The translations under genes and the position numbers were made by a program. Below are positions 1-64,000 of a stretch of DNA of 64,000 nucleotides, piece by piece. Source of the stretch: Phaeodactylibacter luteus (GTDB lineage: Bacteria > Bacteroidota > Bacteroidia > Chitinophagales > Saprospiraceae); contig NZ_VOOR01000009.1 in the NCBI RefSeq assembly GCF_007993045.1, positions 1-64,000 on the forward strand, in the 5' to 3' direction. Positions within the stretch are counted from its first letter, which is position 1, and each line of letters opens with the position of its first letter. The notes under the pieces are model-generated. The model did not search any database. It was not told where the DNA came from and saw nothing but the letters and a program-made list of their open reading frames with translations.

Positions 1-58
1 TTGGCTAGCCGACAATACTCCGCGATGCTTCGTACTGCGGCTAGCCTGACCGTTCTGT
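1..58 (+). other. Partial integron attC-like recombination site
   Basis: This stretch has the layout of the 3' part of an attC site. GGCTAGCCG (3-11) can pair with CGGCTAGCC (38-46), giving the L''/L' arms around a 26-nt variable stem. It is followed by TGACC and a core-like GTTCTGT (52-58). The same TAGCCTGACCGTT block recurs at 2008-2020 before a better core, GTTAGGT. The matching R'' half would lie before the window. GTTCTGT departs from the usual GTTRRRY, so the call leans on the second site and on the cassette-end match at 895-902. Confidence 0.55.
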
Positions 59-139
59 GCAAGGAGGATAAACCCAAAAATGGAATCTGGACGATTTTCG
101 TAAATAAATGTTAGATTGGTCTCAGAATAAAATGAATGG

Positions 140-637
140 ATGGAACCAAGTTTTGATATTCGAGGTAATTTGAAACCTTATGAGCGAATAAAATTAGATG
201 CCCGAGCATTTAAATCCACCTTCGTAGATTCCTTCGATGAAGATTCGACTAGATACGGTCTGTTCGATAAGTATTTGGACTATACCGAAAACTTTAAGGA
301 TAAGGTAACCGGCAATTTTACCCAATGGATAAACGGCAGCTTTGTCACGAGTAAGAAAAATCCGAACGATATAGATTTTGTCAGCCTGGTTGATTTCTCA
401 GTGGCTAACGAGAAAGAAGATATCATCAGAAGAGAATTTATCAGGAATGATGCCCTGAAAAGATATGGATTAGATGCCTACCTGTTGATTGTCTACTCAG
501 AAGGTCATAAATTGAGGAATCATACCAAGTCAGATATCTTGTATTGGAACGATTGGTTTACGAAGAGCCGGAAAGACAAAAGGTGGAAGAGGTATACAAA
601 AGGGTATGTTGAGCTTGAATTCAAAGAAAAAGACTAG
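140..637 (+). CDS. Nucleotidyltransferase-fold protein (DUF6932-like), cassette gene
   Basis: This 165-residue protein carries a Gly-Ser followed about a dozen residues later by Asp-Ile-Asp (GSFVTSKKNPNDID, roughly residues 67-80). That is the metal and nucleotide binding signature of the DNA polymerase beta-like nucleotidyltransferase fold, as seen in small MNT-type or DUF6932 proteins. No transmembrane segment or signal peptide is visible. It is the first gene of the putative integron cassette and is followed after only 5 bp by a small helical protein, so the two are probably co-transcribed. It is clearly more AT-rich than the genes after 2995, which fits horizontal acquisition. A toxin-antitoxin or defence role is possible but not shown; the substrate is unknown. 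Confidence 0.65.
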   Translation: MEPSFDIRGNLKPYERIKLDARAFKSTFVDSFDEDSTRYGLFDKYLDYTENFKDKVTGNFTQWINGSFVTSKKNPNDIDFVSLVDFSVANEKEDIIRREFIRNDALKRYGLDAYLLIVYSEGHKLRNHTKSDILYWNDWFTKSRKDKRWKRYTKGYVELEFKEKD

Positions 638-642
638 ATCAA

Positions 643-864
643 ATGGAAAATGTAAAGATCAAAGACGAAAGAATAGCGAGGATATCCGATTTATTAGAAC
701 AAATACAGTCGGTTGACGAGATGATCTCCTTGCATGAAGATAAAGGGGATCAAGAAGATTTAATGCTGATACAGTATAAGTATCGGAGAGAACAGTTTTT
801 AGGAGAACTAAAAGAGAAGCTTCAAGAACTTAATATAAACCCTTCAGATTTAATTGCTGCTTAA
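643..864 (+). CDS. Small charged helical protein, partner of the nucleotidyltransferase-like gene
   Basis: A 73-residue protein dominated by charged residues with regular leucine and isoleucine spacing, predicted to be an alpha-helical or coiled-coil protein without membrane segments. I do not recognise a family. It starts 5 bp after the nucleotidyltransferase-like gene on the same strand and shares its AT-rich composition, so the two form a two-gene unit inside one cassette. By analogy with MNT/HEPN-type pairs it could be a partner or regulator, but no HEPN RxxxxH motif is visible. The function is unknown. Confidence 0.55.
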   Translation: MENVKIKDERIARISDLLEQIQSVDEMISLHEDKGDQEDLMLIQYKYRREQFLGELKEKLQELNINPSDLIAA

Positions 865-918
865 GATTTGGGATAAAGATCAAAGGTGGACCCTGCGCAG
901 AATCGAGTAGGTAAGGAG

Positions 919-1266
919 GGGCGCAAACCAGATTGTCGTTTTTTTTGGGGGCCTGCCCCTGCCGTGAGGGCAGGTGCCGCTATGCTACGGGGCTCGCTCT
1001 TCGCTCGGCCTTATCAGGCCTGCCGCCCCTTCGCAGCGCTAGGCCAATGCCAGGCTAGAGCCTTAAGCCATAAATCGCTGATACTTAAGTTGAAGTTATT
1101 TTCCGGCTAATCAAGGCGAAGGTTAGCGACTTTAGCCCGAGCTAAAGGAGCGGTTCTTTAACGAAGAGTAGGCGGAAAAGAACGAAACTTGGGGTGGCAA
1201 GGATTTATGGCTTGAGGCACTAGAGCCCCAAAAGCATAAACGCCTGCGACATTTTGGTTCACGCCC
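919..1266 (+). mobile_element. Class M miniature inverted-repeat element, copy M1 (long form)
   Basis: Its ends are GGGCGCAAACCAGATTGTCG and the inverse GGGCGTGAACCAAAATGTCG, 16 of 20 identical. A perfect 8-bp target duplication GTAAGGAG flanks it (911-918 and 1267-1274). The insertion splits domain VI of the group IIC intron. It carries a nested N element (1059-1219). It encodes no transposase, so it must be moved in trans, if at all. It is highly similar to copy M7 at 43772-44149, including the nested element. Confidence 0.85.
1059..1219 (+). mobile_element. Class N/P fold-back element, copy N1 nested in M1
   Basis: This 161-bp element has inverted ends (AGCCTTAAGCCATAAATC versus the inverse TGCCTCAAGCCATAAATC) and is flanked by CTAG on both sides (1055-1058 and 1220-1223). 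Inner arms TTATTTTCCGGCTA and TAGGCGGAAAA are complementary. Between them lie two modules, GGCTAATCAAGGCG and AACGAAGAG, and a TAGC-CCGA-GCTA hairpin. M copies without N have an undivided sequence at this point, which provides an empty-site comparison. No open reading frame is present. Confidence 0.8.
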
Positions 1267-1329
1267 GTAAGGAGCGGCAAAATTACCACTCCTTATCCCT
1301 CTCACACCACTTAGCGTACGGACCTCGTA

Positions 1330-1450
1330 CTAAGCGGTTCGTGAACCATGGAAAAGTTGTTCATAATAATCGAGGAAAGACTTATACCCGCGTTTGGCTA
1401 GTCTTTCCTTGGTGAAAATGTCTTGCCTTCCCTTGCGGTAACTGTAGGAC
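1330..1450 (-). pseudogene. C-terminal remnant of group II intron reverse transcriptase/maturase
   Basis: In one minus-strand frame running from about 1450 to a TAG at 1330-1332, the translation reads like the end of an intron-encoded maturase: GRQDIFTKERLAKRGYKSF, then LDYYEQLF, ending HGSRTA. It lies just upstream of domain V, the place where domain IV open reading frames end in class IIC introns. No reverse-transcriptase catalytic motif (YADD) or other upstream coding is visible, so the gene is deleted apart from this tail. Confidence 0.6.
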
Positions 1451-2060
1451 TGACTACGCCCGCAAAGCGGTCGGCGGTCCAAGTCGATCCCACACCCACC
1501 GGTTGTTCCGGCGATTCACGTTCAGGCCTTCAGGCTAGCCTCTCGGGGACGGTTACTAGCAACGATGGCGTTCCCCCGTTTATCCCGGTTTGCCTCCCTG
1601 ATATGCCTTCGGCTGACTTCTTGATCTATAGGAATACCGAACCTAGTTCAAGACCTCCCCGGGTAAGACCTCCCTCTTTCTGCTGATCCCGGCCGTATCT
1701 ACTGCTCAGGGTTTGTTGGTTGCGGCCTTTGACATGATGTGCTGCCTTGGCCACCCTGAACAGCCTCTTATACGGTTCCTGTTCAGCCTGCCCTGTAGCT
1801 TTAGCGTATCAGGGTCCGTACCAGCATTTGCAGAGAGGCCCGGAGCCGCCCCACGCGCCCTTGCGGCTTGCTAGGCAGCTTCACCAACTCGCTGACAGTG
1901 GACTTGCACCACTTAGAAAACTCGCTATCTTTATAGCGAGGGGAGCCCATTCCGGGCACACACAAAGGCTAAAATGTCAATAGCCTCCATTCGTCGGCTA
2001 CTGCATTTAGCCTGACCGTTAGGTGCAAAAATAGAATAGACCAAAACGAATAATGTTGAA

Positions 2061-2294
2061 ATGAAATACACGAAAAAACAAGGTCAATATTTAAGTTTTA
2101 TCTATTATTACAGGAAGTTGAACAATGAATCACCTGCACATTCAGATTTTCAAAAATATTTTGTTACAAATCCTGCGAATGTAAATGATATGCTGAAAAC
2201 ATTAGAGATCAAAGGATTTATCAAAAGAGAAGCGGGTAAAGCAAGAAGTATAGAATTGTTACTGAAAAGAAAAGAATTACCAGACTTGCAATAA
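2061..2294 (+). CDS. Small winged-helix protein resembling the LexA DNA-binding domain
   Basis: This 77-residue protein follows the LexA N-terminal domain pattern: a Thr-Lys-Lys-Gln start, a first helix, a Ser-Pro-A/T turn (ESPAHSDFQK), a recognition-helix region, then LEIKGFIKREAGKARSIEL, which matches the L-E-x-K-G-x-I-x-R wing. The C-terminal self-cleavage domain of LexA is absent. It begins 37 bp after the GTTAGGT core, so it is probably the only gene of a second integron cassette. Its base composition is AT-rich like the first cassette. It probably binds DNA; the targets are unknown. Confidence 0.6.
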   Translation: MKYTKKQGQYLSFIYYYRKLNNESPAHSDFQKYFVTNPANVNDMLKTLEIKGFIKREAGKARSIELLLKRKELPDLQ

Positions 2295-2459
2295 AGAATA
2301 AGATGGACCAGAAGATTGAATTATCAAACGAACAATATAAAGGCTCTATGCGAATTTGTGTGGGTGCCTAAGATCGAGTTTGCCTGCTAATAAATAAATC
2401 ATAGTGATAAAAGAGTTGATGATCCACGCGTTAAAGGAAGCGCGAGTAAAGCCCTAAGC

Positions 2460-2924
2460 CCGTCCGAGAAGCGATCGCGCGTACGTGACTTCCAGCATCA
2501 GGGGCTGCGTCTGTCCCTGGCGCTACAGGCTTTCGGCCTGACGCGCCATCAGTACTACTACCGTCCGCCGGCTGCTGGCCGTGCGGACAGTGCTTCTCGG
2601 CCGGGCTGTCCGGCATCGGCCTATACGCTCTATCAGGACGAAGACGGGCTGTCCAGCGAGCGGCCCAACGAGGAGGTCGTCGAGCTGATCCAAGAGGTCC
2701 AGCAGGACGATAACCTGCACTGTGGCTATAAACGCATGACGCCTTATTTGCAGCTGCGGGGCTACCAGATCAATCACAAGAAGGCATACCGCCTGATGCG
2801 TAGCAATAGCCTGCTACTGAGCCGGTTGAAGAAGGTCGGCCGCTCGTATGTACAGCACCTGCGGGCACAGCCCGAGCAACCGCTGACGCTACTGGAAATG
2901 GATATCAAGATGACCTGGGTCTAG
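2460..2924 (+). pseudogene. IS3-family transposase OrfB fragment
   Basis: An open frame without a start codon encodes the N-terminal part of an IS3-type OrfB. FGLTRHQYYYRP near the front matches the 'gvsRsaYYrw' region. It is followed by an HTH_21 segment (HCGYKRMTPYL, then INHKKAYRLMR around 2745-2800). The frame stops just after EMDIKMTW, near the first catalytic Asp of the rve (DDE) domain, so the catalytic core is missing. No complementary IS ends are obvious. It is a dead remnant at the edge of the cassette island. Confidence 0.75.
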
Positions 2925-2994
2925 TTTGCCCCCTATCCCTCCCACCAACCGCCAAAATACTGTAGCTTAGCGCCCTCACCTATTCAAAATACGG

Positions 2995-3669
2995 ATGCAG
3001 CGGATATGGCTCTTTCTGTTCTTTTTAGCTGCTTTGGCCAATCTTTTTGGCGAGCACTACGAGGTTGCCGGGCTGGCCCTGGCTTCCAAACCACTGCTGA
3101 TGCCCTTGCTGGGGCTATGGTTTCACCAAGTGGCCCCTGCTTCCCCATTAAAACCGTGGCTGATGGCGGCGGTAGCCGCTTCTTGGGGCGGGGACGTACT
3201 GCTGATGATGGTAGAGCATGGCCCTGGGCGGGCTGAGTTTTTCCTGGCGGGGCTAGGGAGCTTCCTGATTGCCCAAGTCAGCTATGGCGTAGCGTTCTGG
3301 AAGGCGGCCGCAAAAGGAGGGGCGCTTGCCGGAAAACCTTGGGCAGCCTGGCCATTCTTATTGTACCTCTTGGCGATATTGGGATATCTGTGGCCGGGGC
3401 TCGAGCCAGGGCTCAGGGCTCCGGTAGCGGTTTATGCCCTGGCCATCACGCTCATGGCAGCCTTGGCCTACAACCTAAAGACCGTCTGGGCACAGCCCCG
3501 CTTTTGGGGGCTCATGGCGGGGGTAGCCTTTTTCCTCTTATCCGACTCCCTCATTGCCATCAACAAGTTTGCACATCCTGTGCCGGCCTCCCGCCTGCTC
3601 ATCATGAGCACCTATATCGCAGCCCAATACCTCATATTGCGGGCCGCAGCCCGGCAGGCCCCGGCCTGA
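2995..3669 (+). CDS. YhhN-family membrane protein (lysoplasmalogenase-like)
   Basis: A 224-residue integral membrane protein with about eight hydrophobic segments. The family pattern is visible: ALASKPLLMPLLGL (about 28-41), SWGGDVLLM (about 63-71), a G-x-G-S-F-L-I-A-Q-x-Y-like segment near residue 88, and FLLSDSLIAINKF (about 180-192). The conserved Asp residues in GDVLLM and SDSLIA are the proposed catalytic positions in YhhN/TMEM86 proteins, which cleave the vinyl-ether bond of lysoplasmalogens. It is a single gene running tail-to-tail into typA, with a shared hairpin between them. Family membership is strong; enzymatic activity is inferred. Confidence 0.85.
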   Translation: MQRIWLFLFFLAALANLFGEHYEVAGLALASKPLLMPLLGLWFHQVAPASPLKPWLMAAVAASWGGDVLLMMVEHGPGRAEFFLAGLGSFLIAQVSYGVAFWKAAAKGGALAGKPWAAWPFLLYLLAILGYLWPGLEPGLRAPVAVYALAITLMAALAYNLKTVWAQPRFWGLMAGVAFFLLSDSLIAINKFAHPVPASRLLIMSTYIAAQYLILRAAARQAPA

Positions 3670-3675
3670 AACAGC

Positions 3676-3708
3676 ACCGCCGGCTTGCACTTGCTGCAAA
3701 CCGGCGGT
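3676..3708. terminator. Bidirectional hairpin terminator between yhhN-like gene and typA
   Basis: A near-perfect 14-bp stem (ACCGCCGGCTTGCA with TGCAAACCGGCGGT, loop CTTGC) sits in the convergent gap. There is no clear U-tract, so it is a stable stop structure rather than a textbook terminator. Confidence 0.55.
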
Positions 3709-3757
3709 ATCGCATTGCTGCTGAGCAGCACGGCTAAAATTAGTGGAGGGGCAAGGG

Positions 3758-5563
3758 CTAAGCCAGTGCCTTATTCTTTGCGCGTTTGCGCTCGTGCTCC
3801 TTGAGGTGCATTTTGCGCAGGCGGATCGATTCCGGAGTGACCTCCACAAATTCATCCTCCTGAATGTATTCCAAAGCTTCCTCCAGGCTGAACACCCGTG
3901 GCGGGATGAGCTTCAGCTTATCATCTGCGCCAGAAGAGCGCATATTGGTCAGCTTCTTGGTCTTAGTCAGGTTCACAACGAGGTCGCCCGGGCGGCTGTT
4001 CTCGCCTACGACCTGGCCTTCGTACACCTCATCGCCGGCAGCAATGAAGAATTTGCCACGGTCCTGAAGGTTGTTGATGCTGTAAGGAATGGAGGTGCCC
4101 GTTTCCATAGAAATAAGGGAGCCGTTGATGCGGCCGGGGATGTCCCCTTTGTGCGGCTGAAACTCCAGGAAGCGGTGTGTCATAATGGCTTCCCCGGCAG
4201 TAGCGGTCAGCATTTGGCTTCGCAGCCCGATGATGCCCCGGGAGGGGATTTCAAAGCGCAGCTGTATGCGGTCGCCTTTTGGCTCCATAGAGAGCATGAC
4301 GCCTTTGCGGCGGGTGACCATATCGATGGCAGTGCCAGATTGCGGCTCAGGGATATCGATCGTCAGCTCTTCCACCGGTTCGTGCACTACCCCGTCAATA
4401 CGCTTGTTGATAACCTGCGGCTGCCCGATCTGCAGCTCGTAGCCCTCCCGGCGCATAGTCTCGATAAGGACTGCCAAGTGGAGTACCCCACGGCCAAAAA
4501 CGCGGAAGGTATCCGCAGAGTCGGTCTCTTCTACACGCAGGGCGAGGTTGCGCTCCAGCTCCTGAGTCAGGCGGTCTTTAATGTGGCGGGAAGTCACGTA
4601 TTTCCCTTCTTTGCCGAAGAAGGGGGAATCATTAATGGTAAAGACCATGCTCATCGTAGGCTCATCGATGGCAATCGTCGGCAGGCCTTCCGGCTCTTCG
4701 TGGTCGGCGATCGTATCACCGATTTCGAAGCCTTCGATACCAAAGACGGCACAGATTTCGCCAGCGACTACCTGCTGTACCTCAGTCCGTTCGAAACCAT
4801 CAAAGACGTAGAGGTTCTTGATGCGGCTTTTCTGTATGCTGCCGTCCTTTTTCACCACAGAAACCGGCTGCCCTGCGCGCAGCTCCCCGCGCTGTAGGCG
4901 GCCTACTGCGATACGGCCGATGTACTTGGAGAAATCGAGGGAGGTGATCAGCATCTGAGGAGTGCCTTCGTCAACCTTAGGGGCAGGGATGTGCTCCAGG
5001 ATGGTATCCAAAAGCGGGGCGATATTATCTGTCTTTTCCCGCCAGTCGTGGCTCATCCAGCCAAACTTAGCAGAGCCGTACACTGTTGGGAAGTCGAGCT
5101 GATCTTCGGTAGCCTCCAGGTTGAACATGAGGTCGAAAACCGCTTCCTGAGCTTCATCGGGCGTACAGTTCTCTTTGTCCACCTTATTGACCACGACGAT
5201 GGGCTTAAGGCCCAGTTCAATGGCTTTTTGGGTTACAAAGCGGGTCTGAGGCATAGGCCCCTCGAAGGCGTCCACCAACAAAAGCACACCATCAGCCATA
5301 TTGAGCACGCGCTCTACTTCCCCGCCAAAGTCGCTGTGGCCCGGGGTGTCGATGATGTTGATTTTTACCCCTTTATAGGTAATGGAAACGTTTTTGGAAA
5401 GGATAGTAATCCCCCGCTCACGCTCCAGGTCGTTGTTGTCCAGAATCAGCTCGCCCGGCTTTTCGTGGTCAGCGAAGAGCTGCCCAGCCAGGATCATTTT
5501 GTCCACCAGCGTAGTTTTGCCGTGGTCAACGTGAGCAATAATGGCGATGTTTCTAATTTCCAT
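3758..5563 (-). CDS. typA: Translational GTPase TypA/BipA
   Basis: A 601-residue ribosome-associated GTPase. G1 is AHVDHGKTT at about 10-18, G3 DTPGH at 72-76 and G4 NKVD at 126-129, followed by the EF-G-like domains and the TypA C-terminal domain ending in a basic KRAKNKALA tail. Known TypA proteins act in 50S assembly and stress adaptation. I place the start at 5563, where the family-typical [16 protein letters not shown] begins. The longer open frame would start only 13 bp from the promoter-like TATCTTTG at 5615-5622, and its extra residues have no family match. AGGA lies just upstream of this ATG. Confidence 0.95.
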
Positions 5564-5614
5564 AAAAAGTCCTAAGTTATGACAGCGCTGCAGGGCGCTT
5601 TCCAAAAGAAGGCG

Positions 5615-5622
5615 CAAAGATA
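5615..5622 (-). promoter_or_regulatory. Bacteroidota -7 promoter element before typA
   Basis: The minus strand reads TATCTTTG, an exact TAnnTTTG match about 52 bp upstream of the typA start at 5563. No convincing -33 TTTG was found at the expected spacing. Confidence 0.45.
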
Positions 5623-5763
5623 GGTTTAATTTCAACGCCCCGCTCTTTCTAGCCGTTAATTTGGCATTAATTTATTTGATAGACAGGGGCTTATCCAGAA
5701 AAGGGATCGGCTTTCGCCAAAATGTGTAAATTTCGGCTGCGCACCAAATTAAAGATTCCCGGC

Positions 5764-6348
5764 ATGCTCCGTATTTTCAGAAAGGCAGCACCTGACGACC
5801 TCCCCGACGAAGCCCTTCTGCGGCAGTACCGGCAGAGTGGCGATCAGCACCTGCTCGCTGCCTTGTTCAGCCGGCATGTGCCTCTGGTGTACGGCATTGG
5901 GCTCAAGTATTTCAAAGATCAGCAGCAGGCAGAGGATGTCTGCATGGCTGTTTATGAACTGCTGGTAAACAAGGTGCTGGAACATGACATACAGCATTTT
6001 GTTGGCTGGCTGCACGCCCTGGCCCGGAACCACTGCCTGATGCATTTGCGCAAAGCAGCGGTACAGCGGGAAGAAAATACCCCGCCCGAGCTTATGCAAT
6101 CTGCCGATCAGCGGCATCATACCCTTGAGTGGCCGGAGGAGGAAGCACAGCTCAAGGCCCTGCGCAGTTGCCTTTCCGGTCTGCCCCCTGCCCAACAGCA
6201 GTGCATTGAGGAATTTTACCTCTCAGGCTACTCCTACAAGGAAATAGCCCAAAGCCGGCAAGAGACGGTAGGGCGTGTGCGCTCTTATATTCAAAATGGC
6301 AGGCGGAACCTGCGCATCTGCATGGAAAAATTGATTCATCGTGCCTGA
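5764..6348 (+). CDS. ECF-type RNA polymerase sigma factor
   Basis: A sigma-70 family protein of about 194 residues. Region 2 runs through the YGIGLKYFKDQQQAEDVCMAVYE segment and region 4 is a C-terminal helix-turn-helix (YLSGYSYKEIAQ, then a VGRVRSYIQNGRRNLR recognition segment). The frame stays open upstream to 5722, but a TAAATTTC box resembling the -7 element lies at 5727-5734. I therefore prefer the ATG at 5764, which begins MLRIFRKAAP. The next gene overlaps it by 8 bp, the usual arrangement for an ECF factor and its anti-sigma partner. Confidence 0.85.
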   Translation: MLRIFRKAAPDDLPDEALLRQYRQSGDQHLLAALFSRHVPLVYGIGLKYFKDQQQAEDVCMAVYELLVNKVLEHDIQHFVGWLHALARNHCLMHLRKAAVQREENTPPELMQSADQRHHTLEWPEEEAQLKALRSCLSGLPPAQQQCIEEFYLSGYSYKEIAQSRQETVGRVRSYIQNGRRNLRICMEKLIHRA

Positions 6349-7267
6349 GCATCAACCGACACCACGGGCAGCACATCTGCTGCAAAAGTACCTCTCTGGC
6401 GACATCAGCAAGGGCGAAGAGGCTGAGCTCGACCGCCTGGCCTTGAAAGATGCTGTGCTGAAGGAAGCCATGGAAGGGCTCCGGGAAGTGCCCGAAGCGG
6501 AGCACGACGAAGCCGTACGCCGGGTACGCGCCCGTTTGCGCACAGTGGGCGGCCGCCGGCTGCGGCCTGGTGCGATCGCCGCTGCAGCAGTGGCCGCAGG
6601 GCTGGTACTTGCGGCGGCCTTATGGCTGCAAAAGGGGGATGACAGCGCCCGGGAGCTGGCTATGGAGGCTGCCAAACCGGCCACGGAGGGCACACGGCCG
6701 CCTGCCGCTGCCCCTTTGCCCGCTCCCGCCCCACAAACAGCCCGCCCTGAAGGAGTGCCCTCTCCTCTGGCTGCCCCACCTCCTGTAGCAAGGCCGGAGT
6801 CCGATAAAGAAAAAACTGCCCCGCCGCCCCAACCGCCCGTGCTCGCCCAACTGGAAGAAGATGCCAATGGCACTGAAGCTAATGAGCCTGCCACATTCAG
6901 TACTGAAATGGCCATGGAGGATGCTGCAGCGGACGCACCCGCTGTGCCCCTGCAGAGCCCCCCTCCGCCAAAGGCGAAGATGGAGCGTGCAGCCCCTTCA
7001 GCTTTTGGCGGGCCTGCCCGCATACAGGCGTCAGCGGATACTCTACTGCTGTTAAAAGCTTGGCACCAAGCCTACCCCCGCTTGCCCCGGGCAGGCAGGG
7101 TCGTACTCGCTTTTGAGGTAGACGAGTCCGGCCGGCCCGCTCGCATCAGCATTCTCGAAGGAGCCTCCCCTGAAGCAGATTCCCTTGCACAACGGATACT
7201 GCTCAATGGGCCACTATGGAGCCCCGTGGGCGCAAGCGGGAAGATGATTTTCTCCCCTCCCCAATAG
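6341..7267 (+). CDS. Putative membrane-anchored anti-sigma factor with TonB-C-like end
   Basis: A 308-residue protein starting with GTG and overlapping the sigma gene by 8 bp. It has a cytoplasmic N-terminal part of about 76 residues, one transmembrane helix at about 77-97 (alanine-rich), a long Pro/Ala-rich periplasmic linker (about 108-215), and a C-terminal domain (about 240-305) resembling TonB-C: GRVVLAFEVDESGRPARISI, then LWSPVG. The overlap and topology suggest it sequesters the sigma factor and senses an envelope signal. No classical zinc-binding HxxxCxxC motif is seen, so the anti-sigma role is inferred from context. Confidence 0.7.
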   Translation: MPEHQPTPRAAHLLQKYLSGDISKGEEAELDRLALKDAVLKEAMEGLREVPEAEHDEAVRRVRARLRTVGGRRLRPGAIAAAAVAAGLVLAAALWLQKGDDSARELAMEAAKPATEGTRPPAAAPLPAPAPQTARPEGVPSPLAAPPPVARPESDKEKTAPPPQPPVLAQLEEDANGTEANEPATFSTEMAMEDAAADAPAVPLQSPPPPKAKMERAAPSAFGGPARIQASADTLLLLKAWHQAYPRLPRAGRVVLAFEVDESGRPARISILEGASPEADSLAQRILLNGPLWSPVGASGKMIFSPPQ

Positions 7268-7440
7268 CCCTTTGCAGTTGTTAAAGAAGCGTTAAGGGGT
7301 GTCTTAATTTTTTGCCGGTAGGCAACTACTCTGCCCCAAACTGGGTTATAGATGTCACTTAGCATGACCAAAAAGCTTTGAAATTTTATCCCCCTGACCG
7401 GACTGCCGACGGGGGGGGATTTCAAACAAAGACCAAGTCC

Positions 7441-7779
7441 ATGAGGGCATTACGCAATATCATTTCCCTACTGTCCATTGCAGCCGTTGCCTGCAGCCCC
7501 TTCAGCGGGGTATTGGCGCCTGTAAAAGCCCATGCCGGCTGGGGAGTGAAATACGTAAGCCAGAACATTGATGCCCCAACGGATGAAACCGCTTTAAGCT
7601 TTGAGCCAGACCCGTTCTCGGGCTGTGGCAGCAGCATACTGCCCACGCCAAGCCCACGCCAAGCGGTACCGCAGCAGGTGGCTGAGCATCTCTACGCCGC
7701 TCCCCTTTCTGGCAAAAGCCTCCCCATCTACTTACTATACCAGTCTTTGCTTTTTTACGATGCCTGCACCCTGGCCTAG
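7441..7779 (+). CDS. Small predicted exported protein, unknown function
   Basis: An open frame of 112 residues whose start (MRALRNIISLLSIAAVACSP) looks like a signal peptide, possibly lipoprotein-type at VAC. The rest is short, with a GCGS motif and no recognisable domain. The frame extends upstream to 7378, but the ATG at 7441 gives the better export signal. The start of the next predicted gene lies 61 bp after its stop. It could be spurious, since coding signals are weak and I know no homologous family. Confidence 0.35.
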   Translation: MRALRNIISLLSIAAVACSPFSGVLAPVKAHAGWGVKYVSQNIDAPTDETALSFEPDPFSGCGSSILPTPSPRQAVPQQVAEHLYAAPLSGKSLPIYLLYQSLLFYDACTLA

Positions 7780-7840
7780 CCAGGATTGCATATTTGTTCA
7801 TCAGGGCTTGCCGAAGAGGCAGCTCAAAAAAGTTGAAGCC

Positions 7841-8197
7841 ATGAATCAGGTAAGTGACCCCCAAAACGCGTTTACCCTTAAAAGCTGGTTTAAGGAAATC
7901 CGGTTTTATGAGCAGGAAATCCGCAATTGCGAATGGAGCTTAGAAGAAGTACTGCTGAAAGCCCAATCTGAAGAAGACCGGGCAAAAGTTGAGCATTTTC
8001 AAAACCAATTCCTACTGCAGCGGCTCAACCTGCAGCGGCTGAACAAACAGCTGCGCGAAGCCCTGGCCTATTCCGCGCAAGTGCGGGAGCACGCCTTTTC
8101 TGAGGTCCGGCATTTCCGGAAGTACTTCAAGACCCTGCTGAAAGAATTTGATGCTTTTCTGCACCGGTACTTCGCTATCCCAGAGCTCAAGATTTAG
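7841..8197 (+). CDS. Hypothetical coiled-coil protein
   Basis: A 118-residue, highly charged protein with long predicted helices (WSLEEVLLKAQSEEDRAKVE, then QRLNLQRLNKQLREAL) and no signal or membrane segment. The frame is open back to 7601, but the upstream part overlaps another reading frame and has a composition unlike a protein, so the ATG at 7841 is used. It is convergent with the AI-2E-type transporter gene, 10 bp away. No family is recognised. Confidence 0.6.
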   Translation: MNQVSDPQNAFTLKSWFKEIRFYEQEIRNCEWSLEEVLLKAQSEEDRAKVEHFQNQFLLQRLNLQRLNKQLREALAYSAQVREHAFSEVRHFRKYFKTLLKEFDAFLHRYFAIPELKI

Positions 8198-8207
8198 TGC
8201 GATCAGG

Positions 8208-9350
8208 CTAAAGGCTGCCGTTCTTTCTTTTATGCCGGCTGAAGTAATGGGTCAGCCGGAAACGGTCTTGGTCGTACTCGTTGAGGAACTTTTCGCTGTC
8301 GGTGAAGATGTCGCTGCTCAAGAGCTCGCTCACCGGCTTGAGCGGGTCGATATGCTCCATGACCACCTTAAGGACCGCCACAAAGGGCAGGGCCAGGATC
8401 AAGCCGGCAACGCCCCAGAACATCCCCCCCACAAAAAGGAATAAGATGGCTGCCATAGGGTTGATGCTCACGCTGCTCCCTACGACTTTAGGGGTTATAA
8501 AGTTGCCCTCAAGCGTCTGTACGCTCATGTACAGTAGCACTACCGCTGCGGGCTGCCAGAGTGTGCCGGTAGTAGCCAATGCGTAAATGAACGGCAGTGT
8601 CCCCCCGAGCGTGGTGCCGATGTAGGGGATGATAGCAAGGCAGGCAGCCAGGAAGCCCCAAAACCAAGCATAGCTTATGCCGATGAGCCACAGCCCCAAG
8701 CTGTTAAGCACCCCGAGTATCAATATGACAGCCCCCAGGCCGAAGAGGTACTCTTTGAGCACCTGCTCTACTTGACGGGTCAGCTCTTCCGCTTCCTCTC
8801 GCCGCTGACGGGAGAACTGCATCAGCAGGAAGTTCTTGAAAGAAGTGCGGTACAGCATGATAAAAAAAGTGAACAGCAAGGTCAGCAGCAGGCTGATGAG
8901 GATATTGGAGCCTGAGCTCAGGCTCTTGCCCAAGATCTGCAGCGGGGCTTCAATGATTTTGCTGAAGTTGGCCTTTATAGACTCCTCCAAGCTCTGCGTG
9001 TCCACTGCAATATATTGTTGAAGGAAAGCCAGGAGCTCATCAAAGCCTGAGCGCAGGCGGTCCCCTATTGCTGGCATATCATCCACTACAGCGCCAAATT
9101 GGACAGAGAACAGGACAATCAGCACGAGCACAGGCAAGATTGCAATGAGCATGGCTAAAATGATAGCGAGCGGGCGGTTGGATACCCAGCGCTCTACCTT
9201 GCGGGAAATGGGGAGCAGCAAAAAAGCGAACAGGGCTGCGAAGGACAAAGGCGCAAGTATGGCTTGCCCGATGATAATGAGGTACCCTCCCAAAAACAGG
9301 ATGATGAGCAGGGAGGCCAGGCGGTTCAGGTTGATGGAGTCGCTCCGCAT
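8208..9350 (-). CDS. AI-2E family transporter (PerM/YdiK-type permease)
   Basis: A 380-residue integral membrane protein. Two N-terminal helices (about 10-65), a large soluble loop of amphipathic helices, then several membrane segments including the family-typical GFLAACLAIIPYIGTTLGGTLP and PKVVGSSVSINPMAAILFLFVGGMFWGVAGLILALPFVAV regions (quoted in part) near the C-terminus. Members export or exchange small molecules. The AI-2 link comes from one E. coli protein, so the substrate here is unknown. Single gene, divergent from nothing close upstream. Confidence 0.9.
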   Translation of the reverse strand: MRSDSINLNRLASLLIILFLGGYLIIIGQAILAPLSFAALFAFLLLPISRKVERWVSNRPLAIILAMLIAILPVLVLIVLFSVQFGAVVDDMPAIGDRLRSGFDELLAFLQQYIAVDTQSLEESIKANFSKIIEAPLQILGKSLSSGSNILISLLLTLLFTFFIMLYRTSFKNFLLMQFSRQRREEAEELTRQVEQVLKEYLFGLGAVILILGVLNSLGLWLIGISYAWFWGFLAACLAIIPYIGTTLGGTLPFIYALATTGTLWQPAAVVLLYMSVQTLEGNFITPKVVGSSVSINPMAAILFLFVGGMFWGVAGLILALPFVAVLKVVMEHIDPLKPVSELLSSDIFTDSEKFLNEYDQDRFRLTHYFSRHKRKNGSL

Positions 9351-9547
9351 GTGTCTTGTTGGTTATTGGTGTACTGATGAAGGGCAAACGCTTGATCAAA
9401 GCAGCCCCTACAATATCGTTAAATTATGGCAATCGATGCTCTCAACGTACAAAAGCCCCTTCGGAAATGGCGCGGGCTTTTGCCCGGGCAGCCATCCGAA
9501 GAAGCTCGTACAAACCAAAAGGCGCTGTATTTCTGATGGGCACTGCC

Positions 9548-9720
9548 GCTATAAGCCAAAGTACCGCAGGGGCCTAGGCTTTCTCAGCTTTATGGTGGGG
9601 CCGGGCTAGCGCTTCGAAGGGGTGGCAAGCCCGACAGGGCCGAGCGGACAGCGAGCCCCGTAGCATAGCGGCACCTGCCCTCAGGCAGGGGCAGCCCCCA
9701 AACCTGCCTGCCTCCTAGGG
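9548..9720 (-). mobile_element. Class M miniature element, degenerate copy M2
   Basis: The internal class M core (the segment running through GCTATGCTACGGGGCTCGC and the TCGGGCTTGCCACCCC block, read on the minus strand) is clear at 9605-9700. The 3' inverted end survives weakly near 9550-9575 as a variant of the CGCAGG...CCAAAA end. The 5' end is decayed and no target duplication is seen. The rest of the 9351-9765 gap contains no convincing gene. Confidence 0.65.
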
Positions 9721-9765
9721 CAGCTCCTGAAGGGACAGCCCATGAAGCGCTATGAGATCGGCTTG

Positions 9766-10089
9766 CTAAGCAGTGGCCCGCTTCTTGATTTTCACCTTGT
9801 CCATAAACGCGACCATGTCCATGTCTGCGTACATCCCGTAGGAAGAAATGATAATGCCCTTGGCGCCGTCTCTAGCTTCTACCGCAAAAACGATAGACAT
9901 ATCACTGGGGTTGGACGCCCCTTCAAAACGGTGATACTCTGCAATTTCCATATCTGAAGGGCTGTACATGCGTTTAGTCTTCAGGTTCTGCATTTTCCCC
10001 TTTTCCTTCAATTTGAACTCGGTCGTGTACCCCCGTTTTTGCAGTGCCTGAGTAGCATGCACAACGGAGGAGTATCTGTTCAGTTTCAT
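9766..10089 (-). CDS. Conserved Bacteroidota small protein, often labelled phosphoribosylpyrophosphate synthetase
   Basis: A 107-residue protein beginning MKLNRYSSVVHATQALQKRG, with the family features KRGYTTEFKLKEK, DMEIAEYHRFEG, SNPSDMSIVFA and KGIIISSYGMY. In Bacteroidota such proteins are commonly annotated as phosphoribosylpyrophosphate synthetase, but at this length it lacks PRPP synthetase domains, so that name should not be trusted. The start at 10089 is chosen over the frame-open 10188 because only the shorter form matches the family and the longer one overlaps dps. It lies 58 bp downstream of dps on the same strand. Confidence 0.75.
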   Translation of the reverse strand: MKLNRYSSVVHATQALQKRGYTTEFKLKEKGKMQNLKTKRMYSPSDMEIAEYHRFEGASNPSDMSIVFAVEARDGAKGIIISSYGMYADMDMVAFMDKVKIKKRATA

Positions 10090-10147
10090 AGTCCGACAAT
10101 TTCGTTTTTTGTTTATGCTCAATCCCCTGCCACAGGCGGGGGGCGCC

Positions 10148-10636
10148 CTATGCCGTGGCATGCGCTTCCTTGCGGGCGTGCCAGGCATCGAGCATCCAGC
10201 TCGCTTTTTCTAAGCTCCCGAGGAACCCACCTATCATATCGATAGTGCCCTCATCTTCCACTTTGCCTGCCGCTCTGATGACCTCGCGCATATTGGCGAT
10301 CAAGACCCTGTGGTTGTCCAGCACCGTTTCGGCCATTGCCATTTCATTGGTGGTGATTTCGGCCTCTTTGATTTCCGCTCTTTCCAGGTAAGCCGACATT
10401 TTGCTCACCGGCCGCAGCCTAAGGGTCAGGATGCGCTCTGCTATTTCGTCAATTTTGAGCTTTGCATCATCGTACAAAGCTTCGAACTGTTCGTGGAGGT
10501 CAAAAAAAGCTTTGCCCTCAACATTCCAGTGGTAGTTGCGGAGGTTTTGATAATAGATATGATAATTGGACAGCAAGTCATTCAGCAAGTCTACTGTCTT
10601 AGCCATTTCTTTGCGGCTCAAACCCAAGTAATTCAT
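10148..10636 (-). CDS. dps: Dps-family DNA-protection ferritin
   Basis: A 162-residue four-helix Dps protein. The ferroxidase pattern is visible: His36 in NYHWNVEG, Asp46/His48 and Glu52 in FFDLHEQFEALYDD, at the inter-subunit positions expected for Dps. Known family members form 12-subunit shells that oxidise and store iron and shield DNA in starvation or peroxide stress. The gene is followed by the small conserved protein at 9766-10089, possibly in one transcript. No OxyR or PerR-type operator could be recognised upstream, where class M element M3 begins within about 80 bp. Confidence 0.92.
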   Translation of the reverse strand: MNYLGLSRKEMAKTVDLLNDLLSNYHIYYQNLRNYHWNVEGKAFFDLHEQFEALYDDAKLKIDEIAERILTLRLRPVSKMSAYLERAEIKEAEITTNEMAMAETVLDNHRVLIANMREVIRAAGKVEDEGTIDMIGGFLGSLEKASWMLDAWHARKEAHATA

Positions 10637-10712
10637 ATTCAGCTTTTTATTTTACCTAAAATACACTTATGCAACGGAGGGGGTGGGCTTCGTGTTCGAT
10701 AAAAAGCTGAAT

Positions 10713-11110
10713 GGGCACAAACCAGATTGCCGTTTTTTTGCTTGCCCCCTCCGCAAGGATAGGGGCCTGCCCCTGCCGCGGGCAGGTGCCGCTATGCTCC
10801 GGGGCTCGCTGTCCGCTCGGCCCTGTCGGGCTTGCCACCCCTGCGCAGCGCTAGGCCAATGCCAGGCTATATAGCCCGAAAAGCTTAAGACTGTGTTGGG
10901 AATTCGCTTTTGGAGCGAATGTAGTCAAATTTCATTCTGAACAAGACGCGATATATTCAAGAATGGGGCAAAAGGGCCCCATTCTTGAATCCAATAGCCT
11001 GAGCTAAGCGACTGAAGAGCAACGAAGTGCAGGATGAAATTTGGCAAATGCAGCCCAAAGGGTGAAATCCCAACACCGTCTAAACGCCTGCGGCATTTTG
11101 GTGTACGCCC
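10713..11110 (+). mobile_element. Class M miniature element, copy M3, interrupted by E1
   Basis: The left end GGGCACAAACCAGATTGCCG starts at 10713. The right end (TGCGGCATTTTGGTGTACGCCC) finishes at 11110. Flanking 8-mers AGCTGAAT (10705-10712) and AACTGAAT (11111-11118) match at 7 of 8. Element E1 (10889-11080) is inserted near the right end, so M3 is older than E1. No coding sequence lies in the 10637-11135 gap. Confidence 0.8.
10889..11080 (+). mobile_element. Class E inverted-repeat element, copy E1 nested in M3
   Basis: Ends GACTGTGTTGGGA and inverse GACGGTGTTGGGA, flanked by TAA on both sides (10886-10888, 11081-11083). Inside is a second long stem (ATTTCATTCTG with CAGGATGAAAT) and a 15-bp perfect hairpin around AAAAG (10950-10985). 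It also contains TAGCCTGAGCTA and AACGAAGTG, both resembling internal parts of the N and P elements. There is no open reading frame. Confidence 0.75.
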
Positions 11111-11135
11111 AACTGAATAGCGCAGATGCACCGGG

Positions 11136-13658
11136 TCAGTCGATAAAATCCTTGCGGTGAATATCGAGCCGCCGCATTTTGGAAGCCAGGGTACGAGGGT
11201 TGAGCTGCAGCATTTTGGCAGCCCCTTTGGGGCCGCTGATGCGCCAGTTGCAGCGGCTAAGGGCCTGAATGATATAGTCCCGTTGCATAGCTTCGAAGGA
11301 TTTGAACCCAGCCTCTTGCCCTTCCCCCGGCCGGCCGGCATTTTTATGGAAGGCGTCTGCCAAATTGAGCGTGCTGCCGGCTGAGAGGATCACCGCTCTT
11401 TCCACGATATTCTCCAGCTCCCGGATGTTGCCCGGGAAGGCATAGCGCAGCAGCTCATCGAGCGGCTCCTGAGGGATATCCTCAATTTTCTTCCCTGCCT
11501 TTTCGGCATACTTCTTTACAAAGTAGCGCACGAGCAGTGGGATGTCTTCTCTGCGTTCCCGCAAAGGGATGTTGTAAACGGGGAAAACATTGAGCCGGTA
11601 ATAGAGGTCTTCTCGGAATTCGCCTTCGTTCACCATATCTACCAGATTGCGGTTGGTAGCTGCGACCACACGGACATTGGTTTTGAGGGTCAGGCTGCCG
11701 CCTACACGCTCAAACTCCCCTTCCTGCAAGACGCGGAGGAACTTGGTCTGTAGGTCGAGCGGGAGCTCCCCTATTTCATCCAGGAAGATCGTGCCGCCAT
11801 CTGCCATTTCGAACCGGCCTTTTTTCTGTTGAAAAGCGCCAGTAAAAGCCCCTTTTTCGTGGCCAAACAGCTCGCTTTCGATCAGCTCCTTGGGCAATGC
11901 TGCGCAGTTCACTTTAATCATGGGAGCATCGCTGCGGCGGCTCAGCAAGTGGAGGGAGCGGGCCAGCAGCTCTTTGCCCGTGCCGGTCTCGCCAATAATG
12001 AGGACGGTAGCGTCGGTTTCGGATACCTGCTCTATCTGGTGCAGCACCTTTTTGTAGCGGGGGCTTTCGCTGATGATATTTTTGAAGTTGTAATTGAGGT
12101 TGATCTCCTCCTTGAGCAGGGTGTTCTCTTTCTGCAGGCGCCTGGTCAGTTCTTGGACTTTATCGAGGGCGGTAGCCAGCTCCACGCTCTTGCGGATACG
12201 AGCGGAGATATCCCGCACAAAGGCGCAGCCATAGGCATGGCCTTCATAGCTGATGTAGTTGATAAAAGCCTCCACAGGGATTTCCTCCCCATCGGCACCG
12301 GAGATGCGGGTTTCAAAACTGAAGCGGCGCTCTTTTTCCAGCTTTTCCCAGATGGCTTTGGTCTTAGCTTCGGGGTCATTGGGGAACAGCTTGTCCCAAG
12401 TCTCAAAAGCAGTGTATTCCAGCTGATGGTAAGCGGTCTCATTGACATAGCGGACCTCCCCTTCCGGTGTGAACCAAAAGATCATATCCACGGCATTGTC
12501 CATGGTGAACTGGGAAAGCAGCAACCGTTCATCCCGGGCTTTTTTGCGCCGCCAGTCTCTGGCAAAGATGCAGTTGATCTCTTGGTCTTTGAAGCGGATA
12601 AGGCTGAACGAGCAGTAGACCGGGATGACGGAACCGTCTTTGGCCCTGAGGCCCATTTCGCGGTCCATGTGGCGGGAAGCCGAGAGCTCTTCCCAAGCGC
12701 TGTGCCGTTCTTCATCGCTGTAGTTGTGTACGATATCGCAGGCCTTCATGTTCAGGATATCGCGGCGGGAGTACCCCAAATGCTCCTGCACAGCCATATT
12801 GGAATACAGGAAGCGCCCGTCTGCCGTTTCCCAAAAAATCATCTCTTTGGCATGGTCCAGTGTAAATTGCGCCAATTTCAAATCCTCGTCCTGAGGGGAA
12901 AAGCCAGAAATATCTTGTAGGGTGCCGTAGAGCTTTATGGTCTGCAGCTCTGATTTTTCTGGCACAACGGTGATGGCCAGGTTGGAAAAATCGCCGCCGG
13001 GCTGTTGGACATGAACTTCGAAGCTTTCAGGCTCGCCGGACTCGATAGCGCTGCGGAGGTGCAAATTGAAAGCGCGGTAGGCTTCGGGGGCGAGCCGTTT
13101 TTCCAAGTGGCGCTCCAGCTCTTCCCGGTTAGCCGGCTTGCCCGGCATATTGAGCAGGGAGACCACCTCTTCGGTCATGCTGATGGCATCGTTGACCAAG
13201 TCCCATTCCCATCCGCCAACTTTGCTGACCTGAGCGGTCAGCTCCAACAACTTTTTATAGCGGTTGACCTGTAGCTGATTTTTAACGCTCATCAGGCAAA
13301 AGCTTTTGCCGTCGTATTCGATCAGCAGCGACTTCAACCTAACCGGATAGAGCATTTCCTGCACCGTCATATACTCTGTATCCAGCTCAAAGTACCCCGT
13401 TTGCTGCAGCAGCTTCCAACGTTTTTTCCAGTCGACCAAACTGATATGTGGGTTGATTTCGAAAATCCGTTTTTTGAGCAGCTGTTGGTGCTCATAGCCC
13501 AAGTCTAAAGCAATTTGCTTTGAGGCTGCACAAATCTGGCCGGAACGGTCTAACAATAAGGTGCCGAGCCCAAAGGACTCAAATACTTCCTGGTAGGCGT
13601 CAAAATTATTGGCTTCCAGTACTTTGGAAGCCTCTTTATTGGTGAGCTTTCTGCTCAT
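11136..13658 (-). CDS. Multi-PAS sigma-54-dependent transcriptional activator
   Basis: An 840-residue cytoplasmic regulator with about four PAS domains in the first 490 residues (the third and fourth are introduced by similar [15 protein letters not shown] and [16 protein letters not shown] segments) and a short coiled coil. The AAA+ sigma-54 interaction domain has Walker A GETGTGKE at 556-563, GAFTGA at 603-608 and Walker B IFLDEIGE at 624-631, and is followed by a Fis-type HTH at about 795-835. GAFTGA is intact, so it should contact sigma-54. Neither receiver nor GAF domain is seen. It stands alone, with no histidine kinase or obvious target operon adjacent; the signals sensed by the PAS domains are unknown. 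Confidence 0.92.
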
Positions 13659-13861
13659 TGTTCGCTAATCCCTGTTCTAGTTAGTAAGGCCTGCCCATCC
13701 TTAGCAGGTGAGCAGTATTCATAAAAAACGCCAAAAAGATAACAACGGTTGACAGGGCTCGGCAGCAAAGCCGGAGCGTTTGAGTATGAATTCTTGAATA
13801 CAGAACTATAAGAAACGGGCTTTCGAGAGCAGTACGGCAGTTTTTGACAGCCGGCGGGCTG

Positions 13862-14272
13862 TTAAAATATGGAGGCGTCTTTGCGCCTGCGGTCGAGCTC
13901 TTCTACGATGATTTTTTCGATCAGCCGGGCATCGCGCACTGCTTTGTAGCGTTTGTTGATCATTACATTGCCTATCGTGAACGCGATGATCGTAAGTGGG
14001 ACCATGGCCAAGGTAAAGTAGACCCCTAGGGTAAAATCGAGGCTCTGAAAAAGGAAGCTGAAGGCGATCCAAAGGGTAGTGGATGCCCCAATGAGCAGGA
14101 TGAGCCGGCGGGCATGTGCCAGCTGCTGCGTGCGCTCATCTAGTTGACGGAGCAGAGCCTGCAGCTCAGGGGTAGGGTAATAGTTGGCCCCAAATGTGAG
14201 GATCTGCAGGAAATCATCATTGCCTTCTTGTTCTATCCGGCTAAGCTGGCGCTCGAGGAAAAACTGTTTCAT
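13862..14272 (-). CDS. Hypothetical two-helix membrane protein
   Basis: A 136-residue protein starting MKQFFLERQLSRIEQ. It has a soluble N-terminal segment of about 60 residues, two transmembrane helices (LILLIGASTTLWIAFSFLF and GVYFTLAMVPLTIIAFTIG, about 60-105) and a short charged cytoplasmic tail. The frame is open further upstream to 14335, but the ATG at 14272 gives a cleaner protein. It lies 200 bp upstream of the sigma-54 regulator on the same strand, and a functional link is not evident. Confidence 0.65.
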   Translation of the reverse strand: MKQFFLERQLSRIEQEGNDDFLQILTFGANYYPTPELQALLRQLDERTQQLAHARRLILLIGASTTLWIAFSFLFQSLDFTLGVYFTLAMVPLTIIAFTIGNVMINKRYKAVRDARLIEKIIVEELDRRRKDASIF

Positions 14273-14453
14273 TGTTGCCGCGCTATTAGAATTTATGGTG
14301 ACGAGCTTTTGGGATGCCGGCGCCCCGACCAGCAAGAGCAGGCTTGAATTCGCGTTCGCCCGCTATCAATCATAGCCCTCTAAAATACGCAAAAATAAAG
14401 CAGGCGGCCTTTGCCTGACTGCTTCTTAACATACTATTAAGAAGAGTTGTTTG

Positions 14454-14651
14454 AGGCGCAAACCAGATTGTCGTTTTTTTTGCCTGCCCCCTCCGTAAGG
14501 ATAGGGGCCTGCCCCTGCCAGCGGGCAGGTGCCGCTATGCTCCGGGGCTCGCTATCCGCTCGGCCCTATCGGGCTTGTCACCCCTGCGCAGCGCTAGTGC
14601 CAAGCTAAAGCCCGGAAAGCCTCAGCGCAAGCGACACTTCGGTTTACCCAC
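14454..14651 (+). mobile_element. Class M miniature element, copy M4
   Basis: A short-form copy (198 bp) with left end AGGCGCAAACCAGATTGTCG and a diverged right end (GCGACACTTCGGTTTACCCAC). Flanking 8-mers GTTGTTTG (14446-14453) and GTAGTTTG (14652-14659) match at 7 of 8. It occupies most of the gap before the GH3-type gene. It lacks the nested N or E elements, so it serves as an empty-site reference for M1, M3 and M7. Confidence 0.8.
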
Positions 14652-14733
14652 GTAGTTTGAGCACTGCCGCCAATTTTTATGGCGAACCTGCTTAGCCCTG
14701 CTGCGTTTCAAAATAAATCACGAAAATCCAACT

Positions 14734-16251
14734 ATGGCTATACTAGGCAGCATTGTAAAATCGGCTATCGAGCTGAAACACGCCCTGACCACCGACCTCC
14801 TCAACCCTTATGCCAGGCAGAAGGCACAGCTCCTGCAGCTGATCAAGGCCGCAGCCCCCACTTCTTTTGGCCTGTACTACGGCTTCCGCAATATAGCGGA
14901 AGAGGAAGACCCGGTAGCCGCTTTCCAAAAGCAGGTGCCCATCTTCGATTACGAGCGCATGCACAATATGTGGTGGCAGCGGCAGCAAAAGCAGCCTGAC
15001 ATCACCTGGCCAGGGCAGCCTGCTTATTTTGCCCTCAGCTCCGGCACAACTGGCAAGGAGAGCAAACGCATACCTGTTACCCGGGAAATGCTAGAGTCCA
15101 TCCGTTCTGTAGGCCTTGCACAAGCGGAGAGCCTCGCCCGCTTCGATCTGCCCCCCGAGCTTTTCGAAAAAGAAATCCTCATGCTCGGCAGTTCTGCTAA
15201 GCTGCAGCAGCACCCCAATGGGCACTTGGAAGGGGAGATCAGCGGCATCAACACCAACAACATCCCCAATTGGTTTGGGGGGTTTTACCGGCCTGGGCTC
15301 GAAATTGCCAGTATTGACAACTGGGATGAACGGGTGGGAGCCATAGCCGAAGCAGCGCCCCAATGGGATATCGGCGCACTAGCTGGCATACCTTCCTGGG
15401 TTCAGCTCATGCTCAAAGCGATCATTGAGCGCCATCAGCTCAGCTCCATACACGATATCTGGCCGGGGCTGTCGGTCTACGCTACCGGTGGCGTAGCTTT
15501 CGAGCCTTACCGGAAGAGCTTGGAAAAACTATTCAGCCGGCCCCTGATTTACCTGGACACCTATCTGGCCTCGGAAGGCTTCTTTGCTTACAATGCCCGC
15601 CCTGGCACAATGAATATGCAGCTGGCGGTAGATCATGGCATTTTTTATGAGTTCATCCCCTTTGATGAAAGGGGGTTTGACGAGACTGGCGCCCTTCTTG
15701 ATTCGCCCCAGGTTTTCACCTTGCGGGAAGTGGAGCCCGGGCAGGAATACGCCCTGCTGATCTCCACCCCTGCCGGTGCATGGCGCTATCTCATCGGCGA
15801 CTGCATCACGTTCACTGATCTGGAAGCACTGGAAATCCGCATTACTGGCCGTACCAAGTATTTCCTGAATGTGGTAGGCTCACAGCTCTCAGAAGAAAAG
15901 CTCAACGCTGCCGTTCGGCACTTAGAGCAGCAGGCCGGCCTCTCCATCAATGAGTTTGCCGTAGCAGCAGTAGAAGACGAAGCCGGGCAGTTCGCCCATC
16001 AGTGGGTACTGGGCACCGATGCGGGGCAGCAGGAGCTGTCTGCTATTCTCGACCGCTTCCTTAAGGACAGCAACAAAAACTATGCTGTAGCACGGTCGAA
16101 GGCCTTGCAGGAGGTGCGGGTGCAGGCCCTGCCCAACGATACACTATACCATTGGCTGGAAAGCCGGAAGAAAAAAGGGGGGCAGGTGAAAATGCCTCGG
16201 GTGATGAAAGCTGAAGACATGCAAGACCTTCTGGATTTTGCACGCCCGTAG
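14734..16251 (+). CDS. GH3 auxin-responsive-promoter family acyl-adenylating enzyme
   Basis: A 505-residue member of the GH3 branch of the ANL adenylating superfamily. The ATP/phosphate loop SSGTTGKESKRIPVT lies around residue 102-116, a YATGG-type motif (LSVYATGGVAFEPY) near 250, and RYLIGD (WRYLIGDCITF) near 350, before the C-terminal lid domain. Plant members conjugate jasmonate or auxin with amino acids; bacterial members are mostly uncharacterised and may activate an aromatic or fatty acid. It is a single gene preceded by class M element M4. Substrate and product are unknown. Confidence 0.88.
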   Translation: MAILGSIVKSAIELKHALTTDLLNPYARQKAQLLQLIKAAAPTSFGLYYGFRNIAEEEDPVAAFQKQVPIFDYERMHNMWWQRQQKQPDITWPGQPAYFALSSGTTGKESKRIPVTREMLESIRSVGLAQAESLARFDLPPELFEKEILMLGSSAKLQQHPNGHLEGEISGINTNNIPNWFGGFYRPGLEIASIDNWDERVGAIAEAAPQWDIGALAGIPSWVQLMLKAIIERHQLSSIHDIWPGLSVYATGGVAFEPYRKSLEKLFSRPLIYLDTYLASEGFFAYNARPGTMNMQLAVDHGIFYEFIPFDERGFDETGALLDSPQVFTLREVEPGQEYALLISTPAGAWRYLIGDCITFTDLEALEIRITGRTKYFLNVVGSQLSEEKLNAAVRHLEQQAGLSINEFAVAAVEDEAGQFAHQWVLGTDAGQQELSAILDRFLKDSNKNYAVARSKALQEVRVQALPNDTLYHWLESRKKKGGQVKMPRVMKAEDMQDLLDFARP

Positions 16252-16425
16252 GCTTGGGAGAGCGGTTTTTCCATAAAAATTAAGGGCTTATGCCCGCCCG
16301 CTTTGCCAGCAGGAGTATGGCGAAGCCGCTACATTTGGACTTAGCGGGCCAAATGCGTATTCAGTTAGGGGCGAAATTTTATAAAGGATTGATTTACAAC
16401 AACATCTACCCCCTTTTGTCCTGTC
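16250..16425 (+). repeat. Class F repeat, copy F1 (degenerate)
   Basis: This gap shares the class F core with 24761-24933 and 49683-49846: TATGGCGAAGCCGCTACATT, then a TTAGCGGGCCAAAT arm and a TTATAAAGGATTGATTT tail. The left end (GGCTTGGGAGAGCGGTTT) resembles the class ends but the right end is not clear, so the exact borders are uncertain. No gene is visible here. Confidence 0.5.
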
Positions 16426-17001
16426 CTAAATTAATTGGTCAAGGCGCAGAGAAGGGTGCTCTTTCCCGTCGATGAGCTGCGCCACTTCGTCTACTGACAT
16501 ATAATACTTACGGATGCGCGACTTGTAGGCATCAGGCAGCGGCGACTGCTCCAGAATATAAATTTTGGTGGCCTGCAGCTCATCCCCAAACCCTTGCCGG
16601 ATAGCGTACAGGTCTGCCTGCCGCTCTGCTCCGGAACGATAATTGGCCAGCCACCAATAGCCTATCCCAAATTTCATCATGCCCCATGCCGAGCGCTCCC
16701 GGTAGTCGCACAAATGCCCCATCTCATGGGCCAGCCATCCGGACATCACCTCCCTGGGCAACCCTGCCAAGTTGATCTGCCCCGGCAATTGAAGGTATTC
16801 GCCAATATTGATCCGGTACCTGCGGCGGGCTTTTTGCCAAAAACGGGCATCTACCACTGGCTGTGCGTTCATGGTCGTTTTACGGAGGCGGTGCTGACGC
16901 ACTTCGAGCTCATAAGGGTGCAAAGGGCTAAAGCGTTCATAAACCTGCTCTATCAGGCGCCGGAGCCGTTGATCTTTGATGTTGGTTATGTGCAAAGGCA
17001 T
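16426..17001 (-). CDS. Predicted zinc metalloprotease-like protein (HExxH), unknown family
   Basis: A 191-residue protein without signal peptide. HEMGH at 92-96 and a downstream GAERQADLYAI (Glu126 and Asp130) give the gluzincin pattern HExxH ... ExxxD, as in M48-type peptidases. The protein is much shorter than M48 proteases and has at best one weak hydrophobic stretch (FGIGYWWLANY, 111-121). The presumed substrate-binding core is compact, similar to SprT or YgjP-like minimal peptidases. It starts from an ATG at 17001, followed by no close partner. The metal site is seen; proteolysis is inferred. Confidence 0.65.
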   Translation of the reverse strand: MPLHITNIKDQRLRRLIEQVYERFSPLHPYELEVRQHRLRKTTMNAQPVVDARFWQKARRRYRINIGEYLQLPGQINLAGLPREVMSGWLAHEMGHLCDYRERSAWGMMKFGIGYWWLANYRSGAERQADLYAIRQGFGDELQATKIYILEQSPLPDAYKSRIRKYYMSVDEVAQLIDGKEHPSLRLDQLI

Positions 17002-17167
17002 ATTTAATCAAGTCAGTTTAAATGCATGGCTAAGCTGCTGCCTACAACACTTCCTCAAACCCCACAAGCGCGCGCTTGTTTACACAACAGCCTATTTAAC
17101 AACACCTTACACCCACCCCTATTCGAACATACAGGCGCTGCCCCCCGTTTTAAAAGAAAAGCCGCAC

Positions 17168-17398
17168 ATGAAAAACCTGCTCGCCCGGCTCTGCTTTCTC
17201 CTGGCATTTTGCCATGCCCCCACCCTCTTGTCAGCTCAGGAAGGCGGGGCATCAAAAAGCCCCTACAGCAGCCAGAAAACCATCGGTCAAGGACAGGAGC
17301 TATGGTATGAGTCTCCTTTTTTATGGATTGGCGCAGCCCTTTTTATCGCCCTCACAGGCTACCTCATTTACAAACGGAGCAAGCAGGCTTACACCTAA
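17168..17398 (+). CDS. Small single-pass membrane protein with signal peptide, unknown function
   Basis: A 76-residue protein: a signal peptide (MKNLLARLCFLLAFCHAP, cleavage near LLSAQ), a short Ser/Gln-rich periplasmic part, one transmembrane helix (FLWIGAALFIALTGYLIY, about 51-69) and a basic cytoplasmic end. The frame is open upstream to 16976, but only this ATG gives an export signal. No family is recognised. It sits 127 bp before the baeRF3 gene on the same strand. Confidence 0.55.
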   Translation: MKNLLARLCFLLAFCHAPTLLSAQEGGASKSPYSSQKTIGQGQELWYESPFLWIGAALFIALTGYLIYKRSKQAYT

Positions 17399-17525
17399 TG
17401 CTAAGCCCCCCCATTTACAAGCAGGGCTTAAGAAGCTGGAAAATGAGCGGAGCTTAGCGCCTGTTTGGAGCGCTTAGGGGGAATTCCACCCACCCACATT
17501 TCTTTCATCATCAAAACCAGACCAC

Positions 17526-18659
17526 ATGATAAACGATAAGCAGTTTAGAACTTTAGCAGCATATAAAGGAAAGTACCTTATCTCTATTTTCATCCCCACC
17601 TATCGTGCGGGCCATGCAAAAGAAGACCGGCTGAGGTTCAAAAATGCACTGTCTGAAGCCAGCAAACGGCTCGAGTCGGCCGGTGCGCCAACTAACGAAG
17701 CCCGGAAAATACTGAGGCCTGGGCAGGAGCTGCTGGAAGACTCCCGGTTTTGGCTTCACCTATCCGACGGGCTCTGCTTTTTTGCAGGCCCAGATTTTTC
17801 CCATTACGAGATCATGCCCATCACCTTTGATGCCAGAGTATCTATAGGCCGGTCCTTTCTATTAAGCCCCCTCCTGCCAGTGCTCAACCATGACAGCAGG
17901 TTCTTCCTGCTCGCCCTGAGCCAAAATGAAATCCGCTTTTTTGAAGGCAGCCGCTACAGCATCACCCCTGTACAGATCGAAGACTTAGTGCCAAAGGATA
18001 TGGCGAGCCTTTTTGAGCTGAGCGATGCTCCAGGCACGCTTCAGCACCATGGCAGCAGCCAGCAATCTCAAGTTTACCACGGTCATGGATATGGCAAAGA
18101 CGATCAGGAGCAAGACCTGATAAAATATTTCCGGGAAGTTGACGAAGGGCTGATGCAAATGCTTCACGATGAGCAGCCCCCTATGGTTTTAGCCTGCGTA
18201 GACTACCTTTACCCTATCTACAAATCCATCAGCAAGTACAGCCGAATTTATCCAGAGCCCATCCCCGGCAACCCCGACCATCAGGACGCAGTGCTGCTGC
18301 ACGAGAAAGCTTGGTCGCGGTTAGGGCCGTACTTCCATCAGCAGCGGGAAGAAGATGGCGCACAGTTCGGCGAGCGGAAATCGAAAGCGATGGGCACTGT
18401 GGAGCCCACCGAAATTATCCCGGCAGCTGCCTATCAGAAAATCGAGGTTTTGTTTTTGCGCAAAGGCGCCCGCCTGCCCGGGAAGTTCGACCCCTCTGTC
18501 AACCAATTGGACATAACCGAGGGCTTTTCCTATGAAAACATGGACCTGCTTGACTTTGCAGCTGTACAGACTTACCTCAATGGTGGCAGAGTATACCTGA
18601 TGGAAGCGTCAGAAATGCCAGCCCCTTCCACTCCTGCCTGTGCTATTTACCGCTACTAA
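17526..18659 (+). CDS. Bacterial archaeo-eukaryotic release factor family 3 (baeRF3) protein
   Basis: A 377-residue soluble protein. Family hallmarks are visible: IFIPTYRAGHAKEDRLRFKN near the N-terminus, FFLLALSQNEIRFFEG (about 120-135), HGHGYGKDDQEQDLIKYFRE (about 185-205), MVLACVDYLYPIYK, and an IPGNPDHQDAVLLHEKAW segment. baeRF proteins are related to eRF1/Pelota domains and are proposed to act on ribosomes, perhaps under stress, but no biochemical function is established. It is a single gene ended by the strong hairpin at 18688-18725. Confidence 0.8.
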   Translation: MINDKQFRTLAAYKGKYLISIFIPTYRAGHAKEDRLRFKNALSEASKRLESAGAPTNEARKILRPGQELLEDSRFWLHLSDGLCFFAGPDFSHYEIMPITFDARVSIGRSFLLSPLLPVLNHDSRFFLLALSQNEIRFFEGSRYSITPVQIEDLVPKDMASLFELSDAPGTLQHHGSSQQSQVYHGHGYGKDDQEQDLIKYFREVDEGLMQMLHDEQPPMVLACVDYLYPIYKSISKYSRIYPEPIPGNPDHQDAVLLHEKAWSRLGPYFHQQREEDGAQFGERKSKAMGTVEPTEIIPAAAYQKIEVLFLRKGARLPGKFDPSVNQLDITEGFSYENMDLLDFAAVQTYLNGGRVYLMEASEMPAPSTPACAIYRY

Positions 18660-18687
18660 GAACAGGCTTGGAGCACACAGCAATAGC

Positions 18688-18725
18688 AAGGTCCCCTGCC
18701 GTTGATCAACGGCAGGGGGCCTTGC
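18688..18725. terminator. Strong hairpin terminator
   Basis: An almost perfect inverted repeat (CAAGGTCCCCTGCCGTTG with CAACGGCAGGGGGCCTTG) lies between the convergent baeRF3 and DUF4197 genes and can serve both strands. Confidence 0.75.
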
Positions 18726-18755
18726 AGTACAAGCTTATGAGAAAACAATGGGAGA

Positions 18756-19505
18756 TCAGTTGCCTGATTTGTTGTCCTGCCGGGCAAAGACCCGCTTAAG
18801 GAGGTCGGTTGTACGCGCACTGACGTTGGTCCGGATTTCTTTTTCCTTTTTTTCTACCATAGTGAACAGCCCTTTCAGTGCCTGCCGGGTCACGTAGTCA
18901 TCCAAGTCAGGGTTGGCCTGCTCAACGAAGGGGATTTTGTTGTAAGCGTTGACCGCATCTCCCCAATATTGCCGGGCTTTGAATTTATCCAGGGAGGAAA
19001 CGATGACCGGGTTGAACTCCGCGTACAGGTTGTTGTAAGTGACCCGGTTGAGGTATTGGGTAGCAGCATCGTCATTGCCCATCAAAATATCCAGGGCATC
19101 CCGGAAAGTCATGGCCTTGATGGCGTCCACAAAAATAGGCTTAGCCTTGGCAGCAGCATCTTCTGCCCCCCGGTTGATTTTTTCCAGAATGACCTCCTCC
19201 ACCTCCCGGAAGCCAGGGATGTTCTGCAGGCGGTCAGCCACTTTTTGCGCTTCAGGCGGCAGGCCGATTTTGTAAGGGCTTTTGTAGTAGCCGTCCTGTT
19301 GAGAGAGCCGTTCGGCCCCTTCGCTGATGCCAAACTCCAAAGCCTGTTTCAGCCCCCGGCCGATTTCTTCGTTGGTGAGCGCGCCAGAGCCGGAAGAGAG
19401 GGTCTCCAGGGTGGCTTGGATCTGCTGTGCAGTGCAACCGACCAAGAGGGAAGCAGCAAGAATAAAAAGCGTGAGCGAGCGGGCAAACCGATGGTTCATA
19501 GTCAT
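18756..19505 (-). CDS. DUF4197 domain lipoprotein
   Basis: A 249-residue protein with a lipoprotein signal (LFILAASLLVGC, lipobox LVGC near residue 23-24). The mature part follows DUF4197: GRGLKQALEFGISEGAERLS, KIGLPPEAQKVADRL, AMTFRDALDILMGNDDAATQYL, and YVTRQALKGLFTMVEKKEKE near the end (quoted in part). The family is widespread in Proteobacteria and Bacteroidota with no known function, presumably at the outer membrane or periplasm. ATG at 19505 or 19499 are both possible starts. It is separated from folB by about 70 bp on the same strand. Confidence 0.85.
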   Translation of the reverse strand: MTMNHRFARSLTLFILAASLLVGCTAQQIQATLETLSSGSGALTNEEIGRGLKQALEFGISEGAERLSQQDGYYKSPYKIGLPPEAQKVADRLQNIPGFREVEEVILEKINRGAEDAAAKAKPIFVDAIKAMTFRDALDILMGNDDAATQYLNRVTYNNLYAEFNPVIVSSLDKFKARQYWGDAVNAYNKIPFVEQANPDLDDYVTRQALKGLFTMVEKKEKEIRTNVSARTTDLLKRVFARQDNKSGN

Positions 19506-19577
19506 TTGTTTAAGGTACTGTGAAGAGGTGTTGAGTGATAAAAGAACGCAGCAGGGGCAGGCGAGGTTGTACCTGGC

Positions 19578-20003
19578 TCAATCCATAGCAGGCAAATAGC
19601 CGGACAGGTCGCCTTTGGCAATCATGACCCAAGCGGCACTGACATTACCGCCAAGAGGCGGGTTCTTTTTCCGCAGCCGGACATACAGCCCGGTGATGTT
19701 ATCGAACTGCTCTATCAGGCGGTCGGCAATCCGCTCGACTACAGCCTCCAAAAGCCGGGTGGGCTTTTTCATTTCTACTTGGCAAAGCAGATAAATCGTC
19801 TCATAATTGACCGTAGTGGGGATGGCCGCGTCTTCATCTTCATCTTCCCCCAAGTCTAAGTAGAGGTCATCCGATTCAGCAGCCAAGTCCGTTTCTGTAT
19901 TGACCATAACATCAAGGAGGAACTCATTGCCGAGGATCTGCTCCTCTTCGTAGTAGCCGTGCGGGGCAAAAAAGCGCATGCCCTGGAGTGCAATTGTTGC
20001 CAT
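19578..20003 (-). CDS. folB: Dihydroneopterin aldolase with acidic insert
   Basis: A 141-residue FolB-like protein of folate synthesis. The catalytic region HGYYEEEQILGNEF follows MRFFAPHG near the N-terminus. VNYETIYLLCQVEM (about 66-79) matches the family 'v.Y..i....' motif, and LLEAVVERIAD precedes a VRLRKKNPP strand. An acidic stretch (LGEDEDEDAA, about 53-62) enlarges the loop before VNYETI. The start at 20003 is supported by a TAnnTTTG-type box at 20020-20027; the longer frame would begin upstream of that promoter. Confidence 0.85.
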   Translation of the reverse strand: MATIALQGMRFFAPHGYYEEEQILGNEFLLDVMVNTETDLAAESDDLYLDLGEDEDEDAAIPTTVNYETIYLLCQVEMKKPTRLLEAVVERIADRLIEQFDNITGLYVRLRKKNPPLGGNVSAAWVMIAKGDLSGYLPAMD

Positions 20004-20019
20004 AAATGCGGGTTTTGCC

Positions 20020-20027
20020 CAAAAGTA
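20020..20027 (-). promoter_or_regulatory. Bacteroidota -7 promoter element before folB
   Basis: TACTTTTG on the minus strand (CAAAAGTA on plus), 17 bp upstream of the folB ATG, implies a very short leader and fixes the start at 20003. Confidence 0.5.
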
Positions 20028-20090
20028 AGGCAGGCTGTCAAAATTAGGTAGCATTCAAAGGCTAATGTAGCGCAGCCGGGCATTATTCCT

Positions 20091-20098
20091 TACCTTTG
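20091..20098 (+). promoter_or_regulatory. Bacteroidota -7 promoter element before the glutaryl-CoA dehydrogenase gene
   Basis: TACCTTTG matches TAnnTTTG exactly, 68 bp before the ATG at 20166. It is divergent from the folB promoter. No clear -33 TTTG is seen. Confidence 0.45.
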
Positions 20099-20165
20099 CC
20101 CAATTGATGCAACAAACATTTTTAGGGTGCCCACCCTGACCAAAATCCAAAAATAACTTCAAACT

Positions 20166-21389
20166 ATGCCTGATACAGGACAAGCCGTAAACGGCACCAT
20201 CGAAAAGCGGGCCCGGGAAGATAAGTTTCAGGGGCATGATTATTACGCCATTGACGAGCTCCTCGAAGACGACCACCTCATTGCCCGGGACGCTGTGCGC
20301 ACCTGGGTTAAGCAAGAGGTAAGCCCTATCATTGAAGAATACGCTGAACGGGCAGAATGCCCCAAGCACCTCTACAAAGGCCTGGCTGAGATTGGCGCTT
20401 TCGGCCCCAACATCCCTGCAGAGTACGGCGGTGGCGGCATGGACGAAATCGCCTATGGCCTGATTATGCAAGAGCTGGAGCGGGGCGATTCTGGCATCCG
20501 TTCTATGGCTTCTGTGCAAGGCTCTCTGGTGATGTACCCCATCTGGAAGTATGCCTCTGAAGAGCAAAAGCGGAAGTACCTGCCCAAATTGGGCAACGGG
20601 GACTTCATCGGCTGCTTCGGCCTGACGGAGCCCGACCACGGCTCCAACCCTGGCGGCATGGTGACCAACATCAAAGATGATGGCGATGCCTACATCCTCA
20701 ATGGCGCAAAAATGTGGATCACCAACTCCCCGGTAGCGGATATCGCGGTAGTCTGGGCAAAGGATGAGGAAGGCAAAATCCGGGGCATGGTCGTCGAAAA
20801 GGATATGCCGGGGTTCTCTGCCCCAGAAATACACGGGAAATGGTCTTTGCGCGCCTCCATCACCGGCGAGCTCGTCTTCGAAGACGTACGCGTGCCCAAA
20901 GCCAATGTATTCCCAGAAATCCGGGGCTTGCGCGGGCCGCTCTCCTGCTTGTCTAAAGCCCGGTTTGGCATTGCCTGGGGCGCTATCGGAGCAGCTATGG
21001 ACTGCTACGATTCGGCTCTGCGCTATTCGCTGGAGCGCGAACAGTTTGGCCGCCCGATCGGCGGTTTCCAGCTGACGCAGAAAAAGCTGGCGGAAATGAT
21101 CACAGAGATCACCAAGGCCCAGCTCTTGGCTTGGCGCCTCGGCACCTTGGCCAACAAGGGCAAAGCCACACCTGCTCAAATCTCCATGGCCAAGCGCAAT
21201 AATGTGCACATGGCCCTCGAAGTAGCCCGCGAAGCGCGGCAAATCCATGGCGGCATGGGCATCACCAGCGAGTACCCGGTCATGCGGCATATGATGAACT
21301 TGGAAACCGTGCTGACCTATGAAGGCACCCACGATATCCACCTCCTGATCACCGGGCACGATGTTACTGGCCTGAATGCCTTTCAATAG
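20166..21389 (+). CDS. gcdH: Glutaryl-CoA dehydrogenase-type acyl-CoA dehydrogenase
   Basis: A 407-residue FAD enzyme. The glutaryl-CoA dehydrogenase branch is indicated by RSMASVQGSLVMYPI (about 115-129), GCFGLTEPDHGSNPGGM, MWITNSPVADIAVVWAK, KWSLRASITGELVFEDV, LKRNN-like MAKRNN, and the C-terminal TYEGTHDIH, whose Glu386 is the expected catalytic base. The enzyme converts glutaryl-CoA to crotonyl-CoA in lysine and tryptophan catabolism. A single gene with its own promoter and a strong terminator at 21423-21452. Confidence 0.92.
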   Translation: MPDTGQAVNGTIEKRAREDKFQGHDYYAIDELLEDDHLIARDAVRTWVKQEVSPIIEEYAERAECPKHLYKGLAEIGAFGPNIPAEYGGGGMDEIAYGLIMQELERGDSGIRSMASVQGSLVMYPIWKYASEEQKRKYLPKLGNGDFIGCFGLTEPDHGSNPGGMVTNIKDDGDAYILNGAKMWITNSPVADIAVVWAKDEEGKIRGMVVEKDMPGFSAPEIHGKWSLRASITGELVFEDVRVPKANVFPEIRGLRGPLSCLSKARFGIAWGAIGAAMDCYDSALRYSLEREQFGRPIGGFQLTQKKLAEMITEITKAQLLAWRLGTLANKGKATPAQISMAKRNNVHMALEVAREARQIHGGMGITSEYPVMRHMMNLETVLTYEGTHDIHLLITGHDVTGLNAFQ

Positions 21390-21422
21390 GGCCTGCCGGT
21401 AAAACAGCATCACTTGTCCCTT

Positions 21423-21452
21423 ACAGGGGCCTTCTCGAGGGAAGGCCCCTGT
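21423..21452 (+). terminator. Hairpin terminator after gcdH
   Basis: A 12-bp perfect stem (ACAGGGGCCTTC with GAAGGCCCCTGT, loop TCGAGG) followed by ACTCATTTT. The remaining gap to 21705 shows no gene or element. Confidence 0.75.
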
Positions 21453-21704
21453 ACTCATTTTAACAGGATATGCTAAACGGTATCCGCTTTTCGTTACTCC
21501 TACCGACGTACGCTTCTGAACAAGCCTGGAAGGGGTTAAGAAGTTGCTTGACTTGCCCCGAGGGTGCAACAATCAGCTGATTCGTTTATTTTTACTAAGG
21601 AATAGTGTAGATTCCGGCTTTCACTGTGGCCTCCCGCCACATTTAGCCGTCTTTAAGCAGAGCCCTCCCTGTGGCTTGCACAATATTCAGACAAAAATCC
21701 AAAT

Positions 21705-22919
21705 ATGAGAAAACCGACCATTCTCCCCCTTTTGCTGCTTTGTTGCTTCGCTTTTCAGGGGCTGGCGCAGGACACCATCTTTCTGAACAACCCTTCCTTT
21801 GAAGACTTCCCCCGCCACAGCCGCCCGCCAAGAGGCTGGAAAGACTGTGGCTTCCCTGGAGAATCCGCTCCGGATACACAGCCGAGCGGCGACTTTGCCG
21901 TTACTTATCCAGCCACAGACGGCGAGACCTACCTTGGCATGGTGGTCAGGGACAACGAAACCTGGGAATCCGTTTCTCAGCGCCTGAGCCGACCATTCCA
22001 GCCGGGCACTTGCTATGAATTCAGCCTGCAGCTCGCCCGGTCGCCTTATTACGTAAGCGTCAGCCGGCGCACAGAACGGGAGACCAATTTCAACCAGCCG
22101 GTTAAAGTCCGCATTTATGGAGGCTTCGATTACTGTGAAAAAAGGGGCTTCCTTGATGAGACCAATCTGGTGAAGGAGTCTTATTGGATGCAGTACAATT
22201 TTAAATTCGAGCCTACACAGGCTTATACCTACATCGTCATCGAGGCTTTCTACGAGACGCCTACCCTCTTCCCTTACAACGGCAACGTTCTTGTTGACAA
22301 CGCCTCTCCCATCCGGCCTATCCCTTGCGATGAAGATATCCCTGCGGAGCCACAAGATATCCCAGAAGTGGAGCAGCCTTCTATTGCCAACCTCAACACC
22401 CCTCCCCCAGCAGCAGAAAACCTTCCTGCGGAAAACAACGAGCCGGTCAAACCCGCTGCCCCTACCCCGTCTAAGCCAGATACACAAGAACAAACACCCC
22501 CTCCTCCTGCGCCCAAAGAAGAAGTGACCATTGCTGGGGTAAAAAGGTCTGAAATGAAAAAAGGGCAGACCATCCGTTTGGACAAACTCTACTTTGAAGC
22601 GGACAGCGCCCGGATCACCAAGCAATCGTCTACCGTACTCAAAGAGGTGGCAGACTTCATGAAGCAGAACACTGACGTCTCCATTGAGATTGGAGGGCAC
22701 ACCAACAACCTCCCGCCCGATGACTACTGCCTCCGCCTTTCCACAGCGCGCGCTAAAGCGGTGGCAGAGTACCTCAAGCAGTATGGCATTGATGCCAAAC
22801 GGCTGCAGTACAAAGGGTATGGAAAAGATAGGCCTGTCGCCTCCAACAAAACGGTTTATGGCAGGCGCCAAAACCAACGGGTAGAAATCAAAATCCTAGA
22901 AATAGGCAGCGATGGGTAA
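21705..22919 (+). CDS. OmpA-family outer-membrane protein with N-terminal binding-like domain
   Basis: A 404-residue exported protein with a signal peptide (about 1-21, ending GLAQ). Its N-terminal domain of about 180 residues looks like a secreted beta-sandwich module: NPSFEDFPRHSRPPRGW, GETYLGMVVRDNETWESV, a QLARSPYY stretch. A Pro-rich linker follows (about 205-270). The C-terminal OmpA peptidoglycan-binding domain runs from about 290 to 400 (LDKLYFEADSARI, IEIGGHTNN, LSTARAKAVAEYL, YGRRQNQRVEI). It probably links the outer membrane to peptidoglycan while presenting the N-terminal module. No beta-barrel is evident. Single gene with its own terminator. Confidence 0.85.
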   Translation: MRKPTILPLLLLCCFAFQGLAQDTIFLNNPSFEDFPRHSRPPRGWKDCGFPGESAPDTQPSGDFAVTYPATDGETYLGMVVRDNETWESVSQRLSRPFQPGTCYEFSLQLARSPYYVSVSRRTERETNFNQPVKVRIYGGFDYCEKRGFLDETNLVKESYWMQYNFKFEPTQAYTYIVIEAFYETPTLFPYNGNVLVDNASPIRPIPCDEDIPAEPQDIPEVEQPSIANLNTPPPAAENLPAENNEPVKPAAPTPSKPDTQEQTPPPPAPKEEVTIAGVKRSEMKKGQTIRLDKLYFEADSARITKQSSTVLKEVADFMKQNTDVSIEIGGHTNNLPPDDYCLRLSTARAKAVAEYLKQYGIDAKRLQYKGYGKDRPVASNKTVYGRRQNQRVEIKILEIGSDG

Positions 22920-22941
22920 ACCCTGTGCCGCCCAAACACCA

Positions 22942-22972
22942 AAAGCCCCGGGGGAAATCCTCCGGGGCTTTT
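22942..22972 (+). terminator. Rho-independent terminator
   Basis: AAAAGCCCCGGGGG pairs with CCTCCGGGGCTTTT followed by a T-run; it sits between the convergent OmpA-like gene and aroA. Confidence 0.8.
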
Positions 22973-22999
22973 TTGTCCAAATCATTGGGGGCAACGGGG

Positions 23000-24247
23000 C
23001 TATCCTGCTTCCTCTACCTCAAACCCCAATGAAGCCAAGTCTTTCCAATAGTCGGGGTATGACTTGACCACAACACCCGGTTCTTCAATCTCAATAGGGT
23101 GCTGTAAGGCCAGTGGGGCAAAAGCCATCGCCATCCGGTGGTCTTCGTAAGTTGCAAAAACAGGGGTATGACGGTACATGGTCTTCCCTTGCACCTGAAA
23201 ATAATTCCGCTCGCCAGAGAATGGCAGCTCCACCAAATTGGCATTGACCTTTTGCAGCTCTTGCTGCAGCGCTAAAATGCGGTCCGTCTCTTTGATCCGA
23301 AGCGTTTCCAGGCCGCAAAAAGTAGCTGGCACGCCCAAGCCCGCACAGCACACGGCAAGGGTCTGCGCCAGATCGGGGCAGCGCAGAAAGTCCCAGGCAA
23401 ACTCTGCGGGCACTTCTGCCCCCTTGGGCTTATGCAAGTGTACCCCCGTTTCATTAAAAGTAGACTGAATGCCAAAGGCCTCCATCATCTCTACCAACAC
23501 CGCATCGCCCTGCACACTATCCTGGAACAGCCCATCCAACTGTAGGCTGGCTTCCTCAGCCAAGGCTGCGATGGCATAATAGTAGGATGCTGCGGACCAA
23601 TCTGCCTCCACCGTGAAGGGCTTCGGCTCATACGCTTGCGGAGGCACCGTAATGGTATTGCCCTCCCACTTATGGCTCACGCCAAAATAGGCCATCAGGT
23701 TGAGGGTCATCTCTATGTAGGGGCGGGAAACAACTTGCCCTTTGAGCTGCAGCGCAAGCCCTTCGGGCAAGGTGGGGGCCAGCATAAGCAAAGCGGAAAT
23801 GTATTGGCTGCTTGTACTGGCAGCAATCGACAAGCGGGCTGTCTGGCCAAAACGATGGCCTGGGCCTATTTTCAAAGGCGGATAGCCCTGCTGCTCCAAG
23901 TATTCGATGTCTGCCCCAAGCTCCCGGAGCGCCTCTACAAGCACTCCGACAGGGCGCTGCTTCATCCGCTCGGTGCCTGTAAGGGACTGCGTGCCATCCT
24001 GGCCGGAAAGGTAAGCCGTAAGGAAACGGAATGTGGTGCCCGCCGCCCCTGCATCGAGCACCTCCTCTTTGCTTTGCAGTAGGCGCTCCAGCAGAACGGT
24101 ATCCTTAGCATTGGCTAGGCGCTGTATTTCAAAGCCTTGCCCGCTGAGCGCCCTGATGATCAGGGCCCGGTTGCTAATGCTCTTGGAGCCTGCCAATTGG
24201 ACACGCCCGTGGATGATTGGCTTGGGGTGATGTACCAGATAGGTCAT
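23000..24247 (-). CDS. aroA: 3-phosphoshikimate 1-carboxyvinyltransferase (EPSP synthase)
   Basis: A 415-residue shikimate-pathway enzyme that joins shikimate-3-phosphate and phosphoenolpyruvate. GSKSISNRALII (about 20-31) is the substrate-binding start, GAAGTTFRFL (about 68-77) corresponds to the PEP-binding NxGTxxR-type region, and RIKETDR near residue 318 is the conserved motif with Arg/Lys/Glu contacts. EDHRMAMAFA is near 368. It stands alone here; aroB lies about 20 kb away, so the pathway genes are dispersed. Confidence 0.95.
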   Translation of the reverse strand: MTYLVHHPKPIIHGRVQLAGSKSISNRALIIRALSGQGFEIQRLANAKDTVLLERLLQSKEEVLDAGAAGTTFRFLTAYLSGQDGTQSLTGTERMKQRPVGVLVEALRELGADIEYLEQQGYPPLKIGPGHRFGQTARLSIAASTSSQYISALLMLAPTLPEGLALQLKGQVVSRPYIEMTLNLMAYFGVSHKWEGNTITVPPQAYEPKPFTVEADWSAASYYYAIAALAEEASLQLDGLFQDSVQGDAVLVEMMEAFGIQSTFNETGVHLHKPKGAEVPAEFAWDFLRCPDLAQTLAVCCAGLGVPATFCGLETLRIKETDRILALQQELQKVNANLVELPFSGERNYFQVQGKTMYRHTPVFATYEDHRMAMAFAPLALQHPIEIEEPGVVVKSYPDYWKDLASLGFEVEEAG

Positions 24248-24330
24248 AACACTAGGAATGGTGAGGCCGAAAAATGAGAAAAAAAAGGCAGAATTCCTTT
24301 TTTAGCAGCAGCTATAGTCCAATACACTGA

Positions 24331-24515
24331 AAATTGCAGCCCAGGCTTCTGCCGTTGAGATCGGGGCCTGCACCTGCCCGCGGGCAGGTGCCGCTATGCT
24401 CCGGGGCTCGCTGCCCGCTCGGCCCTATCGGGCTTGCCACCCCTGCGCAGCGCTAGGCCAATGCCCGCCTAATGCCCGAAGGGCATGAACGCCTGCGATA
24501 TTTTGGCTCAAGCCC
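24331..24515 (+). mobile_element. Class M miniature element, copy M5
   Basis: The core block (GGCAGGTGCCGCTATGCTCC, then TCGGGCTTGCCACCCC) and a right end (TGCGATATTTTGGCTCAAGCCC, to 24515) are clear. The left end is decayed around 24331-24350. No target duplication was found. Confidence 0.7.
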
Positions 24516-24541
24516 CAGCTGTTTGCAGCCCGCTCCCCCGG

Positions 24542-24736
24542 CTAATCCACCAAGTCTCGGTATCGGCTGGCAACATCCTCCACCTCCTCAGGTTGATGCC
24601 CAGCCTGTCCGCTACTTGCGGTACGGTCTGCAGAGCAGGCGTTTACCACACCAGCTTCCTGCATTGCAGCGACAAACTTCAGGAAAGCCTCTTCCTGTTC
24701 TTCTGGCACGTCTACTTTGAAACTAACCGTATTCAT
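24542..24736 (-). CDS. Small hypothetical protein, possibly antitoxin-like
   Basis: A 64-residue protein starting MNTVSFKVDVPEEQEEAFLK. The beta strand followed by an acidic amphipathic helix resembles ribbon-helix-helix or DUF2683-type antitoxin starts, but the C-terminal half (ASSGQAGHQPEEVEDVASRY) is not typical. It lies between repeats M5 and F2 with no toxin gene next to it. It could be a solitary remnant. Confidence 0.45.
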   Translation of the reverse strand: MNTVSFKVDVPEEQEEAFLKFVAAMQEAGVVNACSADRTASSGQAGHQPEEVEDVASRYRDLVD

Positions 24737-24760
24737 TGTGGTAAATTTTATCAAGCCTTA

Positions 24761-24933
24761 GCGCTTATTTAGAGCATTTTTACTCTAAAAATCAAGGAGT
24801 TGCACCTGCCCAAGGCTCCAGCATGGCCTTGGCGAAGCCGCTAAACCTGAGTTTGCCGGGCTAAAATGAAAGTTCAGCCAGGAAGCAAGGCTTATAAAGC
24901 TTTGGGGCTCAACAACAAGCCCCAAAGATTCGC
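24761..24933 (+). mobile_element. Class F inverted-repeat element, copy F2
   Basis: End GCGCTTATTTAGAGC and inverse end GCGAATCTTTGGGGC are related to the E-class ends, and TTA flanks both sides (24758-24760, 24934-24936). The core TTGGCGAAGCCGCTAAA and a TTGCCGGGCTAAAATG arm match copies F1 and F3. Non-coding. Confidence 0.65.
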
Positions 24934-24966
24934 TTAGCCGCCAGCTTACATCTTGGGGCGCTATTG

Positions 24967-26121
24967 CTATTCCTCATCCGCCGCATTAGCGGAGGTTTTC
25001 CCATCAGCAGGCTTTTGCCCCTCTTCCGCTGCTTCCCGGGCTGCCTTTTCAGCAGCTTTCCGATTGCGCAGCTCCTCATCGGAGCGCTCGTAGGCCAGGA
25101 TGATTTCCTTGACCAAACGGTGGCGGACTACATCATTGGCATCGAGGCGGATGGCAGCGATCCCAGGCAGATGCCCTAAGAGGTCTGTAGCACGCCTGAG
25201 CCCAGATTTCTGGTGGAATGGCAGGTCAATCTGGGAGAGGTCTCCCGTAATGATACATTTGGCAGAAGGCCCTAGGCGGGTCAGGAACATCTTCAACTGC
25301 ATGGTGGAGCAGTTTTGGGCTTCGTCCAGGATAATGAACGCATTATCTAGGGTCCGGCCCCGCATAAAAGCAAGGGGCGCTATCTCTATGACCCTTGTAG
25401 CCATAAACTGCTGCAGCTTTTCAGCGGGGAGCATATCATCAAGTGCATCGTAGAGGGGCCTGAGATAGGGGTCTACCTTTTCCTTGAGGTCACCGGGCAA
25501 GAAGCCCAAGCTCTCGCCAGCCTCTACAGCCGGGCGGGTCAGGATGATTTTCTTGACCATTCTGTTTTTCAACGCCCGTACGGCCAGGGCTACCGCAGTG
25601 TAGGTTTTCCCTGTACCAGCTGGGCCAATGGCAAAGACCACGTCATTATCCTCACTTGCTTCAATGAGGCGTTTTTGGTTGATGGTCTTGGCTTTGATTT
25701 GCCGGCCGCCACGGCCATGAAGGATGGTTTTATTGGCAGCGGCAGCACTGCTCAGCTTAGCCTCAAAAGGGTTGTTGCCGTTCATCAGGTCCTCAACCAT
25801 TTGCACGGAGAGCTCTTTATGCTCCTTAAGCAAGCGCACCATCATCTCGAATTTAGCCTTAGCTTGTTGGGCCTGCTTTTTTTCGCCCTGCATCCTCACA
25901 TTGCTCCCCCTGGAAGTAATGGTGACATCAGGGTAAGACTTCCGAAGAAGGTTGAGCTTGGAGTTGTTCTCTCCATAAAGCTCAACCAGATCGACGCCTT
26001 CTACCGTTAGGATAATCTCGCTCAATATGATTGGTCTCGTGTTTGTGACAAAAAAGGCTTTCCCGGGATATACCGGGCTGCCGAGTGTTTTCACAACTCG
26101 AATATATCCTAAAAAGTTCAA
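24967..26121 (-). CDS. PhoH-like ATPase
   Basis: A 384-residue cytoplasmic protein. A KH-like N-terminal part precedes the P-loop ATPase domain: Walker A GPAGTGKT at about 164-171, LTRPAVEAGESLGFLPGD, Walker B IILDEAQN near 260, and TGDLSQIDLP near 285. The C-terminal tail is low-complexity (Lys/Glu/Ala-rich). Family proteins are linked to RNA metabolism and phosphate starvation, with an unclear mechanism. The family usually begins near SEIILTVEGVDLVELYG, for which a TTG at 26025 is an alternative start, giving about 352 residues. Confidence 0.9.
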   Translation of the reverse strand: MNFLGYIRVVKTLGSPVYPGKAFFVTNTRPIILSEIILTVEGVDLVELYGENNSKLNLLRKSYPDVTITSRGSNVRMQGEKKQAQQAKAKFEMMVRLLKEHKELSVQMVEDLMNGNNPFEAKLSSAAAANKTILHGRGGRQIKAKTINQKRLIEASEDNDVVFAIGPAGTGKTYTAVALAVRALKNRMVKKIILTRPAVEAGESLGFLPGDLKEKVDPYLRPLYDALDDMLPAEKLQQFMATRVIEIAPLAFMRGRTLDNAFIILDEAQNCSTMQLKMFLTRLGPSAKCIITGDLSQIDLPFHQKSGLRRATDLLGHLPGIAAIRLDANDVVRHRLVKEIILAYERSDEELRNRKAAEKAAREAAEEGQKPADGKTSANAADEE

Positions 26122-26239
26122 CTCTGCCCAACCACCTGTTTCAAGATTCTATTAATTTTTGGGGCCAGCCGGGCAATGTTTGCAGTGAGTGCCCTGCAGC
26201 CGGGCTATGACTGGGCTGCAGGGCGGCTCAATATCCTGG

Positions 26240-27280
26240 CTATCGGGCAAGGATGACCGGGGCTGTTTGTTGCCCCTCTGCCCCGCTAAGGCGCAAGAAA
26301 TACAAACCGGCAGGCAGGTGGGCCGCATCGTACCCCCAATGATAGACACCGGCAGAAAGCCTTGTTGCAGCGACAGGGGCCGCAACCTTCCGCCCCAGCT
26401 GGTCCAAAAGGCTCACCTCAAAAATGCCCGGGCGCTCCACCTCCATTTTTATGGCCATCTGGCCGTTGACTGGGTTTGGGCCAAAGCCGAAAGTGGCGCC
26501 CGCTACTGCTGCATTTGTAGAAGAAATACCGGAGGCAAAAAAGCCCAGCACAGCCTGCATGTGCAGTTTAGCCATAGTGAAGTCTTCAACGAAGAACAAA
26601 TCAAAGAAATAAGAAAGCGTTTTGAATGTGCCATTATCGTAAAAAGTAGCCATTGGCATCCCCTCTAAAGGGTAGCCGGCCCCTCCCCCCATGGTGTAAA
26701 TAGCCTGAGCGCCATCGGCCGGGGTCACCGCATCTGGCCACCATAAGGTTTCGAACTGCCAGCTCAGGCTGCTCAGGCCCGCAATGGGCCCATTTTCCGC
26801 CAGCTGAGCGGCAGACACCCCTATGCCGCCGTCGCTTCCATAGGCTTGAGCATCATAACTGCTGATGCCCAGGTAATCGTAAGGGAAAGATCCTGGCTCA
26901 AAAGTAGCAGGAGGCACGCCATAGCGGTCAAAAAGAAAGTCATTCCCAATCAGCCAAAGGCTTCCCCCTTCTTCCAAATACAGCTTGAGGGCATCGTTGT
27001 CTTCGTCCATACCTGCCCAAAGCGAAAGGCCCACGCCATCGGTGGAAGTATGCCAGATCAGGAGGTCATAACCCGACATCAATTCATAAGACGGCGGTAG
27101 CCCTTCAGCAGCTGCATCGTAAAGATCGTATTCGTACCCGGCGGAGTCGACAGCTAAGGTGATAAAGGACGTGTTCTCAAATTCATCCGCAGAATCATCT
27201 ACCACTAGGATGCTCAGCTGAGCCCAAAGCGGCAGGGAACCTAATAGAAAGAGGGAGAACGTAAAAATTGATTTCATCAT
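26240..27280 (-). CDS. T9SS-sorted surface protein with N-terminal amidotransferase-like domain
   Basis: A 346-residue secreted protein. Signal peptide at about 1-20 (FSLFLLGSLPLWAQ). Then a Rossmann-like domain (SILVVDDSADEFENTSF, YDLLIWHTS, LEEGGSLWLIGND) that resembles a glutamine-amidotransferase/ThuA-like fold without an evident catalytic Cys. The C-terminal sorting domain runs from about 262 (FGFGPNPVNGQMAIKMEV, then DQLGRKVAAP and LPAGLYFLRLSG). The last segment marks export by the type IX system. Substrate or ligand is unknown. Confidence 0.8.
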   Translation of the reverse strand: MMKSIFTFSLFLLGSLPLWAQLSILVVDDSADEFENTSFITLAVDSAGYEYDLYDAAAEGLPPSYELMSGYDLLIWHTSTDGVGLSLWAGMDEDNDALKLYLEEGGSLWLIGNDFLFDRYGVPPATFEPGSFPYDYLGISSYDAQAYGSDGGIGVSAAQLAENGPIAGLSSLSWQFETLWWPDAVTPADGAQAIYTMGGGAGYPLEGMPMATFYDNGTFKTLSYFFDLFFVEDFTMAKLHMQAVLGFFASGISSTNAAVAGATFGFGPNPVNGQMAIKMEVERPGIFEVSLLDQLGRKVAAPVAATRLSAGVYHWGYDAAHLPAGLYFLRLSGAEGQQTAPVILAR

Positions 27281-27441
27281 AAAACGGTTTTGAAGTTATG
27301 AAAACAGCAGCCCAGGGACAGCCTCAAGCAGCTGTAGGGCTACATTATGCAACACAATATGCGCGTTCTGGATTGCGGTTACTAAAATAGTCTTTACTTT
27401 TAGGCCGTCATACGGTCAACCCTGATAATAAACCCCTTTTC

Positions 27442-28215
27442 ATGGCGATCATCACGCTCACCACAGACTACGGGCCCGGCGGGTACTACCTCCCCCGCCT
27501 GAAAGGGGCATTGCTCAGTGCCTGCCCTGGAGCTCAGCTGACCGACCTGGCGCACCATATCAACAATTATGATATTGTGCAAGCTGCTTTTCTGTTCCGC
27601 AACGCCTGGCACCGATTCCCAAAAGGGACGATCCACCTAATTGGGGTGAACGACATTGCCAGTGCTGCCCCCCGTTTTCTGGCTGTCGCCCACCGCGGCC
27701 ATTACTTTATTGCACCGGATAATGGGCTGTTCAACCTCATATTTGCCGACGATCAGCCGGTACAGTACAGAGAGGTCCTTTATGAGCATTCAGAGCTCAT
27801 GGGCATAGAGCAAATTTATGCCCGTGCAGCCGGGCACTTGCATGCTGGCAGGCCAGTCATTGAGATAGGGCCTGCCGCAGAAGGCATTGTGCAGCGCATT
27901 ACGCTGCAGCCTGTCATCAGCCCTGGCCTGATCCGGGGGTCTATTATTTATATTGACCACTACGAAAACGCCATTACCAACATCCATCAGCTCCTCTTTG
28001 AGCAGGTTGGCGCAGGGCTCCCTTTCGAGCTTTACTTCAAACGCCACGACCCAATACGCAGGCTCAGCCACCACTATCATGAGGTGGAGGTGGGCGAGCC
28101 CCTCTGCCTCTTCAACTCGGCCGGGCTCTTGGAAATTGCGGTGAATATGGGCAAAGCGGGCAGCTTGCTTGGGCTCAAGGCTGAAGATACCGTTCAAGTA
28201 GAATTCAAAACATGA
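27442..28215 (+). CDS. SAM hydroxide adenosyltransferase-type (DUF62) protein
   Basis: A 257-residue protein. The family start MAIITLTTDYGPGGYYLPRLKGALLS and DLAHHIN are clear (about 20-40), then GTIHLIGVND (about 60-70), a PDNGLFNLIF motif (about 92-101), IYIDHYENAITNI (about 170-182) and the C-terminal FNSAGLLEIAVNMGKA. Characterised members hydrolyse S-adenosylmethionine to adenosine and methionine; chlorinase/fluorinase relatives use halide instead. Halogenase activity cannot be judged from sequence alone. Its stop overlaps the next ATG by 4 bp, indicating translational coupling. Confidence 0.88.
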   Translation: MAIITLTTDYGPGGYYLPRLKGALLSACPGAQLTDLAHHINNYDIVQAAFLFRNAWHRFPKGTIHLIGVNDIASAAPRFLAVAHRGHYFIAPDNGLFNLIFADDQPVQYREVLYEHSELMGIEQIYARAAGHLHAGRPVIEIGPAAEGIVQRITLQPVISPGLIRGSIIYIDHYENAITNIHQLLFEQVGAGLPFELYFKRHDPIRRLSHHYHEVEVGEPLCLFNSAGLLEIAVNMGKAGSLLGLKAEDTVQVEFKT

Positions 28216-28508
28216 TCAAGCGCATCGTTAAACTGACTTTCCGGCAAGACGCCATTTCGGGCTTCCAAACTATTTTTGACCAGTCCTGCGAAAAAATAAG
28301 GGCCTTCGACGGCTGCCAGCACCTCGAGCTTTGGCAGGATGTAGATGCCCCCGAAGTCTTCTTTACCTATAGCTACTGGGATAGCGAAGCTGCCCTGAAC
28401 GCCTACCGCCACTCTGCCCTCTTTCAGGCTACTTGGGCCAATACCAAAAAATTGTTTGCCGCCAAACCACAAGCTTGGAGCGTACAGCTCAAACGGCAAC
28501 TGCCCTGA
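28212..28508 (+). CDS. Antibiotic biosynthesis monooxygenase (ABM)-fold protein
   Basis: A 98-residue dimeric alpha+beta-barrel type protein: MIKRIVKLTFRQDAISGFQT, CQHLELWQDVDAPEVFFTYS, and SALFQATWANTKKLFAAKPQ (each quoted in part) match the ABM pattern of a strand, a helix with F..i....., a central hydrophobic strand and a W(s) near the end. Such proteins are often monooxygenase-like or haem-degrading, but many have no assigned role. It is coupled to the SAM hydrolase-type gene through ATGA. Confidence 0.75.
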   Translation: MIKRIVKLTFRQDAISGFQTIFDQSCEKIRAFDGCQHLELWQDVDAPEVFFTYSYWDSEAALNAYRHSALFQATWANTKKLFAAKPQAWSVQLKRQLP

Positions 28509-28509
28509 C

Positions 28510-28968
28510 TCAGACGGTCCCCCGGTTGCGGGTCCGCCATACAGAGACCAACAGGCGGAACGGCAGGGCTACGCTTGAGATGACCGCAGCTACGCCAAAC
28601 AAGATGAGCTCACTGCGGATGTAGGTCATCAGGTTGGCTTGCGCACCGTAAGCCCCGCTCCCAACAATGGCTTCAGGCCCTTCCTCATCTAGGAACGTCT
28701 GGAAATAGTTCAGTTCCTGTATCAAATAGAAAACCAGGGGGATACACAAAAAGACCACAACGACCTTCAGTGGCTGCCGCTGTGCCAAAAAGGTGTGCTT
28801 CAGCAAGAAGAGGTAGCGGGTCATGGTGATGGCCGTTACCACAAATACGATATTGGGGAGCCAAAACTTATAGGTATTCAGTGTAGTGAGGATGGGGAGC
28901 AGCACTGCCGCTGCAATGATGAAAGTAAATACCCAAAAAAATAGCTCTAGCTGTAATTTCTTGCCCAT
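28510..28968 (-). CDS. Hypothetical four-helix membrane protein
   Basis: A 152-residue integral membrane protein with four hydrophobic helices (FFWVFTFIIAAAVLLPIL; FWLPNIVFVVTAITMTRYLF; VVVFLCIPLVFYLI; ILFGVAAVISSVALPFRLL). A predicted periplasmic loop lies between helices 3 and 4. No family is recognised. It is convergent with the ABM gene, only 1 bp apart. Confidence 0.7.
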   Translation of the reverse strand: MGKKLQLELFFWVFTFIIAAAVLLPILTTLNTYKFWLPNIVFVVTAITMTRYLFLLKHTFLAQRQPLKVVVVFLCIPLVFYLIQELNYFQTFLDEEGPEAIVGSGAYGAQANLMTYIRSELILFGVAAVISSVALPFRLLVSVWRTRNRGTV

Positions 28969-29093
28969 GGAAAGCCTGTTTTTTTGCGTTCACAGATTAA
29001 AGGAGATGCGCACTGCCCACTCCCATTGCCAAACGGGGCAAAAGTAAACCTAAACCATCACTTTGGCAGCATCTGCCACTCGGTATTGCTCAA

Positions 29094-29134
29094 ACAAAAG
29101 CCCCGGCAAGCTAACCACTTGCCAGGGCTTTTGT
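29094..29134. terminator. Hairpin terminator between the membrane protein and M36 peptidase genes
   Basis: A stem ACAAAAGCCCCGGCAAG pairs with CTTGCCAGGGCTTTTGT (one mismatch, loop CTAACCA). It lies just downstream of the M36 peptidase stop. Confidence 0.75.
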
Positions 29135-29169
29135 TCGGGCCTCTGTGCCCTAACGCTATGCCAGAGAGA

Positions 29170-32100
29170 TTACCGGATAACGACTTTCCGGGTGGCAGCC
29201 TTGCTGCCGGACTCGACCCGTACAAAGTACATGCCAGCCGGCAAGCTGCTCACATTGAGCGTTGACATCTGGTACTGCCCATCGAGGCGTACCTCCTGCT
29301 GCATGACCCGGCGGCCATCCATCGCAACCAGCGAAATCACCGCATCTTCCTCTCCTGCTAAGTCGAGCGCTACGTGCAGCTGCCCCTGTGCAGGGTTAGG
29401 GAATACCGCTACTGCATCTGCAGGCAGCTCCTCTTGGGTGCGGGTTGGCAACTGAGAATCAACGATTGTCCCTTTCTCACGGGCAGCGGCACAGGCTAGG
29501 TCGCCCTGATCGGAAGAGATGCAAGCCTCCCCGTTGTAGTTGACCATGTCCATCAGCTCGATGTCATCTACAAACCAGCCCGGAGTGCCATCCAAAGGCA
29601 CATTGGCCGCATCAGAGCCGAAGCGGAAGCGGATGTTCACCATCTGCCCGGCATACTCAGAGAGGTCTATATAAGAGCTTACCCAGCCCTCTCCAGAATT
29701 GCCAGAGAACGCATCGAGGAAAGGAATGACCAGGGTCTGATAATCCAGCGTGCTATTGTACCCGCCACGGATGAACTTGTCCGGAATGCGGAACCAGCTC
29801 TCGTCGTCCAGGGAGATTTCCACCAGGCCGCCGTCGAAGCCGATTTCTGTGTTGTATTTGTGGAAGAAGCGCATAACCGGCTGTTCCCCTGTCACCTCGA
29901 TCTGCTCGCGCAAGAAAAAGACCTGGTCGTTTTCAGCTTCATTGTTGAGGACAAACCAGCTGTTTTCTCCACTGTAGGCATCGAGATCTGAAATCTGCCA
30001 CACGTCGAACCCGTCTGGGTTGAGGTTGAGGAAGAACCAGTTGTCATCGCCGTTTTCCATGTCATCAATAAACTGAGTAGTGGAGAAGATGCCCTCGTCG
30101 GAATCCATGGTATAGGTGATGGTCATGCTTTCGCCATTAGCCAGCTCGCCGACTTCAAAAGTGACCACACCATCTCCCAGGGTAGCTGTAGCCCCAGTTT
30201 CAGAGCCTGGCGCATAAGTCAGCCCGGCAGGGATTTCATCTTCAATCATCACACCAGATACCGGCTCGCCTTTGTGGTTGATGATGCTCAGCGTCACTTC
30301 TACCGGATCGCCCGGCTGAATCAGGGGCGTCACTGTTTTACTGATTTTCAGCTCCTGAATGCATTCTGGGCGGGCTTCAAAGTCCTGCTGATTATCGTTG
30401 CGGTTATCACTGCTGCCCTGATCCATAAAGAAGCCCATACCCCGGCGGGCAAATACTTCCCAGATCAGGCATTCGTGCGCACCATCGTAGTTGATCATGT
30501 CTGCAGCCATGATGGCATCTCGGCCATCTTCGAACCCAGGGCTGCAAGCCTGCAGCTTCATGCCATCCATCACCAACTGAATGGCCATGTTATTGCCGCC
30601 AGTGCCATTGACCGGGTCTGGGTCCCAGCCGTACTGATCGACCATAGCCCAGTACAGGTCCCAGGTTACCGCTGCCCAGACCTCCCCAAGCGGGTGAGGG
30701 GCAGTAGTGCTTTTCACATCATCGTATACCTGGTCGTTCACGCTCATATCCGTAGAATAGCGCTGACGGCGGATGCCCGGCCCAGTAGTTTCCTGCCGCA
30801 GCGCAAAGGTGCCGATGCCACGGGGCAGCTCGCCGTTTTCGCCCGGCTGTACCGTAGAGATCAGTGCAAAATAGTCGCTCCAGCCTTCGCCCATTTGCTC
30901 GTCGTTGCCTAAGCAGCCTGCAGCTGACGGGCCACCCGTCAGGCGATTGGAGATACCATGCCCGTATTCGTGAGCGATAATCCCGTTGTCCAGGTCGCCA
31001 TCAATAAACTCAGGGCCATTATCGGCTGGCACTTGGAAGGTGACATTCAAGCCCTGCCCTGAGAACTGCCGGATAGTCTGACAGTCCGTCAGGCCCATAG
31101 AGACGACAGGGATAGTGACCTGCCCGCCTACGGCACCGCCAGCCATGCCAACAAGCTCATCCTCAAAGTTGCAGATAATGGCTGCGATAGCCCCGGCATT
31201 CTGTGCGTTTAGGGCCTTGAGGCCAAACTCGCACCCGCCACGGTCGATGATCGCGACTTTCCCAGCCATCTCATCGCCATTGATCAGCGCATTGCAAGCC
31301 AGGGAGCCCTCGGGCGATCCATCGTCGGCAATAAGCCCATCGCCAGTAACGGGATCTTCGGTAATCGGTGCCCCAAAAGTAGCGGCTTGTACTTCGTATC
31401 CGCCTGCTACAGGCTGAGGTGCATTTACAGAAAAGATGCTGCCGCCCCCTGTCCACAGGTACATCTGCATACGGCCATTGCCCCCATCAGGCGGAGTTGC
31501 GAAATTAGCATTGTTAGTGCCGCCGCCGTCCTGTGCTTGTGCCAGGACATAGTCGTTGCCTACACCGCCACGGCTGTAGTTGTTCTGCTGAAAGTTTCCG
31601 GCCTGCTCGTCGAAGCCATAGGCATAAGTGATATCGTGCATCATATTGTTCATGTAGAACAGCTGAGTCACGGCTGCCTCCTGATAAGTTTGAGGCTCTT
31701 CATTGAGGTCAAGCGGGAAGTCGAAAATAAGGTCTTCGCCCCCATCAGGCTCATCGCCCTGAGGGGTATCTGAATTGTCCAGGTCAAGAAAAGCATGTGC
31801 GTTATTGCCCCGGGTAATGGTATACTCCGGGCCCGCCTCTCCGTTGGTATCATGCCAGCCAAAGGGGGAAGCGAGTGTATCTGCCGGGTTGGAAACGATC
31901 ACGCGTGGGCCATGAATAGGGCTCTCTGCCAGCAGGGCAAATACGTTATATACTGCGCCGTCGGCCTGCATTTGCATGTTCTGCATAGCTAGGGCTTCTG
32001 CCGCAGGAAGGGCAGGAGCAGCAGCGGCCTGATGTGCACAGTTGTGGGCGTGGTGGTGGGCATCGGGCGCTCCGAAGTCGCACTTCACGGTCCAGTTCTG

Positions 32101-32712
32101 CCGGCCGATGACCTCTCCCGTGAGGGCGTCAACCCGCAAGCTCCAATAGTCTGCGGAAGAAGCCATATCGATAGAAAGGTCCCACGCCAAGCGTAGGCCC
32201 TGCTTTTTGGTAGGCTGGAAAACCAGCTGAACGGGGATAGGGCTATTCGCCAAGTTGCCGCCTTCAAAAGTGTAGCGGTCCCCCTCTTCAGCTGTTTGAG
32301 CCAGGCGGGCGTCTAAGATGACGCCCAGCTCAGTCGCGGCTGCTTCTATAGCCTGAAAAGGCGTAAGGGCAGGCACTGTCGTATTGATTTTAGCGGCTAC
32401 TTCTGGCACAAAACGGTTGGTCGCAAATACCACTTCCCCCCCTTTCACGTGCACACCGTTGATGGCGTTGTACACTTCGATGCCAGCATAGCGCTGATTG
32501 AAGTACAAGTGGGTGGTATTGTTGTGCCTGCTGCCTACCTGATCGCGGAGCACGAGGTCTTTGGTATCATCAGGTGCCAGCCCCCAATCGGCAGGAGCTT
32601 TCTCCATGTAGCGAAGCGCCACATCAAGCGGGGTCTGCAACTGTGCCTGCAAAGCGGGCACGAACAGCAGAGCAGCGATGAGGGTTAAAATAGGGGTAAT
32701 CGTTTTCTTCAT
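29170..32712 (-). CDS. T9SS-sorted M36-family (fungalysin) metallopeptidase
   Basis: An 1180-residue secreted enzyme. Signal peptide (about 1-23); an FTP-type propeptide; the M36 catalytic domain with HEYGHGISNRL and, downstream, GEGWSDYFALI providing the third zinc ligand; a PA-type insert (NGDEMAGKVAIIDRGGCEF and VSMGLTDCQTIRQF regions) inside the peptidase; a DUF11-type beta domain (about 785-860); a jelly-roll MAM-like region (around 900-1050); and a C-terminal sorting domain (VFPNPAQGQLHVALDLAG, then SSLPAGMYFVRVESG). Extended promoters were not recognised. It probably degrades external protein. Confidence 0.92.
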   Translation of the reverse strand: MKKTITPILTLIAALLFVPALQAQLQTPLDVALRYMEKAPADWGLAPDDTKDLVLRDQVGSRHNNTTHLYFNQRYAGIEVYNAINGVHVKGGEVVFATNRFVPEVAAKINTTVPALTPFQAIEAAATELGVILDARLAQTAEEGDRYTFEGGNLANSPIPVQLVFQPTKKQGLRLAWDLSIDMASSADYWSLRVDALTGEVIGRQNWTVKCDFGAPDAHHHAHNCAHQAAAAPALPAAEALAMQNMQMQADGAVYNVFALLAESPIHGPRVIVSNPADTLASPFGWHDTNGEAGPEYTITRGNNAHAFLDLDNSDTPQGDEPDGGEDLIFDFPLDLNEEPQTYQEAAVTQLFYMNNMMHDITYAYGFDEQAGNFQQNNYSRGGVGNDYVLAQAQDGGGTNNANFATPPDGGNGRMQMYLWTGGGSIFSVNAPQPVAGGYEVQAATFGAPITEDPVTGDGLIADDGSPEGSLACNALINGDEMAGKVAIIDRGGCEFGLKALNAQNAGAIAAIICNFEDELVGMAGGAVGGQVTIPVVSMGLTDCQTIRQFSGQGLNVTFQVPADNGPEFIDGDLDNGIIAHEYGHGISNRLTGGPSAAGCLGNDEQMGEGWSDYFALISTVQPGENGELPRGIGTFALRQETTGPGIRRQRYSTDMSVNDQVYDDVKSTTAPHPLGEVWAAVTWDLYWAMVDQYGWDPDPVNGTGGNNMAIQLVMDGMKLQACSPGFEDGRDAIMAADMINYDGAHECLIWEVFARRGMGFFMDQGSSDNRNDNQQDFEARPECIQELKISKTVTPLIQPGDPVEVTLSIINHKGEPVSGVMIEDEIPAGLTYAPGSETGATATLGDGVVTFEVGELANGESMTITYTMDSDEGIFSTTQFIDDMENGDDNWFFLNLNPDGFDVWQISDLDAYSGENSWFVLNNEAENDQVFFLREQIEVTGEQPVMRFFHKYNTEIGFDGGLVEISLDDESWFRIPDKFIRGGYNSTLDYQTLVIPFLDAFSGNSGEGWVSSYIDLSEYAGQMVNIRFRFGSDAANVPLDGTPGWFVDDIELMDMVNYNGEACISSDQGDLACAAAREKGTIVDSQLPTRTQEELPADAVAVFPNPAQGQLHVALDLAGEEDAVISLVAMDGRRVMQQEVRLDGQYQMSTLNVSSLPAGMYFVRVESGSKAATRKVVIR

Positions 32713-32776
32713 ACTTAAGCGAAATTGATCTTGATGAAAGAATTGAGCAAAGTAAATTGAGGAAGACAGGAGCTTA

Positions 32777-32970
32777 GAACGTGTTGGGATGTTGGCCTTC
32801 TAGTCGAAAACTAGCAATTTTTTGATTAGCCGAGACCCGAAAACCGGAGTTTAGCCAAGTCCCGCTTTTGATGCACAAAAGCAGGAAGGATTTTCGGGGC
32901 GAAGCATAAGCGAAAAAGTGTCCCGCTGTCTAGCGGGATAGACCGATCACTAAAGTCCCAACACGCTCTC
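32777..32970 (+). mobile_element. Class E inverted-repeat element, copy E2
   Basis: Ends GAACGTGTTGGGA and the inverse GAGAGCGTGTTGGGA, flanked by TTA (32774-32776, 32971-32973). It is the same element as E4 at 41939-42101 in opposite orientation. Inside are a CTAGTCG/CGACTAG type arm and a hairpin (CCCGCTTTTG/CAAAAGCAGG) absent from E4. Non-coding. Confidence 0.75.
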
Positions 32971-33027
32971 TTAAAGCTTGCTGCTACCATTAGACTTGAT
33001 GCGCAGGGTGATCATTGCAGGGTTTAA

Positions 33028-33132
33028 GGGCTTGTTTGGGTTTTGCAGCCCGCCAAAGCCTTGCACGGCGGGCAGGTTGATCAGGACAAAATTTGGCTGC
33101 GTTGGCTCCAAAAGCAAAATCCCAACAAGCGC
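33028..33132 (+). mobile_element. Class E inverted-repeat element, short copy E3
   Basis: A 105-bp element with ends GGGCTTGTTTGGGTTTTGC and inverse GCGCTTGTTGGGATTTTGC (16 of 19 identical), flanked by TAA (33025-33027, 33133-33135). It lies 57 bp from E2. The rest of the 32713-33292 gap shows no gene. Confidence 0.65.
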
Positions 33133-33292
33133 TAAATGGCTCTTTTTTCCCACTGCACTGACCCGATGTGCCAAGTCTATTATTTTGCAGTGGCTAAATT
33201 AGGCAAAATAATCAGGCACCTGCCCTATCAGATGCGGATAATAATAAACAGACGACAAAAGTTAAGCCGCTGCAATTGCCCAGCTGCTTGTG

Positions 33293-34618
33293 TTATATGT
33301 AGTTGTTAATCAATTGCTCCAGCTGTTCCTGCTTGCCGCTGACCAGCGGGGGCTCGCCTTGCTGAGCTGCAATATCGCACAGGGCTTCCAGGGTGAGCTT
33401 GCCAGCCTCATAGCCGGCACCAGCCCCTGAGTCATAAGAGGCATACCGCTTTCCCCTCAGCTCCAGGTAAGGGGATTCCTGCAGGATACGGTCAGCAATG
33501 AGCAAAGACCTGGCAAAAACATCCATGCCTCCGATGTGGGCGACGAAAATGTCCTCGAGGTCGGTAGAATTCCGGCGCATTTTGGCATCGAAATTGACCC
33601 CTCCGTGTTCAAACCCTCCGGCCTGAAGGATCTCGAGCATGGCTTCTGTTACTTCGTAAATATTAGTAGGGAATTCGTCAGTGTCCCAGCCATTTTGATA
33701 ATCGCCCTTATTGGCATCTACGGAGCCCAGCAACCCTGCATCGGCGGCCATGCGCAGCTCGTGGGCAAAGGTATGCCCGGCCAGGGTGGCGTGGTTGACT
33801 TCAATATTGAGCTTAAAGTCTTGGTCTAGCCCAAAGGCTTTCAGGAAGCCGATTACGGTTTGTGCATCGTAATCGTACTGATGCTTGGTGGGCTCCATGG
33901 GCTTGGGCTCAATAAAAAAGGTGCCTTCAAAACCAGCCTTGCGGCCATAATCTCGTGCCATGCCCAGGAAACGCCCCAGGTGTTCTATTTCACGCCGGGT
34001 GTCGGTATTGTGCAGGCTCATGTACCCTTCCCGCCCGCCCCAGAAGACATAGCCGGTGCCCCCAAGAGCGATCGTGGCGTCGATAGCATTTTTCACCTGC
34101 ACCGCAGCATTGGCCAGCACCCTGAAATCAGGGTTGGTCGCAGCACCATTCATGTAGCGGGGATTGGAAAAAACATTGGCCGTGCCCCAGAGCAGCCTCA
34201 CCCCGGATGCGTCCTGCCTCTCTTTTGCGGCAGCCACCATCACCTCAAGGCGCTTCCCAATCTCCCATACTGTCCCGTCCCCTACCAAGTCTACATCGTG
34301 AAAACAATAAAATGGGATGTTCATCTTGGTAATAAACTCAAAAGCCGCATCCATCCTGTGCTTTGCTGCATCCAAAGCCCCGCCGGCCGTATCCCAGGGG
34401 AAGGCTTTTGTCCCCGGGCCAAAGGGGTCTCCTCCTGTGCCGCAGAAGGTATGCCAGTAGGCGACCGCAAATTTGAGGTGCGCTTTCATCGTTTTGCCGG
34501 CAACGACCCTGTTCTCATCATACCATTTAAAAGCCAGTGGGTTCTTCGATTTTGGCCCCTCATACTGGATTTGCCCAATGCCTTTGAAATACTCTTGGCT
34601 GCCTGTTAATACTTCCAT
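33293..34618 (-). CDS. xylA: Xylose isomerase
   Basis: A 441-residue enzyme converting D-xylose to D-xylulose. Signature blocks: [15 protein letters not shown] (catalytic His near 62-63 of this start, with the following Asp), [18 protein letters not shown] (metal-binding Glu and Lys, about 230-247), [14 protein letters not shown] (about 265-278), and [18 protein letters not shown] (about 293-310). The ATG at 34618 is chosen because it begins the family-typical [11 protein letters not shown]; the frame is open 45 codons upstream inside xylB. It follows xylB by 1 bp, so the two form one operon. No xylose transporter or XylR is in view. Confidence 0.96.
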
Positions 34619-34619
34619 T

Positions 34620-36116
34620 TTACTGCTGTTTGATTTGAATCGCGTTCTCCAATTGTTGTTTCCAGTGCCTGTAGGCCTGCGCGTACTGCGCTGTAAGCTT
34701 TGGGGCAGGCTCCGTGAGCTCCAAAAGGCGGAGCCCGCTAAAGGCTTCTTCAAAAGAATGGTAAAAGCCAGCGCCTACCCCGGCGCCCCGGGCAGCACCT
34801 ATTGCCCCATCTGAGTTGTACAATTCGACCCTTGCCCCAGTGGTATTGGACAAAGCTTCCCGGAAAACCGGGCTTAGGAACATGTTGGCCTTCCCTGCCC
34901 GGACCACCTCAGCTTCCAGGCCTAGCCCTTGCATGATCTCCAGCCCGTACTGAAAAGCAAAAGCGATGCCCTCCTGTACTGCTCTGGCCAAGTGCCCTCG
35001 AGTGTGGCGGTTGAAGCGCAGCCCGCTGAAAGAAGCGCCCAAGTCGCAGTTGCCCAGCATGCGTTCTGCGCCATTGCCGAAAGGGAGCACGGCAAGCCCC
35101 TCCGAGCCGGGCGCAACAGCCTCTGCCAGATGGTTCATCTCTGCATAGCTGAGCCCTCCGCCCAACATGCGGCGAAGCCAAGCCTGTTGTATGCCTGTGC
35201 CATTGATGCAAAGCAGTATGCCCACTCGGGGGCTGGCCTTGGTATGATTGACATGCGCGAAGGTGTTCACCCTCGACAAGGGGTCGTACTTCAGCTCATC
35301 GGACAGCCCATACACGACGCCAGAAGTCCCGGCGTTAGCTGCCAGCTCTCCTGGCGACATGACATTAAGAGAAAATGCATTGTTGGGCTGATCCCCAGCC
35401 CGGTAGCTGACGGTTGTGCGTGCAGAGAGCCCCAGCTCACTAGCGGCAGCAGCGGTGAGCTGCCCCTGATGGCCAAAGGCAGGGACCGCCTCCGGCAACA
35501 GCCCCTCCGGTATGCCCAGGCCCTTTAGCAGAAAGCCTGCAGGCTCGTGCTGGGGAAAGTCCCAGAAAACCCCTTCTGAAAGGCCGCTTATCGTGGTCAG
35601 CGGCTGGCCCGTCAGCTTCATGGCGATATAATCTCCGGGAAGGAGGGCTTTGTGGATTTTGTCAGCCAGCCTAGGCTCGTGATCCAAAACCCACTTGAGC
35701 TTGGCTGCGGTGAAATTCCCCGGAGCATTCAGCAGGCTCTGCAGGCAACGCTCCTCCCCTATCTCCCGGAAAGCCTTGCCACCGGCCACTACCGCTCTGC
35801 CGTCGCACCAGATGATGGCCGGGCGCAAAGGGCGCCCAGCTTTGTCTATTATTACCAAGCCGTGCATCTGATAAGCGATACCGATGCTCAGGATATCCGA
35901 TGGCCGGGCACCGGACTGAAACACCACATCCTTGACTGCAATTTTCAGATGATGCCACCAGGTTTCCGGGTCTTGTTCTGCCCACCCGGGGTGAGGGGAA
36001 GCAATAGGCATCTCCTCTTTGGGAGAATAGGCTGCCGCTATGACGCTGCCCGACTCACCGTCGAGCAGTGCTGCTTTTACAGAGGAACTGCCAATATCTA
36101 ATCCCAATAAATACAT
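34620..36116 (-). CDS. xylB: Xylulokinase
   Basis: A 498-residue FGGY-family sugar kinase that phosphorylates D-xylulose. [16 protein letters not shown] at the N-terminus is the phosphate-1 loop, [27 protein letters not shown] (about 78-104; quoted in part) the sugar-binding segment, AGDQPNNAF (about 240) and NAGTSGVVY (about 263-271) the ATP-side motifs. It begins the xylBA operon. Only 13 bp separate its ATG from the end of element M6, so its promoter must lie in or beyond that repeat. Confidence 0.95.
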
Positions 36117-36129
36117 ATGGGGCGTTTTA

Positions 36130-36312
36130 GGGCGTAAATCAAAATGTCGCAGGCGCTCAGGTTTTATTGGCTTTAGCTTGGCATAGGCCTAGCGCTGCGA
36201 AGGGGTGGCAAGCCCGATAGGGCCGAGCGGATAGCGAGCCCCGGAGCATAGCGGCTCCTGCCCACAGGCAGGGGCAGGCCCCACCCCAAAAATGGCAATT
36301 GGGTTTGCGCCC
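36130..36312 (-). mobile_element. Class M miniature element, copy M6
   Basis: On the minus strand the left end reads GGGCGCAAACCCAATTGCC and the other end is the inverse of GGGCGTAAATCAAAATGTCG. Flanking 8-mers GCGTTTTA (36122-36129) and GCGTTTTG (36313-36320) match at 7 of 8. It abuts the xylB start by 13 bp. Confidence 0.85.
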
Positions 36313-36454
36313 GCGTTTTGAATTTTCATGCAATAGGCTGCACTTATGGCACAGCCGCCATTAAATCTACCAATATCCTGTGCTTTTCTCATAGAATGCC
36401 GGCCTTTAAATCTTGCTTGCACCAACATGGCAGGAAAAACCTCATATTTGCAGG

Positions 36455-37207
36455 ATGGAAAAACGCAGACTACCAGACTTTGAGATCCTATTCGGGCGCC
36501 ACCCGGTCACAGAAGCCCTGCAAAATGGTGTACCTATGGAAAAGGTGATGTTGCAGCAAGGCATAAGGGGCGAAATGGAAAAAGAGCTCCGCCACCTTTG
36601 CCGGGAAGCGGGCACCCCACTGCAGGTCGTGCCCAAAGAGCGGTTCAAACGCTACACTAAAGGCAATCATCAGGGGGTAGTAGCTTTCCAGGCATTGATC
36701 CGGTACCAGCGTATAGAGGATATCCTTCCCACGATTTACGAAAAGTCGGAATCCCCTTTGCTGATCCTGCTCGACGGCGTTACTGATGTGCGCAATTTTG
36801 GGGCTATTGCACGCTCCGCAGAAGCCTGTGGGGCACATGCCTTGATCATCCCACAAAAAAACAGCGCCCAAATCAACGGGGAAGCTATCAAAACCAGCGC
36901 CGGCGCGCTCAACCTCATCCCGGTATGCCGGGAAAAGAGCCTAATCACCACCATCGAGTTCTTACAAGCCTCGGGGGTGACCGTCTTGGCCAGCGACCTG
37001 CAGGCGGAGAAACCCCTGCATGAGCTAGACCTTAGCCGCCCTGTGGCTTTCGTGCTTGGTGCAGAGGGTGAAGGGATAAGCCCTGCGGTGGCCAAAAGTG
37101 CAGATGAGACCTTCATCATCCCACAGGTTGGGCGTACGGACTCCCTCAACGTCTCGGTGGCCAACGGGATGATGCTGTACGAAGCTATGCGGCAACGGAT
37201 GGGCTAG
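36455..37207 (+). CDS. rlmB: TrmH/SpoU-family 23S rRNA (guanosine-2'-O)-methyltransferase, RlmB-type
   Basis: A 250-residue enzyme. The substrate-binding N-terminal domain begins MEKRRLPDFEILFGRHPVTEAL (quoted in part). The SPOUT catalytic domain shows LDGVTDVRNFGAIARSAEACG (motif 1, about 105-125), a VFVLGAEGEGISPAV segment as FVLGAEGEGISP (about 205-216), and VGRTDSLNVSVANGMMLYE (motif 3, about 227-245). The ATG at 36455 is the family start; the open frame upstream to 36413 has no homology. The stop codon TAG is part of the CTAG flanking element P. Confidence 0.9.
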   Translation: MEKRRLPDFEILFGRHPVTEALQNGVPMEKVMLQQGIRGEMEKELRHLCREAGTPLQVVPKERFKRYTKGNHQGVVAFQALIRYQRIEDILPTIYEKSESPLLILLDGVTDVRNFGAIARSAEACGAHALIIPQKNSAQINGEAIKTSAGALNLIPVCREKSLITTIEFLQASGVTVLASDLQAEKPLHELDLSRPVAFVLGAEGEGISPAVAKSADETFIIPQVGRTDSLNVSVANGMMLYEAMRQRMG

Positions 37208-37368
37208 TGGTCTGTCAAGGCTAAAACTAGGGGTTGCCTGCGGCGGCTTTTGAGGCTACTCTTCGTTGGACAACCCCTTACGTAGCGCTGCTATGCGCGG
37301 GAACATCCGCCTTGATTAGCCTCAAAATTCGCTCCCACTCAACCCATAAATTAACACTTGACAGACCA
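37208..37368 (+). mobile_element. Class N/P fold-back element, copy P
   Basis: This 161-bp element has perfect inverted ends (TGGTCTGTCAAG) and is flanked by CTAG (37204-37207 and 37369-37372). Read on the minus strand, the inner arms TTTTGAGGCTA and TAGCCTCAAAA are perfectly complementary. Modules GGCTAATCAAGGCGGATGTT and AACGAAGAGTAG start at offsets 48 and 102, the same as in element N (47 and 102), although the arms differ in sequence. It sits directly after the rlmB stop codon. No protein is encoded. Confidence 0.8.
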
Positions 37369-37394
37369 CTAGCCTTTGGGCTTTATGAAAGCAA

Positions 37395-37434
37395 AAAGCC
37401 CCCGCTTGCCACTATCTTGGCAGGCGGGGGCTTT
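37395..37434. terminator. Hairpin terminator between rlmB and the VWA lipoprotein gene
   Basis: AAAGCCCCCGC pairs with GCGGGGGCTTT with a TTGCC/GGCA extension, at the convergent end of both genes. Because element P lies between rlmB and this hairpin, rlmB transcripts probably include P. Confidence 0.75.
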
Positions 37435-37450
37435 GTACAAACAAGCTCTC

Positions 37451-38548
37451 TTAGTTTTCGTCGATACGATAGGGGGTTGCAAAAAATATGGCCCTAAGCT
37501 GAATGGGGTCGTCAAGGTCCGGATCGAACATTTGGGTCGACCGGTTGTAGATGACGGTGTAAATGTTGGCGATCAGCTCATTGATGTCATTAAAGCGCTG
37601 CTGCAGTTCTACAGCATCTTCCGCTTCCACGAAATAGTTTTCGCTGCTCGCTAAGCCTTTTAAGTAGTTGGTATTGTACTCCAAGCCCTTGCCCTTCAGG
37701 CCGATCATATAGCGCGGCACCGTGGAATCCATGATGCGGGCCTGATTGGCAGACGGGTTGTTCGAGCCATTGTCGTTGCCATCGGTAAAAGCGACCAGCA
37801 CCCGGTCGTCGACATCAAGGTCGGCTTGCTCAATTGCATCCAGGCCAGCGATGATGCCATCGCTAAGGCGGGTGAAGGTTTGTGCGTTCAGCTCCGGATA
37901 AGGGAAGCCGTTGATAGCGGTAATGATATCTGACAACTGATTGGTGAATGGGTACGTGATGACGGTATCTGCAAACAAGGTGAGCCCTACATAACTCTCG
38001 CCATTATTGTTGTTAAGTACTTGACTGGCAAAGTCGATTGCATACTGCTTGACCTGATCGCGGTCTTCTCCAAGCGAGCTGCTGACGTCAATGCACAGCT
38101 GTGTCGCCAGTTTGGTCTGCGAAAACTCTTCTTGGTTCTTGAACTCGGTCTGCTCAAACCAGCGGTCGTTGGCAGGGCGGGTTTCGTCCAGTTCTTCTAT
38201 GACGACGCATTGGGCGGTATAATTGAAATCATTGTCGCTGAGACGGATATTCGGGATGCGGATGACCATTTTGTTGCCTTCTACGGTAGGGGTAAAAGAC
38301 AGCTCGTCGTACTGCACCCGCTCATCGGTACGGGTGGGGACAATTTTAGCGGTTGGCTCCTGCCCTTGATAGTTGGTATACTCAAACCGGAGGACAATCG
38401 CATCGTCTTTATCTACGCCAATGCAGGATGGGTCTGGAATTTCGTTCGGATTGGCGTCCGGTACGGTTTTAGGGTCTTTGGAACAACTGCTGTAAAAGAC
38501 AGCCACTGAAAGCAAGGCCAACATGAAAAGGGAATGCATCGATTTCAT
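37451..38548 (-). CDS. VWA-domain lipoprotein
   Basis: A 365-residue protein with a lipoprotein signal (lipobox around VFYSSC, Cys22). Its N-terminal domain (about 40-140) is of unknown type. A von Willebrand A domain (about 147-330) has a MIDAS-like DVSSSLGEDR (DxSxS), a TFTRLSDGI segment giving the Thr, and VAFTDGNDNGSNN giving the Asp. The C-terminus is short. VWA proteins bind partners through a metal; here the partner is unknown. Single gene ended by the hairpin at 37395-37434. Confidence 0.8.
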   Translation of the reverse strand: MKSMHSLFMLALLSVAVFYSSCSKDPKTVPDANPNEIPDPSCIGVDKDDAIVLRFEYTNYQGQEPTAKIVPTRTDERVQYDELSFTPTVEGNKMVIRIPNIRLSDNDFNYTAQCVVIEELDETRPANDRWFEQTEFKNQEEFSQTKLATQLCIDVSSSLGEDRDQVKQYAIDFASQVLNNNNGESYVGLTLFADTVITYPFTNQLSDIITAINGFPYPELNAQTFTRLSDGIIAGLDAIEQADLDVDDRVLVAFTDGNDNGSNNPSANQARIMDSTVPRYMIGLKGKGLEYNTNYLKGLASSENYFVEAEDAVELQQRFNDINELIANIYTVIYNRSTQMFDPDLDDPIQLRAIFFATPYRIDEN

Positions 38549-38713
38549 AAACAGGTGTTTGAGTGGTTCAAGGGGAAAATGCAGCCCGGCTGCATCGAAC
38601 AGCTCTTATAACTCTTCTCTGCCAAGGAATATTCGACAGCTTGTCTTAAATTTTATTTAATGGACCGTTAAATTCCAAGGCAGGGGCGGGCTATGCCTGG
38701 CGCACCACAAAAA

Positions 38714-38735
38714 AGAAGCTCCGCCAACTGACGGA
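38714..38735 (-). terminator. Possible terminator downstream of the T9SS protein at 38855
   Basis: GCTCCG and CGGAGC pair around CCAACTGA. It lies about 120 bp after the stop codon of the T9SS gene. The rest of the 38549-38854 gap is AT-rich with no gene; it probably holds the promoter of the VWA gene. Confidence 0.4.
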
Positions 38736-38854
38736 GCCTCGTGCTAATAACAAATCATAATCTCATGAAATAAATAAGACGACCTAAGTCTTATGCTGTT
38801 ATAACGTCAACTAAACGTGCTAAGTATCAGTGTGCCAGTCTTTTTAACCAATTA

Positions 38855-41833
38855 TTAACGGATGATGAGCGTGCCAGCCGCTACTTTCTCTCCGTCAGCA
38901 CGCACCAAATAGATGTAGCTGCCTGCGGGCAGGCCCTCCCGGTAGATAATGCACTGCGCGCCGTCAACTTCCTTTTGCCGTACCGGCTGCCCATTCATGT
39001 TCAGCAAAGTGAACTGATAAGAGTGCGCCCCCTGTATGCCTACCACTTCCAAAGTAATGAATGCTGAAGCCGGGTTGGGGTACACCTTAATGGTTGCGTT
39101 TTCTGCCCAGTCAGGCACATCTATATCCACAGGGATGGCCTCAAGCAGCTCTCCATAATCAAGCGCTTCAATGACATGATGCGTCAGGTTGGTCTCCACC
39201 GGTGCATAGTAATCAAATATCACCTGCGCCCGGTTGTTGATGACCGTGCCTGCGCTATTCCCCGGGCGCTGCTGCACCTGGAACTCCAGATAGGCATAGT
39301 CTGAAGTGCTTACCCCCTCAGCAGCAACCGGCAGCTGCAGCCCATTAAAGGTCGCTTTGATGACCCCTGTGTGGTAAACCTCGAAATCTACAGGGTGGCT
39401 GCTCGCTCCGAGGGTGACGGTGGTAATGTCCAGCTCTTCGGGCAGCGTGTCCCGGATAACGGCCCGTGTCAGGGTATCTTCCCCTATATTGCGGAAAAAG
39501 ATGCGGTAGGTAAGGGTCGTCTCAGCGGTAATGACAGAATCCCTCAACCCTTTGGGATGAGCCGTCATATAAACCTCTGGCTGCTCCTCAAAAATCTCAT
39601 CTACATGTACAGAGACCGCAGGGTCTGCGTCATTCTCAGGCCACTGTGTGACAAAGCCAGTGCTGTAGGTCCCCTCATCGTTAGTGCCACAACCTTCTAC
39701 GGCCTTAGTAGGGAACAAACTGCCCGGATGCCCTTCCACCTGCTCGGCAACAATCCGGTAGGTGGCCCCTGTAGCAGGCAGCGCGACTACAGTATCTTCA
39801 AGGGGCCCCAACTCAAAGGGCTGAGTAAGGAAAACCACAAGGTCTTCTTCTACGATGAAGAAATCACGAGCAGCGCTCATCGCTGCTGTCCCTGTATTGG
39901 AAACCCCAAACTCGATCACCCCCTCTTCCTGCTTGCAAAGCCCATCTACCCCTACACTTGCCCCGTTCCAGTTGGGGTCAAGCGGCAGGCAGGTGCTATC
40001 TGGAAAGATCCGGGCACTGACATAAGCGGCCTGCCCCTCTACTATACCCTCACAGGCCATCTGCGTGCTGACGGTGAAAGAACCGCCTTCGTTGTAAGGG
40101 ACCGAGCCAAGGTCGAACTGATAAACCCCATCTTCCACTACAAATGGCAATGAAGCTGACTCGAAGGTGAGCAGGGGGTCAAATGTAAGGCTTACCATAG
40201 CGCCGGCTTCTGCATCGCCGGTGCCCGTATTCTCGTAGGCTACGGTATACTCAATATTTGTGCAGTTGGACAAGAAAGGGGTAGATACATCTACCTGCAT
40301 CAGTGGGCAATCCGGGATGACAGCCTGAATCGGGAAATTGACCGTAATATCATCATAAGTGTCTTCAAAGACAATATTCACGCCATTAGGCAGGCAAGTT
40401 TCCCAATACGCATTCAGAGGCAAGGCCTCGAGGATGTAATCTCCGGTATCTACGCGGATTTCAAACCGCCCGTTTTCATCTGTTGCACTGTAGAACACTT
40501 CGTTGTCCATGGCATTCGTCGCCCGGACCAACCAACCCTTCAAGGCAGGCTCGCCGGGGTCCATGTCACAGGCCAAGTCGATGTCGTGAAATACCTTGCC
40601 CCGGATATAATTCGAGTGTATCAGCCCGTTGGCGTCTGTCAAGGTGAGCACCACATCGTTCACAAAGTTGAGCAGGCTTCCGCTAGAGCCGACCATCACA
40701 TAGCCACCCCGGCTAGTTGGGGCGATGCCCAAGGCCTCATCTGTATTGAAATCGTCCCCATTATTGTTGAACCATTCCAGATTGAGGCTGGCATCGAAGG
40801 CCGCGATCAGCATATCTACGTTCGCGCCGTTCACCTCTGTGCTGCCGCCAATCACGTAGCCCCCGTCTGGGCCTGGGATGATGGCGTTGGCCGCATCGCT
40901 CTGCCCAAAGAAATCGACAACGACAGAATCAGCCAGCGCACCGGAATCATCGTACCGCCAGATACCGACATTCCGGTTGTTGCCAATAAACCCAGCTACG
41001 ACTGCACGCCCTTGCCCATCGACCAGGACATCGTTGCCAGCTTCTTCTTCCAGAGTAGCCACCCGTGCTTCCCATAGGACGCTGCCAGCCGCATCTACCC
41101 GGTACGTGACGATATCGGTGCCAAAGGTAATTGGGGGTGGGAAAGGGCTGTCTTCCCGGCCGGTTATGACAAAGCCATCGCCCATCACAGCTGCAGCTTC
41201 TGCCTGTTCATCCCGGCCCGAATCAATAAACTGCACCCATTCCTGCTCCCCTTCAGCGTCCGTCTTGATCAATAGGATATCATCATCGACATCTTCGTAC
41301 TGCACATAGCCCGCCATGAGGTAACCGCCATCCGGCGCTAACACAATATCATTGACCCGGACGCCGACTATACCTTCTTCTGGGTAGGAAAACGTTTTCA
41401 CCCATTCCTGTTTGCCGTCCCGAGAGACTTTGATCAGCAACCCCTCGAATGGGCCATTGACTGCATCGAAGGATACTTCTCCTGCAATCAGGAAGCCTTC
41501 GTCCGGAGTCTGGACAACAGACCGGGCAAACTCTGTGAACCCGGGGTCAAAAGTTTTTTCCCAGACGACTGTGCCGTCCACATCCGTTTTTACGGCATAG
41601 ACATCCAAATCCTGATCTGGCCCGTTGGCAAAAGACTCGCTGTAGCCTATGAGCAGGTAGCCAAGGTCTGAAGTTTGGATAACGGCATGGCCAAGGTCTT
41701 CCTTGTTGCCGCCAAAATACTTGTCCCAGCCTTGTGCATGCAAGTTGAAGAAGGATGAGAAGAAAAGCGCTGTCAACAGCGCAAAGGCTTTGCAGCGATA
41801 AAATTGGAGGGTTAAAGCACGTGACGTCGTCAT
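38855..41833 (-). CDS. T9SS-sorted protein with beta-propeller-like repeats and DUF7619-type domain
   Basis: A 992-residue secreted protein. Signal peptide (about 1-33). Then a repetitive region (about 36-400) of repeats containing 'GGY(L/V)(L/I)(A/V)G' and 'TD..G...W' motifs, as in bacterial beta-propellers (DLGYLLIGYSES, GGYLMAGYVQYE, GGYVMVGSSG). A carboxypeptidase-regulatory-like CNA-B segment follows (about 415-490), then beta-sandwich domains and a DUF7619-type module (about 765-905, including a RDTLPEELDI and NRAQVIFDYYAPVETN pattern). The C-terminal sorting domain ends with IKVYPNPASAFITLEV. It is probably a large cell-surface adhesin-like or structural protein. Confidence 0.8.
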   Translation of the reverse strand: MTTSRALTLQFYRCKAFALLTALFFSSFFNLHAQGWDKYFGGNKEDLGHAVIQTSDLGYLLIGYSESFANGPDQDLDVYAVKTDVDGTVVWEKTFDPGFTEFARSVVQTPDEGFLIAGEVSFDAVNGPFEGLLIKVSRDGKQEWVKTFSYPEEGIVGVRVNDIVLAPDGGYLMAGYVQYEDVDDDILLIKTDAEGEQEWVQFIDSGRDEQAEAAAVMGDGFVITGREDSPFPPPITFGTDIVTYRVDAAGSVLWEARVATLEEEAGNDVLVDGQGRAVVAGFIGNNRNVGIWRYDDSGALADSVVVDFFGQSDAANAIIPGPDGGYVIGGSTEVNGANVDMLIAAFDASLNLEWFNNNGDDFNTDEALGIAPTSRGGYVMVGSSGSLLNFVNDVVLTLTDANGLIHSNYIRGKVFHDIDLACDMDPGEPALKGWLVRATNAMDNEVFYSATDENGRFEIRVDTGDYILEALPLNAYWETCLPNGVNIVFEDTYDDITVNFPIQAVIPDCPLMQVDVSTPFLSNCTNIEYTVAYENTGTGDAEAGAMVSLTFDPLLTFESASLPFVVEDGVYQFDLGSVPYNEGGSFTVSTQMACEGIVEGQAAYVSARIFPDSTCLPLDPNWNGASVGVDGLCKQEEGVIEFGVSNTGTAAMSAARDFFIVEEDLVVFLTQPFELGPLEDTVVALPATGATYRIVAEQVEGHPGSLFPTKAVEGCGTNDEGTYSTGFVTQWPENDADPAVSVHVDEIFEEQPEVYMTAHPKGLRDSVITAETTLTYRIFFRNIGEDTLTRAVIRDTLPEELDITTVTLGASSHPVDFEVYHTGVIKATFNGLQLPVAAEGVSTSDYAYLEFQVQQRPGNSAGTVINNRAQVIFDYYAPVETNLTHHVIEALDYGELLEAIPVDIDVPDWAENATIKVYPNPASAFITLEVVGIQGAHSYQFTLLNMNGQPVRQKEVDGAQCIIYREGLPAGSYIYLVRADGEKVAAGTLIIR

Positions 41834-41938
41834 CGAGAGTTTATTTAGGCCGTTTATGAAGCGCTAGGGAAGGCAGGACCGCGGTGCCGCCCCGGCAGCA
41901 TGTGTGTGTCATCTCTTTATTTGGCGGGCAGTTGCTTA

Positions 41939-42101
41939 GAGCGTGTTGGGACTTTGGTAATCGGTCTATCCCGCTAGACAGCAGGACTCTTTTTCGCTTA
42001 TACTTCGCCCCGAAACTTTCGCTAAACTCCGGTTTTCGGGCCTCGTCTAATCAAAAAATTGCTAGTTCCCGACTAGAAGGCCAAAATCCCAACACGCTCT
42101 C
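41939..42101 (+). mobile_element. Class E inverted-repeat element, copy E4
   Basis: Ends GAGCGTGTTGGGA and the inverse GAGAGCGTGTTGGGA with TTA flanks (41936-41938, 42102-42104). It is an inverted relative of E2 with a shortened middle. The AT-rich remainder of the gap to 42335 shows no gene, but a transcript start for the next gene probably lies there. Confidence 0.75.
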
Positions 42102-42334
42102 TTAACAGCATAGCAAGGTGTTCCGTTCCGCTGTTTTAAGCACTAACTACCTCACCCATTACAAAAGTGCTATAATAAATGTAGGCACTCAAAGACAAAA
42201 TTCCTATTTTGTTGAAAATATAAAAGCAATCAGAGCACACACATTCCGTTATAATCTACCTAAACAACTCAATACCATTTAAAAACAGAGATAAAAAAAC
42301 AAAATCTGTGTTGACCAATCTTTAAATATCAGCC

Positions 42335-43750
42335 ATGACGAACAGCCACCTCACGCTCATTCTGCGCACCCTCTCCAAAAAAGAGGTCCGCGATCTTAGA
42401 AAATGGCTTCATTCCCCGGCCCACAACCAACGGGAGGATGTGGTAGAGCTCTTTGAGTACCTCGTCAAAGGGCAGCACTTGTATGAAGACAAGTTCCTAG
42501 AGAAGGAGCGCGTTTTTTCCCGTATCTTCAAAAAGGAACGTTTTGACGATGCCAAATTACGACAGACCATGCACTTCCTGCTCAAAACCCTGGAAGAGTT
42601 CCTCATTTACCAAGAACAACAGAGCGATGAAGTGCGTGCCCGTATGGCATTGGCCAGCGTTTTCCGCAAAAGGAAACTCGACCGGGCTTTCCAGAAAGCC
42701 ATACGGTCTGTAGAAGGGCTGCAGGAGCAGGCCACCTACCGCAACGAGCAGTTCCTGCGCAACGAATACCTCTTACAGCTGGAAAAGTACTCCTTCTACG
42801 ATGGGAAAAAAAGGACAACGGAGATGAACCTCCAACAGGTTTCTAATGCCCTTGACCTGACTTTCATCGCAGATAAGCTACGGCAGGCTTGTGCCATGAC
42901 CACTCACCAGAAAGTCTACAAAACCGAATACAAAATACACCTCCTCGATGAAATCATATCTCATGTAGAAGCGGAAGGGCTGCTCGATTACCCAGCTATT
43001 GCCATTTATTATTACGGCTTCAAGGCCATCACCAGCCCTCCAGGCATCGGAGAGCCTTACTTCCTTCAACTGCGCAATGATATCCGGAAATACAAAGGCT
43101 TGTTCCCCAAACATGAGCTGCGGGATATTTACCTCATGTCCATCAATTACTGTGTGGCGCAGATCAACAGGGGGCAGGATACCATGAGGAGCGAGCTATT
43201 TGACCTTTACAAAAACGGCATCGACAGCCAGATATTGATCGAGAACAATACGTTGTCCCACTTTACCTTCCGCAATATTGTCAACTTGGGCACTGCGCTC
43301 AGGCAGTTCGAGTGGGTAGAAGATTTTATCGAAAAGAACCAGCGCTTCCTACCCCTACGGTACAAAGAGACTTTTGTGCAATACTCCAAGGCTAAGCTCC
43401 ACTTCACCAAGCGGGAGTACAACCAAGCCATGCAGCTTTTGGCACAGTTCGATTTTGATGACATCCTCATGAACCTTTACGGCAAAGCGATGCTCATCAT
43501 CATGTACTACGAGCAGGAGGAGACTACCGCCCTTGACTCCCTATTGGAGAGCATGCGGACCTACATCCGAAGGAAGGACATCATCGCCTCTTACAAAGCG
43601 CTCTACTCCAACCTGATCACTTATACCCGGAAGCTTGTCCGTATCAATCCTTATGACCGTGCTGAAATTGCCAACCTTCGTAAGGAGATCACTAGCGCCA
43701 ACCCCCTGCCAGAGAAAGACTGGTTCCTTGAGCAGCTGGCTAAGCTGTAG
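42335..43750 (+). CDS. Large helical protein of unknown function
   Basis: A 471-residue soluble protein made almost entirely of predicted helices with TPR-like character (for example TFRNIVNLGTALRQFEWVED and YNQAMQLLAQFDF in the second half). It lacks a signal peptide, metal motif or nucleotide-binding motif. I recall similar unannotated proteins from Saprospiria, but cannot name a family. It is followed 22 bp later by element M7, so it is a single-gene unit. Confidence 0.7.
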   Translation: MTNSHLTLILRTLSKKEVRDLRKWLHSPAHNQREDVVELFEYLVKGQHLYEDKFLEKERVFSRIFKKERFDDAKLRQTMHFLLKTLEEFLIYQEQQSDEVRARMALASVFRKRKLDRAFQKAIRSVEGLQEQATYRNEQFLRNEYLLQLEKYSFYDGKKRTTEMNLQQVSNALDLTFIADKLRQACAMTTHQKVYKTEYKIHLLDEIISHVEAEGLLDYPAIAIYYYGFKAITSPPGIGEPYFLQLRNDIRKYKGLFPKHELRDIYLMSINYCVAQINRGQDTMRSELFDLYKNGIDSQILIENNTLSHFTFRNIVNLGTALRQFEWVEDFIEKNQRFLPLRYKETFVQYSKAKLHFTKREYNQAMQLLAQFDFDDILMNLYGKAMLIIMYYEQEETTALDSLLESMRTYIRRKDIIASYKALYSNLITYTRKLVRINPYDRAEIANLRKEITSANPLPEKDWFLEQLAKL

Positions 43751-43771
43751 CAGCCGCTGGCCAGGCACCTT

Positions 43772-44149
43772 GGGCGCAAACCAGATTGCCGTTTTTTTTG
43801 GCCTGCCCCTGCCGCAAGGATAGGGGCCTGCCCCTGCTCGATGGCAGGTGCCGCTATGCTACGGGGCTCGCTATCCGCTCGGCCTTATCAGGCCTGCCGC
43901 CCCTTCGCAGCGCTAGGCCAATGCCAGGCTAGTGCCTTAAGCCATAAATCTCTGATACTTAAGTTGAAGTTATTTTCCGGCTAATCAAGGCGAAGGTTCG
44001 CGACTTTAGCCCGAGCTAAAGGAGCGGTTCTTTAACGAAGAGTAGGCGGAAAATAACGAAACTTGGGGTGGCAAGGGTTTATGGCTTGAGGCACTAGAGG
44101 CACTAGAGCCCCAAAAGCATAAACGCCTGCGGCATTTTGGTTCACACCC
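43772..44149 (+). mobile_element. Class M miniature element, copy M7 (long form)
   Basis: GGGCGCAAACCAGATTGCCG starts at 43772 and the inverse end (TGCGGCATTTTGGTTCACACCC) finishes at 44149. A perfect 8-bp duplication GGCACCTT flanks it (43764-43771, 44150-44157). It contains nested element N2 (43933-44093), and is the closest relative of M1. A 9-bp tandem repeat AGGCACTAG occurs just after N2. Confidence 0.88.
43933..44093 (+). mobile_element. Class N/P fold-back element, copy N2 nested in M7
   Basis: A 161-bp element identical in layout to N1: flanking CTAG (43929-43932, 44094-44097), inner arms TTATTTTCCGGCTA with TAGGCGGAAAATAA, and modules GGCTAATCAAGGCG and AACGAAGAG. The inner arm pairing is slightly longer here than in N1 because GGAAAATAAC replaces GGAAAAGAAC. 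Confidence 0.8.
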
Positions 44150-44186
44150 GGCACCTTTGCGCATTGGAGTATACTGCTTTTTAAAA

Positions 44187-44219
44187 TTTGTTTTCTTCCT
44201 GCCAAACTGCTTAGTTTTG
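44187..44219 (+). promoter_or_regulatory. Bacteroidota promoter before aroB
   Basis: TTTG (44187-44190), a 21-bp spacer and TAGTTTTG (44212-44219) match the Bacteroidota primary promoter, 22 bp before the aroB ATG. It begins 30 bp after the M7 duplication, so M7 has not removed it. Confidence 0.65.
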
Positions 44220-44241
44220 CACCCTCACCAAGCTTTCAAGC

Positions 44242-45318
44242 ATGCAGACGCTAGCCCTTGGCTCCTACCATATCCATATCGGCCCTATTGGCCCATCTGT
44301 TTCAGCCTTTTTAAAGGGGCGCCACTTCAGCCAGCTTTTTGTACTGGTGGACGAAAACACCAAAGCCCACTGCTGGCCAGCTTTTGCCCCTGCCCTGAGC
44401 GGCTACCCCTCTACCCTGATTGAGATACCGGCGGGGGAAACGCACAAAAACATTGCCACTTGCCAGCTCATCTGGGAGCAGCTGATGAAGGCCAGCGCAG
44501 CCCGGGACGCCCTCCTCATCAACCTTGGCGGGGGCGTCATTGGAGACATGGGCGGCTTTGCAGCCAGCACTTTTAAGAGAGGCATACCCTTCATACAGGT
44601 CCCCACCACCCTGCTCTCTCAAGTAGACGCCTCCATAGGGGGCAAGCTGGGCATTGACTTTATGCAGGTCAAAAACAGCATCGGCCTTTTCTCTGACCCC
44701 CAGGCTGTGCTCATAGACCCTGCTTTCCTCCGGACCCTTTCTGGCCGCGAAATCCGGAGCGGTTATGCCGAAATCCTTAAGCACAGCCTGATTGCAGATG
44801 CCGGACAGTGGGGGCGGCTCAACACCCTGGCCCAGCTCGACACAGCAGAATGGAGCGAAATCATCCCTCAGTCGCTTTTGGTCAAACAACGTATTGTAGC
44901 AGCCGACCCCTTTGAGAAGGGGATACGCAAGGCGCTCAACTTCGGGCATACTATTGGGCACGCTGTAGAAGGCATCGCTCTGGAAACCGATACCCCTCTT
45001 TTGCATGGCGAAGCCATAGCGGTAGGCATGATTTGTGAGGCCTGGCTCAGCCACAAAAAGCTAGGGCTGCCCCAGGAAACGCTCCATACTATCACCAACT
45101 ATTTATTGCGCGTCTACGGGAAGCCTGCGATCCATAAAACGGACTATACCGCTTATTTGCAGCTCATGGGCAACGATAAGAAAAACGAAGGGCAAGCCAT
45201 CAACTTTAGCCTCCTTCCAGCCGCCGGGCAGGTGGAAGTCAACTGCACCGCAACACAAGAACAGATTATCGGCGCCCTAGACTATTACCGGCAGCTGCCC
45301 AGCCCTGCCCCTAGCTGA
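44242..45318 (+). CDS. aroB: 3-dehydroquinate synthase
   Basis: A 358-residue NAD- and metal-dependent enzyme of the shikimate pathway. NLGGGVIGDMGGFAASTFKRG (about 94-114; quoted in part) binds NAD. PTTLLSQVDASIGGKLGID is at about 118-136. NFGHTIGHAVEG (about 233-244) carries a zinc-binding His, and HGEAIAVGM (about 254-262) another. The start at 44242 is fixed by the promoter just upstream. Confidence 0.95.
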   Translation: MQTLALGSYHIHIGPIGPSVSAFLKGRHFSQLFVLVDENTKAHCWPAFAPALSGYPSTLIEIPAGETHKNIATCQLIWEQLMKASAARDALLINLGGGVIGDMGGFAASTFKRGIPFIQVPTTLLSQVDASIGGKLGIDFMQVKNSIGLFSDPQAVLIDPAFLRTLSGREIRSGYAEILKHSLIADAGQWGRLNTLAQLDTAEWSEIIPQSLLVKQRIVAADPFEKGIRKALNFGHTIGHAVEGIALETDTPLLHGEAIAVGMICEAWLSHKKLGLPQETLHTITNYLLRVYGKPAIHKTDYTAYLQLMGNDKKNEGQAINFSLLPAAGQVEVNCTATQEQIIGALDYYRQLPSPAPS

Positions 45319-45390
45319 TAGGCAGGCATCAGAGAGGAGGTGCTATAGTATTTTCCAAGCCAGCACTTAGAGATGCTATGCTAGCATCTC

Positions 45391-46710
45391 TTAATGCCCG
45401 GCCAGCATCCACAGCTGCCCAGCTAAGCGCTGCAGCAGTGAACGGTCTGCCGTACGGATACGGGCAAGTGCAGGCGTACCGGGCTTGATGCTGAGCGTAT
45501 CACCATATACCGTAACCCATGGGCATTCCACGATCAGGCTCAAGGGCCATTGGCTTTCTTCGGCTACTTGCCCGATGCTCGACACCGTGGCTTGCAGCGC
45601 GCCAAACTCAGCTTCAGGATAGCCTGGCAACGAAAGGCGGGCGGGCTGCCCTGGCCTGACCTTCCCGAGCCCTTTGGCAGAGAGGAACCCTGCTGCATGG
45701 CATCCCTGCTGCGGTTCATCTGGGACAAGGGCTAGCATTGCCCCCCCAGCTGGAATGTAAACGCCGTCCTGTAGCTGCCTGCGCAGCTGCACACGCCCTG
45801 AGACCGGCGCTTCCCCTACCGCAGCAGAGCGCCAAGTTGCATAGGCAGATTTTAGCTGGGCGAGGGACAAGCTGAGCTCGCTTTCCCGTTCCCGCAGCTG
45901 TTGACGCCCCTGCTCACGGAGGATGATCTGCTCACGGCGTAAGCGCTGCAGCTCCCGGTTGTTGCCTTGCTGGGCCAAGGCCACCTGGCGCAAAGCTTCC
46001 ATAGCCCTCAGCCAAGCCACCTCCGCCCGATCTACTTCCAATTGGCTGATGCCCCCACCTGCCAAAAGCGTTTTTGCCCGCTCCCAGTCTACTTCCGCCA
46101 GAGCAGCTTCCCGCTCCAAGCTAAAAGCCTGCGCTGTAAAAACACTATCAAGCTGCTCCTGTGCCCGCTGCTGAACGGCCAAGCTTGCCAGTTGCTGGCT
46201 TATGGCACTAAGGTGAGTTTCATCTTCAAGAGCCAGCCTGGCCTGTAGGTAGGCAGCCCATGGCGCTTCCAGTATGCCAAGGCCTTCAAGGCTCGGCAAC
46301 GACCCGGCTGCACCGCCAGCAAGCCAAGCTTCAAGCTCCTCCGCAGCGGCCCCGCTCATGCTTCCTTTTCTGCTGAACAGCCACTCTCCTTCCGCTACTT
46401 GTTGCCCATCCTCCACCCATAGCGCTACAACGCCGGAGAAAGGGGCACGGACTTCAATCGGGAGCCCCCCTTCCCAGAGCAACACCTCGGCTTCCACCAC
46501 ATCCGGGTAGCGGATTACTGCCGCCAGGGCAATCAGCAGGGCAAGGGCAACTCCTGCCGCAACCATGCCCCAGCGGAGCGCCCAGCCCGGCGGCCGGCCC
46601 AGCATCTGCCGTACCAAGAGCGGAACGCTCTCGCCTTCTGGCCCCGTATGTCCTTTATTCTCCAAGTTCAAGCTGGTTTCTGATAAGCTGGAAATAGGCG
46701 CCCCGGGCAT
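45391..46710 (-). CDS. HlyD-family membrane fusion protein
   Basis: A 439-residue secretion adaptor: short cytoplasmic N-terminus, a transmembrane helix (about 48-70, MVAAGVALALLIALAAVI), a lipoyl-like strand region (PIEVRAPFSGVVALW), a long coiled-coil hairpin (about 165-290) and a beta-barrel C-terminal part (SGRVQLRRQLQDGVYIPAGG, quoted in part). It overlaps the preceding C39-ABC gene by 56 bp on the same strand, and the two form a type I secretion-like pair. No TolC-type outer-membrane partner is adjacent. Confidence 0.88.
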   Translation of the reverse strand: MPGAPISSLSETSLNLENKGHTGPEGESVPLLVRQMLGRPPGWALRWGMVAAGVALALLIALAAVIRYPDVVEAEVLLWEGGLPIEVRAPFSGVVALWVEDGQQVAEGEWLFSRKGSMSGAAAEELEAWLAGGAAGSLPSLEGLGILEAPWAAYLQARLALEDETHLSAISQQLASLAVQQRAQEQLDSVFTAQAFSLEREAALAEVDWERAKTLLAGGGISQLEVDRAEVAWLRAMEALRQVALAQQGNNRELQRLRREQIILREQGRQQLRERESELSLSLAQLKSAYATWRSAAVGEAPVSGRVQLRRQLQDGVYIPAGGAMLALVPDEPQQGCHAAGFLSAKGLGKVRPGQPARLSLPGYPEAEFGALQATVSSIGQVAEESQWPLSLIVECPWVTVYGDTLSIKPGTPALARIRTADRSLLQRLAGQLWMLAGH

Positions 46711-48847
46711 TTATCAATGCGGCATGACTGCCCTGCTCCACAATTTGCCCTTTCTCAAGCACGACAATCTGATCGGCTTGCCGGACGGTGCTCAGGCGAT
46801 GGGCGATGACTACCGTAGTCCTCCCAGATTGGAACGCTGCCAAGTTCCGGTTGATGATCCGTTCTGTGTTGGCATCCAAGGCATTCGTTGCTTCATCAAG
46901 AAACAAATAATCTGGGGATTTATAAACTGCGCGGGCCAGCAATAGGCGCTGCCGCTGCCCCTGACTGATGCCGCTGCCCTGCCCGCCTACTTTGGTCTGC
47001 AGCCCTAGCGGGAGATCTTGCAAGTCCTCTTCAAGCCCTGCCATCCGTATTGCTTTTTCCAGCTGATGAGGATCTGGGGCGGTGCTGCTCTCTGCTATAT
47101 TGTTCGCCAAGGTATCTGAAAAGACAAAGCCATCTTGCAATACCGCCCCGCACCGGCTCCGCCACGCTGCTTTATCCAATTGTGCGAGCGGCTGCCCACC
47201 AACAAAAATCTGCCCCTGCTCTGGCTCATAAAACGACAAAAGCAGTTTTAGGAGAGTGGTTTTCCCGCTCCCGCTGCGCCCAACAATAGCCGTTACCTTG
47301 CCGGCAGGGATGGCCAGACTGACCTCCCGAAGGGCTAATGGGCTAAGGGCAGAATAGCGGAAGCTGACCCCCTCCAGTTTGATGGCCTGCGCCCCTGCGC
47401 GGAGGGGCAGGCCCGGGGAAGCCGATTGTTCTGGTGCAGCGTGATGTACATCTGCCAAGCGGGCGAAGCTAAGCTTTGCATCCTGCCATTGGCGGGCAAA
47501 GGATACTAGCCTGCTCAGCGGCAGATTGGCTTGCCCCAGAATAAATTGCACCGCTAGCATCATGCCCAGTGTGATCTGCCCCTCAATGACGAGCTGTGCG
47601 CTCAGCACGGTGATCAAGATATCCTTCAGCTGACTGATCACTGCAGCGCCATTATCTTGCGCCTCTTCAATATTCAGCGCCTTCAGGTTGGCCCTGAACA
47701 GCTGGGCTTGTACCTCCATCCACTGCCAGCGCCGCTTCTGCCCGCTGCCCTGCAGTTTAATTTCTGCCATGCCCTGAATGATTTCGATAAGGCGGTTTTG
47801 GCTGTTGGCCCCTTCGCGGAAGCGCATATGGTCCACTGCACGGCGCCTCCCTAAGAAAAGGGCGACCCACCCCAGATAAGCAGTACTGCTCAGCAAAAAA
47901 ACCAAAAACAACCCCACGTGATAAAAGGCCAAGATCCCCCCGAAGACCAACAAACTGAATACCGAAAACAAAAAGCTGAGGGAAGATTGTGCCAAAAACT
48001 GCTCTATCCTGCGGTGGTCGCCTATGCGCTGCAGCAGATCGCCCGTCTGCCGGGTATCCAGGAAGGAAAGCGGCAAAGACAGCAACCGCTGCAGAAAGTC
48101 GGCAATCAAAGAGACGTTGACCCGGGTGCCCAGGTGCAATAGTATGCGGTTTTGCAGGATACGGATTGTGGCCCGCCCGGCAAACAAGGACAGCTGTGCC
48201 AGGAGGGCCAAGCGGATGAAGCCCAAATCTGCATTCCGGATGCCAATATCGACAATAGCCTGAGTCAGCAAAGGGAAAGCCAGCTGAACAATACTGGCCA
48301 GCAGCAGCCCTAGTGCCAACTGCCCAATATAATGACGGTAGGGGCGGAGGTGAGCCCAAAGGTAGCGCGCACTGCCCTCCCCTCCGGGCTGTGGCGGCTC
48401 CTGTTCGTAAAAAGCGGGCTGTGGCTCCAGCAATAGGGCGATCCCAGACGCCCCCTTCTGCTCATAAGCATTTAGGAAGTCAGCCTTGCTCAAACGCCGC
48501 AAGCCCAAGGCCGGATCTGCAATACGTACCGTATTGCGCCCAATCTGATAGACCACTACGAAGTGCCGCTGCTCCCAGTGCACGATAAGCGGCAAGGGGG
48601 CATCTTCCAAGCCGGGCTGCTCTGCAGCACCGGTTAGGGGCAGCAAGGCCGGCAAGGCCTGAAACCCCATTTTCTCTGCAGCATATACCAGCCCTTGCAA
48701 GGCGCTGCCCTCTCGGTCAACCCCCGTTTGCTCGCGCAGATATGGCAGTGGATATGCCTTGCCATAGTGGCGCGCGACCATCCGCAGGCAGGCCGGGCCA
48801 CAGTCCATGGCATCGTGCTGGGCATCAAAGGGGAAACGCTTGGGCAT
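46655..48847 (-). CDS. C39-peptidase-containing ABC exporter
   Basis: A 730-residue bacteriocin-type exporter. The N-terminal C39 peptidase has Cys16 (DCGPACLRM), His95 and Asp111 (IADP), the full catalytic set that cleaves double-glycine leaders. The transmembrane ABC domain spans about 160-450. The nucleotide-binding domain (about 485-720) has Walker A GRSGSGKTT, signature SGISQGQRQRLLLARA and Walker B YLFLDEATNALD. With the HlyD protein it would cleave and export a peptide. No double-glycine precursor gene is visible nearby. Confidence 0.92.
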   Translation of the reverse strand: MPKRFPFDAQHDAMDCGPACLRMVARHYGKAYPLPYLREQTGVDREGSALQGLVYAAEKMGFQALPALLPLTGAAEQPGLEDAPLPLIVHWEQRHFVVVYQIGRNTVRIADPALGLRRLSKADFLNAYEQKGASGIALLLEPQPAFYEQEPPQPGGEGSARYLWAHLRPYRHYIGQLALGLLLASIVQLAFPLLTQAIVDIGIRNADLGFIRLALLAQLSLFAGRATIRILQNRILLHLGTRVNVSLIADFLQRLLSLPLSFLDTRQTGDLLQRIGDHRRIEQFLAQSSLSFLFSVFSLLVFGGILAFYHVGLFLVFLLSSTAYLGWVALFLGRRRAVDHMRFREGANSQNRLIEIIQGMAEIKLQGSGQKRRWQWMEVQAQLFRANLKALNIEEAQDNGAAVISQLKDILITVLSAQLVIEGQITLGMMLAVQFILGQANLPLSRLVSFARQWQDAKLSFARLADVHHAAPEQSASPGLPLRAGAQAIKLEGVSFRYSALSPLALREVSLAIPAGKVTAIVGRSGSGKTTLLKLLLSFYEPEQGQIFVGGQPLAQLDKAAWRSRCGAVLQDGFVFSDTLANNIAESSTAPDPHQLEKAIRMAGLEEDLQDLPLGLQTKVGGQGSGISQGQRQRLLLARAVYKSPDYLFLDEATNALDANTERIINRNLAAFQSGRTTVVIAHRLSTVRQADQIVVLEKGQIVEQGSHAALINARGAYFQLIRNQLELGE

Positions 48848-48988
48848 GGGCAGTCACATCGTTGTCGGACAGCTAAAATGCATAATCTGCCGTTACCCGG
48901 CAAATCCGATTGGCAGGATAATTGGAAAGGGCGATGGCCTCTTCCTGCTATCAGGCAAAAACCACAGCTGCCGCTAGGCCCCGAAATG

Positions 48989-49028
48989 CGAGCAGCCCGG
49001 CAGGGGGTAAGGCCTGCCGGGCTACTCG
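48989..49028 (-). terminator. Hairpin terminator after the GIN-domain gene
   Basis: CGAGCAGCCCGGCAG pairs with CTGCCGGGCTACTCG. It lies just downstream of the GIN-domain gene stop. The rest of the 48848-49045 gap shows no gene. Confidence 0.6.
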
Positions 49029-49045
49029 TCTTGGCGCACTTAAGC

Positions 49046-49666
49046 TTATTCCATGCGGCGGACATCCCCGCTGCCTACGATGCTTTTTTCTAAACGGGGG
49101 TTGCCTTTGTAACGGACATCGCCGCTACCGGCTATGCTCACTTCTAGCCGTTCGGCATTGCCAAGTTTCACATCGCCGCTGCCGGCAATGCTCACTTCAC
49201 AGGCTTGCATATCCAGCCCGGAGGCATCCACGTCGCCACTGCCGGCTACGCTGATTTCCACTTTGTTGGCTTTGCCTTGGATGTTGATGTCGCCGGAGCC
49301 CCCAATAGCCAGCTCCAGGCGATCCAGGTTATTGAAGCCGGGCTCTACTGTCACATTGCCTGAGCCGCCAATGGAAATGGCTTTCAGGCTCGGCATGCTG
49401 ACCCGGACCACAACGCCCCGGCCTCGCCAGTTCCTTACCTTTTTTTTGAGCCCAATGCCCAAGGTCTCCCCATCTGCGGTGATGGCGACCTCTTTTACCG
49501 CATCTTCTGGCCCCTCCACTTCGTAACTATGAGGGCCCTGTGTGATAATGACATCTGCGGAAATGGCCAGCGCGACTGCCGAAAAGGTTTTGCCCTGGCT
49601 CTGTGCACAGGCCTGGTAGGCAAAGGTAGTGGCCATAAGCAGGCCAAGAAGAGTAAGCTTTTTCAT
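49046..49666 (-). CDS. GIN-domain (DUF2807) exported protein with repeated GSGD motifs
   Basis: A 206-residue protein with a signal peptide (about 1-21, ending YQACAQ; a lipoprotein site at Cys is possible but the lipobox is weak). The GIN domain forms a right-handed beta-helix; here the turns are visible as a repeat of x-G-S-G-(N/D)-(V/I) (IGGSGNV, IGGSGDI, VAGSGDV, IAGSGDV twice, IVGSGDV). Known members are putative outer-surface proteins of unknown function. ATG at 49666 gives the signal peptide. Six near-identical turns are more regular than usual. Confidence 0.82.
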   Translation of the reverse strand: MKKLTLLGLLMATTFAYQACAQSQGKTFSAVALAISADVIITQGPHSYEVEGPEDAVKEVAITADGETLGIGLKKKVRNWRGRGVVVRVSMPSLKAISIGGSGNVTVEPGFNNLDRLELAIGGSGDINIQGKANKVEISVAGSGDVDASGLDMQACEVSIAGSGDVKLGNAERLEVSIAGSGDVRYKGNPRLEKSIVGSGDVRRME

Positions 49667-49682
49667 GATTGGTTGGTTTTTA

Positions 49683-49846
49683 GTGCCTGTTTGGAGCGGT
49701 TTAGCCACGAAAATCAAAAGTTTATGCACGCTTGCTGTGCCTGCGAAGCCACTACATTTGAGCTGAGCGGGCTAAATAGAAAACCAGTGAGGAGGCCAGG
49801 CTCATAAAACGTTGATTTGCAAGATTAACGAGCTCCAAACATGCTT
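49683..49846 (+). mobile_element. Class F inverted-repeat element, copy F3
   Basis: Ends GTGCCTGTTTGGAGC and the inverse AAGCATGTTTGGAGC (11 of 15), flanked by TTA (49680-49682, 49847-49849). Core GCGAAGCCACTACATTT and arm AGCGGGCTAAAT match F1 and F2. Confidence 0.65.
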
Positions 49847-49990
49847 TTAATGATACATTGGCATTGATGGGCCGGGGCATTGCAGGGTTATAGTACGCTG
49901 GCCTAGCGCATCGAGCCTATTTTGTTGTCCGGCAGGGTGCTCCCCCCCGGGCTTAACAGCAAAGATGGCATTTGTGGGCAAAGGTTGCTT

Positions 49991-50169
49991 GGGCGCGGGC
50001 CAAAATATCGCAAGCTTATGGCACTCGGATCGCACCGGACTAGCGCTGCGCAGGGGCGGCAGGCCTGATAAGGCCGAGCGGATAGCGAGCCCCGTAGCAT
50101 AGCGGCACCTGCTGTATGGCAGCAGGTGCAGGCCCCATCACATTGTGCAGGGGCATCTGTTTGGCGCCG
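49991..50169 (-). mobile_element. Class M miniature element, copy M8
   Basis: Ends GGGCGCGGGCCAAAATATCG (plus-strand left) and a decayed inverse end near 50155-50169. A perfect 8-bp duplication GGTTGCTT flanks it (49983-49990, 50170-50177). The gap to serC holds no other gene. Confidence 0.82.
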
Positions 50170-50270
50170 GGTTGCTTTCTTTGGCCTTGAAATTCGGCTT
50201 GCACATTTTTTTTAGCTTAAAAAGGCCGTACGATGGCTGCCCCCCTGCTGCAATAAAACATTCAAAATGC

Positions 50271-50278
50271 TACATTTG
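50271..50278 (+). promoter_or_regulatory. Bacteroidota -7 promoter element before serC
   Basis: TACATTTG matches TAnnTTTG, 26 bp before the serC ATG at 50305. No good -33 box is seen. Confidence 0.45.
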
Positions 50279-50304
50279 CCCTTAAGGACATAATACCCGA
50301 TACC

Positions 50305-51384
50305 ATGAAGAAACACAATTTCAGTGCAGGCCCGGCCATTTTGCCGCAGCCCGTTTTTGAACAGGCAGCAGAAGCTGTACGGGATTTTAACGGCATGGGC
50401 TTATCGCTTTTGGAAATATCCCACCGCAGCCCACAGTTCACTGCAGTACTAGATGAGGCACAGGTGCTGGTGCGCGATCTGCTTGGGCTGAGCGACGCCT
50501 ATGAGGTTCTTTTCCTGCAAGGCGGTGCCAGCTCACAGTTTTTCATGACCGCTATGAACTTGCTGGACGAGAAGGGCAAAGGCGGCTATGTGGATACCGG
50601 CAGCTGGTCGGCCAAAGCCATCAAAGAAGCACAGGCCTTCGGGCCAGTAGAAGTGGTCGCCTCGTCCAAGGCCTCCAATTACAACGCCATCCCCAAGGGC
50701 TATCCTATCCCTGATGGGCTTACTTACCTCCACATCACGACCAACAATACTATTTTCGGAACGCAGTACAAGGCCCTGCCAGAAACAGCAACCCGGTTGG
50801 TAGCGGACATGTCTTCCGACATTTTCAGCAAGCCGGTAGATACGGAGCGCTTTGACCTGATCTATGCCGGGGCACAGAAGAATATGGGCCCGGCTGGGGT
50901 CACCTTGGTCATTGTCCGCAAGGATGCGCTTGGCAAGGTGGGCCGTCATATCCCAACTATGCTCGACTACCGGACCCACATCAAGAAGGGCTCTTCTTTC
51001 AACACCCCGCCGGTATTCCCGATCTATGTGAGCATGCTCACCCTGCGCTGGGTAAAAGCCAACGGGGGGCTGAAGGCCATGCAGGCCCGCAATGAAGCCA
51101 AAGCCAAGCTGATGTACGAGGCCATAGACAGCAACCCTTTATTTGATGGGACGGTGGCTGCGGCAGAAGACCGCTCTGTCATGAATGCTACGTTCAACCT
51201 CATCGAAGGGCGGGAAGACTTGTTTGCCCCTTTCTTGGAGCTGTGCGAAGAGGCGGGCTGTTCTGGTGTAAAAGGGCACCGCTCTGTTGGCGGTTTCCGG
51301 GCTTCTCTGTACAATGCGATGGACTTAGAAAGCGTGCAAGTATTGGCGGACGTCATGCATGCCTTTACAGAAAAGTACGCCTGA
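50305..51384 (+). CDS. serC: Phosphoserine aminotransferase
   Basis: A 359-residue PLP enzyme that makes phosphoserine from 3-phosphohydroxypyruvate, and is also used in pyridoxal synthesis. KHNFSAGPAILP begins the fold, EISHRSPQF is at about 37-45, FLQGGASSQFFM (about 71-82) and the PLP lysine in YAGAQKNMGPAGV (Lys about 195) are clear. SVGGFRASLYNAM ends the small domain. Single gene with terminator at 51423-51451; no serA or serB adjacent. Confidence 0.95.
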   Translation: MKKHNFSAGPAILPQPVFEQAAEAVRDFNGMGLSLLEISHRSPQFTAVLDEAQVLVRDLLGLSDAYEVLFLQGGASSQFFMTAMNLLDEKGKGGYVDTGSWSAKAIKEAQAFGPVEVVASSKASNYNAIPKGYPIPDGLTYLHITTNNTIFGTQYKALPETATRLVADMSSDIFSKPVDTERFDLIYAGAQKNMGPAGVTLVIVRKDALGKVGRHIPTMLDYRTHIKKGSSFNTPPVFPIYVSMLTLRWVKANGGLKAMQARNEAKAKLMYEAIDSNPLFDGTVAAAEDRSVMNATFNLIEGREDLFAPFLELCEEAGCSGVKGHRSVGGFRASLYNAMDLESVQVLADVMHAFTEKYA

Positions 51385-51422
51385 CGGGGGCCTGCCCCCG
51401 GCTGAACGTACAACTACCAAGG

Positions 51423-51451
51423 GCCCCTGCCCGGTATAGCTGAGCAGGGGC
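51423..51451 (+). terminator. Hairpin terminator after serC
   Basis: GCCCCTGC pairs with GCAGGGGC around a 13-nt loop, followed by GTTTGG. Confidence 0.6.
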
Positions 51452-51558
51452 GTTTGGTGCAAAGACAACGGGCTGCCAGCCCTTTAAAGCTGCAGCCCGG
51501 TCGGCAATAGCGTTCTATGAAAAAATTAGGTTTGCCAGCAGCTTGTGTGCGTGGCGAA

Positions 51559-51963
51559 TTAGTACAGATACCTTAGCAAGAGCTGATCGTTGGTCACTTC
51601 AGCTACTTCCCGGAGCTGATCATAGCCATTTTGCGAAAGCTTGATGGTGAGCGGCATATCGCTGACCTGCTCCCAGGTGCCATCGTACCAACCTGTGTAG
51701 GAAGGCGGCGTACCGCACCAGCTCCATTGGAACACCCGGTAGGTGCCATCCGCTCGCAGCTCTATCATCTGGCTTTTCTCCATCACGTCCAGGCCCTCAT
51801 CATTGGGCACGCGCAAGTAGGCTTGGGTGTCGGTAGCAGGGTGGCCGTCGAACTTCCAGTAGCCCAGCAGCGGAGAATCTGCATAGGCTTCGCTCTTTTC
51901 GCAACTAAAAGCTAGGGTGCTCATCAGCAGTACGGCCAGACCGAATAACAGTCGGGTATTCAT
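51559..51963 (-). CDS. Hypothetical small lipoprotein, lipocalin-like
   Basis: A 134-residue protein with a lipoprotein signal (LLMSTLAFSC, Cys21). Mature segment: LLGYWKFDG, MIELRADGTYRVFQWS, and TGWYDGTWEQVSDMPLTIKLS suggest a compact lipocalin-like beta-barrel of the kind found in many Bacteroidota outer-membrane lipoproteins. Ligand unknown. Single gene. Confidence 0.65.
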   Translation of the reverse strand: MNTRLLFGLAVLLMSTLAFSCEKSEAYADSPLLGYWKFDGHPATDTQAYLRVPNDEGLDVMEKSQMIELRADGTYRVFQWSWCGTPPSYTGWYDGTWEQVSDMPLTIKLSQNGYDQLREVAEVTNDQLLLRYLY

Positions 51964-52038
51964 AGGCTTATGTTTTTTGGTTTATGCTGGTAAGGTAGAC
52001 CCCCGTGCGGGGCAAAAAGGTTGGGTAGGCAGCAAAAA

Positions 52039-54141
52039 TCAGGAGATCCGGCTCCAGCCTTTGAGTTTGCGGCCATGTTTTTCGAGGTGCCACTTAGCCG
52101 GGTGGTGCTCAGGGCGTTCCAGCTGAGGGTCATCATCCAGTATGCGGGCAGCCACTTCGCGGGCCGTCTGCAAAATGCGCCCATCGCGGGCGAGGTCAGC
52201 AATTTTGAAATTGAGGATGCCACTTTGCTGTGTACCTTCAATATTGCCAGGCCCGCGCAGTTTGAGGTCGGCTTCAGCAATTTCGAAGCCGTTGTTGGTG
52301 CGCACCATAGTGCTGATGCGTTCTTTGCTCTCCTTGCTCAGTTTGAAGCTAGACATGAGTATGCAATACGACTGTTCTGCCCCCCGTCCGACCCGGCCCC
52401 GCAGCTGATGCAATTGGGAGAGCCCAAAGCGCTCGGTGTTCTCGATGACCATAACGGAAGCATTGGGCACATTCACACCGACCTCGATGACGGTAGTGGC
52501 TACCATGATCTGGGTTTTGCCGGAAACAAAGCGCTGCATTTCATAGTCCTTATCGTCTGGCTTCATGCGCCCGTGCACAATGCTGATCTGGTAATCGGGG
52601 GGCGGGAATTCGCGCTGCAGGGCCTCGTACCCGTCCTGCAAGTTTTGCAAGTCTAGTGTTTCGGACTCTTCAATGAGCGGGTAGACGACATAGACCTGCC
52701 GCCCTTTCGCAATTTCTTCCCGCATAAAGCCAATGACCCGCATCCGGTTATTTTCGTTTTTGTGCAAGGTCTTGATTTCTTTTCGGCCCGGCGGCAGCTC
52801 GTCGATGACAGAAACGTCGAGGTCTCCGTAGAGGGTCATGGCCAGGGTACGGGGGATGGGCGTAGCTGTCATGACCAAGATATGAGGCGGGCAAGGAGAG
52901 GCTTTGCGCCACAGCCTCGCCCGCTGTGCTACGCCAAAGCGGTGCTGCTCATCGGTAATGGCCAGCCCGAGGTTTTGAAAGACCACGGGGTCTTCCAGGA
53001 TGGCGTGTGTGCCGATGAGGAAATGCACCTCCCCGGCTGCCAAGCGTTGGAGCAGGGCCTTGCGCTTCTTACCTTTTACACTGCCCGAGAGGAAGCCTAC
53101 CTCTACGTCCATGCCTTCCAAGTAAGCGGAAATGGAGTGATAGTGCTGTTGTGCCAAGATTTCAGTTGGCGCCAGCAGGCAAGCCTGGTAGCCGTTGTCC
53201 AGGGCAAGCAGCATGGTCATCAGGCCGACAATGGTTTTGCCGCTGCCGACATCGCCCTGCAGAAGGCGGTTCATTTGCACCGCCCGGCCCAAGTCCCGAC
53301 GGATTTCGCGGAGCACTCGCTTTTGGGCATGGGTGAGCTCAAAAGGCAGTTTTTCCTCATAAAACTTCATAAAGTACTCCCCTACTGTCCCAAAGCGGTA
53401 CCCTTTGATGGCATCTCTGCGGCGGCGGATCTGCAACAGGCGCAGCTGCAGGAAGAAGAGCTCTTCAAATTTAAGGCGGTTGCGGGCGAGCTGCAGTTCT
53501 GCCTCCGACCTTGGGAAGTGGATAATCCGAAGGGCTTCGTAGCGGGAAGGGAAACGGAATTTTTGGACCAGGTAGGGCGGAAGGTTTTCGGCTAGGTCTT
53601 GTGGGTTGAGCTTTTCGAAAAGGCCGGCCATGATGCGGCGGCGGTTGCGGGCATCAAGCCCTTTGGTATTCAATTTTTCGGTACTAGGGTAGACCGGGGC
53701 GAAAGCCACCGCTTTTTTTTGCTGTTCTGCTGCAGCCTCCTCCATTTCTGGGTGCGGGATGCTCAGCTTGTCGCGAAAGGCATTGACCCTACCATAAATC
53801 ACATACGGCTTCCCGACTTCCAGCTGTTTTTCGAGCCAGCTCACACCAGAAAACCAGACCAGGTCTATGGCGCCGGTTTCATCTCTAAAACGGGCAGTCA
53901 AGCGCTTTTTGCGCCCTTCCCCCACCGTTACGAGCCGCCTCAGGGTACCTTTCAGCTGCACTTCCCCGCTGTCCTCCCTCAGCTCGTTAATGCGGTGGAA
54001 CTGCGTCTTGTCAATATAGCGATGAGGGAACTGTTGCAGCAGGTCACCTACGGTAAAAATGCTGAGCTCCTTATTGAGCAGTTCGGCCCGCTTGGGGCCA
54101 ACGCCTTTGAGGTATGATATGTCAGACTCCAGAAAATTCAT
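52039..54141 (-). CDS. recG: ATP-dependent DNA helicase RecG
   Basis: A 700-residue replication-fork and Holliday-junction helicase. N-terminal wedge/OB region, then helicase motifs: Walker A GDVGSGKT (near 288), DEQHRFG (motif II, about 388), MTATPIPRTL (motif III, about 415), and TTVIEVGVNVPNASVMVIE with a QLRGRVGRG end (motif VI). The ATG at 54141 (MNFLESDISYL) is chosen since a TACTTTTG box at 54151-54158 would be inside any longer version. Confidence 0.95.
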   Translation of the reverse strand: MNFLESDISYLKGVGPKRAELLNKELSIFTVGDLLQQFPHRYIDKTQFHRINELREDSGEVQLKGTLRRLVTVGEGRKKRLTARFRDETGAIDLVWFSGVSWLEKQLEVGKPYVIYGRVNAFRDKLSIPHPEMEEAAAEQQKKAVAFAPVYPSTEKLNTKGLDARNRRRIMAGLFEKLNPQDLAENLPPYLVQKFRFPSRYEALRIIHFPRSEAELQLARNRLKFEELFFLQLRLLQIRRRRDAIKGYRFGTVGEYFMKFYEEKLPFELTHAQKRVLREIRRDLGRAVQMNRLLQGDVGSGKTIVGLMTMLLALDNGYQACLLAPTEILAQQHYHSISAYLEGMDVEVGFLSGSVKGKKRKALLQRLAAGEVHFLIGTHAILEDPVVFQNLGLAITDEQHRFGVAQRARLWRKASPCPPHILVMTATPIPRTLAMTLYGDLDVSVIDELPPGRKEIKTLHKNENNRMRVIGFMREEIAKGRQVYVVYPLIEESETLDLQNLQDGYEALQREFPPPDYQISIVHGRMKPDDKDYEMQRFVSGKTQIMVATTVIEVGVNVPNASVMVIENTERFGLSQLHQLRGRVGRGAEQSYCILMSSFKLSKESKERISTMVRTNNGFEIAEADLKLRGPGNIEGTQQSGILNFKIADLARDGRILQTAREVAARILDDDPQLERPEHHPAKWHLEKHGRKLKGWSRIS

Positions 54142-54150
54142 AGCTGCCTT

Positions 54151-54158
54151 CAAAAGTA
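54151..54158 (-). promoter_or_regulatory. Bacteroidota -7 promoter element before recG
   Basis: TACTTTTG on the minus strand, 10 bp from the ATG at 54141, implies a nearly leaderless transcript. Confidence 0.45.
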
Positions 54159-54253
54159 GAAAGAATAGCGCGGTGTTGAAACCCTCCTGCTCACAAATTG
54201 TTGGAATCTTGGAAACATATGAATGCCCCCTTAAGCTGCTGCCAGAATAAGCG

Positions 54254-54284
54254 TTGACATACCCACTGAATAATCGTATCTTTG
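54254..54284 (+). promoter_or_regulatory. Bacteroidota promoter before rbfA
   Basis: TTG (54254-54256), spacing of 20 bp and TATCTTTG (54277-54284) fit the Bacteroidota promoter, 53 bp before the rbfA ATG. Confidence 0.55.
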
Positions 54285-54337
54285 GCGCCCCAAATGAAAA
54301 GGCAAGCCGCAGCAGCAGCTAAAATGAAAAGAAATTT

Positions 54338-54745
54338 ATGGAGACGAAAAGACAATTACAAGTTGCAGAACTCATCAAGCGCAATTTCGGGCTTGTCCTT
54401 CAAAACGAAGGCAGCTACGTATATGGCCCGGAGCCTTTGGTAACTGTCACCCAAGTCAAAATATCTCCGGATTTCAGCAGTGCCAAAATCTACCTCAGTG
54501 TTTACAATACAGAGGATAAGCAGTCTGTCATCCTACAAATGGACAATGAGATGGCACGGCTCAAGCAAGCCCTCTCCCACCGCATCCGCAAGCACATCCG
54601 CCGCATCCCGGAAATAGCATTTTATATGGATGATACACTAGATGAGATGTACCGGCTGAACCAATTGTTCGACAAGCTGTACGAAGAGGGGCACATCCGG
54701 GAAGAAGGGGAGGAAGAAGAGGGCGAAGGCCCTGCTGAAGCATAA
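54338..54745 (+). CDS. rbfA: 30S ribosome-binding factor RbfA
   Basis: A 135-residue small-subunit maturation factor. The KH-like fold is indicated by METKRQLQVAELIKRNFG, VTVTQVKISPDFSSAKIYLSV (quoted in part), LSHRIRKHIRRIPEIAFYMDD, and a Glu-rich tail beyond residue 115. Single gene, convergent with the GbsR-type regulator 11 bp away. Confidence 0.92.
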   Translation: METKRQLQVAELIKRNFGLVLQNEGSYVYGPEPLVTVTQVKISPDFSSAKIYLSVYNTEDKQSVILQMDNEMARLKQALSHRIRKHIRRIPEIAFYMDDTLDEMYRLNQLFDKLYEEGHIREEGEEEEGEGPAEA

Positions 54746-54756
54746 GGCGGCTGCCC

Positions 54757-55257
54757 CTACTTGATCATTTTCATAAAGGTACCTACGAACCAATTGGAAT
54801 CTGCTTTGACCAGGGTGTCCAAGGTAGAATCCGCTTTAGAGGAGAAAAGCTTGATTTCACGGATAATCTCTGTGAACTCGCGAGCTTCTTTACTGTTGCC
54901 CTCAATGCTGGAGATTTCGTCCAATACGCGGAGCATAGGCTCGAGTTCCCGCTTCTTGCGCTGCACGATGATGCTTTTGACGACCTCCCACATATCTTTT
55001 TCTGCTACAAAGTACTCCCGGCGCTCTCCGGTTTTGAGCTCTTTATAAGCCAGCCCCCAGTCTATCAGCGCCCGGATGTTCATATTGGCATTGCCCCGGC
55101 TGATTTTGAGCTCTTCCATCACTTCCTCTGCGCTCAAAGCTTCTGGAGAAATCAGCAAAAGAGCGTGTATTTGAGCCATTGTTCGGTTGATCCCCCAGCT
55201 TGATCCCAGGGCTCCCCACGATTGTAAGAACTTCTCTTTGCCTTCTTCGAGTGTCAT
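54757..55257 (-). CDS. GbsR/MarR-family transcriptional regulator
   Basis: A 166-residue winged-helix regulator. MAQIHALLLISPEALSAEEVMEELKISRGNANMNIRALIDWG contains the HTH with GNANMNIRAL as recognition helix, followed by the wing (ELKTGERREYFVAE) and a helical C-terminal dimer region. The family controls osmoprotectant or membrane-stress genes in some bacteria; the target here is unknown. It lies 130 bp after gcvT on the same strand. Quoted motif split: MAQIHALLLISPEAL and AEEVMEELKISRGNANMNIR. Confidence 0.85.
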   Translation of the reverse strand: MTLEEGKEKFLQSWGALGSSWGINRTMAQIHALLLISPEALSAEEVMEELKISRGNANMNIRALIDWGLAYKELKTGERREYFVAEKDMWEVVKSIIVQRKKRELEPMLRVLDEISSIEGNSKEAREFTEIIREIKLFSSKADSTLDTLVKADSNWFVGTFMKMIK

Positions 55258-55389
55258 TTGCTACTAATTTCGCCGGTAGATTCGGTACGTCCGGATGTAT
55301 TACAATGAGTAAGTGCGCACTTTTGTTTAGAAATGGCATGGGCCAGGCTAGAAAAATCACCGCTTGCCTGGCCCGAGCTCCAAAGAAAA

Positions 55390-56505
55390 TCAAGCGCCAG
55401 GCTTGTAGAAAGGCGCCTTGGCCACGGTTGCTTTGAGCTGCTTTTTCCCAGCCTGTACCCATAGCGTAGTGCCGGGGGCATGTGCGCCGTTGGCGACATA
55501 GCCCATACCAATGGGGTAGCCCAAAGATGGGGATAGAGTGCCGGAGGTCACTACACCGATCTCCTCCCCAGCCTCGTCCAAAATAGCATAGCCATGGCGG
55601 GGCACGCGGCGCTCATCGGGCAAAACAAACCCACACAGCTTTCGGCTCACCCCCTCTTCGCGCTGTTTGGCAAACACCTCGCGGCTGATGAAAGGCCCTT
55701 TCTTGGTCTTGGTGATCCACCCCAGCCCAGCTTCTATTGGGGAGGTCGTGTCATCGATGTCATTGCCGTAAAGGCAAAAACCCATTTCCAGGCGGAGCGT
55801 GTCGCGAGCTCCCAGCCCGATAGGCTTTATGCCAAAAGCGGCTCCTGCCTCCATCACAGCATGCCACAACGCCTTAGCCTGATCTGAGCGCACATACAGT
55901 TCAAAGCCTCCTGCGCCAGTGTAGCCCGTAGCGGAGATGAGCACATTATCTATACCTGCGAAAGTACCTTTGGCAAAGGTGTAATACTTCATGCCAGCCA
56001 GGTCTACCTCCGTCAGGGGCTGCATCACTCCGATAGCCTTGGGGCCTTGCACGGCGAGCAAAGCCGTATCGCCAGAAATATCGATCATAGCAGTATCGAA
56101 GGTATTCTGGGATTGGATCCAGGCCCAGTCCTTTTCTATATTAGAAGCGTTCACGACCATCATAAAGGCCATTTCGCCTGCTGCGCACATATCCTCGGGC
56201 AATCGGTACACCAGGCAGTCGTCTACAATCCCCCCTTTATCGTTGGGGATACAAGAATACTGCGCATCCCCGATAGCCAGCTTGGCTGCGTTGTTGGAAG
56301 TGACATGCTGAACGAGGTCTAGCGCTTGCCGGCCACGGATGATGAACTCCCCCATATGGGAAACGTCAAAAACGCCAATCCCGCTGCGGACTTGGTGGTG
56401 CTCTTCTTTGATGCCCTCATAAGAAATGGGCATATTGTATCCGGCAAATTCAGCCATACGAGCGCCCAGCTCTTGGTGTACGGCGGTAAGTGGTGTGGTC
56501 TTCAT
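55390..56505 (-). CDS. gcvT: Aminomethyltransferase (glycine cleavage T protein)
   Basis: A 371-residue T protein transferring a methylene group to tetrahydrofolate. [18 protein letters not shown] (about 12-29), [11 protein letters not shown] (about 43-53), [11 protein letters not shown] (about 195-205), [13 protein letters not shown] (about 236-248) and [11 protein letters not shown] near the C-terminus mark the family. It is unlinked to gcvH or gcvP here. No glycine riboswitch fold is recognised upstream. Confidence 0.95.
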
Positions 56506-56537
56506 GGTAGTTGGTTGGTCAGGTTTCCAGGCCAGGG

Positions 56538-58550
56538 CTACTTTGCCAAGGCTACTTTATTAATGCGGTCGCCGATCTGCAGCTCGTGCACGATGTCCAT
56601 ACCGGCGGTAACGCGCGCAAAGATAGTATATTCTCCGTCGAGATGAGGAGTAGGCGAATGGGTGATAAAAAACTGCGTGCATTCGGTATCGTTGCCAGCA
56701 GAAGCCATCCCTACATACCCTTGCGCATCGTAGTGCAGCTCGGGCAGCTCGGAGCGGATGCTGTAATCGAGGCTGCCATAGCCATCGCCTCTTGGGCAGC
56801 CGCCCTGCACGACAAAATTAGGGACGACCCGGTGGAAGGTCTTTTCGTTATAGAAGCCCTGCCTGGCCAGGCCAATAAAATTAGCCACAGTGCCGGGCGC
56901 AAACTCAGGCAGCATTTCCAGGCTGATATTGCCCTTGTTGGTTTCCAGCACGACTTCCCGGGCGGGGTTCAGCCCATTCAGCATCGCCCAATCAATAGGG
57001 TGGTTATAAACTGGCTTGCGCGGTTGTGGCCGGCCTTCCCCTTTCAAGAAAGCGATAGTATGCGCCAGTTCGTTGTAGGTTTCTATTTCCTTAGGCAGCT
57101 CTAGGCGGGCCAGCGCCTGCTGTGGGATATCGAGGTTGGAGATGAGGGCATCGAAGTTCAGGTTTTCATTGCGCAGGGCAACGGCGGCCACAGCGATCAT
57201 CCCCGGGTCGCCAGCTTGAAGCACTTCCAAGTACATGCCAAGGAGCTCCCGGCGCACAGACCGGTAGCCAGAACCAAAAAACGCCCGGAAATCTGCACGC
57301 CCGCTGATGGCCGCAAGGGCTTCCATTGTGGCGGTACGCACCACAGGGGAAGAAGACTGCGCCCCTTGCTGATAAATGTAGCGGAAGTTCCAGCCAAATT
57401 CTGCCAGCGCCCTCAATGCAGCTGCTTTTTCATATACTGAGGCCGTGCCCTGCAGCCATTGACGCAGCTCAGCATTGATGGCATCACGGGTGTTCACCGC
57501 ATAGGCCGGAAGATGGCGGTTGGCTGCCCGGTACAAACCCAACTGCACCATAGCCGGCAGGGAGTCTTTCGCCCATTGCCAGTAGCTGCTCGCATCCCGG
57601 GCAATGCCGTTCTCCAAGAAATATCCGGCTGCCCTAACCGCTTCCTGCTCTTGTGCACTGCTCAGCGCCCGCTGCACATCTAGTTGTACCGAATCATAAG
57701 GGTAATTGGCATAGGCTGCCAGGACATTACAGCGCACCCGATAATCGGGGTCGCTGCCCCTCAATTTCAGAAGAGCAGGCAGCGCTTCCTCACTCAGGGT
57801 CTTGCCCAAAGCAGTAGCCAGGGCCATACGCACATCCGCTTCCGGCTCCTGAGCGATTGCGCCAGACAACTGCCCACCCGCACCGGTCAGGTCTATGCCG
57901 GGCGCCCGCTGCAGATAGTGGGCAGCTTGTAAGCGCACCTCGGTGGGGTACACTTTTGAGCAAGCCAGCTGCAGCATGCGTGCTGTGCCTTCCGGAACGA
58001 CTTTCCCCCTAAGGGCAAACTGATAAACCCCACGGGCCTGGCCCAACAACAAAAGCGTATCTGTCGCCTGATAAGTGCTTATGGTAGCCAGCGCCTTTAG
58101 CTCTTCCTCTCCCCCGCACTTGCCTACCGCCTCCAAAATAGCAGCATTGGAAAAGGCAAAAACGCCAGCCGTATCTGTGCGCTCAAAGGCTTGCAGAAGA
58201 GGCCGCGCCCCGCGCTCATCCCCCGTTTGGCCAATAGCGTATGCCGCTGCTGCACGGACCCGCACGACGGGGTCCCTCAACAGCAGCTGAAGGCTGTCTA
58301 TGCCGGAGCCATCACGGATAGAAGCAAAAGCACGGGCTGCCAGGTAACGCCAAGAAGGGTCTTCATCCCGGAAAAAAACATAAAGGCTATCAGCCTCCTT
58401 ACGGTCTTGAAAATCTACGACCCGCTGAAACACAGGCGACCGGGCGTCCAGAGAAATTTCCGTCTTCACCTCATCGGAAGGAGGGATGCAACCCTGTGCC
58501 AACACGAGAGCACCCAAAAAAAATAGCAGATAGGTCGGTAGTCGGTTCAT
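56538..58550 (-). CDS. HEAT-repeat lipoprotein with C-terminal cyclophilin (peptidyl-prolyl isomerase)
   Basis: A 670-residue protein. Lipoprotein signal ([10 protein letters not shown], Cys20). About 480 residues of HEAT-like helical repeats follow (for example [21 protein letters not shown] and [13 protein letters not shown], quoted separately). The cyclophilin domain (about 525-668) shows [41 protein letters not shown] and a C-terminal [19 protein letters not shown] segment. The lipoprotein fold places the isomerase in the periplasm, perhaps helping outer-membrane or T9SS cargo folding (inference). The ATG at 58550 gives the lipobox. Confidence 0.85.
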
Positions 58551-58636
58551 GCGTCTTGGTTGTTGATGGTGCGGCCCATACCAGCCATACCGGTACGAAG
58601 CCAAATACGAACAAAGACAAGCTGGACCTTACCAAC

Positions 58637-58826
58637 CGGCGCCAATCAGCTTGTCGTTTTTTAGGCCTGCCCCTGCCGCAAGGAGGGGGGCTGCCCCTGC
58701 CTGCGGGCAGGTGCCGCTACGCTTCGGGGCTCGCTATCCGCTCGGCCCTATCGGGCTTGCCACCCCTGCGCATCGCTAGCCCAATGCCGGCCTAAAAGCC
58801 GGCAAGCGATACCTGGGCCGATCAGT
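58637..58826 (+). mobile_element. Class M miniature element, copy M9
   Basis: The core is clear (CTGCGGGCAGGTGCCGCTAC, then TCGGGCTTGCCACCCC). Both ends are diverged (CGGCGCCAATCAGCTTGTCG at left; GCGATACCTGGGCCGATCAG at right) and flanking 8-mers do not match. It lies just upstream of the HEAT-cyclophilin gene. Confidence 0.65.
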
Positions 58827-58926
58827 GCTCCCAGCTTCTGGGCTCAAACGGCCCTCCTTGTATTTTGCAAGACAGGCAAGCAAACACGCAAGCCCCTGCC
58901 CCGCCTTGCTGAGCTTTTTCCACGCC

Positions 58927-61488
58927 CTACCTAAAATCCTCGCCAAACAAGTCTTCCGAGAAGCCTTCGTTCTCGAACTCCTCGTTCTCTTCCTCATCTT
59001 CAGGAAGCTGATTGCGCAGGTATTCGCTGCAGTCCATTTCTATCCCGATGTCACCGCTTGGGCGGTAGAAACGGGCTGTGGGGTCATAATCGATAGAATC
59101 CCGCTTTTCGAGCTCCTGCAAGAACATTTTGAAAAAAGGCTTTGCCATTTTTGAGCCCTGCCCATACTGTATGGAGCGGAAGCGGATCCAACGGTCCTCG
59201 CCCCCTACCCAGGTGCCAACCACCAAAGAAGGGGTAATGCCCATGAACCAGCCGTCCACGTAGTCGTTGGTCGTCCCCGTCTTCCCGCCAACCTCGCTCT
59301 TGACGTTGTACACACCGGCGGAGTACTTCAGCATCTCCACCATTACATGATTCGCATTGGGGTTGATGGCGACATTTTCTTCGGGTATACCCTCATAGAG
59401 CTTCTTGCCGTCCTTATCTTCTATGCGCTCGATAAAGTAAGGCTTATTAAAAATACCGTTGTTGGCAAAAGTGGTATAGGCGCCAGTCATCTCCATATTG
59501 GTGAGGTCTGTGGCCCCCAGGCAGATAGAAGGCTGACGAGGCACGCGGTAACGCCCATTCGGATAACGGGCAGAGCTGTCAATGCCCATTTGGTTGACAA
59601 GCCCGCGCACCGGCTCGGTATCTCCAAGCTGCTTCATCAGGTGTACAGAGACGGTGTTTTTGGACTGCTTCAGCCCTTCTTTCAGCGTAAAGAGCTGGCC
59701 GGAGTACTTCCCATCTGAGTTGCGGGGCGTCCATTCCTTGAGCAGGTTGAAATTGCCATCGCCCGGTGTGATGGTCTGCGGCAGGTCGTACACTTGGTAA
59801 CATGGCGAAAAGCCTTGCTGCGCAATCGCGGTAGCATAAACAAAAGGCTTGAAGGTAGAGCCCACCTGCCGGCTAGTGCGGTTGTGGTCGTACTTGAAGT
59901 ACTTGAAGCCAACGCCGCCTACCCATACTTTCACCTGCCCGGTCACCGGGTCTACGGCCAGTATGCCCGTTTGCAAAATCATACGGTGGTACTTGATCGA
60001 ATCCAGGGGGGTCATCACCGTATCCGTTTCCATCCTATCGTTGTAAGCAAAGACCTTCATATCCACTTCCGTGGAAAAAGCTTTGTCCACCGCTTTCTGC
60101 AGTGCCGCCCACTGTTTTTTCAGCTTAGGGAAATGCGGGCTGCGCTTCACCTTGCGGTATTGTGCGGCCAAGGCCGTACTGATGAGGTTGCGCTCCACCA
60201 GGCCCGCGATAGTCGTCCCATCTTCTTCATCGGCTATGATGCGCTCCACCTCCCGGTCGTCTGCATGAAAGACCAGCTCGACGTCTTCGTTGATATTGGC
60301 CAGTACACCGTCGAGGTACTGTGCCCGCAGAGACTGATAGCGGTCTGACTGCCTCAGCAGATCCTGAAGGCCCGCTTTGCGGATGCTCACCGGCACTTCA
60401 TGCTCGGAGGAGGTAGTGTATTCCCAGGGGTCTTTGTTCACTACGCCCCAAGTCTCCCAAAAGCGGCCTTGCACCTGCGACATATGCTTCTTCATGACCG
60501 TTTCAGCTATGCGCTGCATTTCGGGGTCGATGGTGGTATAAATGCGCAGCCCGTCCCGGTAAATATCATAATTGCTGCCATCCGCCTTCCGGATATTCTC
60601 GCTGGCCAGCAAGCGCTTGACATCCTTAGCCAGCTCCATACGGAAGTAAGGAGCGATGCCATCTACATGCGACTGCCGGGTATACCGGAGGTTGAGCGGC
60701 CTTTGCCGTAGAGTATCATAAGCTTCTGCTGTGATCAGCTCGTTTTTCTCCATTTGCTTCAGCACCACCATCCTCCGGTGCAAGACGGTATCGGCCCGCC
60801 TCAGCGGGTCAAAGAGAGAAGGGTTTTTCAGCATCCCGATGAGCATGGCCGCTTCGTCTACCGACAGCTCGTCCTGTTCTTTATCAAAATAAATTTCAGA
60901 AGCAGCCTTGATGCCATAAGCCCCATTGATGAAGTTGAACTTATTGAGGTACATCGCAATGATCTCCTCCTTAGTGTACCTTTTTTCTAAGCGTACAGCG
61001 ATGATCCATTCTTTGAGCTTTTGTAAGCCCCGCTCCCAGATGTTGCGGGAGACCTGTTCGGTAAAGAGCAGCTTGGCCAGCTGCTGTGTGATGGTCGAGC
61101 CGCCGCCTGAGCTGCGCTGCCCGAGCAATACCGTTTTGACCGCTATCCGGCCCAAGGCTTCAAAATCGATACCGCTGTGGTCATAAAAACGTTCGTCTTC
61201 GGTAGCGATCAGCGCATTGACCAAATTGGGGGAGAGCTGATCGAAGGTGACCGGCACCCGGTTTTCGGTATAATAGCGGCCGATGACTTCCCCATTGCTG
61301 CCGATGACAAGGGAAGCCTCCTCGCTTTTGGGGTTTTCCAGCTGCTGCACAGAGGGCAGGTCGGTAAACGACAAGCCAATGAAAACCAAGCAAATACCAA
61401 GCAGCACTGCGCCTGCAGCCAGCCACATCCACTTGGCAATCTGCCGATAGATAGCTTCTTTATCGTTACGCCCCGTTTGTTGTTTCAT
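58927..61488 (-). CDS. pbpA-like (PBP1A): Penicillin-binding protein 1A (bifunctional transglycosylase/transpeptidase)
   Basis: An 853-residue class A PBP. Membrane anchor at about 22-44. Glycosyltransferase 51 domain: ATEDERFYDHSGIDFEALGR and GGGSTITQQLAKLLF (with both catalytic Glu in the EDERFYDH region and beyond). Transpeptidase domain: GSTFKPFVYA (SxxK), SKNTVSVHLM (SxN) and GGKTGTTNDYVDGWF (KTG). The C-terminal tail is unusually acidic (DEEENEEFENEGFSEDLF). It builds cell-wall peptidoglycan. Promoter-like TACTTTTG at 61511-61518. Confidence 0.93.
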   Translation of the reverse strand: MKQQTGRNDKEAIYRQIAKWMWLAAGAVLLGICLVFIGLSFTDLPSVQQLENPKSEEASLVIGSNGEVIGRYYTENRVPVTFDQLSPNLVNALIATEDERFYDHSGIDFEALGRIAVKTVLLGQRSSGGGSTITQQLAKLLFTEQVSRNIWERGLQKLKEWIIAVRLEKRYTKEEIIAMYLNKFNFINGAYGIKAASEIYFDKEQDELSVDEAAMLIGMLKNPSLFDPLRRADTVLHRRMVVLKQMEKNELITAEAYDTLRQRPLNLRYTRQSHVDGIAPYFRMELAKDVKRLLASENIRKADGSNYDIYRDGLRIYTTIDPEMQRIAETVMKKHMSQVQGRFWETWGVVNKDPWEYTTSSEHEVPVSIRKAGLQDLLRQSDRYQSLRAQYLDGVLANINEDVELVFHADDREVERIIADEEDGTTIAGLVERNLISTALAAQYRKVKRSPHFPKLKKQWAALQKAVDKAFSTEVDMKVFAYNDRMETDTVMTPLDSIKYHRMILQTGILAVDPVTGQVKVWVGGVGFKYFKYDHNRTSRQVGSTFKPFVYATAIAQQGFSPCYQVYDLPQTITPGDGNFNLLKEWTPRNSDGKYSGQLFTLKEGLKQSKNTVSVHLMKQLGDTEPVRGLVNQMGIDSSARYPNGRYRVPRQPSICLGATDLTNMEMTGAYTTFANNGIFNKPYFIERIEDKDGKKLYEGIPEENVAINPNANHVMVEMLKYSAGVYNVKSEVGGKTGTTNDYVDGWFMGITPSLVVGTWVGGEDRWIRFRSIQYGQGSKMAKPFFKMFLQELEKRDSIDYDPTARFYRPSGDIGIEMDCSEYLRNQLPEDEEENEEFENEGFSEDLFGEDFR

Positions 61489-61510
61489 AAGCAGGTTTCG
61501 GTTACGGTAT

Positions 61511-61518
61511 CAAAAGTA
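61511..61518 (-). promoter_or_regulatory. Bacteroidota -7 promoter element before the PBP1A gene
   Basis: TACTTTTG on the minus strand, 22 bp before the ATG at 61488. Confidence 0.5.
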
Positions 61519-61643
61519 GTGAATTATTGGGGTTTGGAACAAGGGATGCCCCTACAAGGTACTACAGAGGTAGTAACGTTAAAATAATTACGGCTCATGC
61601 CTTTACCACATGGAAAACGCAGATTCTTAGCTATATTTCGGCT

Positions 61644-62450
61644 ATGAGAACCTGCACCCTCATTTTTATCATCATCAGCATTGGCAGCTGTGCCCCTAGA
61701 GCACAGCAAACTGCGGCTTTGGCCCTGCCCCAACAGCTTGCCGCCTGGGCCGAAGCCTTCCCTCCTCCCCAAGAGGCCGGCGGCATACGCCCTTTTTTCG
61801 ACTTTGTAGACGCTCAGCTGGCAGACACCCTCGCCTCCTTACAATACCGGGCAGCGCTCCTGAAGCTCATCCTTGAGCAAGAGGCAGGCTGGGAAGCCTA
61901 CAGCCGGGCGGTCACTCCGGGGGAAATCGCAATGATCGACTTTCAGCTGGGGAAGGCCAACCCCTACCGGGGCCAATATGAAGCCCCCCTGCAGCGGTTT
62001 TATGAGACCCGGCAGCTCGCCAAGGCTTTTGATTTTACGGCCCTGAATACGGCAGGGGATACCGTGCGCATCAGCGACTTTGGGGCGCATGTCCTTTATC
62101 TGGACACCTGGGCGTCTTGGTGCCCGCCCTGCATGCAGCAGCTGCCTTATCTGCACGAGCTGGCTGAAGCTTATGCCGATCAGCCCGGTTTCCTAATCGT
62201 CACCCTCTCGTTCGACCGCTCCCTAAAAGCCTGGCGCAAAGCGCTGTCCCGGCAACCGGCCCACCCCAATATCGTGCCCCTCTTCATACCGGGCGGCATG
62301 AGTTCGGATTACAGCGACTTGTACGCTGTATCAGCCCTGCCCGACTATGCACTGCTCGGGCGCCGCCTCCGAGTTATCGATATGGAGGCTGGCAAGCCTG
62401 GCAGCAGCCACCTCCGCGAGCAGATCAATCAGGCACTGCGGGAACCCTAG
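61644..62450 (+). CDS. TlpA-like thioredoxin-domain lipoprotein
   Basis: A 268-residue periplasmic protein with a lipoprotein signal (LIFIIISIGSC, Cys16). The N-terminal helical part (about 20-125) is unassigned. The redoxin domain contains LDTWASWCPPCMQQLPYL (CPPC about 160-163) and the supporting VTLSFDRS and VSALPDYALLG segments including the cis-Pro. TlpA/ResA-type proteins reduce disulfides in the periplasm; partners are unknown. The start at 61644 is fixed by the lipobox. Confidence 0.82.
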   Translation: MRTCTLIFIIISIGSCAPRAQQTAALALPQQLAAWAEAFPPPQEAGGIRPFFDFVDAQLADTLASLQYRAALLKLILEQEAGWEAYSRAVTPGEIAMIDFQLGKANPYRGQYEAPLQRFYETRQLAKAFDFTALNTAGDTVRISDFGAHVLYLDTWASWCPPCMQQLPYLHELAEAYADQPGFLIVTLSFDRSLKAWRKALSRQPAHPNIVPLFIPGGMSSDYSDLYAVSALPDYALLGRRLRVIDMEAGKPGSSHLREQINQALREP

Positions 62451-62487
62451 CCCGGCCATTGTTGTTTTCCGCAAGGATTATCTTTCC

Positions 62488-63273
62488 ATGAACTTTCCCC
62501 AACCGACAAAAATGCCCAAAAAGACCATCAAACATTCAGCCCGCATCGACTTTCAGCTAAAAGTGGAAGGACAAGAAATACCCGCCCGCCTGTACCGGGA
62601 ATTCCGCACCAATGTGCGGGCCAGCATAGGCAAAACTGCGGCCATCCTCCGGCTCCCGGTCCACCTTTCTAAAGCGGAACAAGACCGGCAGGTCAAGTGG
62701 TTCACCTCTTGGGTTGCGCAGCGGGTCAGCCAAAGCAAAGCCCTCTCCGATCACTTTGAGCCCCGCACCTATCGAGATGGGGATATCCTGCAGGTTGGAG
62801 AACGCCGATACTCCCTGAAGCTGCAATGGGAAGACCGCAAAACCCATACGGGCAAACTTTTGCCGGAAGGCAGCATCCTGCTCAAGCTGAGCCGGGAAGA
62901 CAATGGGCACAGCCTTTCCAAAAACATACAGCACCTGCTCAGCCGGATTGTCGCTCAAGACTTCCTGCCGGCCATCACCCAGCGGGTGCAGGAGCTCAAC
63001 CAACAACACTTCCAACAGCCCATCAATGGCGTACACCTCAAGTACAACCACAGCAACTGGGGCAGCTGCTCCTCTGCTGGCAACATCAACCTCTCTACCC
63101 GTTTGCTGTTCGCCCCTCAGGAGGTTATAGACTACGTCATCATCCACGAGCTGGCGCACCGCTTGGAAATGAACCACTCGCCAAGGTTCTGGAAATTGGT
63201 GTCCGATGCTATGCCCGACTACAAGGACAAAGAGGAGTGGCTGAAGGTGAACGGCAGCAAGCTCACTTTTTGA
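62488..63273 (+). CDS. YgjP/M48-type minimal zinc metallopeptidase (DUF45)
   Basis: A 261-residue cytoplasmic protein. HELAH (about 220-224) followed by a third His in EMNHSPRFW (about 230) gives the HExxH-x5-H zinc site of YgjP-like peptidases. NHSNWGSCSSAGNINLSTRL upstream is also family-typical. Function is not established beyond metal-site prediction. The ATG at 62488 was chosen over the longer frame, which overlaps the TlpA-like gene. Confidence 0.82.
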   Translation: MNFPQPTKMPKKTIKHSARIDFQLKVEGQEIPARLYREFRTNVRASIGKTAAILRLPVHLSKAEQDRQVKWFTSWVAQRVSQSKALSDHFEPRTYRDGDILQVGERRYSLKLQWEDRKTHTGKLLPEGSILLKLSREDNGHSLSKNIQHLLSRIVAQDFLPAITQRVQELNQQHFQQPINGVHLKYNHSNWGSCSSAGNINLSTRLLFAPQEVIDYVIIHELAHRLEMNHSPRFWKLVSDAMPDYKDKEEWLKVNGSKLTF

Positions 63274-63296
63274 CCAGCCTGCCGGTGCCCACAAAA

Positions 63297-63331
63297 AAGC
63301 CGGCTGCCCAGGTTGCCCCAGTAGCCGGCTT
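63297..63331. terminator. Hairpin terminator between ygjP-like and rplI
   Basis: AAGCCGGCT pairs with AGCCGGCTT at the convergent ends of the two genes. Confidence 0.65.
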
Positions 63332-63388
63332 GCTTATGTAGATTGTTTATAGTTCAGCGGCAAAATTACGCTTTGCCGGATAGGCAGC

Positions 63389-63838
63389 TTACTCTGCGAT
63401 GACCTCGAAGTTGACCTTGATGTCCACTTCAGGGTGCAGGTTCAGCTGAGCAGTGTAAGTGCCGAGGGTTTTGATGTCCTCTTCAGGCATGACCACACGG
63501 CGGCGGTCCACCTCGATGCCCATCTGATCTTTCAATGCAGCAGCAATCTGAACATTGGTTACGCTACCGAAGATTTTTTCGCTTTGTCCTGCCTTCGCGC
63601 CAATTTTCAGCACTTCGCCTTTCAGCTTAGCCGCCATGTCTACGAATTCAGCTTTGCGCGCAGCCAGTTCAGCCTCTTCTTTGCGCTTAATTTCATCCAG
63701 CTTAGCCATATTGGCAGTATTAGCTACCAAAGCCAGGCCTTGAGGGATGAGGTAGTTGCGTGCATAGCCCGGCTTAACCGTTACGACTTCATGCTTGTCG
63801 CCTACCTTATCCATATCTTGCAACAGAATGATATCCAT
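63389..63838 (-). CDS. rplI: 50S ribosomal protein bL9
   Basis: A 149-residue bL9: MDIILLQDMDKVGDKHEVVTVKPGYARNYLIPQGLA (quoted in two parts: MDIILLQDMDKVGDKHEVV and KPGYARNYLIPQGLA) is the N-terminal rRNA-binding domain; the C-terminal domain includes KIFGSVTNVQIAAAL. It follows rpsR by 27 bp, the usual bS18-bL9 order. Confidence 0.96.
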   Translation of the reverse strand: MDIILLQDMDKVGDKHEVVTVKPGYARNYLIPQGLALVANTANMAKLDEIKRKEEAELAARKAEFVDMAAKLKGEVLKIGAKAGQSEKIFGSVTNVQIAAALKDQMGIEVDRRRVVMPEEDIKTLGTYTAQLNLHPEVDIKVNFEVIAE

Positions 63839-63865
63839 CTTTCAAAAATTTAGAGGGCTAGAGAA

Positions 63866-64000
63866 TTACTTCAGCAAGTCGGTTACATAAGGCAGGATAG
63901 CCAAGTGGCGGGCCCGCTTCACCGCAGTAGCGACTTTGCGCTGATACTTCAGAGAGTTGCCAGTGATACGGCGGGGCAGGATTTTGCCCTGCTCGTTCAC
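63866..64000 (-). CDS. rpsR: 30S ribosomal protein bS18 (partial, N-terminus beyond window)
   Basis: The last 44 codons on the minus strand read [20 protein letters not shown] followed by [18 protein letters not shown], ending TDLLK and stop, which matches the C-terminal rRNA-binding end of bS18. Its start lies outside the window. Confidence 0.95.

Follow-up and report, generated by a model that had tools for sequence, protein, structure and literature searches.

The sequence analysed is a stretch of 64,000 nt from Phaeodactylibacter luteus (NCBI RefSeq assembly GCF_007993045.1, contig NZ_VOOR01000009.1, positions 1 to 64,000 of the forward strand), referred to below as the window. Three short elements, P, N1, and N2, lie in it (Table 1). 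P follows a SpoU methylase gene (36413-37207), and the TAG of its left CTAG doubles as the stop codon of that gene. A preliminary description, made from the sequence alone, had given each element as exactly 161 bp between CTAG boxes. Positions, lengths, and flanks were all recovered, with P on the minus strand relative to the N elements, and the boundary alone was moved. The duplicated target is most likely the TA inside CTAG, which makes the element about 163 bp (G...C), given the IS630 partner described below and the IS630 mechanism as set out in the available part of PMC2170065.

N1 and N2 are identical at 156/161 positions. P agrees with N1 at only 58/161 positions in an ungapped comparison, yet every element folds on itself with its arms pairing end to end, as had been described for arms that differ and still pair with their own opposite arm. 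The internal modules GGCTAATCAAGGCG and AACGAAGAGTAG are exact in P, N1, and N2, and a recount with P and N read in the same sense returned the reported agreement of 18/20 for module 1 and 16/20 for module 2. None of the three carries a transposase gene. A reading as in-frame insertions (161 + 4 is a multiple of three) was dropped, since all three are stopped in all six frames.

A second repeat family, starting with GGCGCAAACCAGATTGYCGTTTTTTTTGG, has three copies in the window, at 920, 14455, and 43773, and N1 and N2 occupy the same CTAG context in two of these copies. Rfam also places a group II intron D1-D4 match on the minus strand at 1668-1839 (70.3 bits), about 450 bp from N1.

Table 1. 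Features of the three elements in the window
Feature	Position	Strand	Remark
Element P (P-type MITE)	37208..37368	-	161 bp flanked by CTAG; modules read on the minus strand
Structured core of P	37243..37332	-	covariance model R1, 102.3 bits; P cores are part of R1
Module 1 of P, GGCTAATCAAGGCG	37308..37321	-	sequence read
Module 2 of P, AACGAAGAGTAG	37256..37267	-	sequence read
Left CTAG of P	37204..37207	.	contains the TA taken as duplicated
Right CTAG of P	37369..37372	.	
Element N1 (N-type MITE)	1059..1219	+	inserted within CTAG of another repeat
Structured core of N1	1094..1184	+	R1, 97.9 bits
CTAG boxes of N1	left 1055..1058, right 1220-1223	.	
Element N2 (N-type MITE)	43933..44093	+	
Structured core of N2	43968..44058	+	R1, 104 bits
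CTAG boxes of N2	left 43929..43932, right 44094-44097	.	

Copy number and taxonomic spread

The 14-mer of module 1 occurred 124 times in the 6.01-Mb host genome (G000) and its reversed control not at all, so the module is shared far beyond chance. Two covariance models were built, R1 from seven N and seven P cores and R2 from 54 core matches including P, N1, and N2. The R2 search returned at least 150 core matches in the host genome and 63 in the single-contig genome G106. The loci retrieved gave an alignment of 107 N and 41 P copies from the host genome. Near-identical copies of P are present in four further genomes of the genus, and N-like copies are present in Phaeodactylibacter xiamenensis KD52. 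Lewinella cohaerens DSM 23179 has another type. R1 matched 172/398 genomes of the same family, in 64/112 genera, at E ≤ 0.01 per genome, a cut-off that should let in a few genomes by chance. In the order draw, R1 matched 43/298 genomes, 15 of them outside the family, and in the phylum draw, R2 matched 16/395 genomes at E ≤ 0.001, 13 of them outside the family. The three draws overlap, and searches across more than 40 genomes were run with stricter filters. Each genome search scored no more than 10, 14, or 150 candidates per genome.

A pattern scan of titled records gave at least 40 matches, among them Phaeodactylibacter xiamenensis, Lewinella cohaerens, Saprospiraceae, Chitinophagales, and one Chlamydiia-labelled assembly. 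Folding of eight of these matches gave the same long hairpin each time, the module strand being more stable. Nothing in the viral contigs matched the one strict core pattern used. The Chlamydiia-labelled contig (L405) carries an N-type element like those of the host genome, from binning contamination or transfer. A P-type copy in G005 (L098) has 24 extra bases near the apical part of the core, and in G779 (L211, L222) three core matches stand in tandem within about 350 bp. Draft contigs end inside elements at L096, L100, L104, L109, L110, L122, and L243, so the hairpins appear to break assemblies.

Target site and IS630 partners

Copies of the host genome and its genus relatives were placed by script where the ends allowed it (a further 14 matches to the 14-mer had ends that could not be placed and were left out; 3 of these were chance occurrences in other genomes). 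CTAG stood on both sides in 87/99 placed copies and CTAA on both sides in 1, and in 11 one side differed. One empty target with a single CTAG was found, in L012, in a survey of 41 filled, 1 empty, and 13 other sites in which most loci had been retrieved because they were filled. Cores of neighbouring copies lie 164-166 bp apart, i.e., 161 plus one box. Boxes of other arm types were inspected by eye only. The CTAG pairs and the empty site indicate a duplicated target, most likely TA, and the elements are short, have inverted ends, and lack a transposase gene, as an IS630-type MITE should. Of 41 distinct short pieces with P-type ends on both sides, 40 match a loose pattern of the core and one is a decayed copy, although this is a weak test of core retention, most of the loci having been retrieved via their core. 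Duplication of TA by IS630-type elements is described in the available part of PMC2170065, where a CTAG preference of IS630 appears as the title of a reference.

A search for the end of P followed by a different next base found a 1.26-kb element, present in G000 and at three places in G001. Its HTH_32 and DDE_3 domains, in two overlapping frames, fit the IS630 family. Over 30 nt, its two ends agree with the two ends of P at 20, 22, 22, and 26 positions and with those of N2 at 5 to 9. With TA duplicated inside CTAG and the ends of P matching those of a complete IS630-family element in the host genome, the three elements of the window are non-autonomous transposons (MITEs) of the IS630/Tc1 type. 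At L250 (G001:C79:231861-233289), a P element adjoins a complete IS630 copy, with one CTAG common to both.

End sharing was compared in seven genomes with both IS630 and core ends read, and the ends match in four of them, G000, G001, G775, and G194; the IS ends are script guesses outside G000, G001, and G775. In G775, a distant complete genome, six IS630 copies end in CTAG-TGCTGCGTCAAG or CTAG-TGCCGTGTCAAG, and the two core elements read there (L212, L223) end in CTAG-TGCTSCRTCAAG, matching them. In G194, the IS ends match core element L141. The ends differ between element L139 and two IS in G135, between element L127 and an IS630 in G008, and between the P-type elements and the IS of L370 in G106, all with script-placed IS ends. 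The transposase of the P partner had no match in G106, which has DDE_3, 63 core matches, and P-type ends. Sharing of ends with a resident autonomous IS630 element is thus seen for the P-type elements of G000 and G001 and for elements in G775 and G194.

For the N type, searching G000 for N-type ends around a transposase found no partner. The first search gave two matches, one deleted N element and one lone end, and the second gave eight: four are N elements, three are deletion derivatives, and at one site a matching partner is missing. In the remnants L258, L259, and L263, flanking repeat sequence begins right after an N-type end, resembling a deletion footprint. In the draw of 398 genomes, DDE_3 was present in 71/172 core-bearing genomes vs 42/226 others (odds ratio 3.1, p=1e-6, uncorrected for genome size or assembly quality), and it was not detected in 101 of the 172.

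Other mobile or structured classes were also considered. Transposition of the IS200/IS605 type proceeds without target duplication and ties the insertion strand to replication. This type was dropped, as the boxes are duplicated and orientation is split 13 to 16 (see below). Integron attC, IS200/605, bridge-RNA, omega-RNA, and small-ribozyme readings were all set aside because the duplicated target and the IS630 ends account for mobility; no known motif was seen by eye.

Fold, covariation, and strand asymmetry

Consensus sequences from 55 N and 41 P copies of exact length, the latter partly from genus relatives, fold more stably in the module sense than as the complement (N: -78.5 vs -53.8 kcal/mol; P: -81.2 vs -69.5 kcal/mol). 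In alignment A3, 95.0% of cells are paired and 29/31 core pairs have changed on both sides, although pairing inside the core is inflated, the rows having been chosen by the model and fitted to its structure. Double-changed cells number 444 vs a shuffle mean of 128, with slid versions reaching at most 131. When the 54 rows were reduced to 28, one per cluster at 75% identity, and whole 3' halves were dealt anew, 259 double-changed cells remained, against shuffles that averaged 75 and never exceeded 113, and the arm, middle, and apical helices each exceeded every shuffle. No fold was obtained for L207 and L209.

The loop letters AGGC and AACGMAG persist while the arms vary widely between families. 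Positions A23, G25, A74, and A75 are invariant across 28/28 clusters; C26, G77, and A79 are the same in 26, 26, and 27 of 28; position 78 is A or C; and the lone pair G24-C76 is identical in all 54 rows. In Rfam 15, no family exceeded its gathering cut-off over the core in the window, in P and N2 at permissive thresholds, or in 19 loci, and the lone match over an element was Ocean-VII, at 12.4 bits vs a cut-off of 53.5.

The preliminary description had proposed that arm replacement with preserved pairing reflects selection on a folded nucleic acid, to be backed by many copies with different arms and constant modules and undone by arms that do not covary or by modules that are end sequence of a known IS. 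The covariance searches returned just such copies, and the covariation counts and the outer-arm pairing given below support the proposal, since the arms do covary. The modules, for their part, are not end sequence of the IS whose ends P shares, as R2 found no core inside IS630 elements at ten loci of six genomes, including the element of G000. Its four matches all lay outside the G000 element and next to it, at a P copy and a more distant core. The latter (L330 2808-2917, G000:C279, 38.1 bits), beside the P copy and just outside the IS630 element, is probably a third element type in the host genome.

Pairing was also counted in the outer arms, which lie outside the model, so this count is free of the structure-fitting bias of A3. 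From the 54 rows, those with short flanks, with less than 60% pairing, or with a left arm matching an included one at 27/36 positions or more were removed, leaving 36 distinct arm types, and 36 nt on each side were aligned with equal scores for G-T and A-C. G-U oppositions numbered 85 vs 18 for A-C, with 29 arm types leaning to GU, 1 to AC, and 6 tied. The module strand was more stable in 37/37 segments (N1 and N2 both counted). G-U accounts for about 8% of standard pairs in the outer arms and 11% in the core. The asymmetry argues against a cruciform or arm-to-arm copying, as neither would yield it, and the elements combine covariation beyond the controls with strand-specific pairing, as a structured noncoding RNA should. 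Judging from the sequences, one strand, RNA or a single DNA strand, is selected to pair end to end, as the GU excess outside the model and the paired arms indicate. Compared with a DNA cruciform, a single strand, which is probably RNA, is favoured by the strand-specific pairing.

The folded form could instead be single-stranded DNA arising in replication, uptake, or transposition, its loop serving as a DNA-protein site. DNA hairpins tolerate G-T better than A-C, so the strand bias would fit here as well, and end-to-end pairing would suit a folded DNA substrate. GU shares of about 8-11% of standard pairs are, in our view, more usual for RNA. Replication gives no support, as insertions show no strand preference relative to the fork, 13 being co-directional and 16 head-on among 33 listed copies of three complete genomes (20 skew samples per genome served to estimate the direction of the fork, and four copies in G106 were left out because their orientation was unclear). 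Transposition of the IS630 type is, moreover, double-strand cut and paste, according to the available part of PMC2170065. We regard single-stranded DNA as unlikely. Since the GU share and the lack of a replication bias both prefer RNA, the selected strand is most likely RNA.

It is less likely still that these are ordinary IS630 MITEs in which pairing follows from alike ends and template switching (quasi-palindrome correction), the middle being a DNA site, for instance a bend or a place where a host factor binds, and the RNA having no function. The core has conserved TTTT/AAAA tracts, and AATCAA adjoins module 1 of P and N, features that we take to be reminiscent of DNA-bending or IHF sites. 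Homogenisation of the arms, however, predicts equal GU and AC, which the 85 vs 18 count contradicts, 29 of the 30 non-tied arm types leaning one way. The middle and apical helices of the core, too, have more double changes than the shuffles, and the IS630 elements tested are without this core. Long stem-loops are found in known bacterial MITEs too, as described in the available parts of PMC2229807 and PMC10969869.

Variation among copies and a proposed life cycle

Private variants per site in the host genome amounted to 0.45 in the ends, 0.34 in the inner arms, 0.42 in the modules, and 0.36 in the apical part for N, and to 0.20, 0.09, 0.19, and 0.24, respectively, for P. Variants shared between copies were fewer in the modules and apex (N: 0.27 and 0.29 vs 0.33 in the ends and 0.38 in the inner arms; P: 0.00 and 0.02 vs 0.07 and 0.09), a small drop that is to be read as a trend, as the loci were found by their core and strongly changed cores are under-counted. 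Among 50 tabulated loci, which include one chance 14-mer and one locus from another genus, 12 overlap a mechanical ORF call and 38 do not. Of the latter, 19 lie between tandem genes, 10 with transcription and 9 against. Insertion orientation looks random, and private mutations do not avoid the core. Both suggest that the fold benefits the spread of the element rather than the host locus. A regulatory RNA that serves the host as a 3'-end or processing element for neighbouring genes and was spread by transposition would suit the 38 loci clear of ORF calls, the start of P at a stop codon, and the effects that RNase III and RNase E are described to have with Correia and ERIC (PMC10969869, available part), but it is very improbable given the even split at tandem genes, the patchy distribution, and private variation of a kind that makes single copies look not kept for function.

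The reading we consider probable is an IS630/Tc1-type MITE family with an ancient structured core whose RNA aids its own spread. The outer 30 bp or so would be terminal inverted repeats that fit a transposase of the IS630 type. This enzyme would cut and paste the MITEs in trans into TA, preferably within CTAG for the types of the window, and the inner 100 bp or so would be the ancient core. On transcription of the module strand, the whole element would fold into one long hairpin and may present its invariant internal loop, RAGGC facing AACGMAG, to a protein. Such an RNA could raise the spread of the element, e.g., by recruiting the transposase or a host factor, which would overcome the preference of the transposase for its own copy. 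Alternatively, the gain might lie in making new insertions tolerable.

The ends can match a resident IS while the middle keeps one folded shape, probably as RNA, that is absent from Rfam. We tentatively raise the further possibility of a selfish RNA module, a single ancient structured RNA in MITEs throughout the Bacteroidota, swapping its ends to follow successive IS630 transposases and acting as RNA for mobilisation in trans. If true, such a module would correspond in bacteria to the SINEs, with DNA transposons rather than retrotransposons as the elements it parasitises. Small palindromic repeats tend to be regarded as decayed transposons. Across the phylum, widely differing arms paired on one strand and near-constant loops point to a role that the folded single strand plays for the element itself, and raise the testable question of how bacterial MITEs beat the preference of a transposase for its own copy. 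The covariance model can be used to annotate unmarked repeats in Bacteroidota, and the hairpins may explain some assembly breaks.

Comparison with known elements

The descriptions compared here are drawn from the available parts of the sources cited. As a folded core, the family is not in Rfam 15; as a mobile element, it is an IS630-type MITE and is nearest to RUP, ERIC, and Correia. RUP of Streptococcus pneumoniae, a MITE of IS630-Spn1, is similar in being short (107 bp), intergenic, and numerous (108 copies), with IS630-like ends and TA targets (PMC2229807). It belongs to another phylum, and its description, in the part available, is without a conserved folded core common to different-ended elements (PMC2229807). 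ERIC/IRU and Correia/NEMIS are likewise about 100-200 bp with TA ends and give single long stem-loop transcripts, with RNA-level effects via RNase III or RNase E (PMC2229807, PMC10969869). In the same available text, ERIC and Correia are listed by organism group, whereas here the arms vary widely between families and the internal-core loops are constant. QMITE1 and QMITE2 of Coxiella burnetii are small palindromic mobile elements with some copies expressed as small RNAs (PMC5896051). They differ in their direct repeats, which are 7-9 bp for QMITE2 (PMC10969869) and 2-4 bp for QMITE1, for which the available text reports no orthologues in other genomes (PMC5896051).

Non-autonomous repeats of the same phylum include BrickBuilt, MITE293, and MITE700 of Porphyromonas gingivalis and a Cardinium MITE (PMC4596501, PMC9769881), and long stem-loops are predicted for BrickBuilt (PMC4596501). 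As described, they are set apart by their ends, of the IS5 type in BrickBuilt and of ISPg3 in MITE293 and MITE700 (PMC4596501, PMC5771137), and by the IS982-type ends and IS982 derivation of the Cardinium MITE (PMC9769881). Compensatory changes in mobile-looking stem-loops were argued earlier for Borrelia plasmids (PMC2674063). ISY100 and IS630, of the IS630 family, share the TA duplication, and the ends of P are those of such an IS, but the autonomous elements of that family tested here are without the core.
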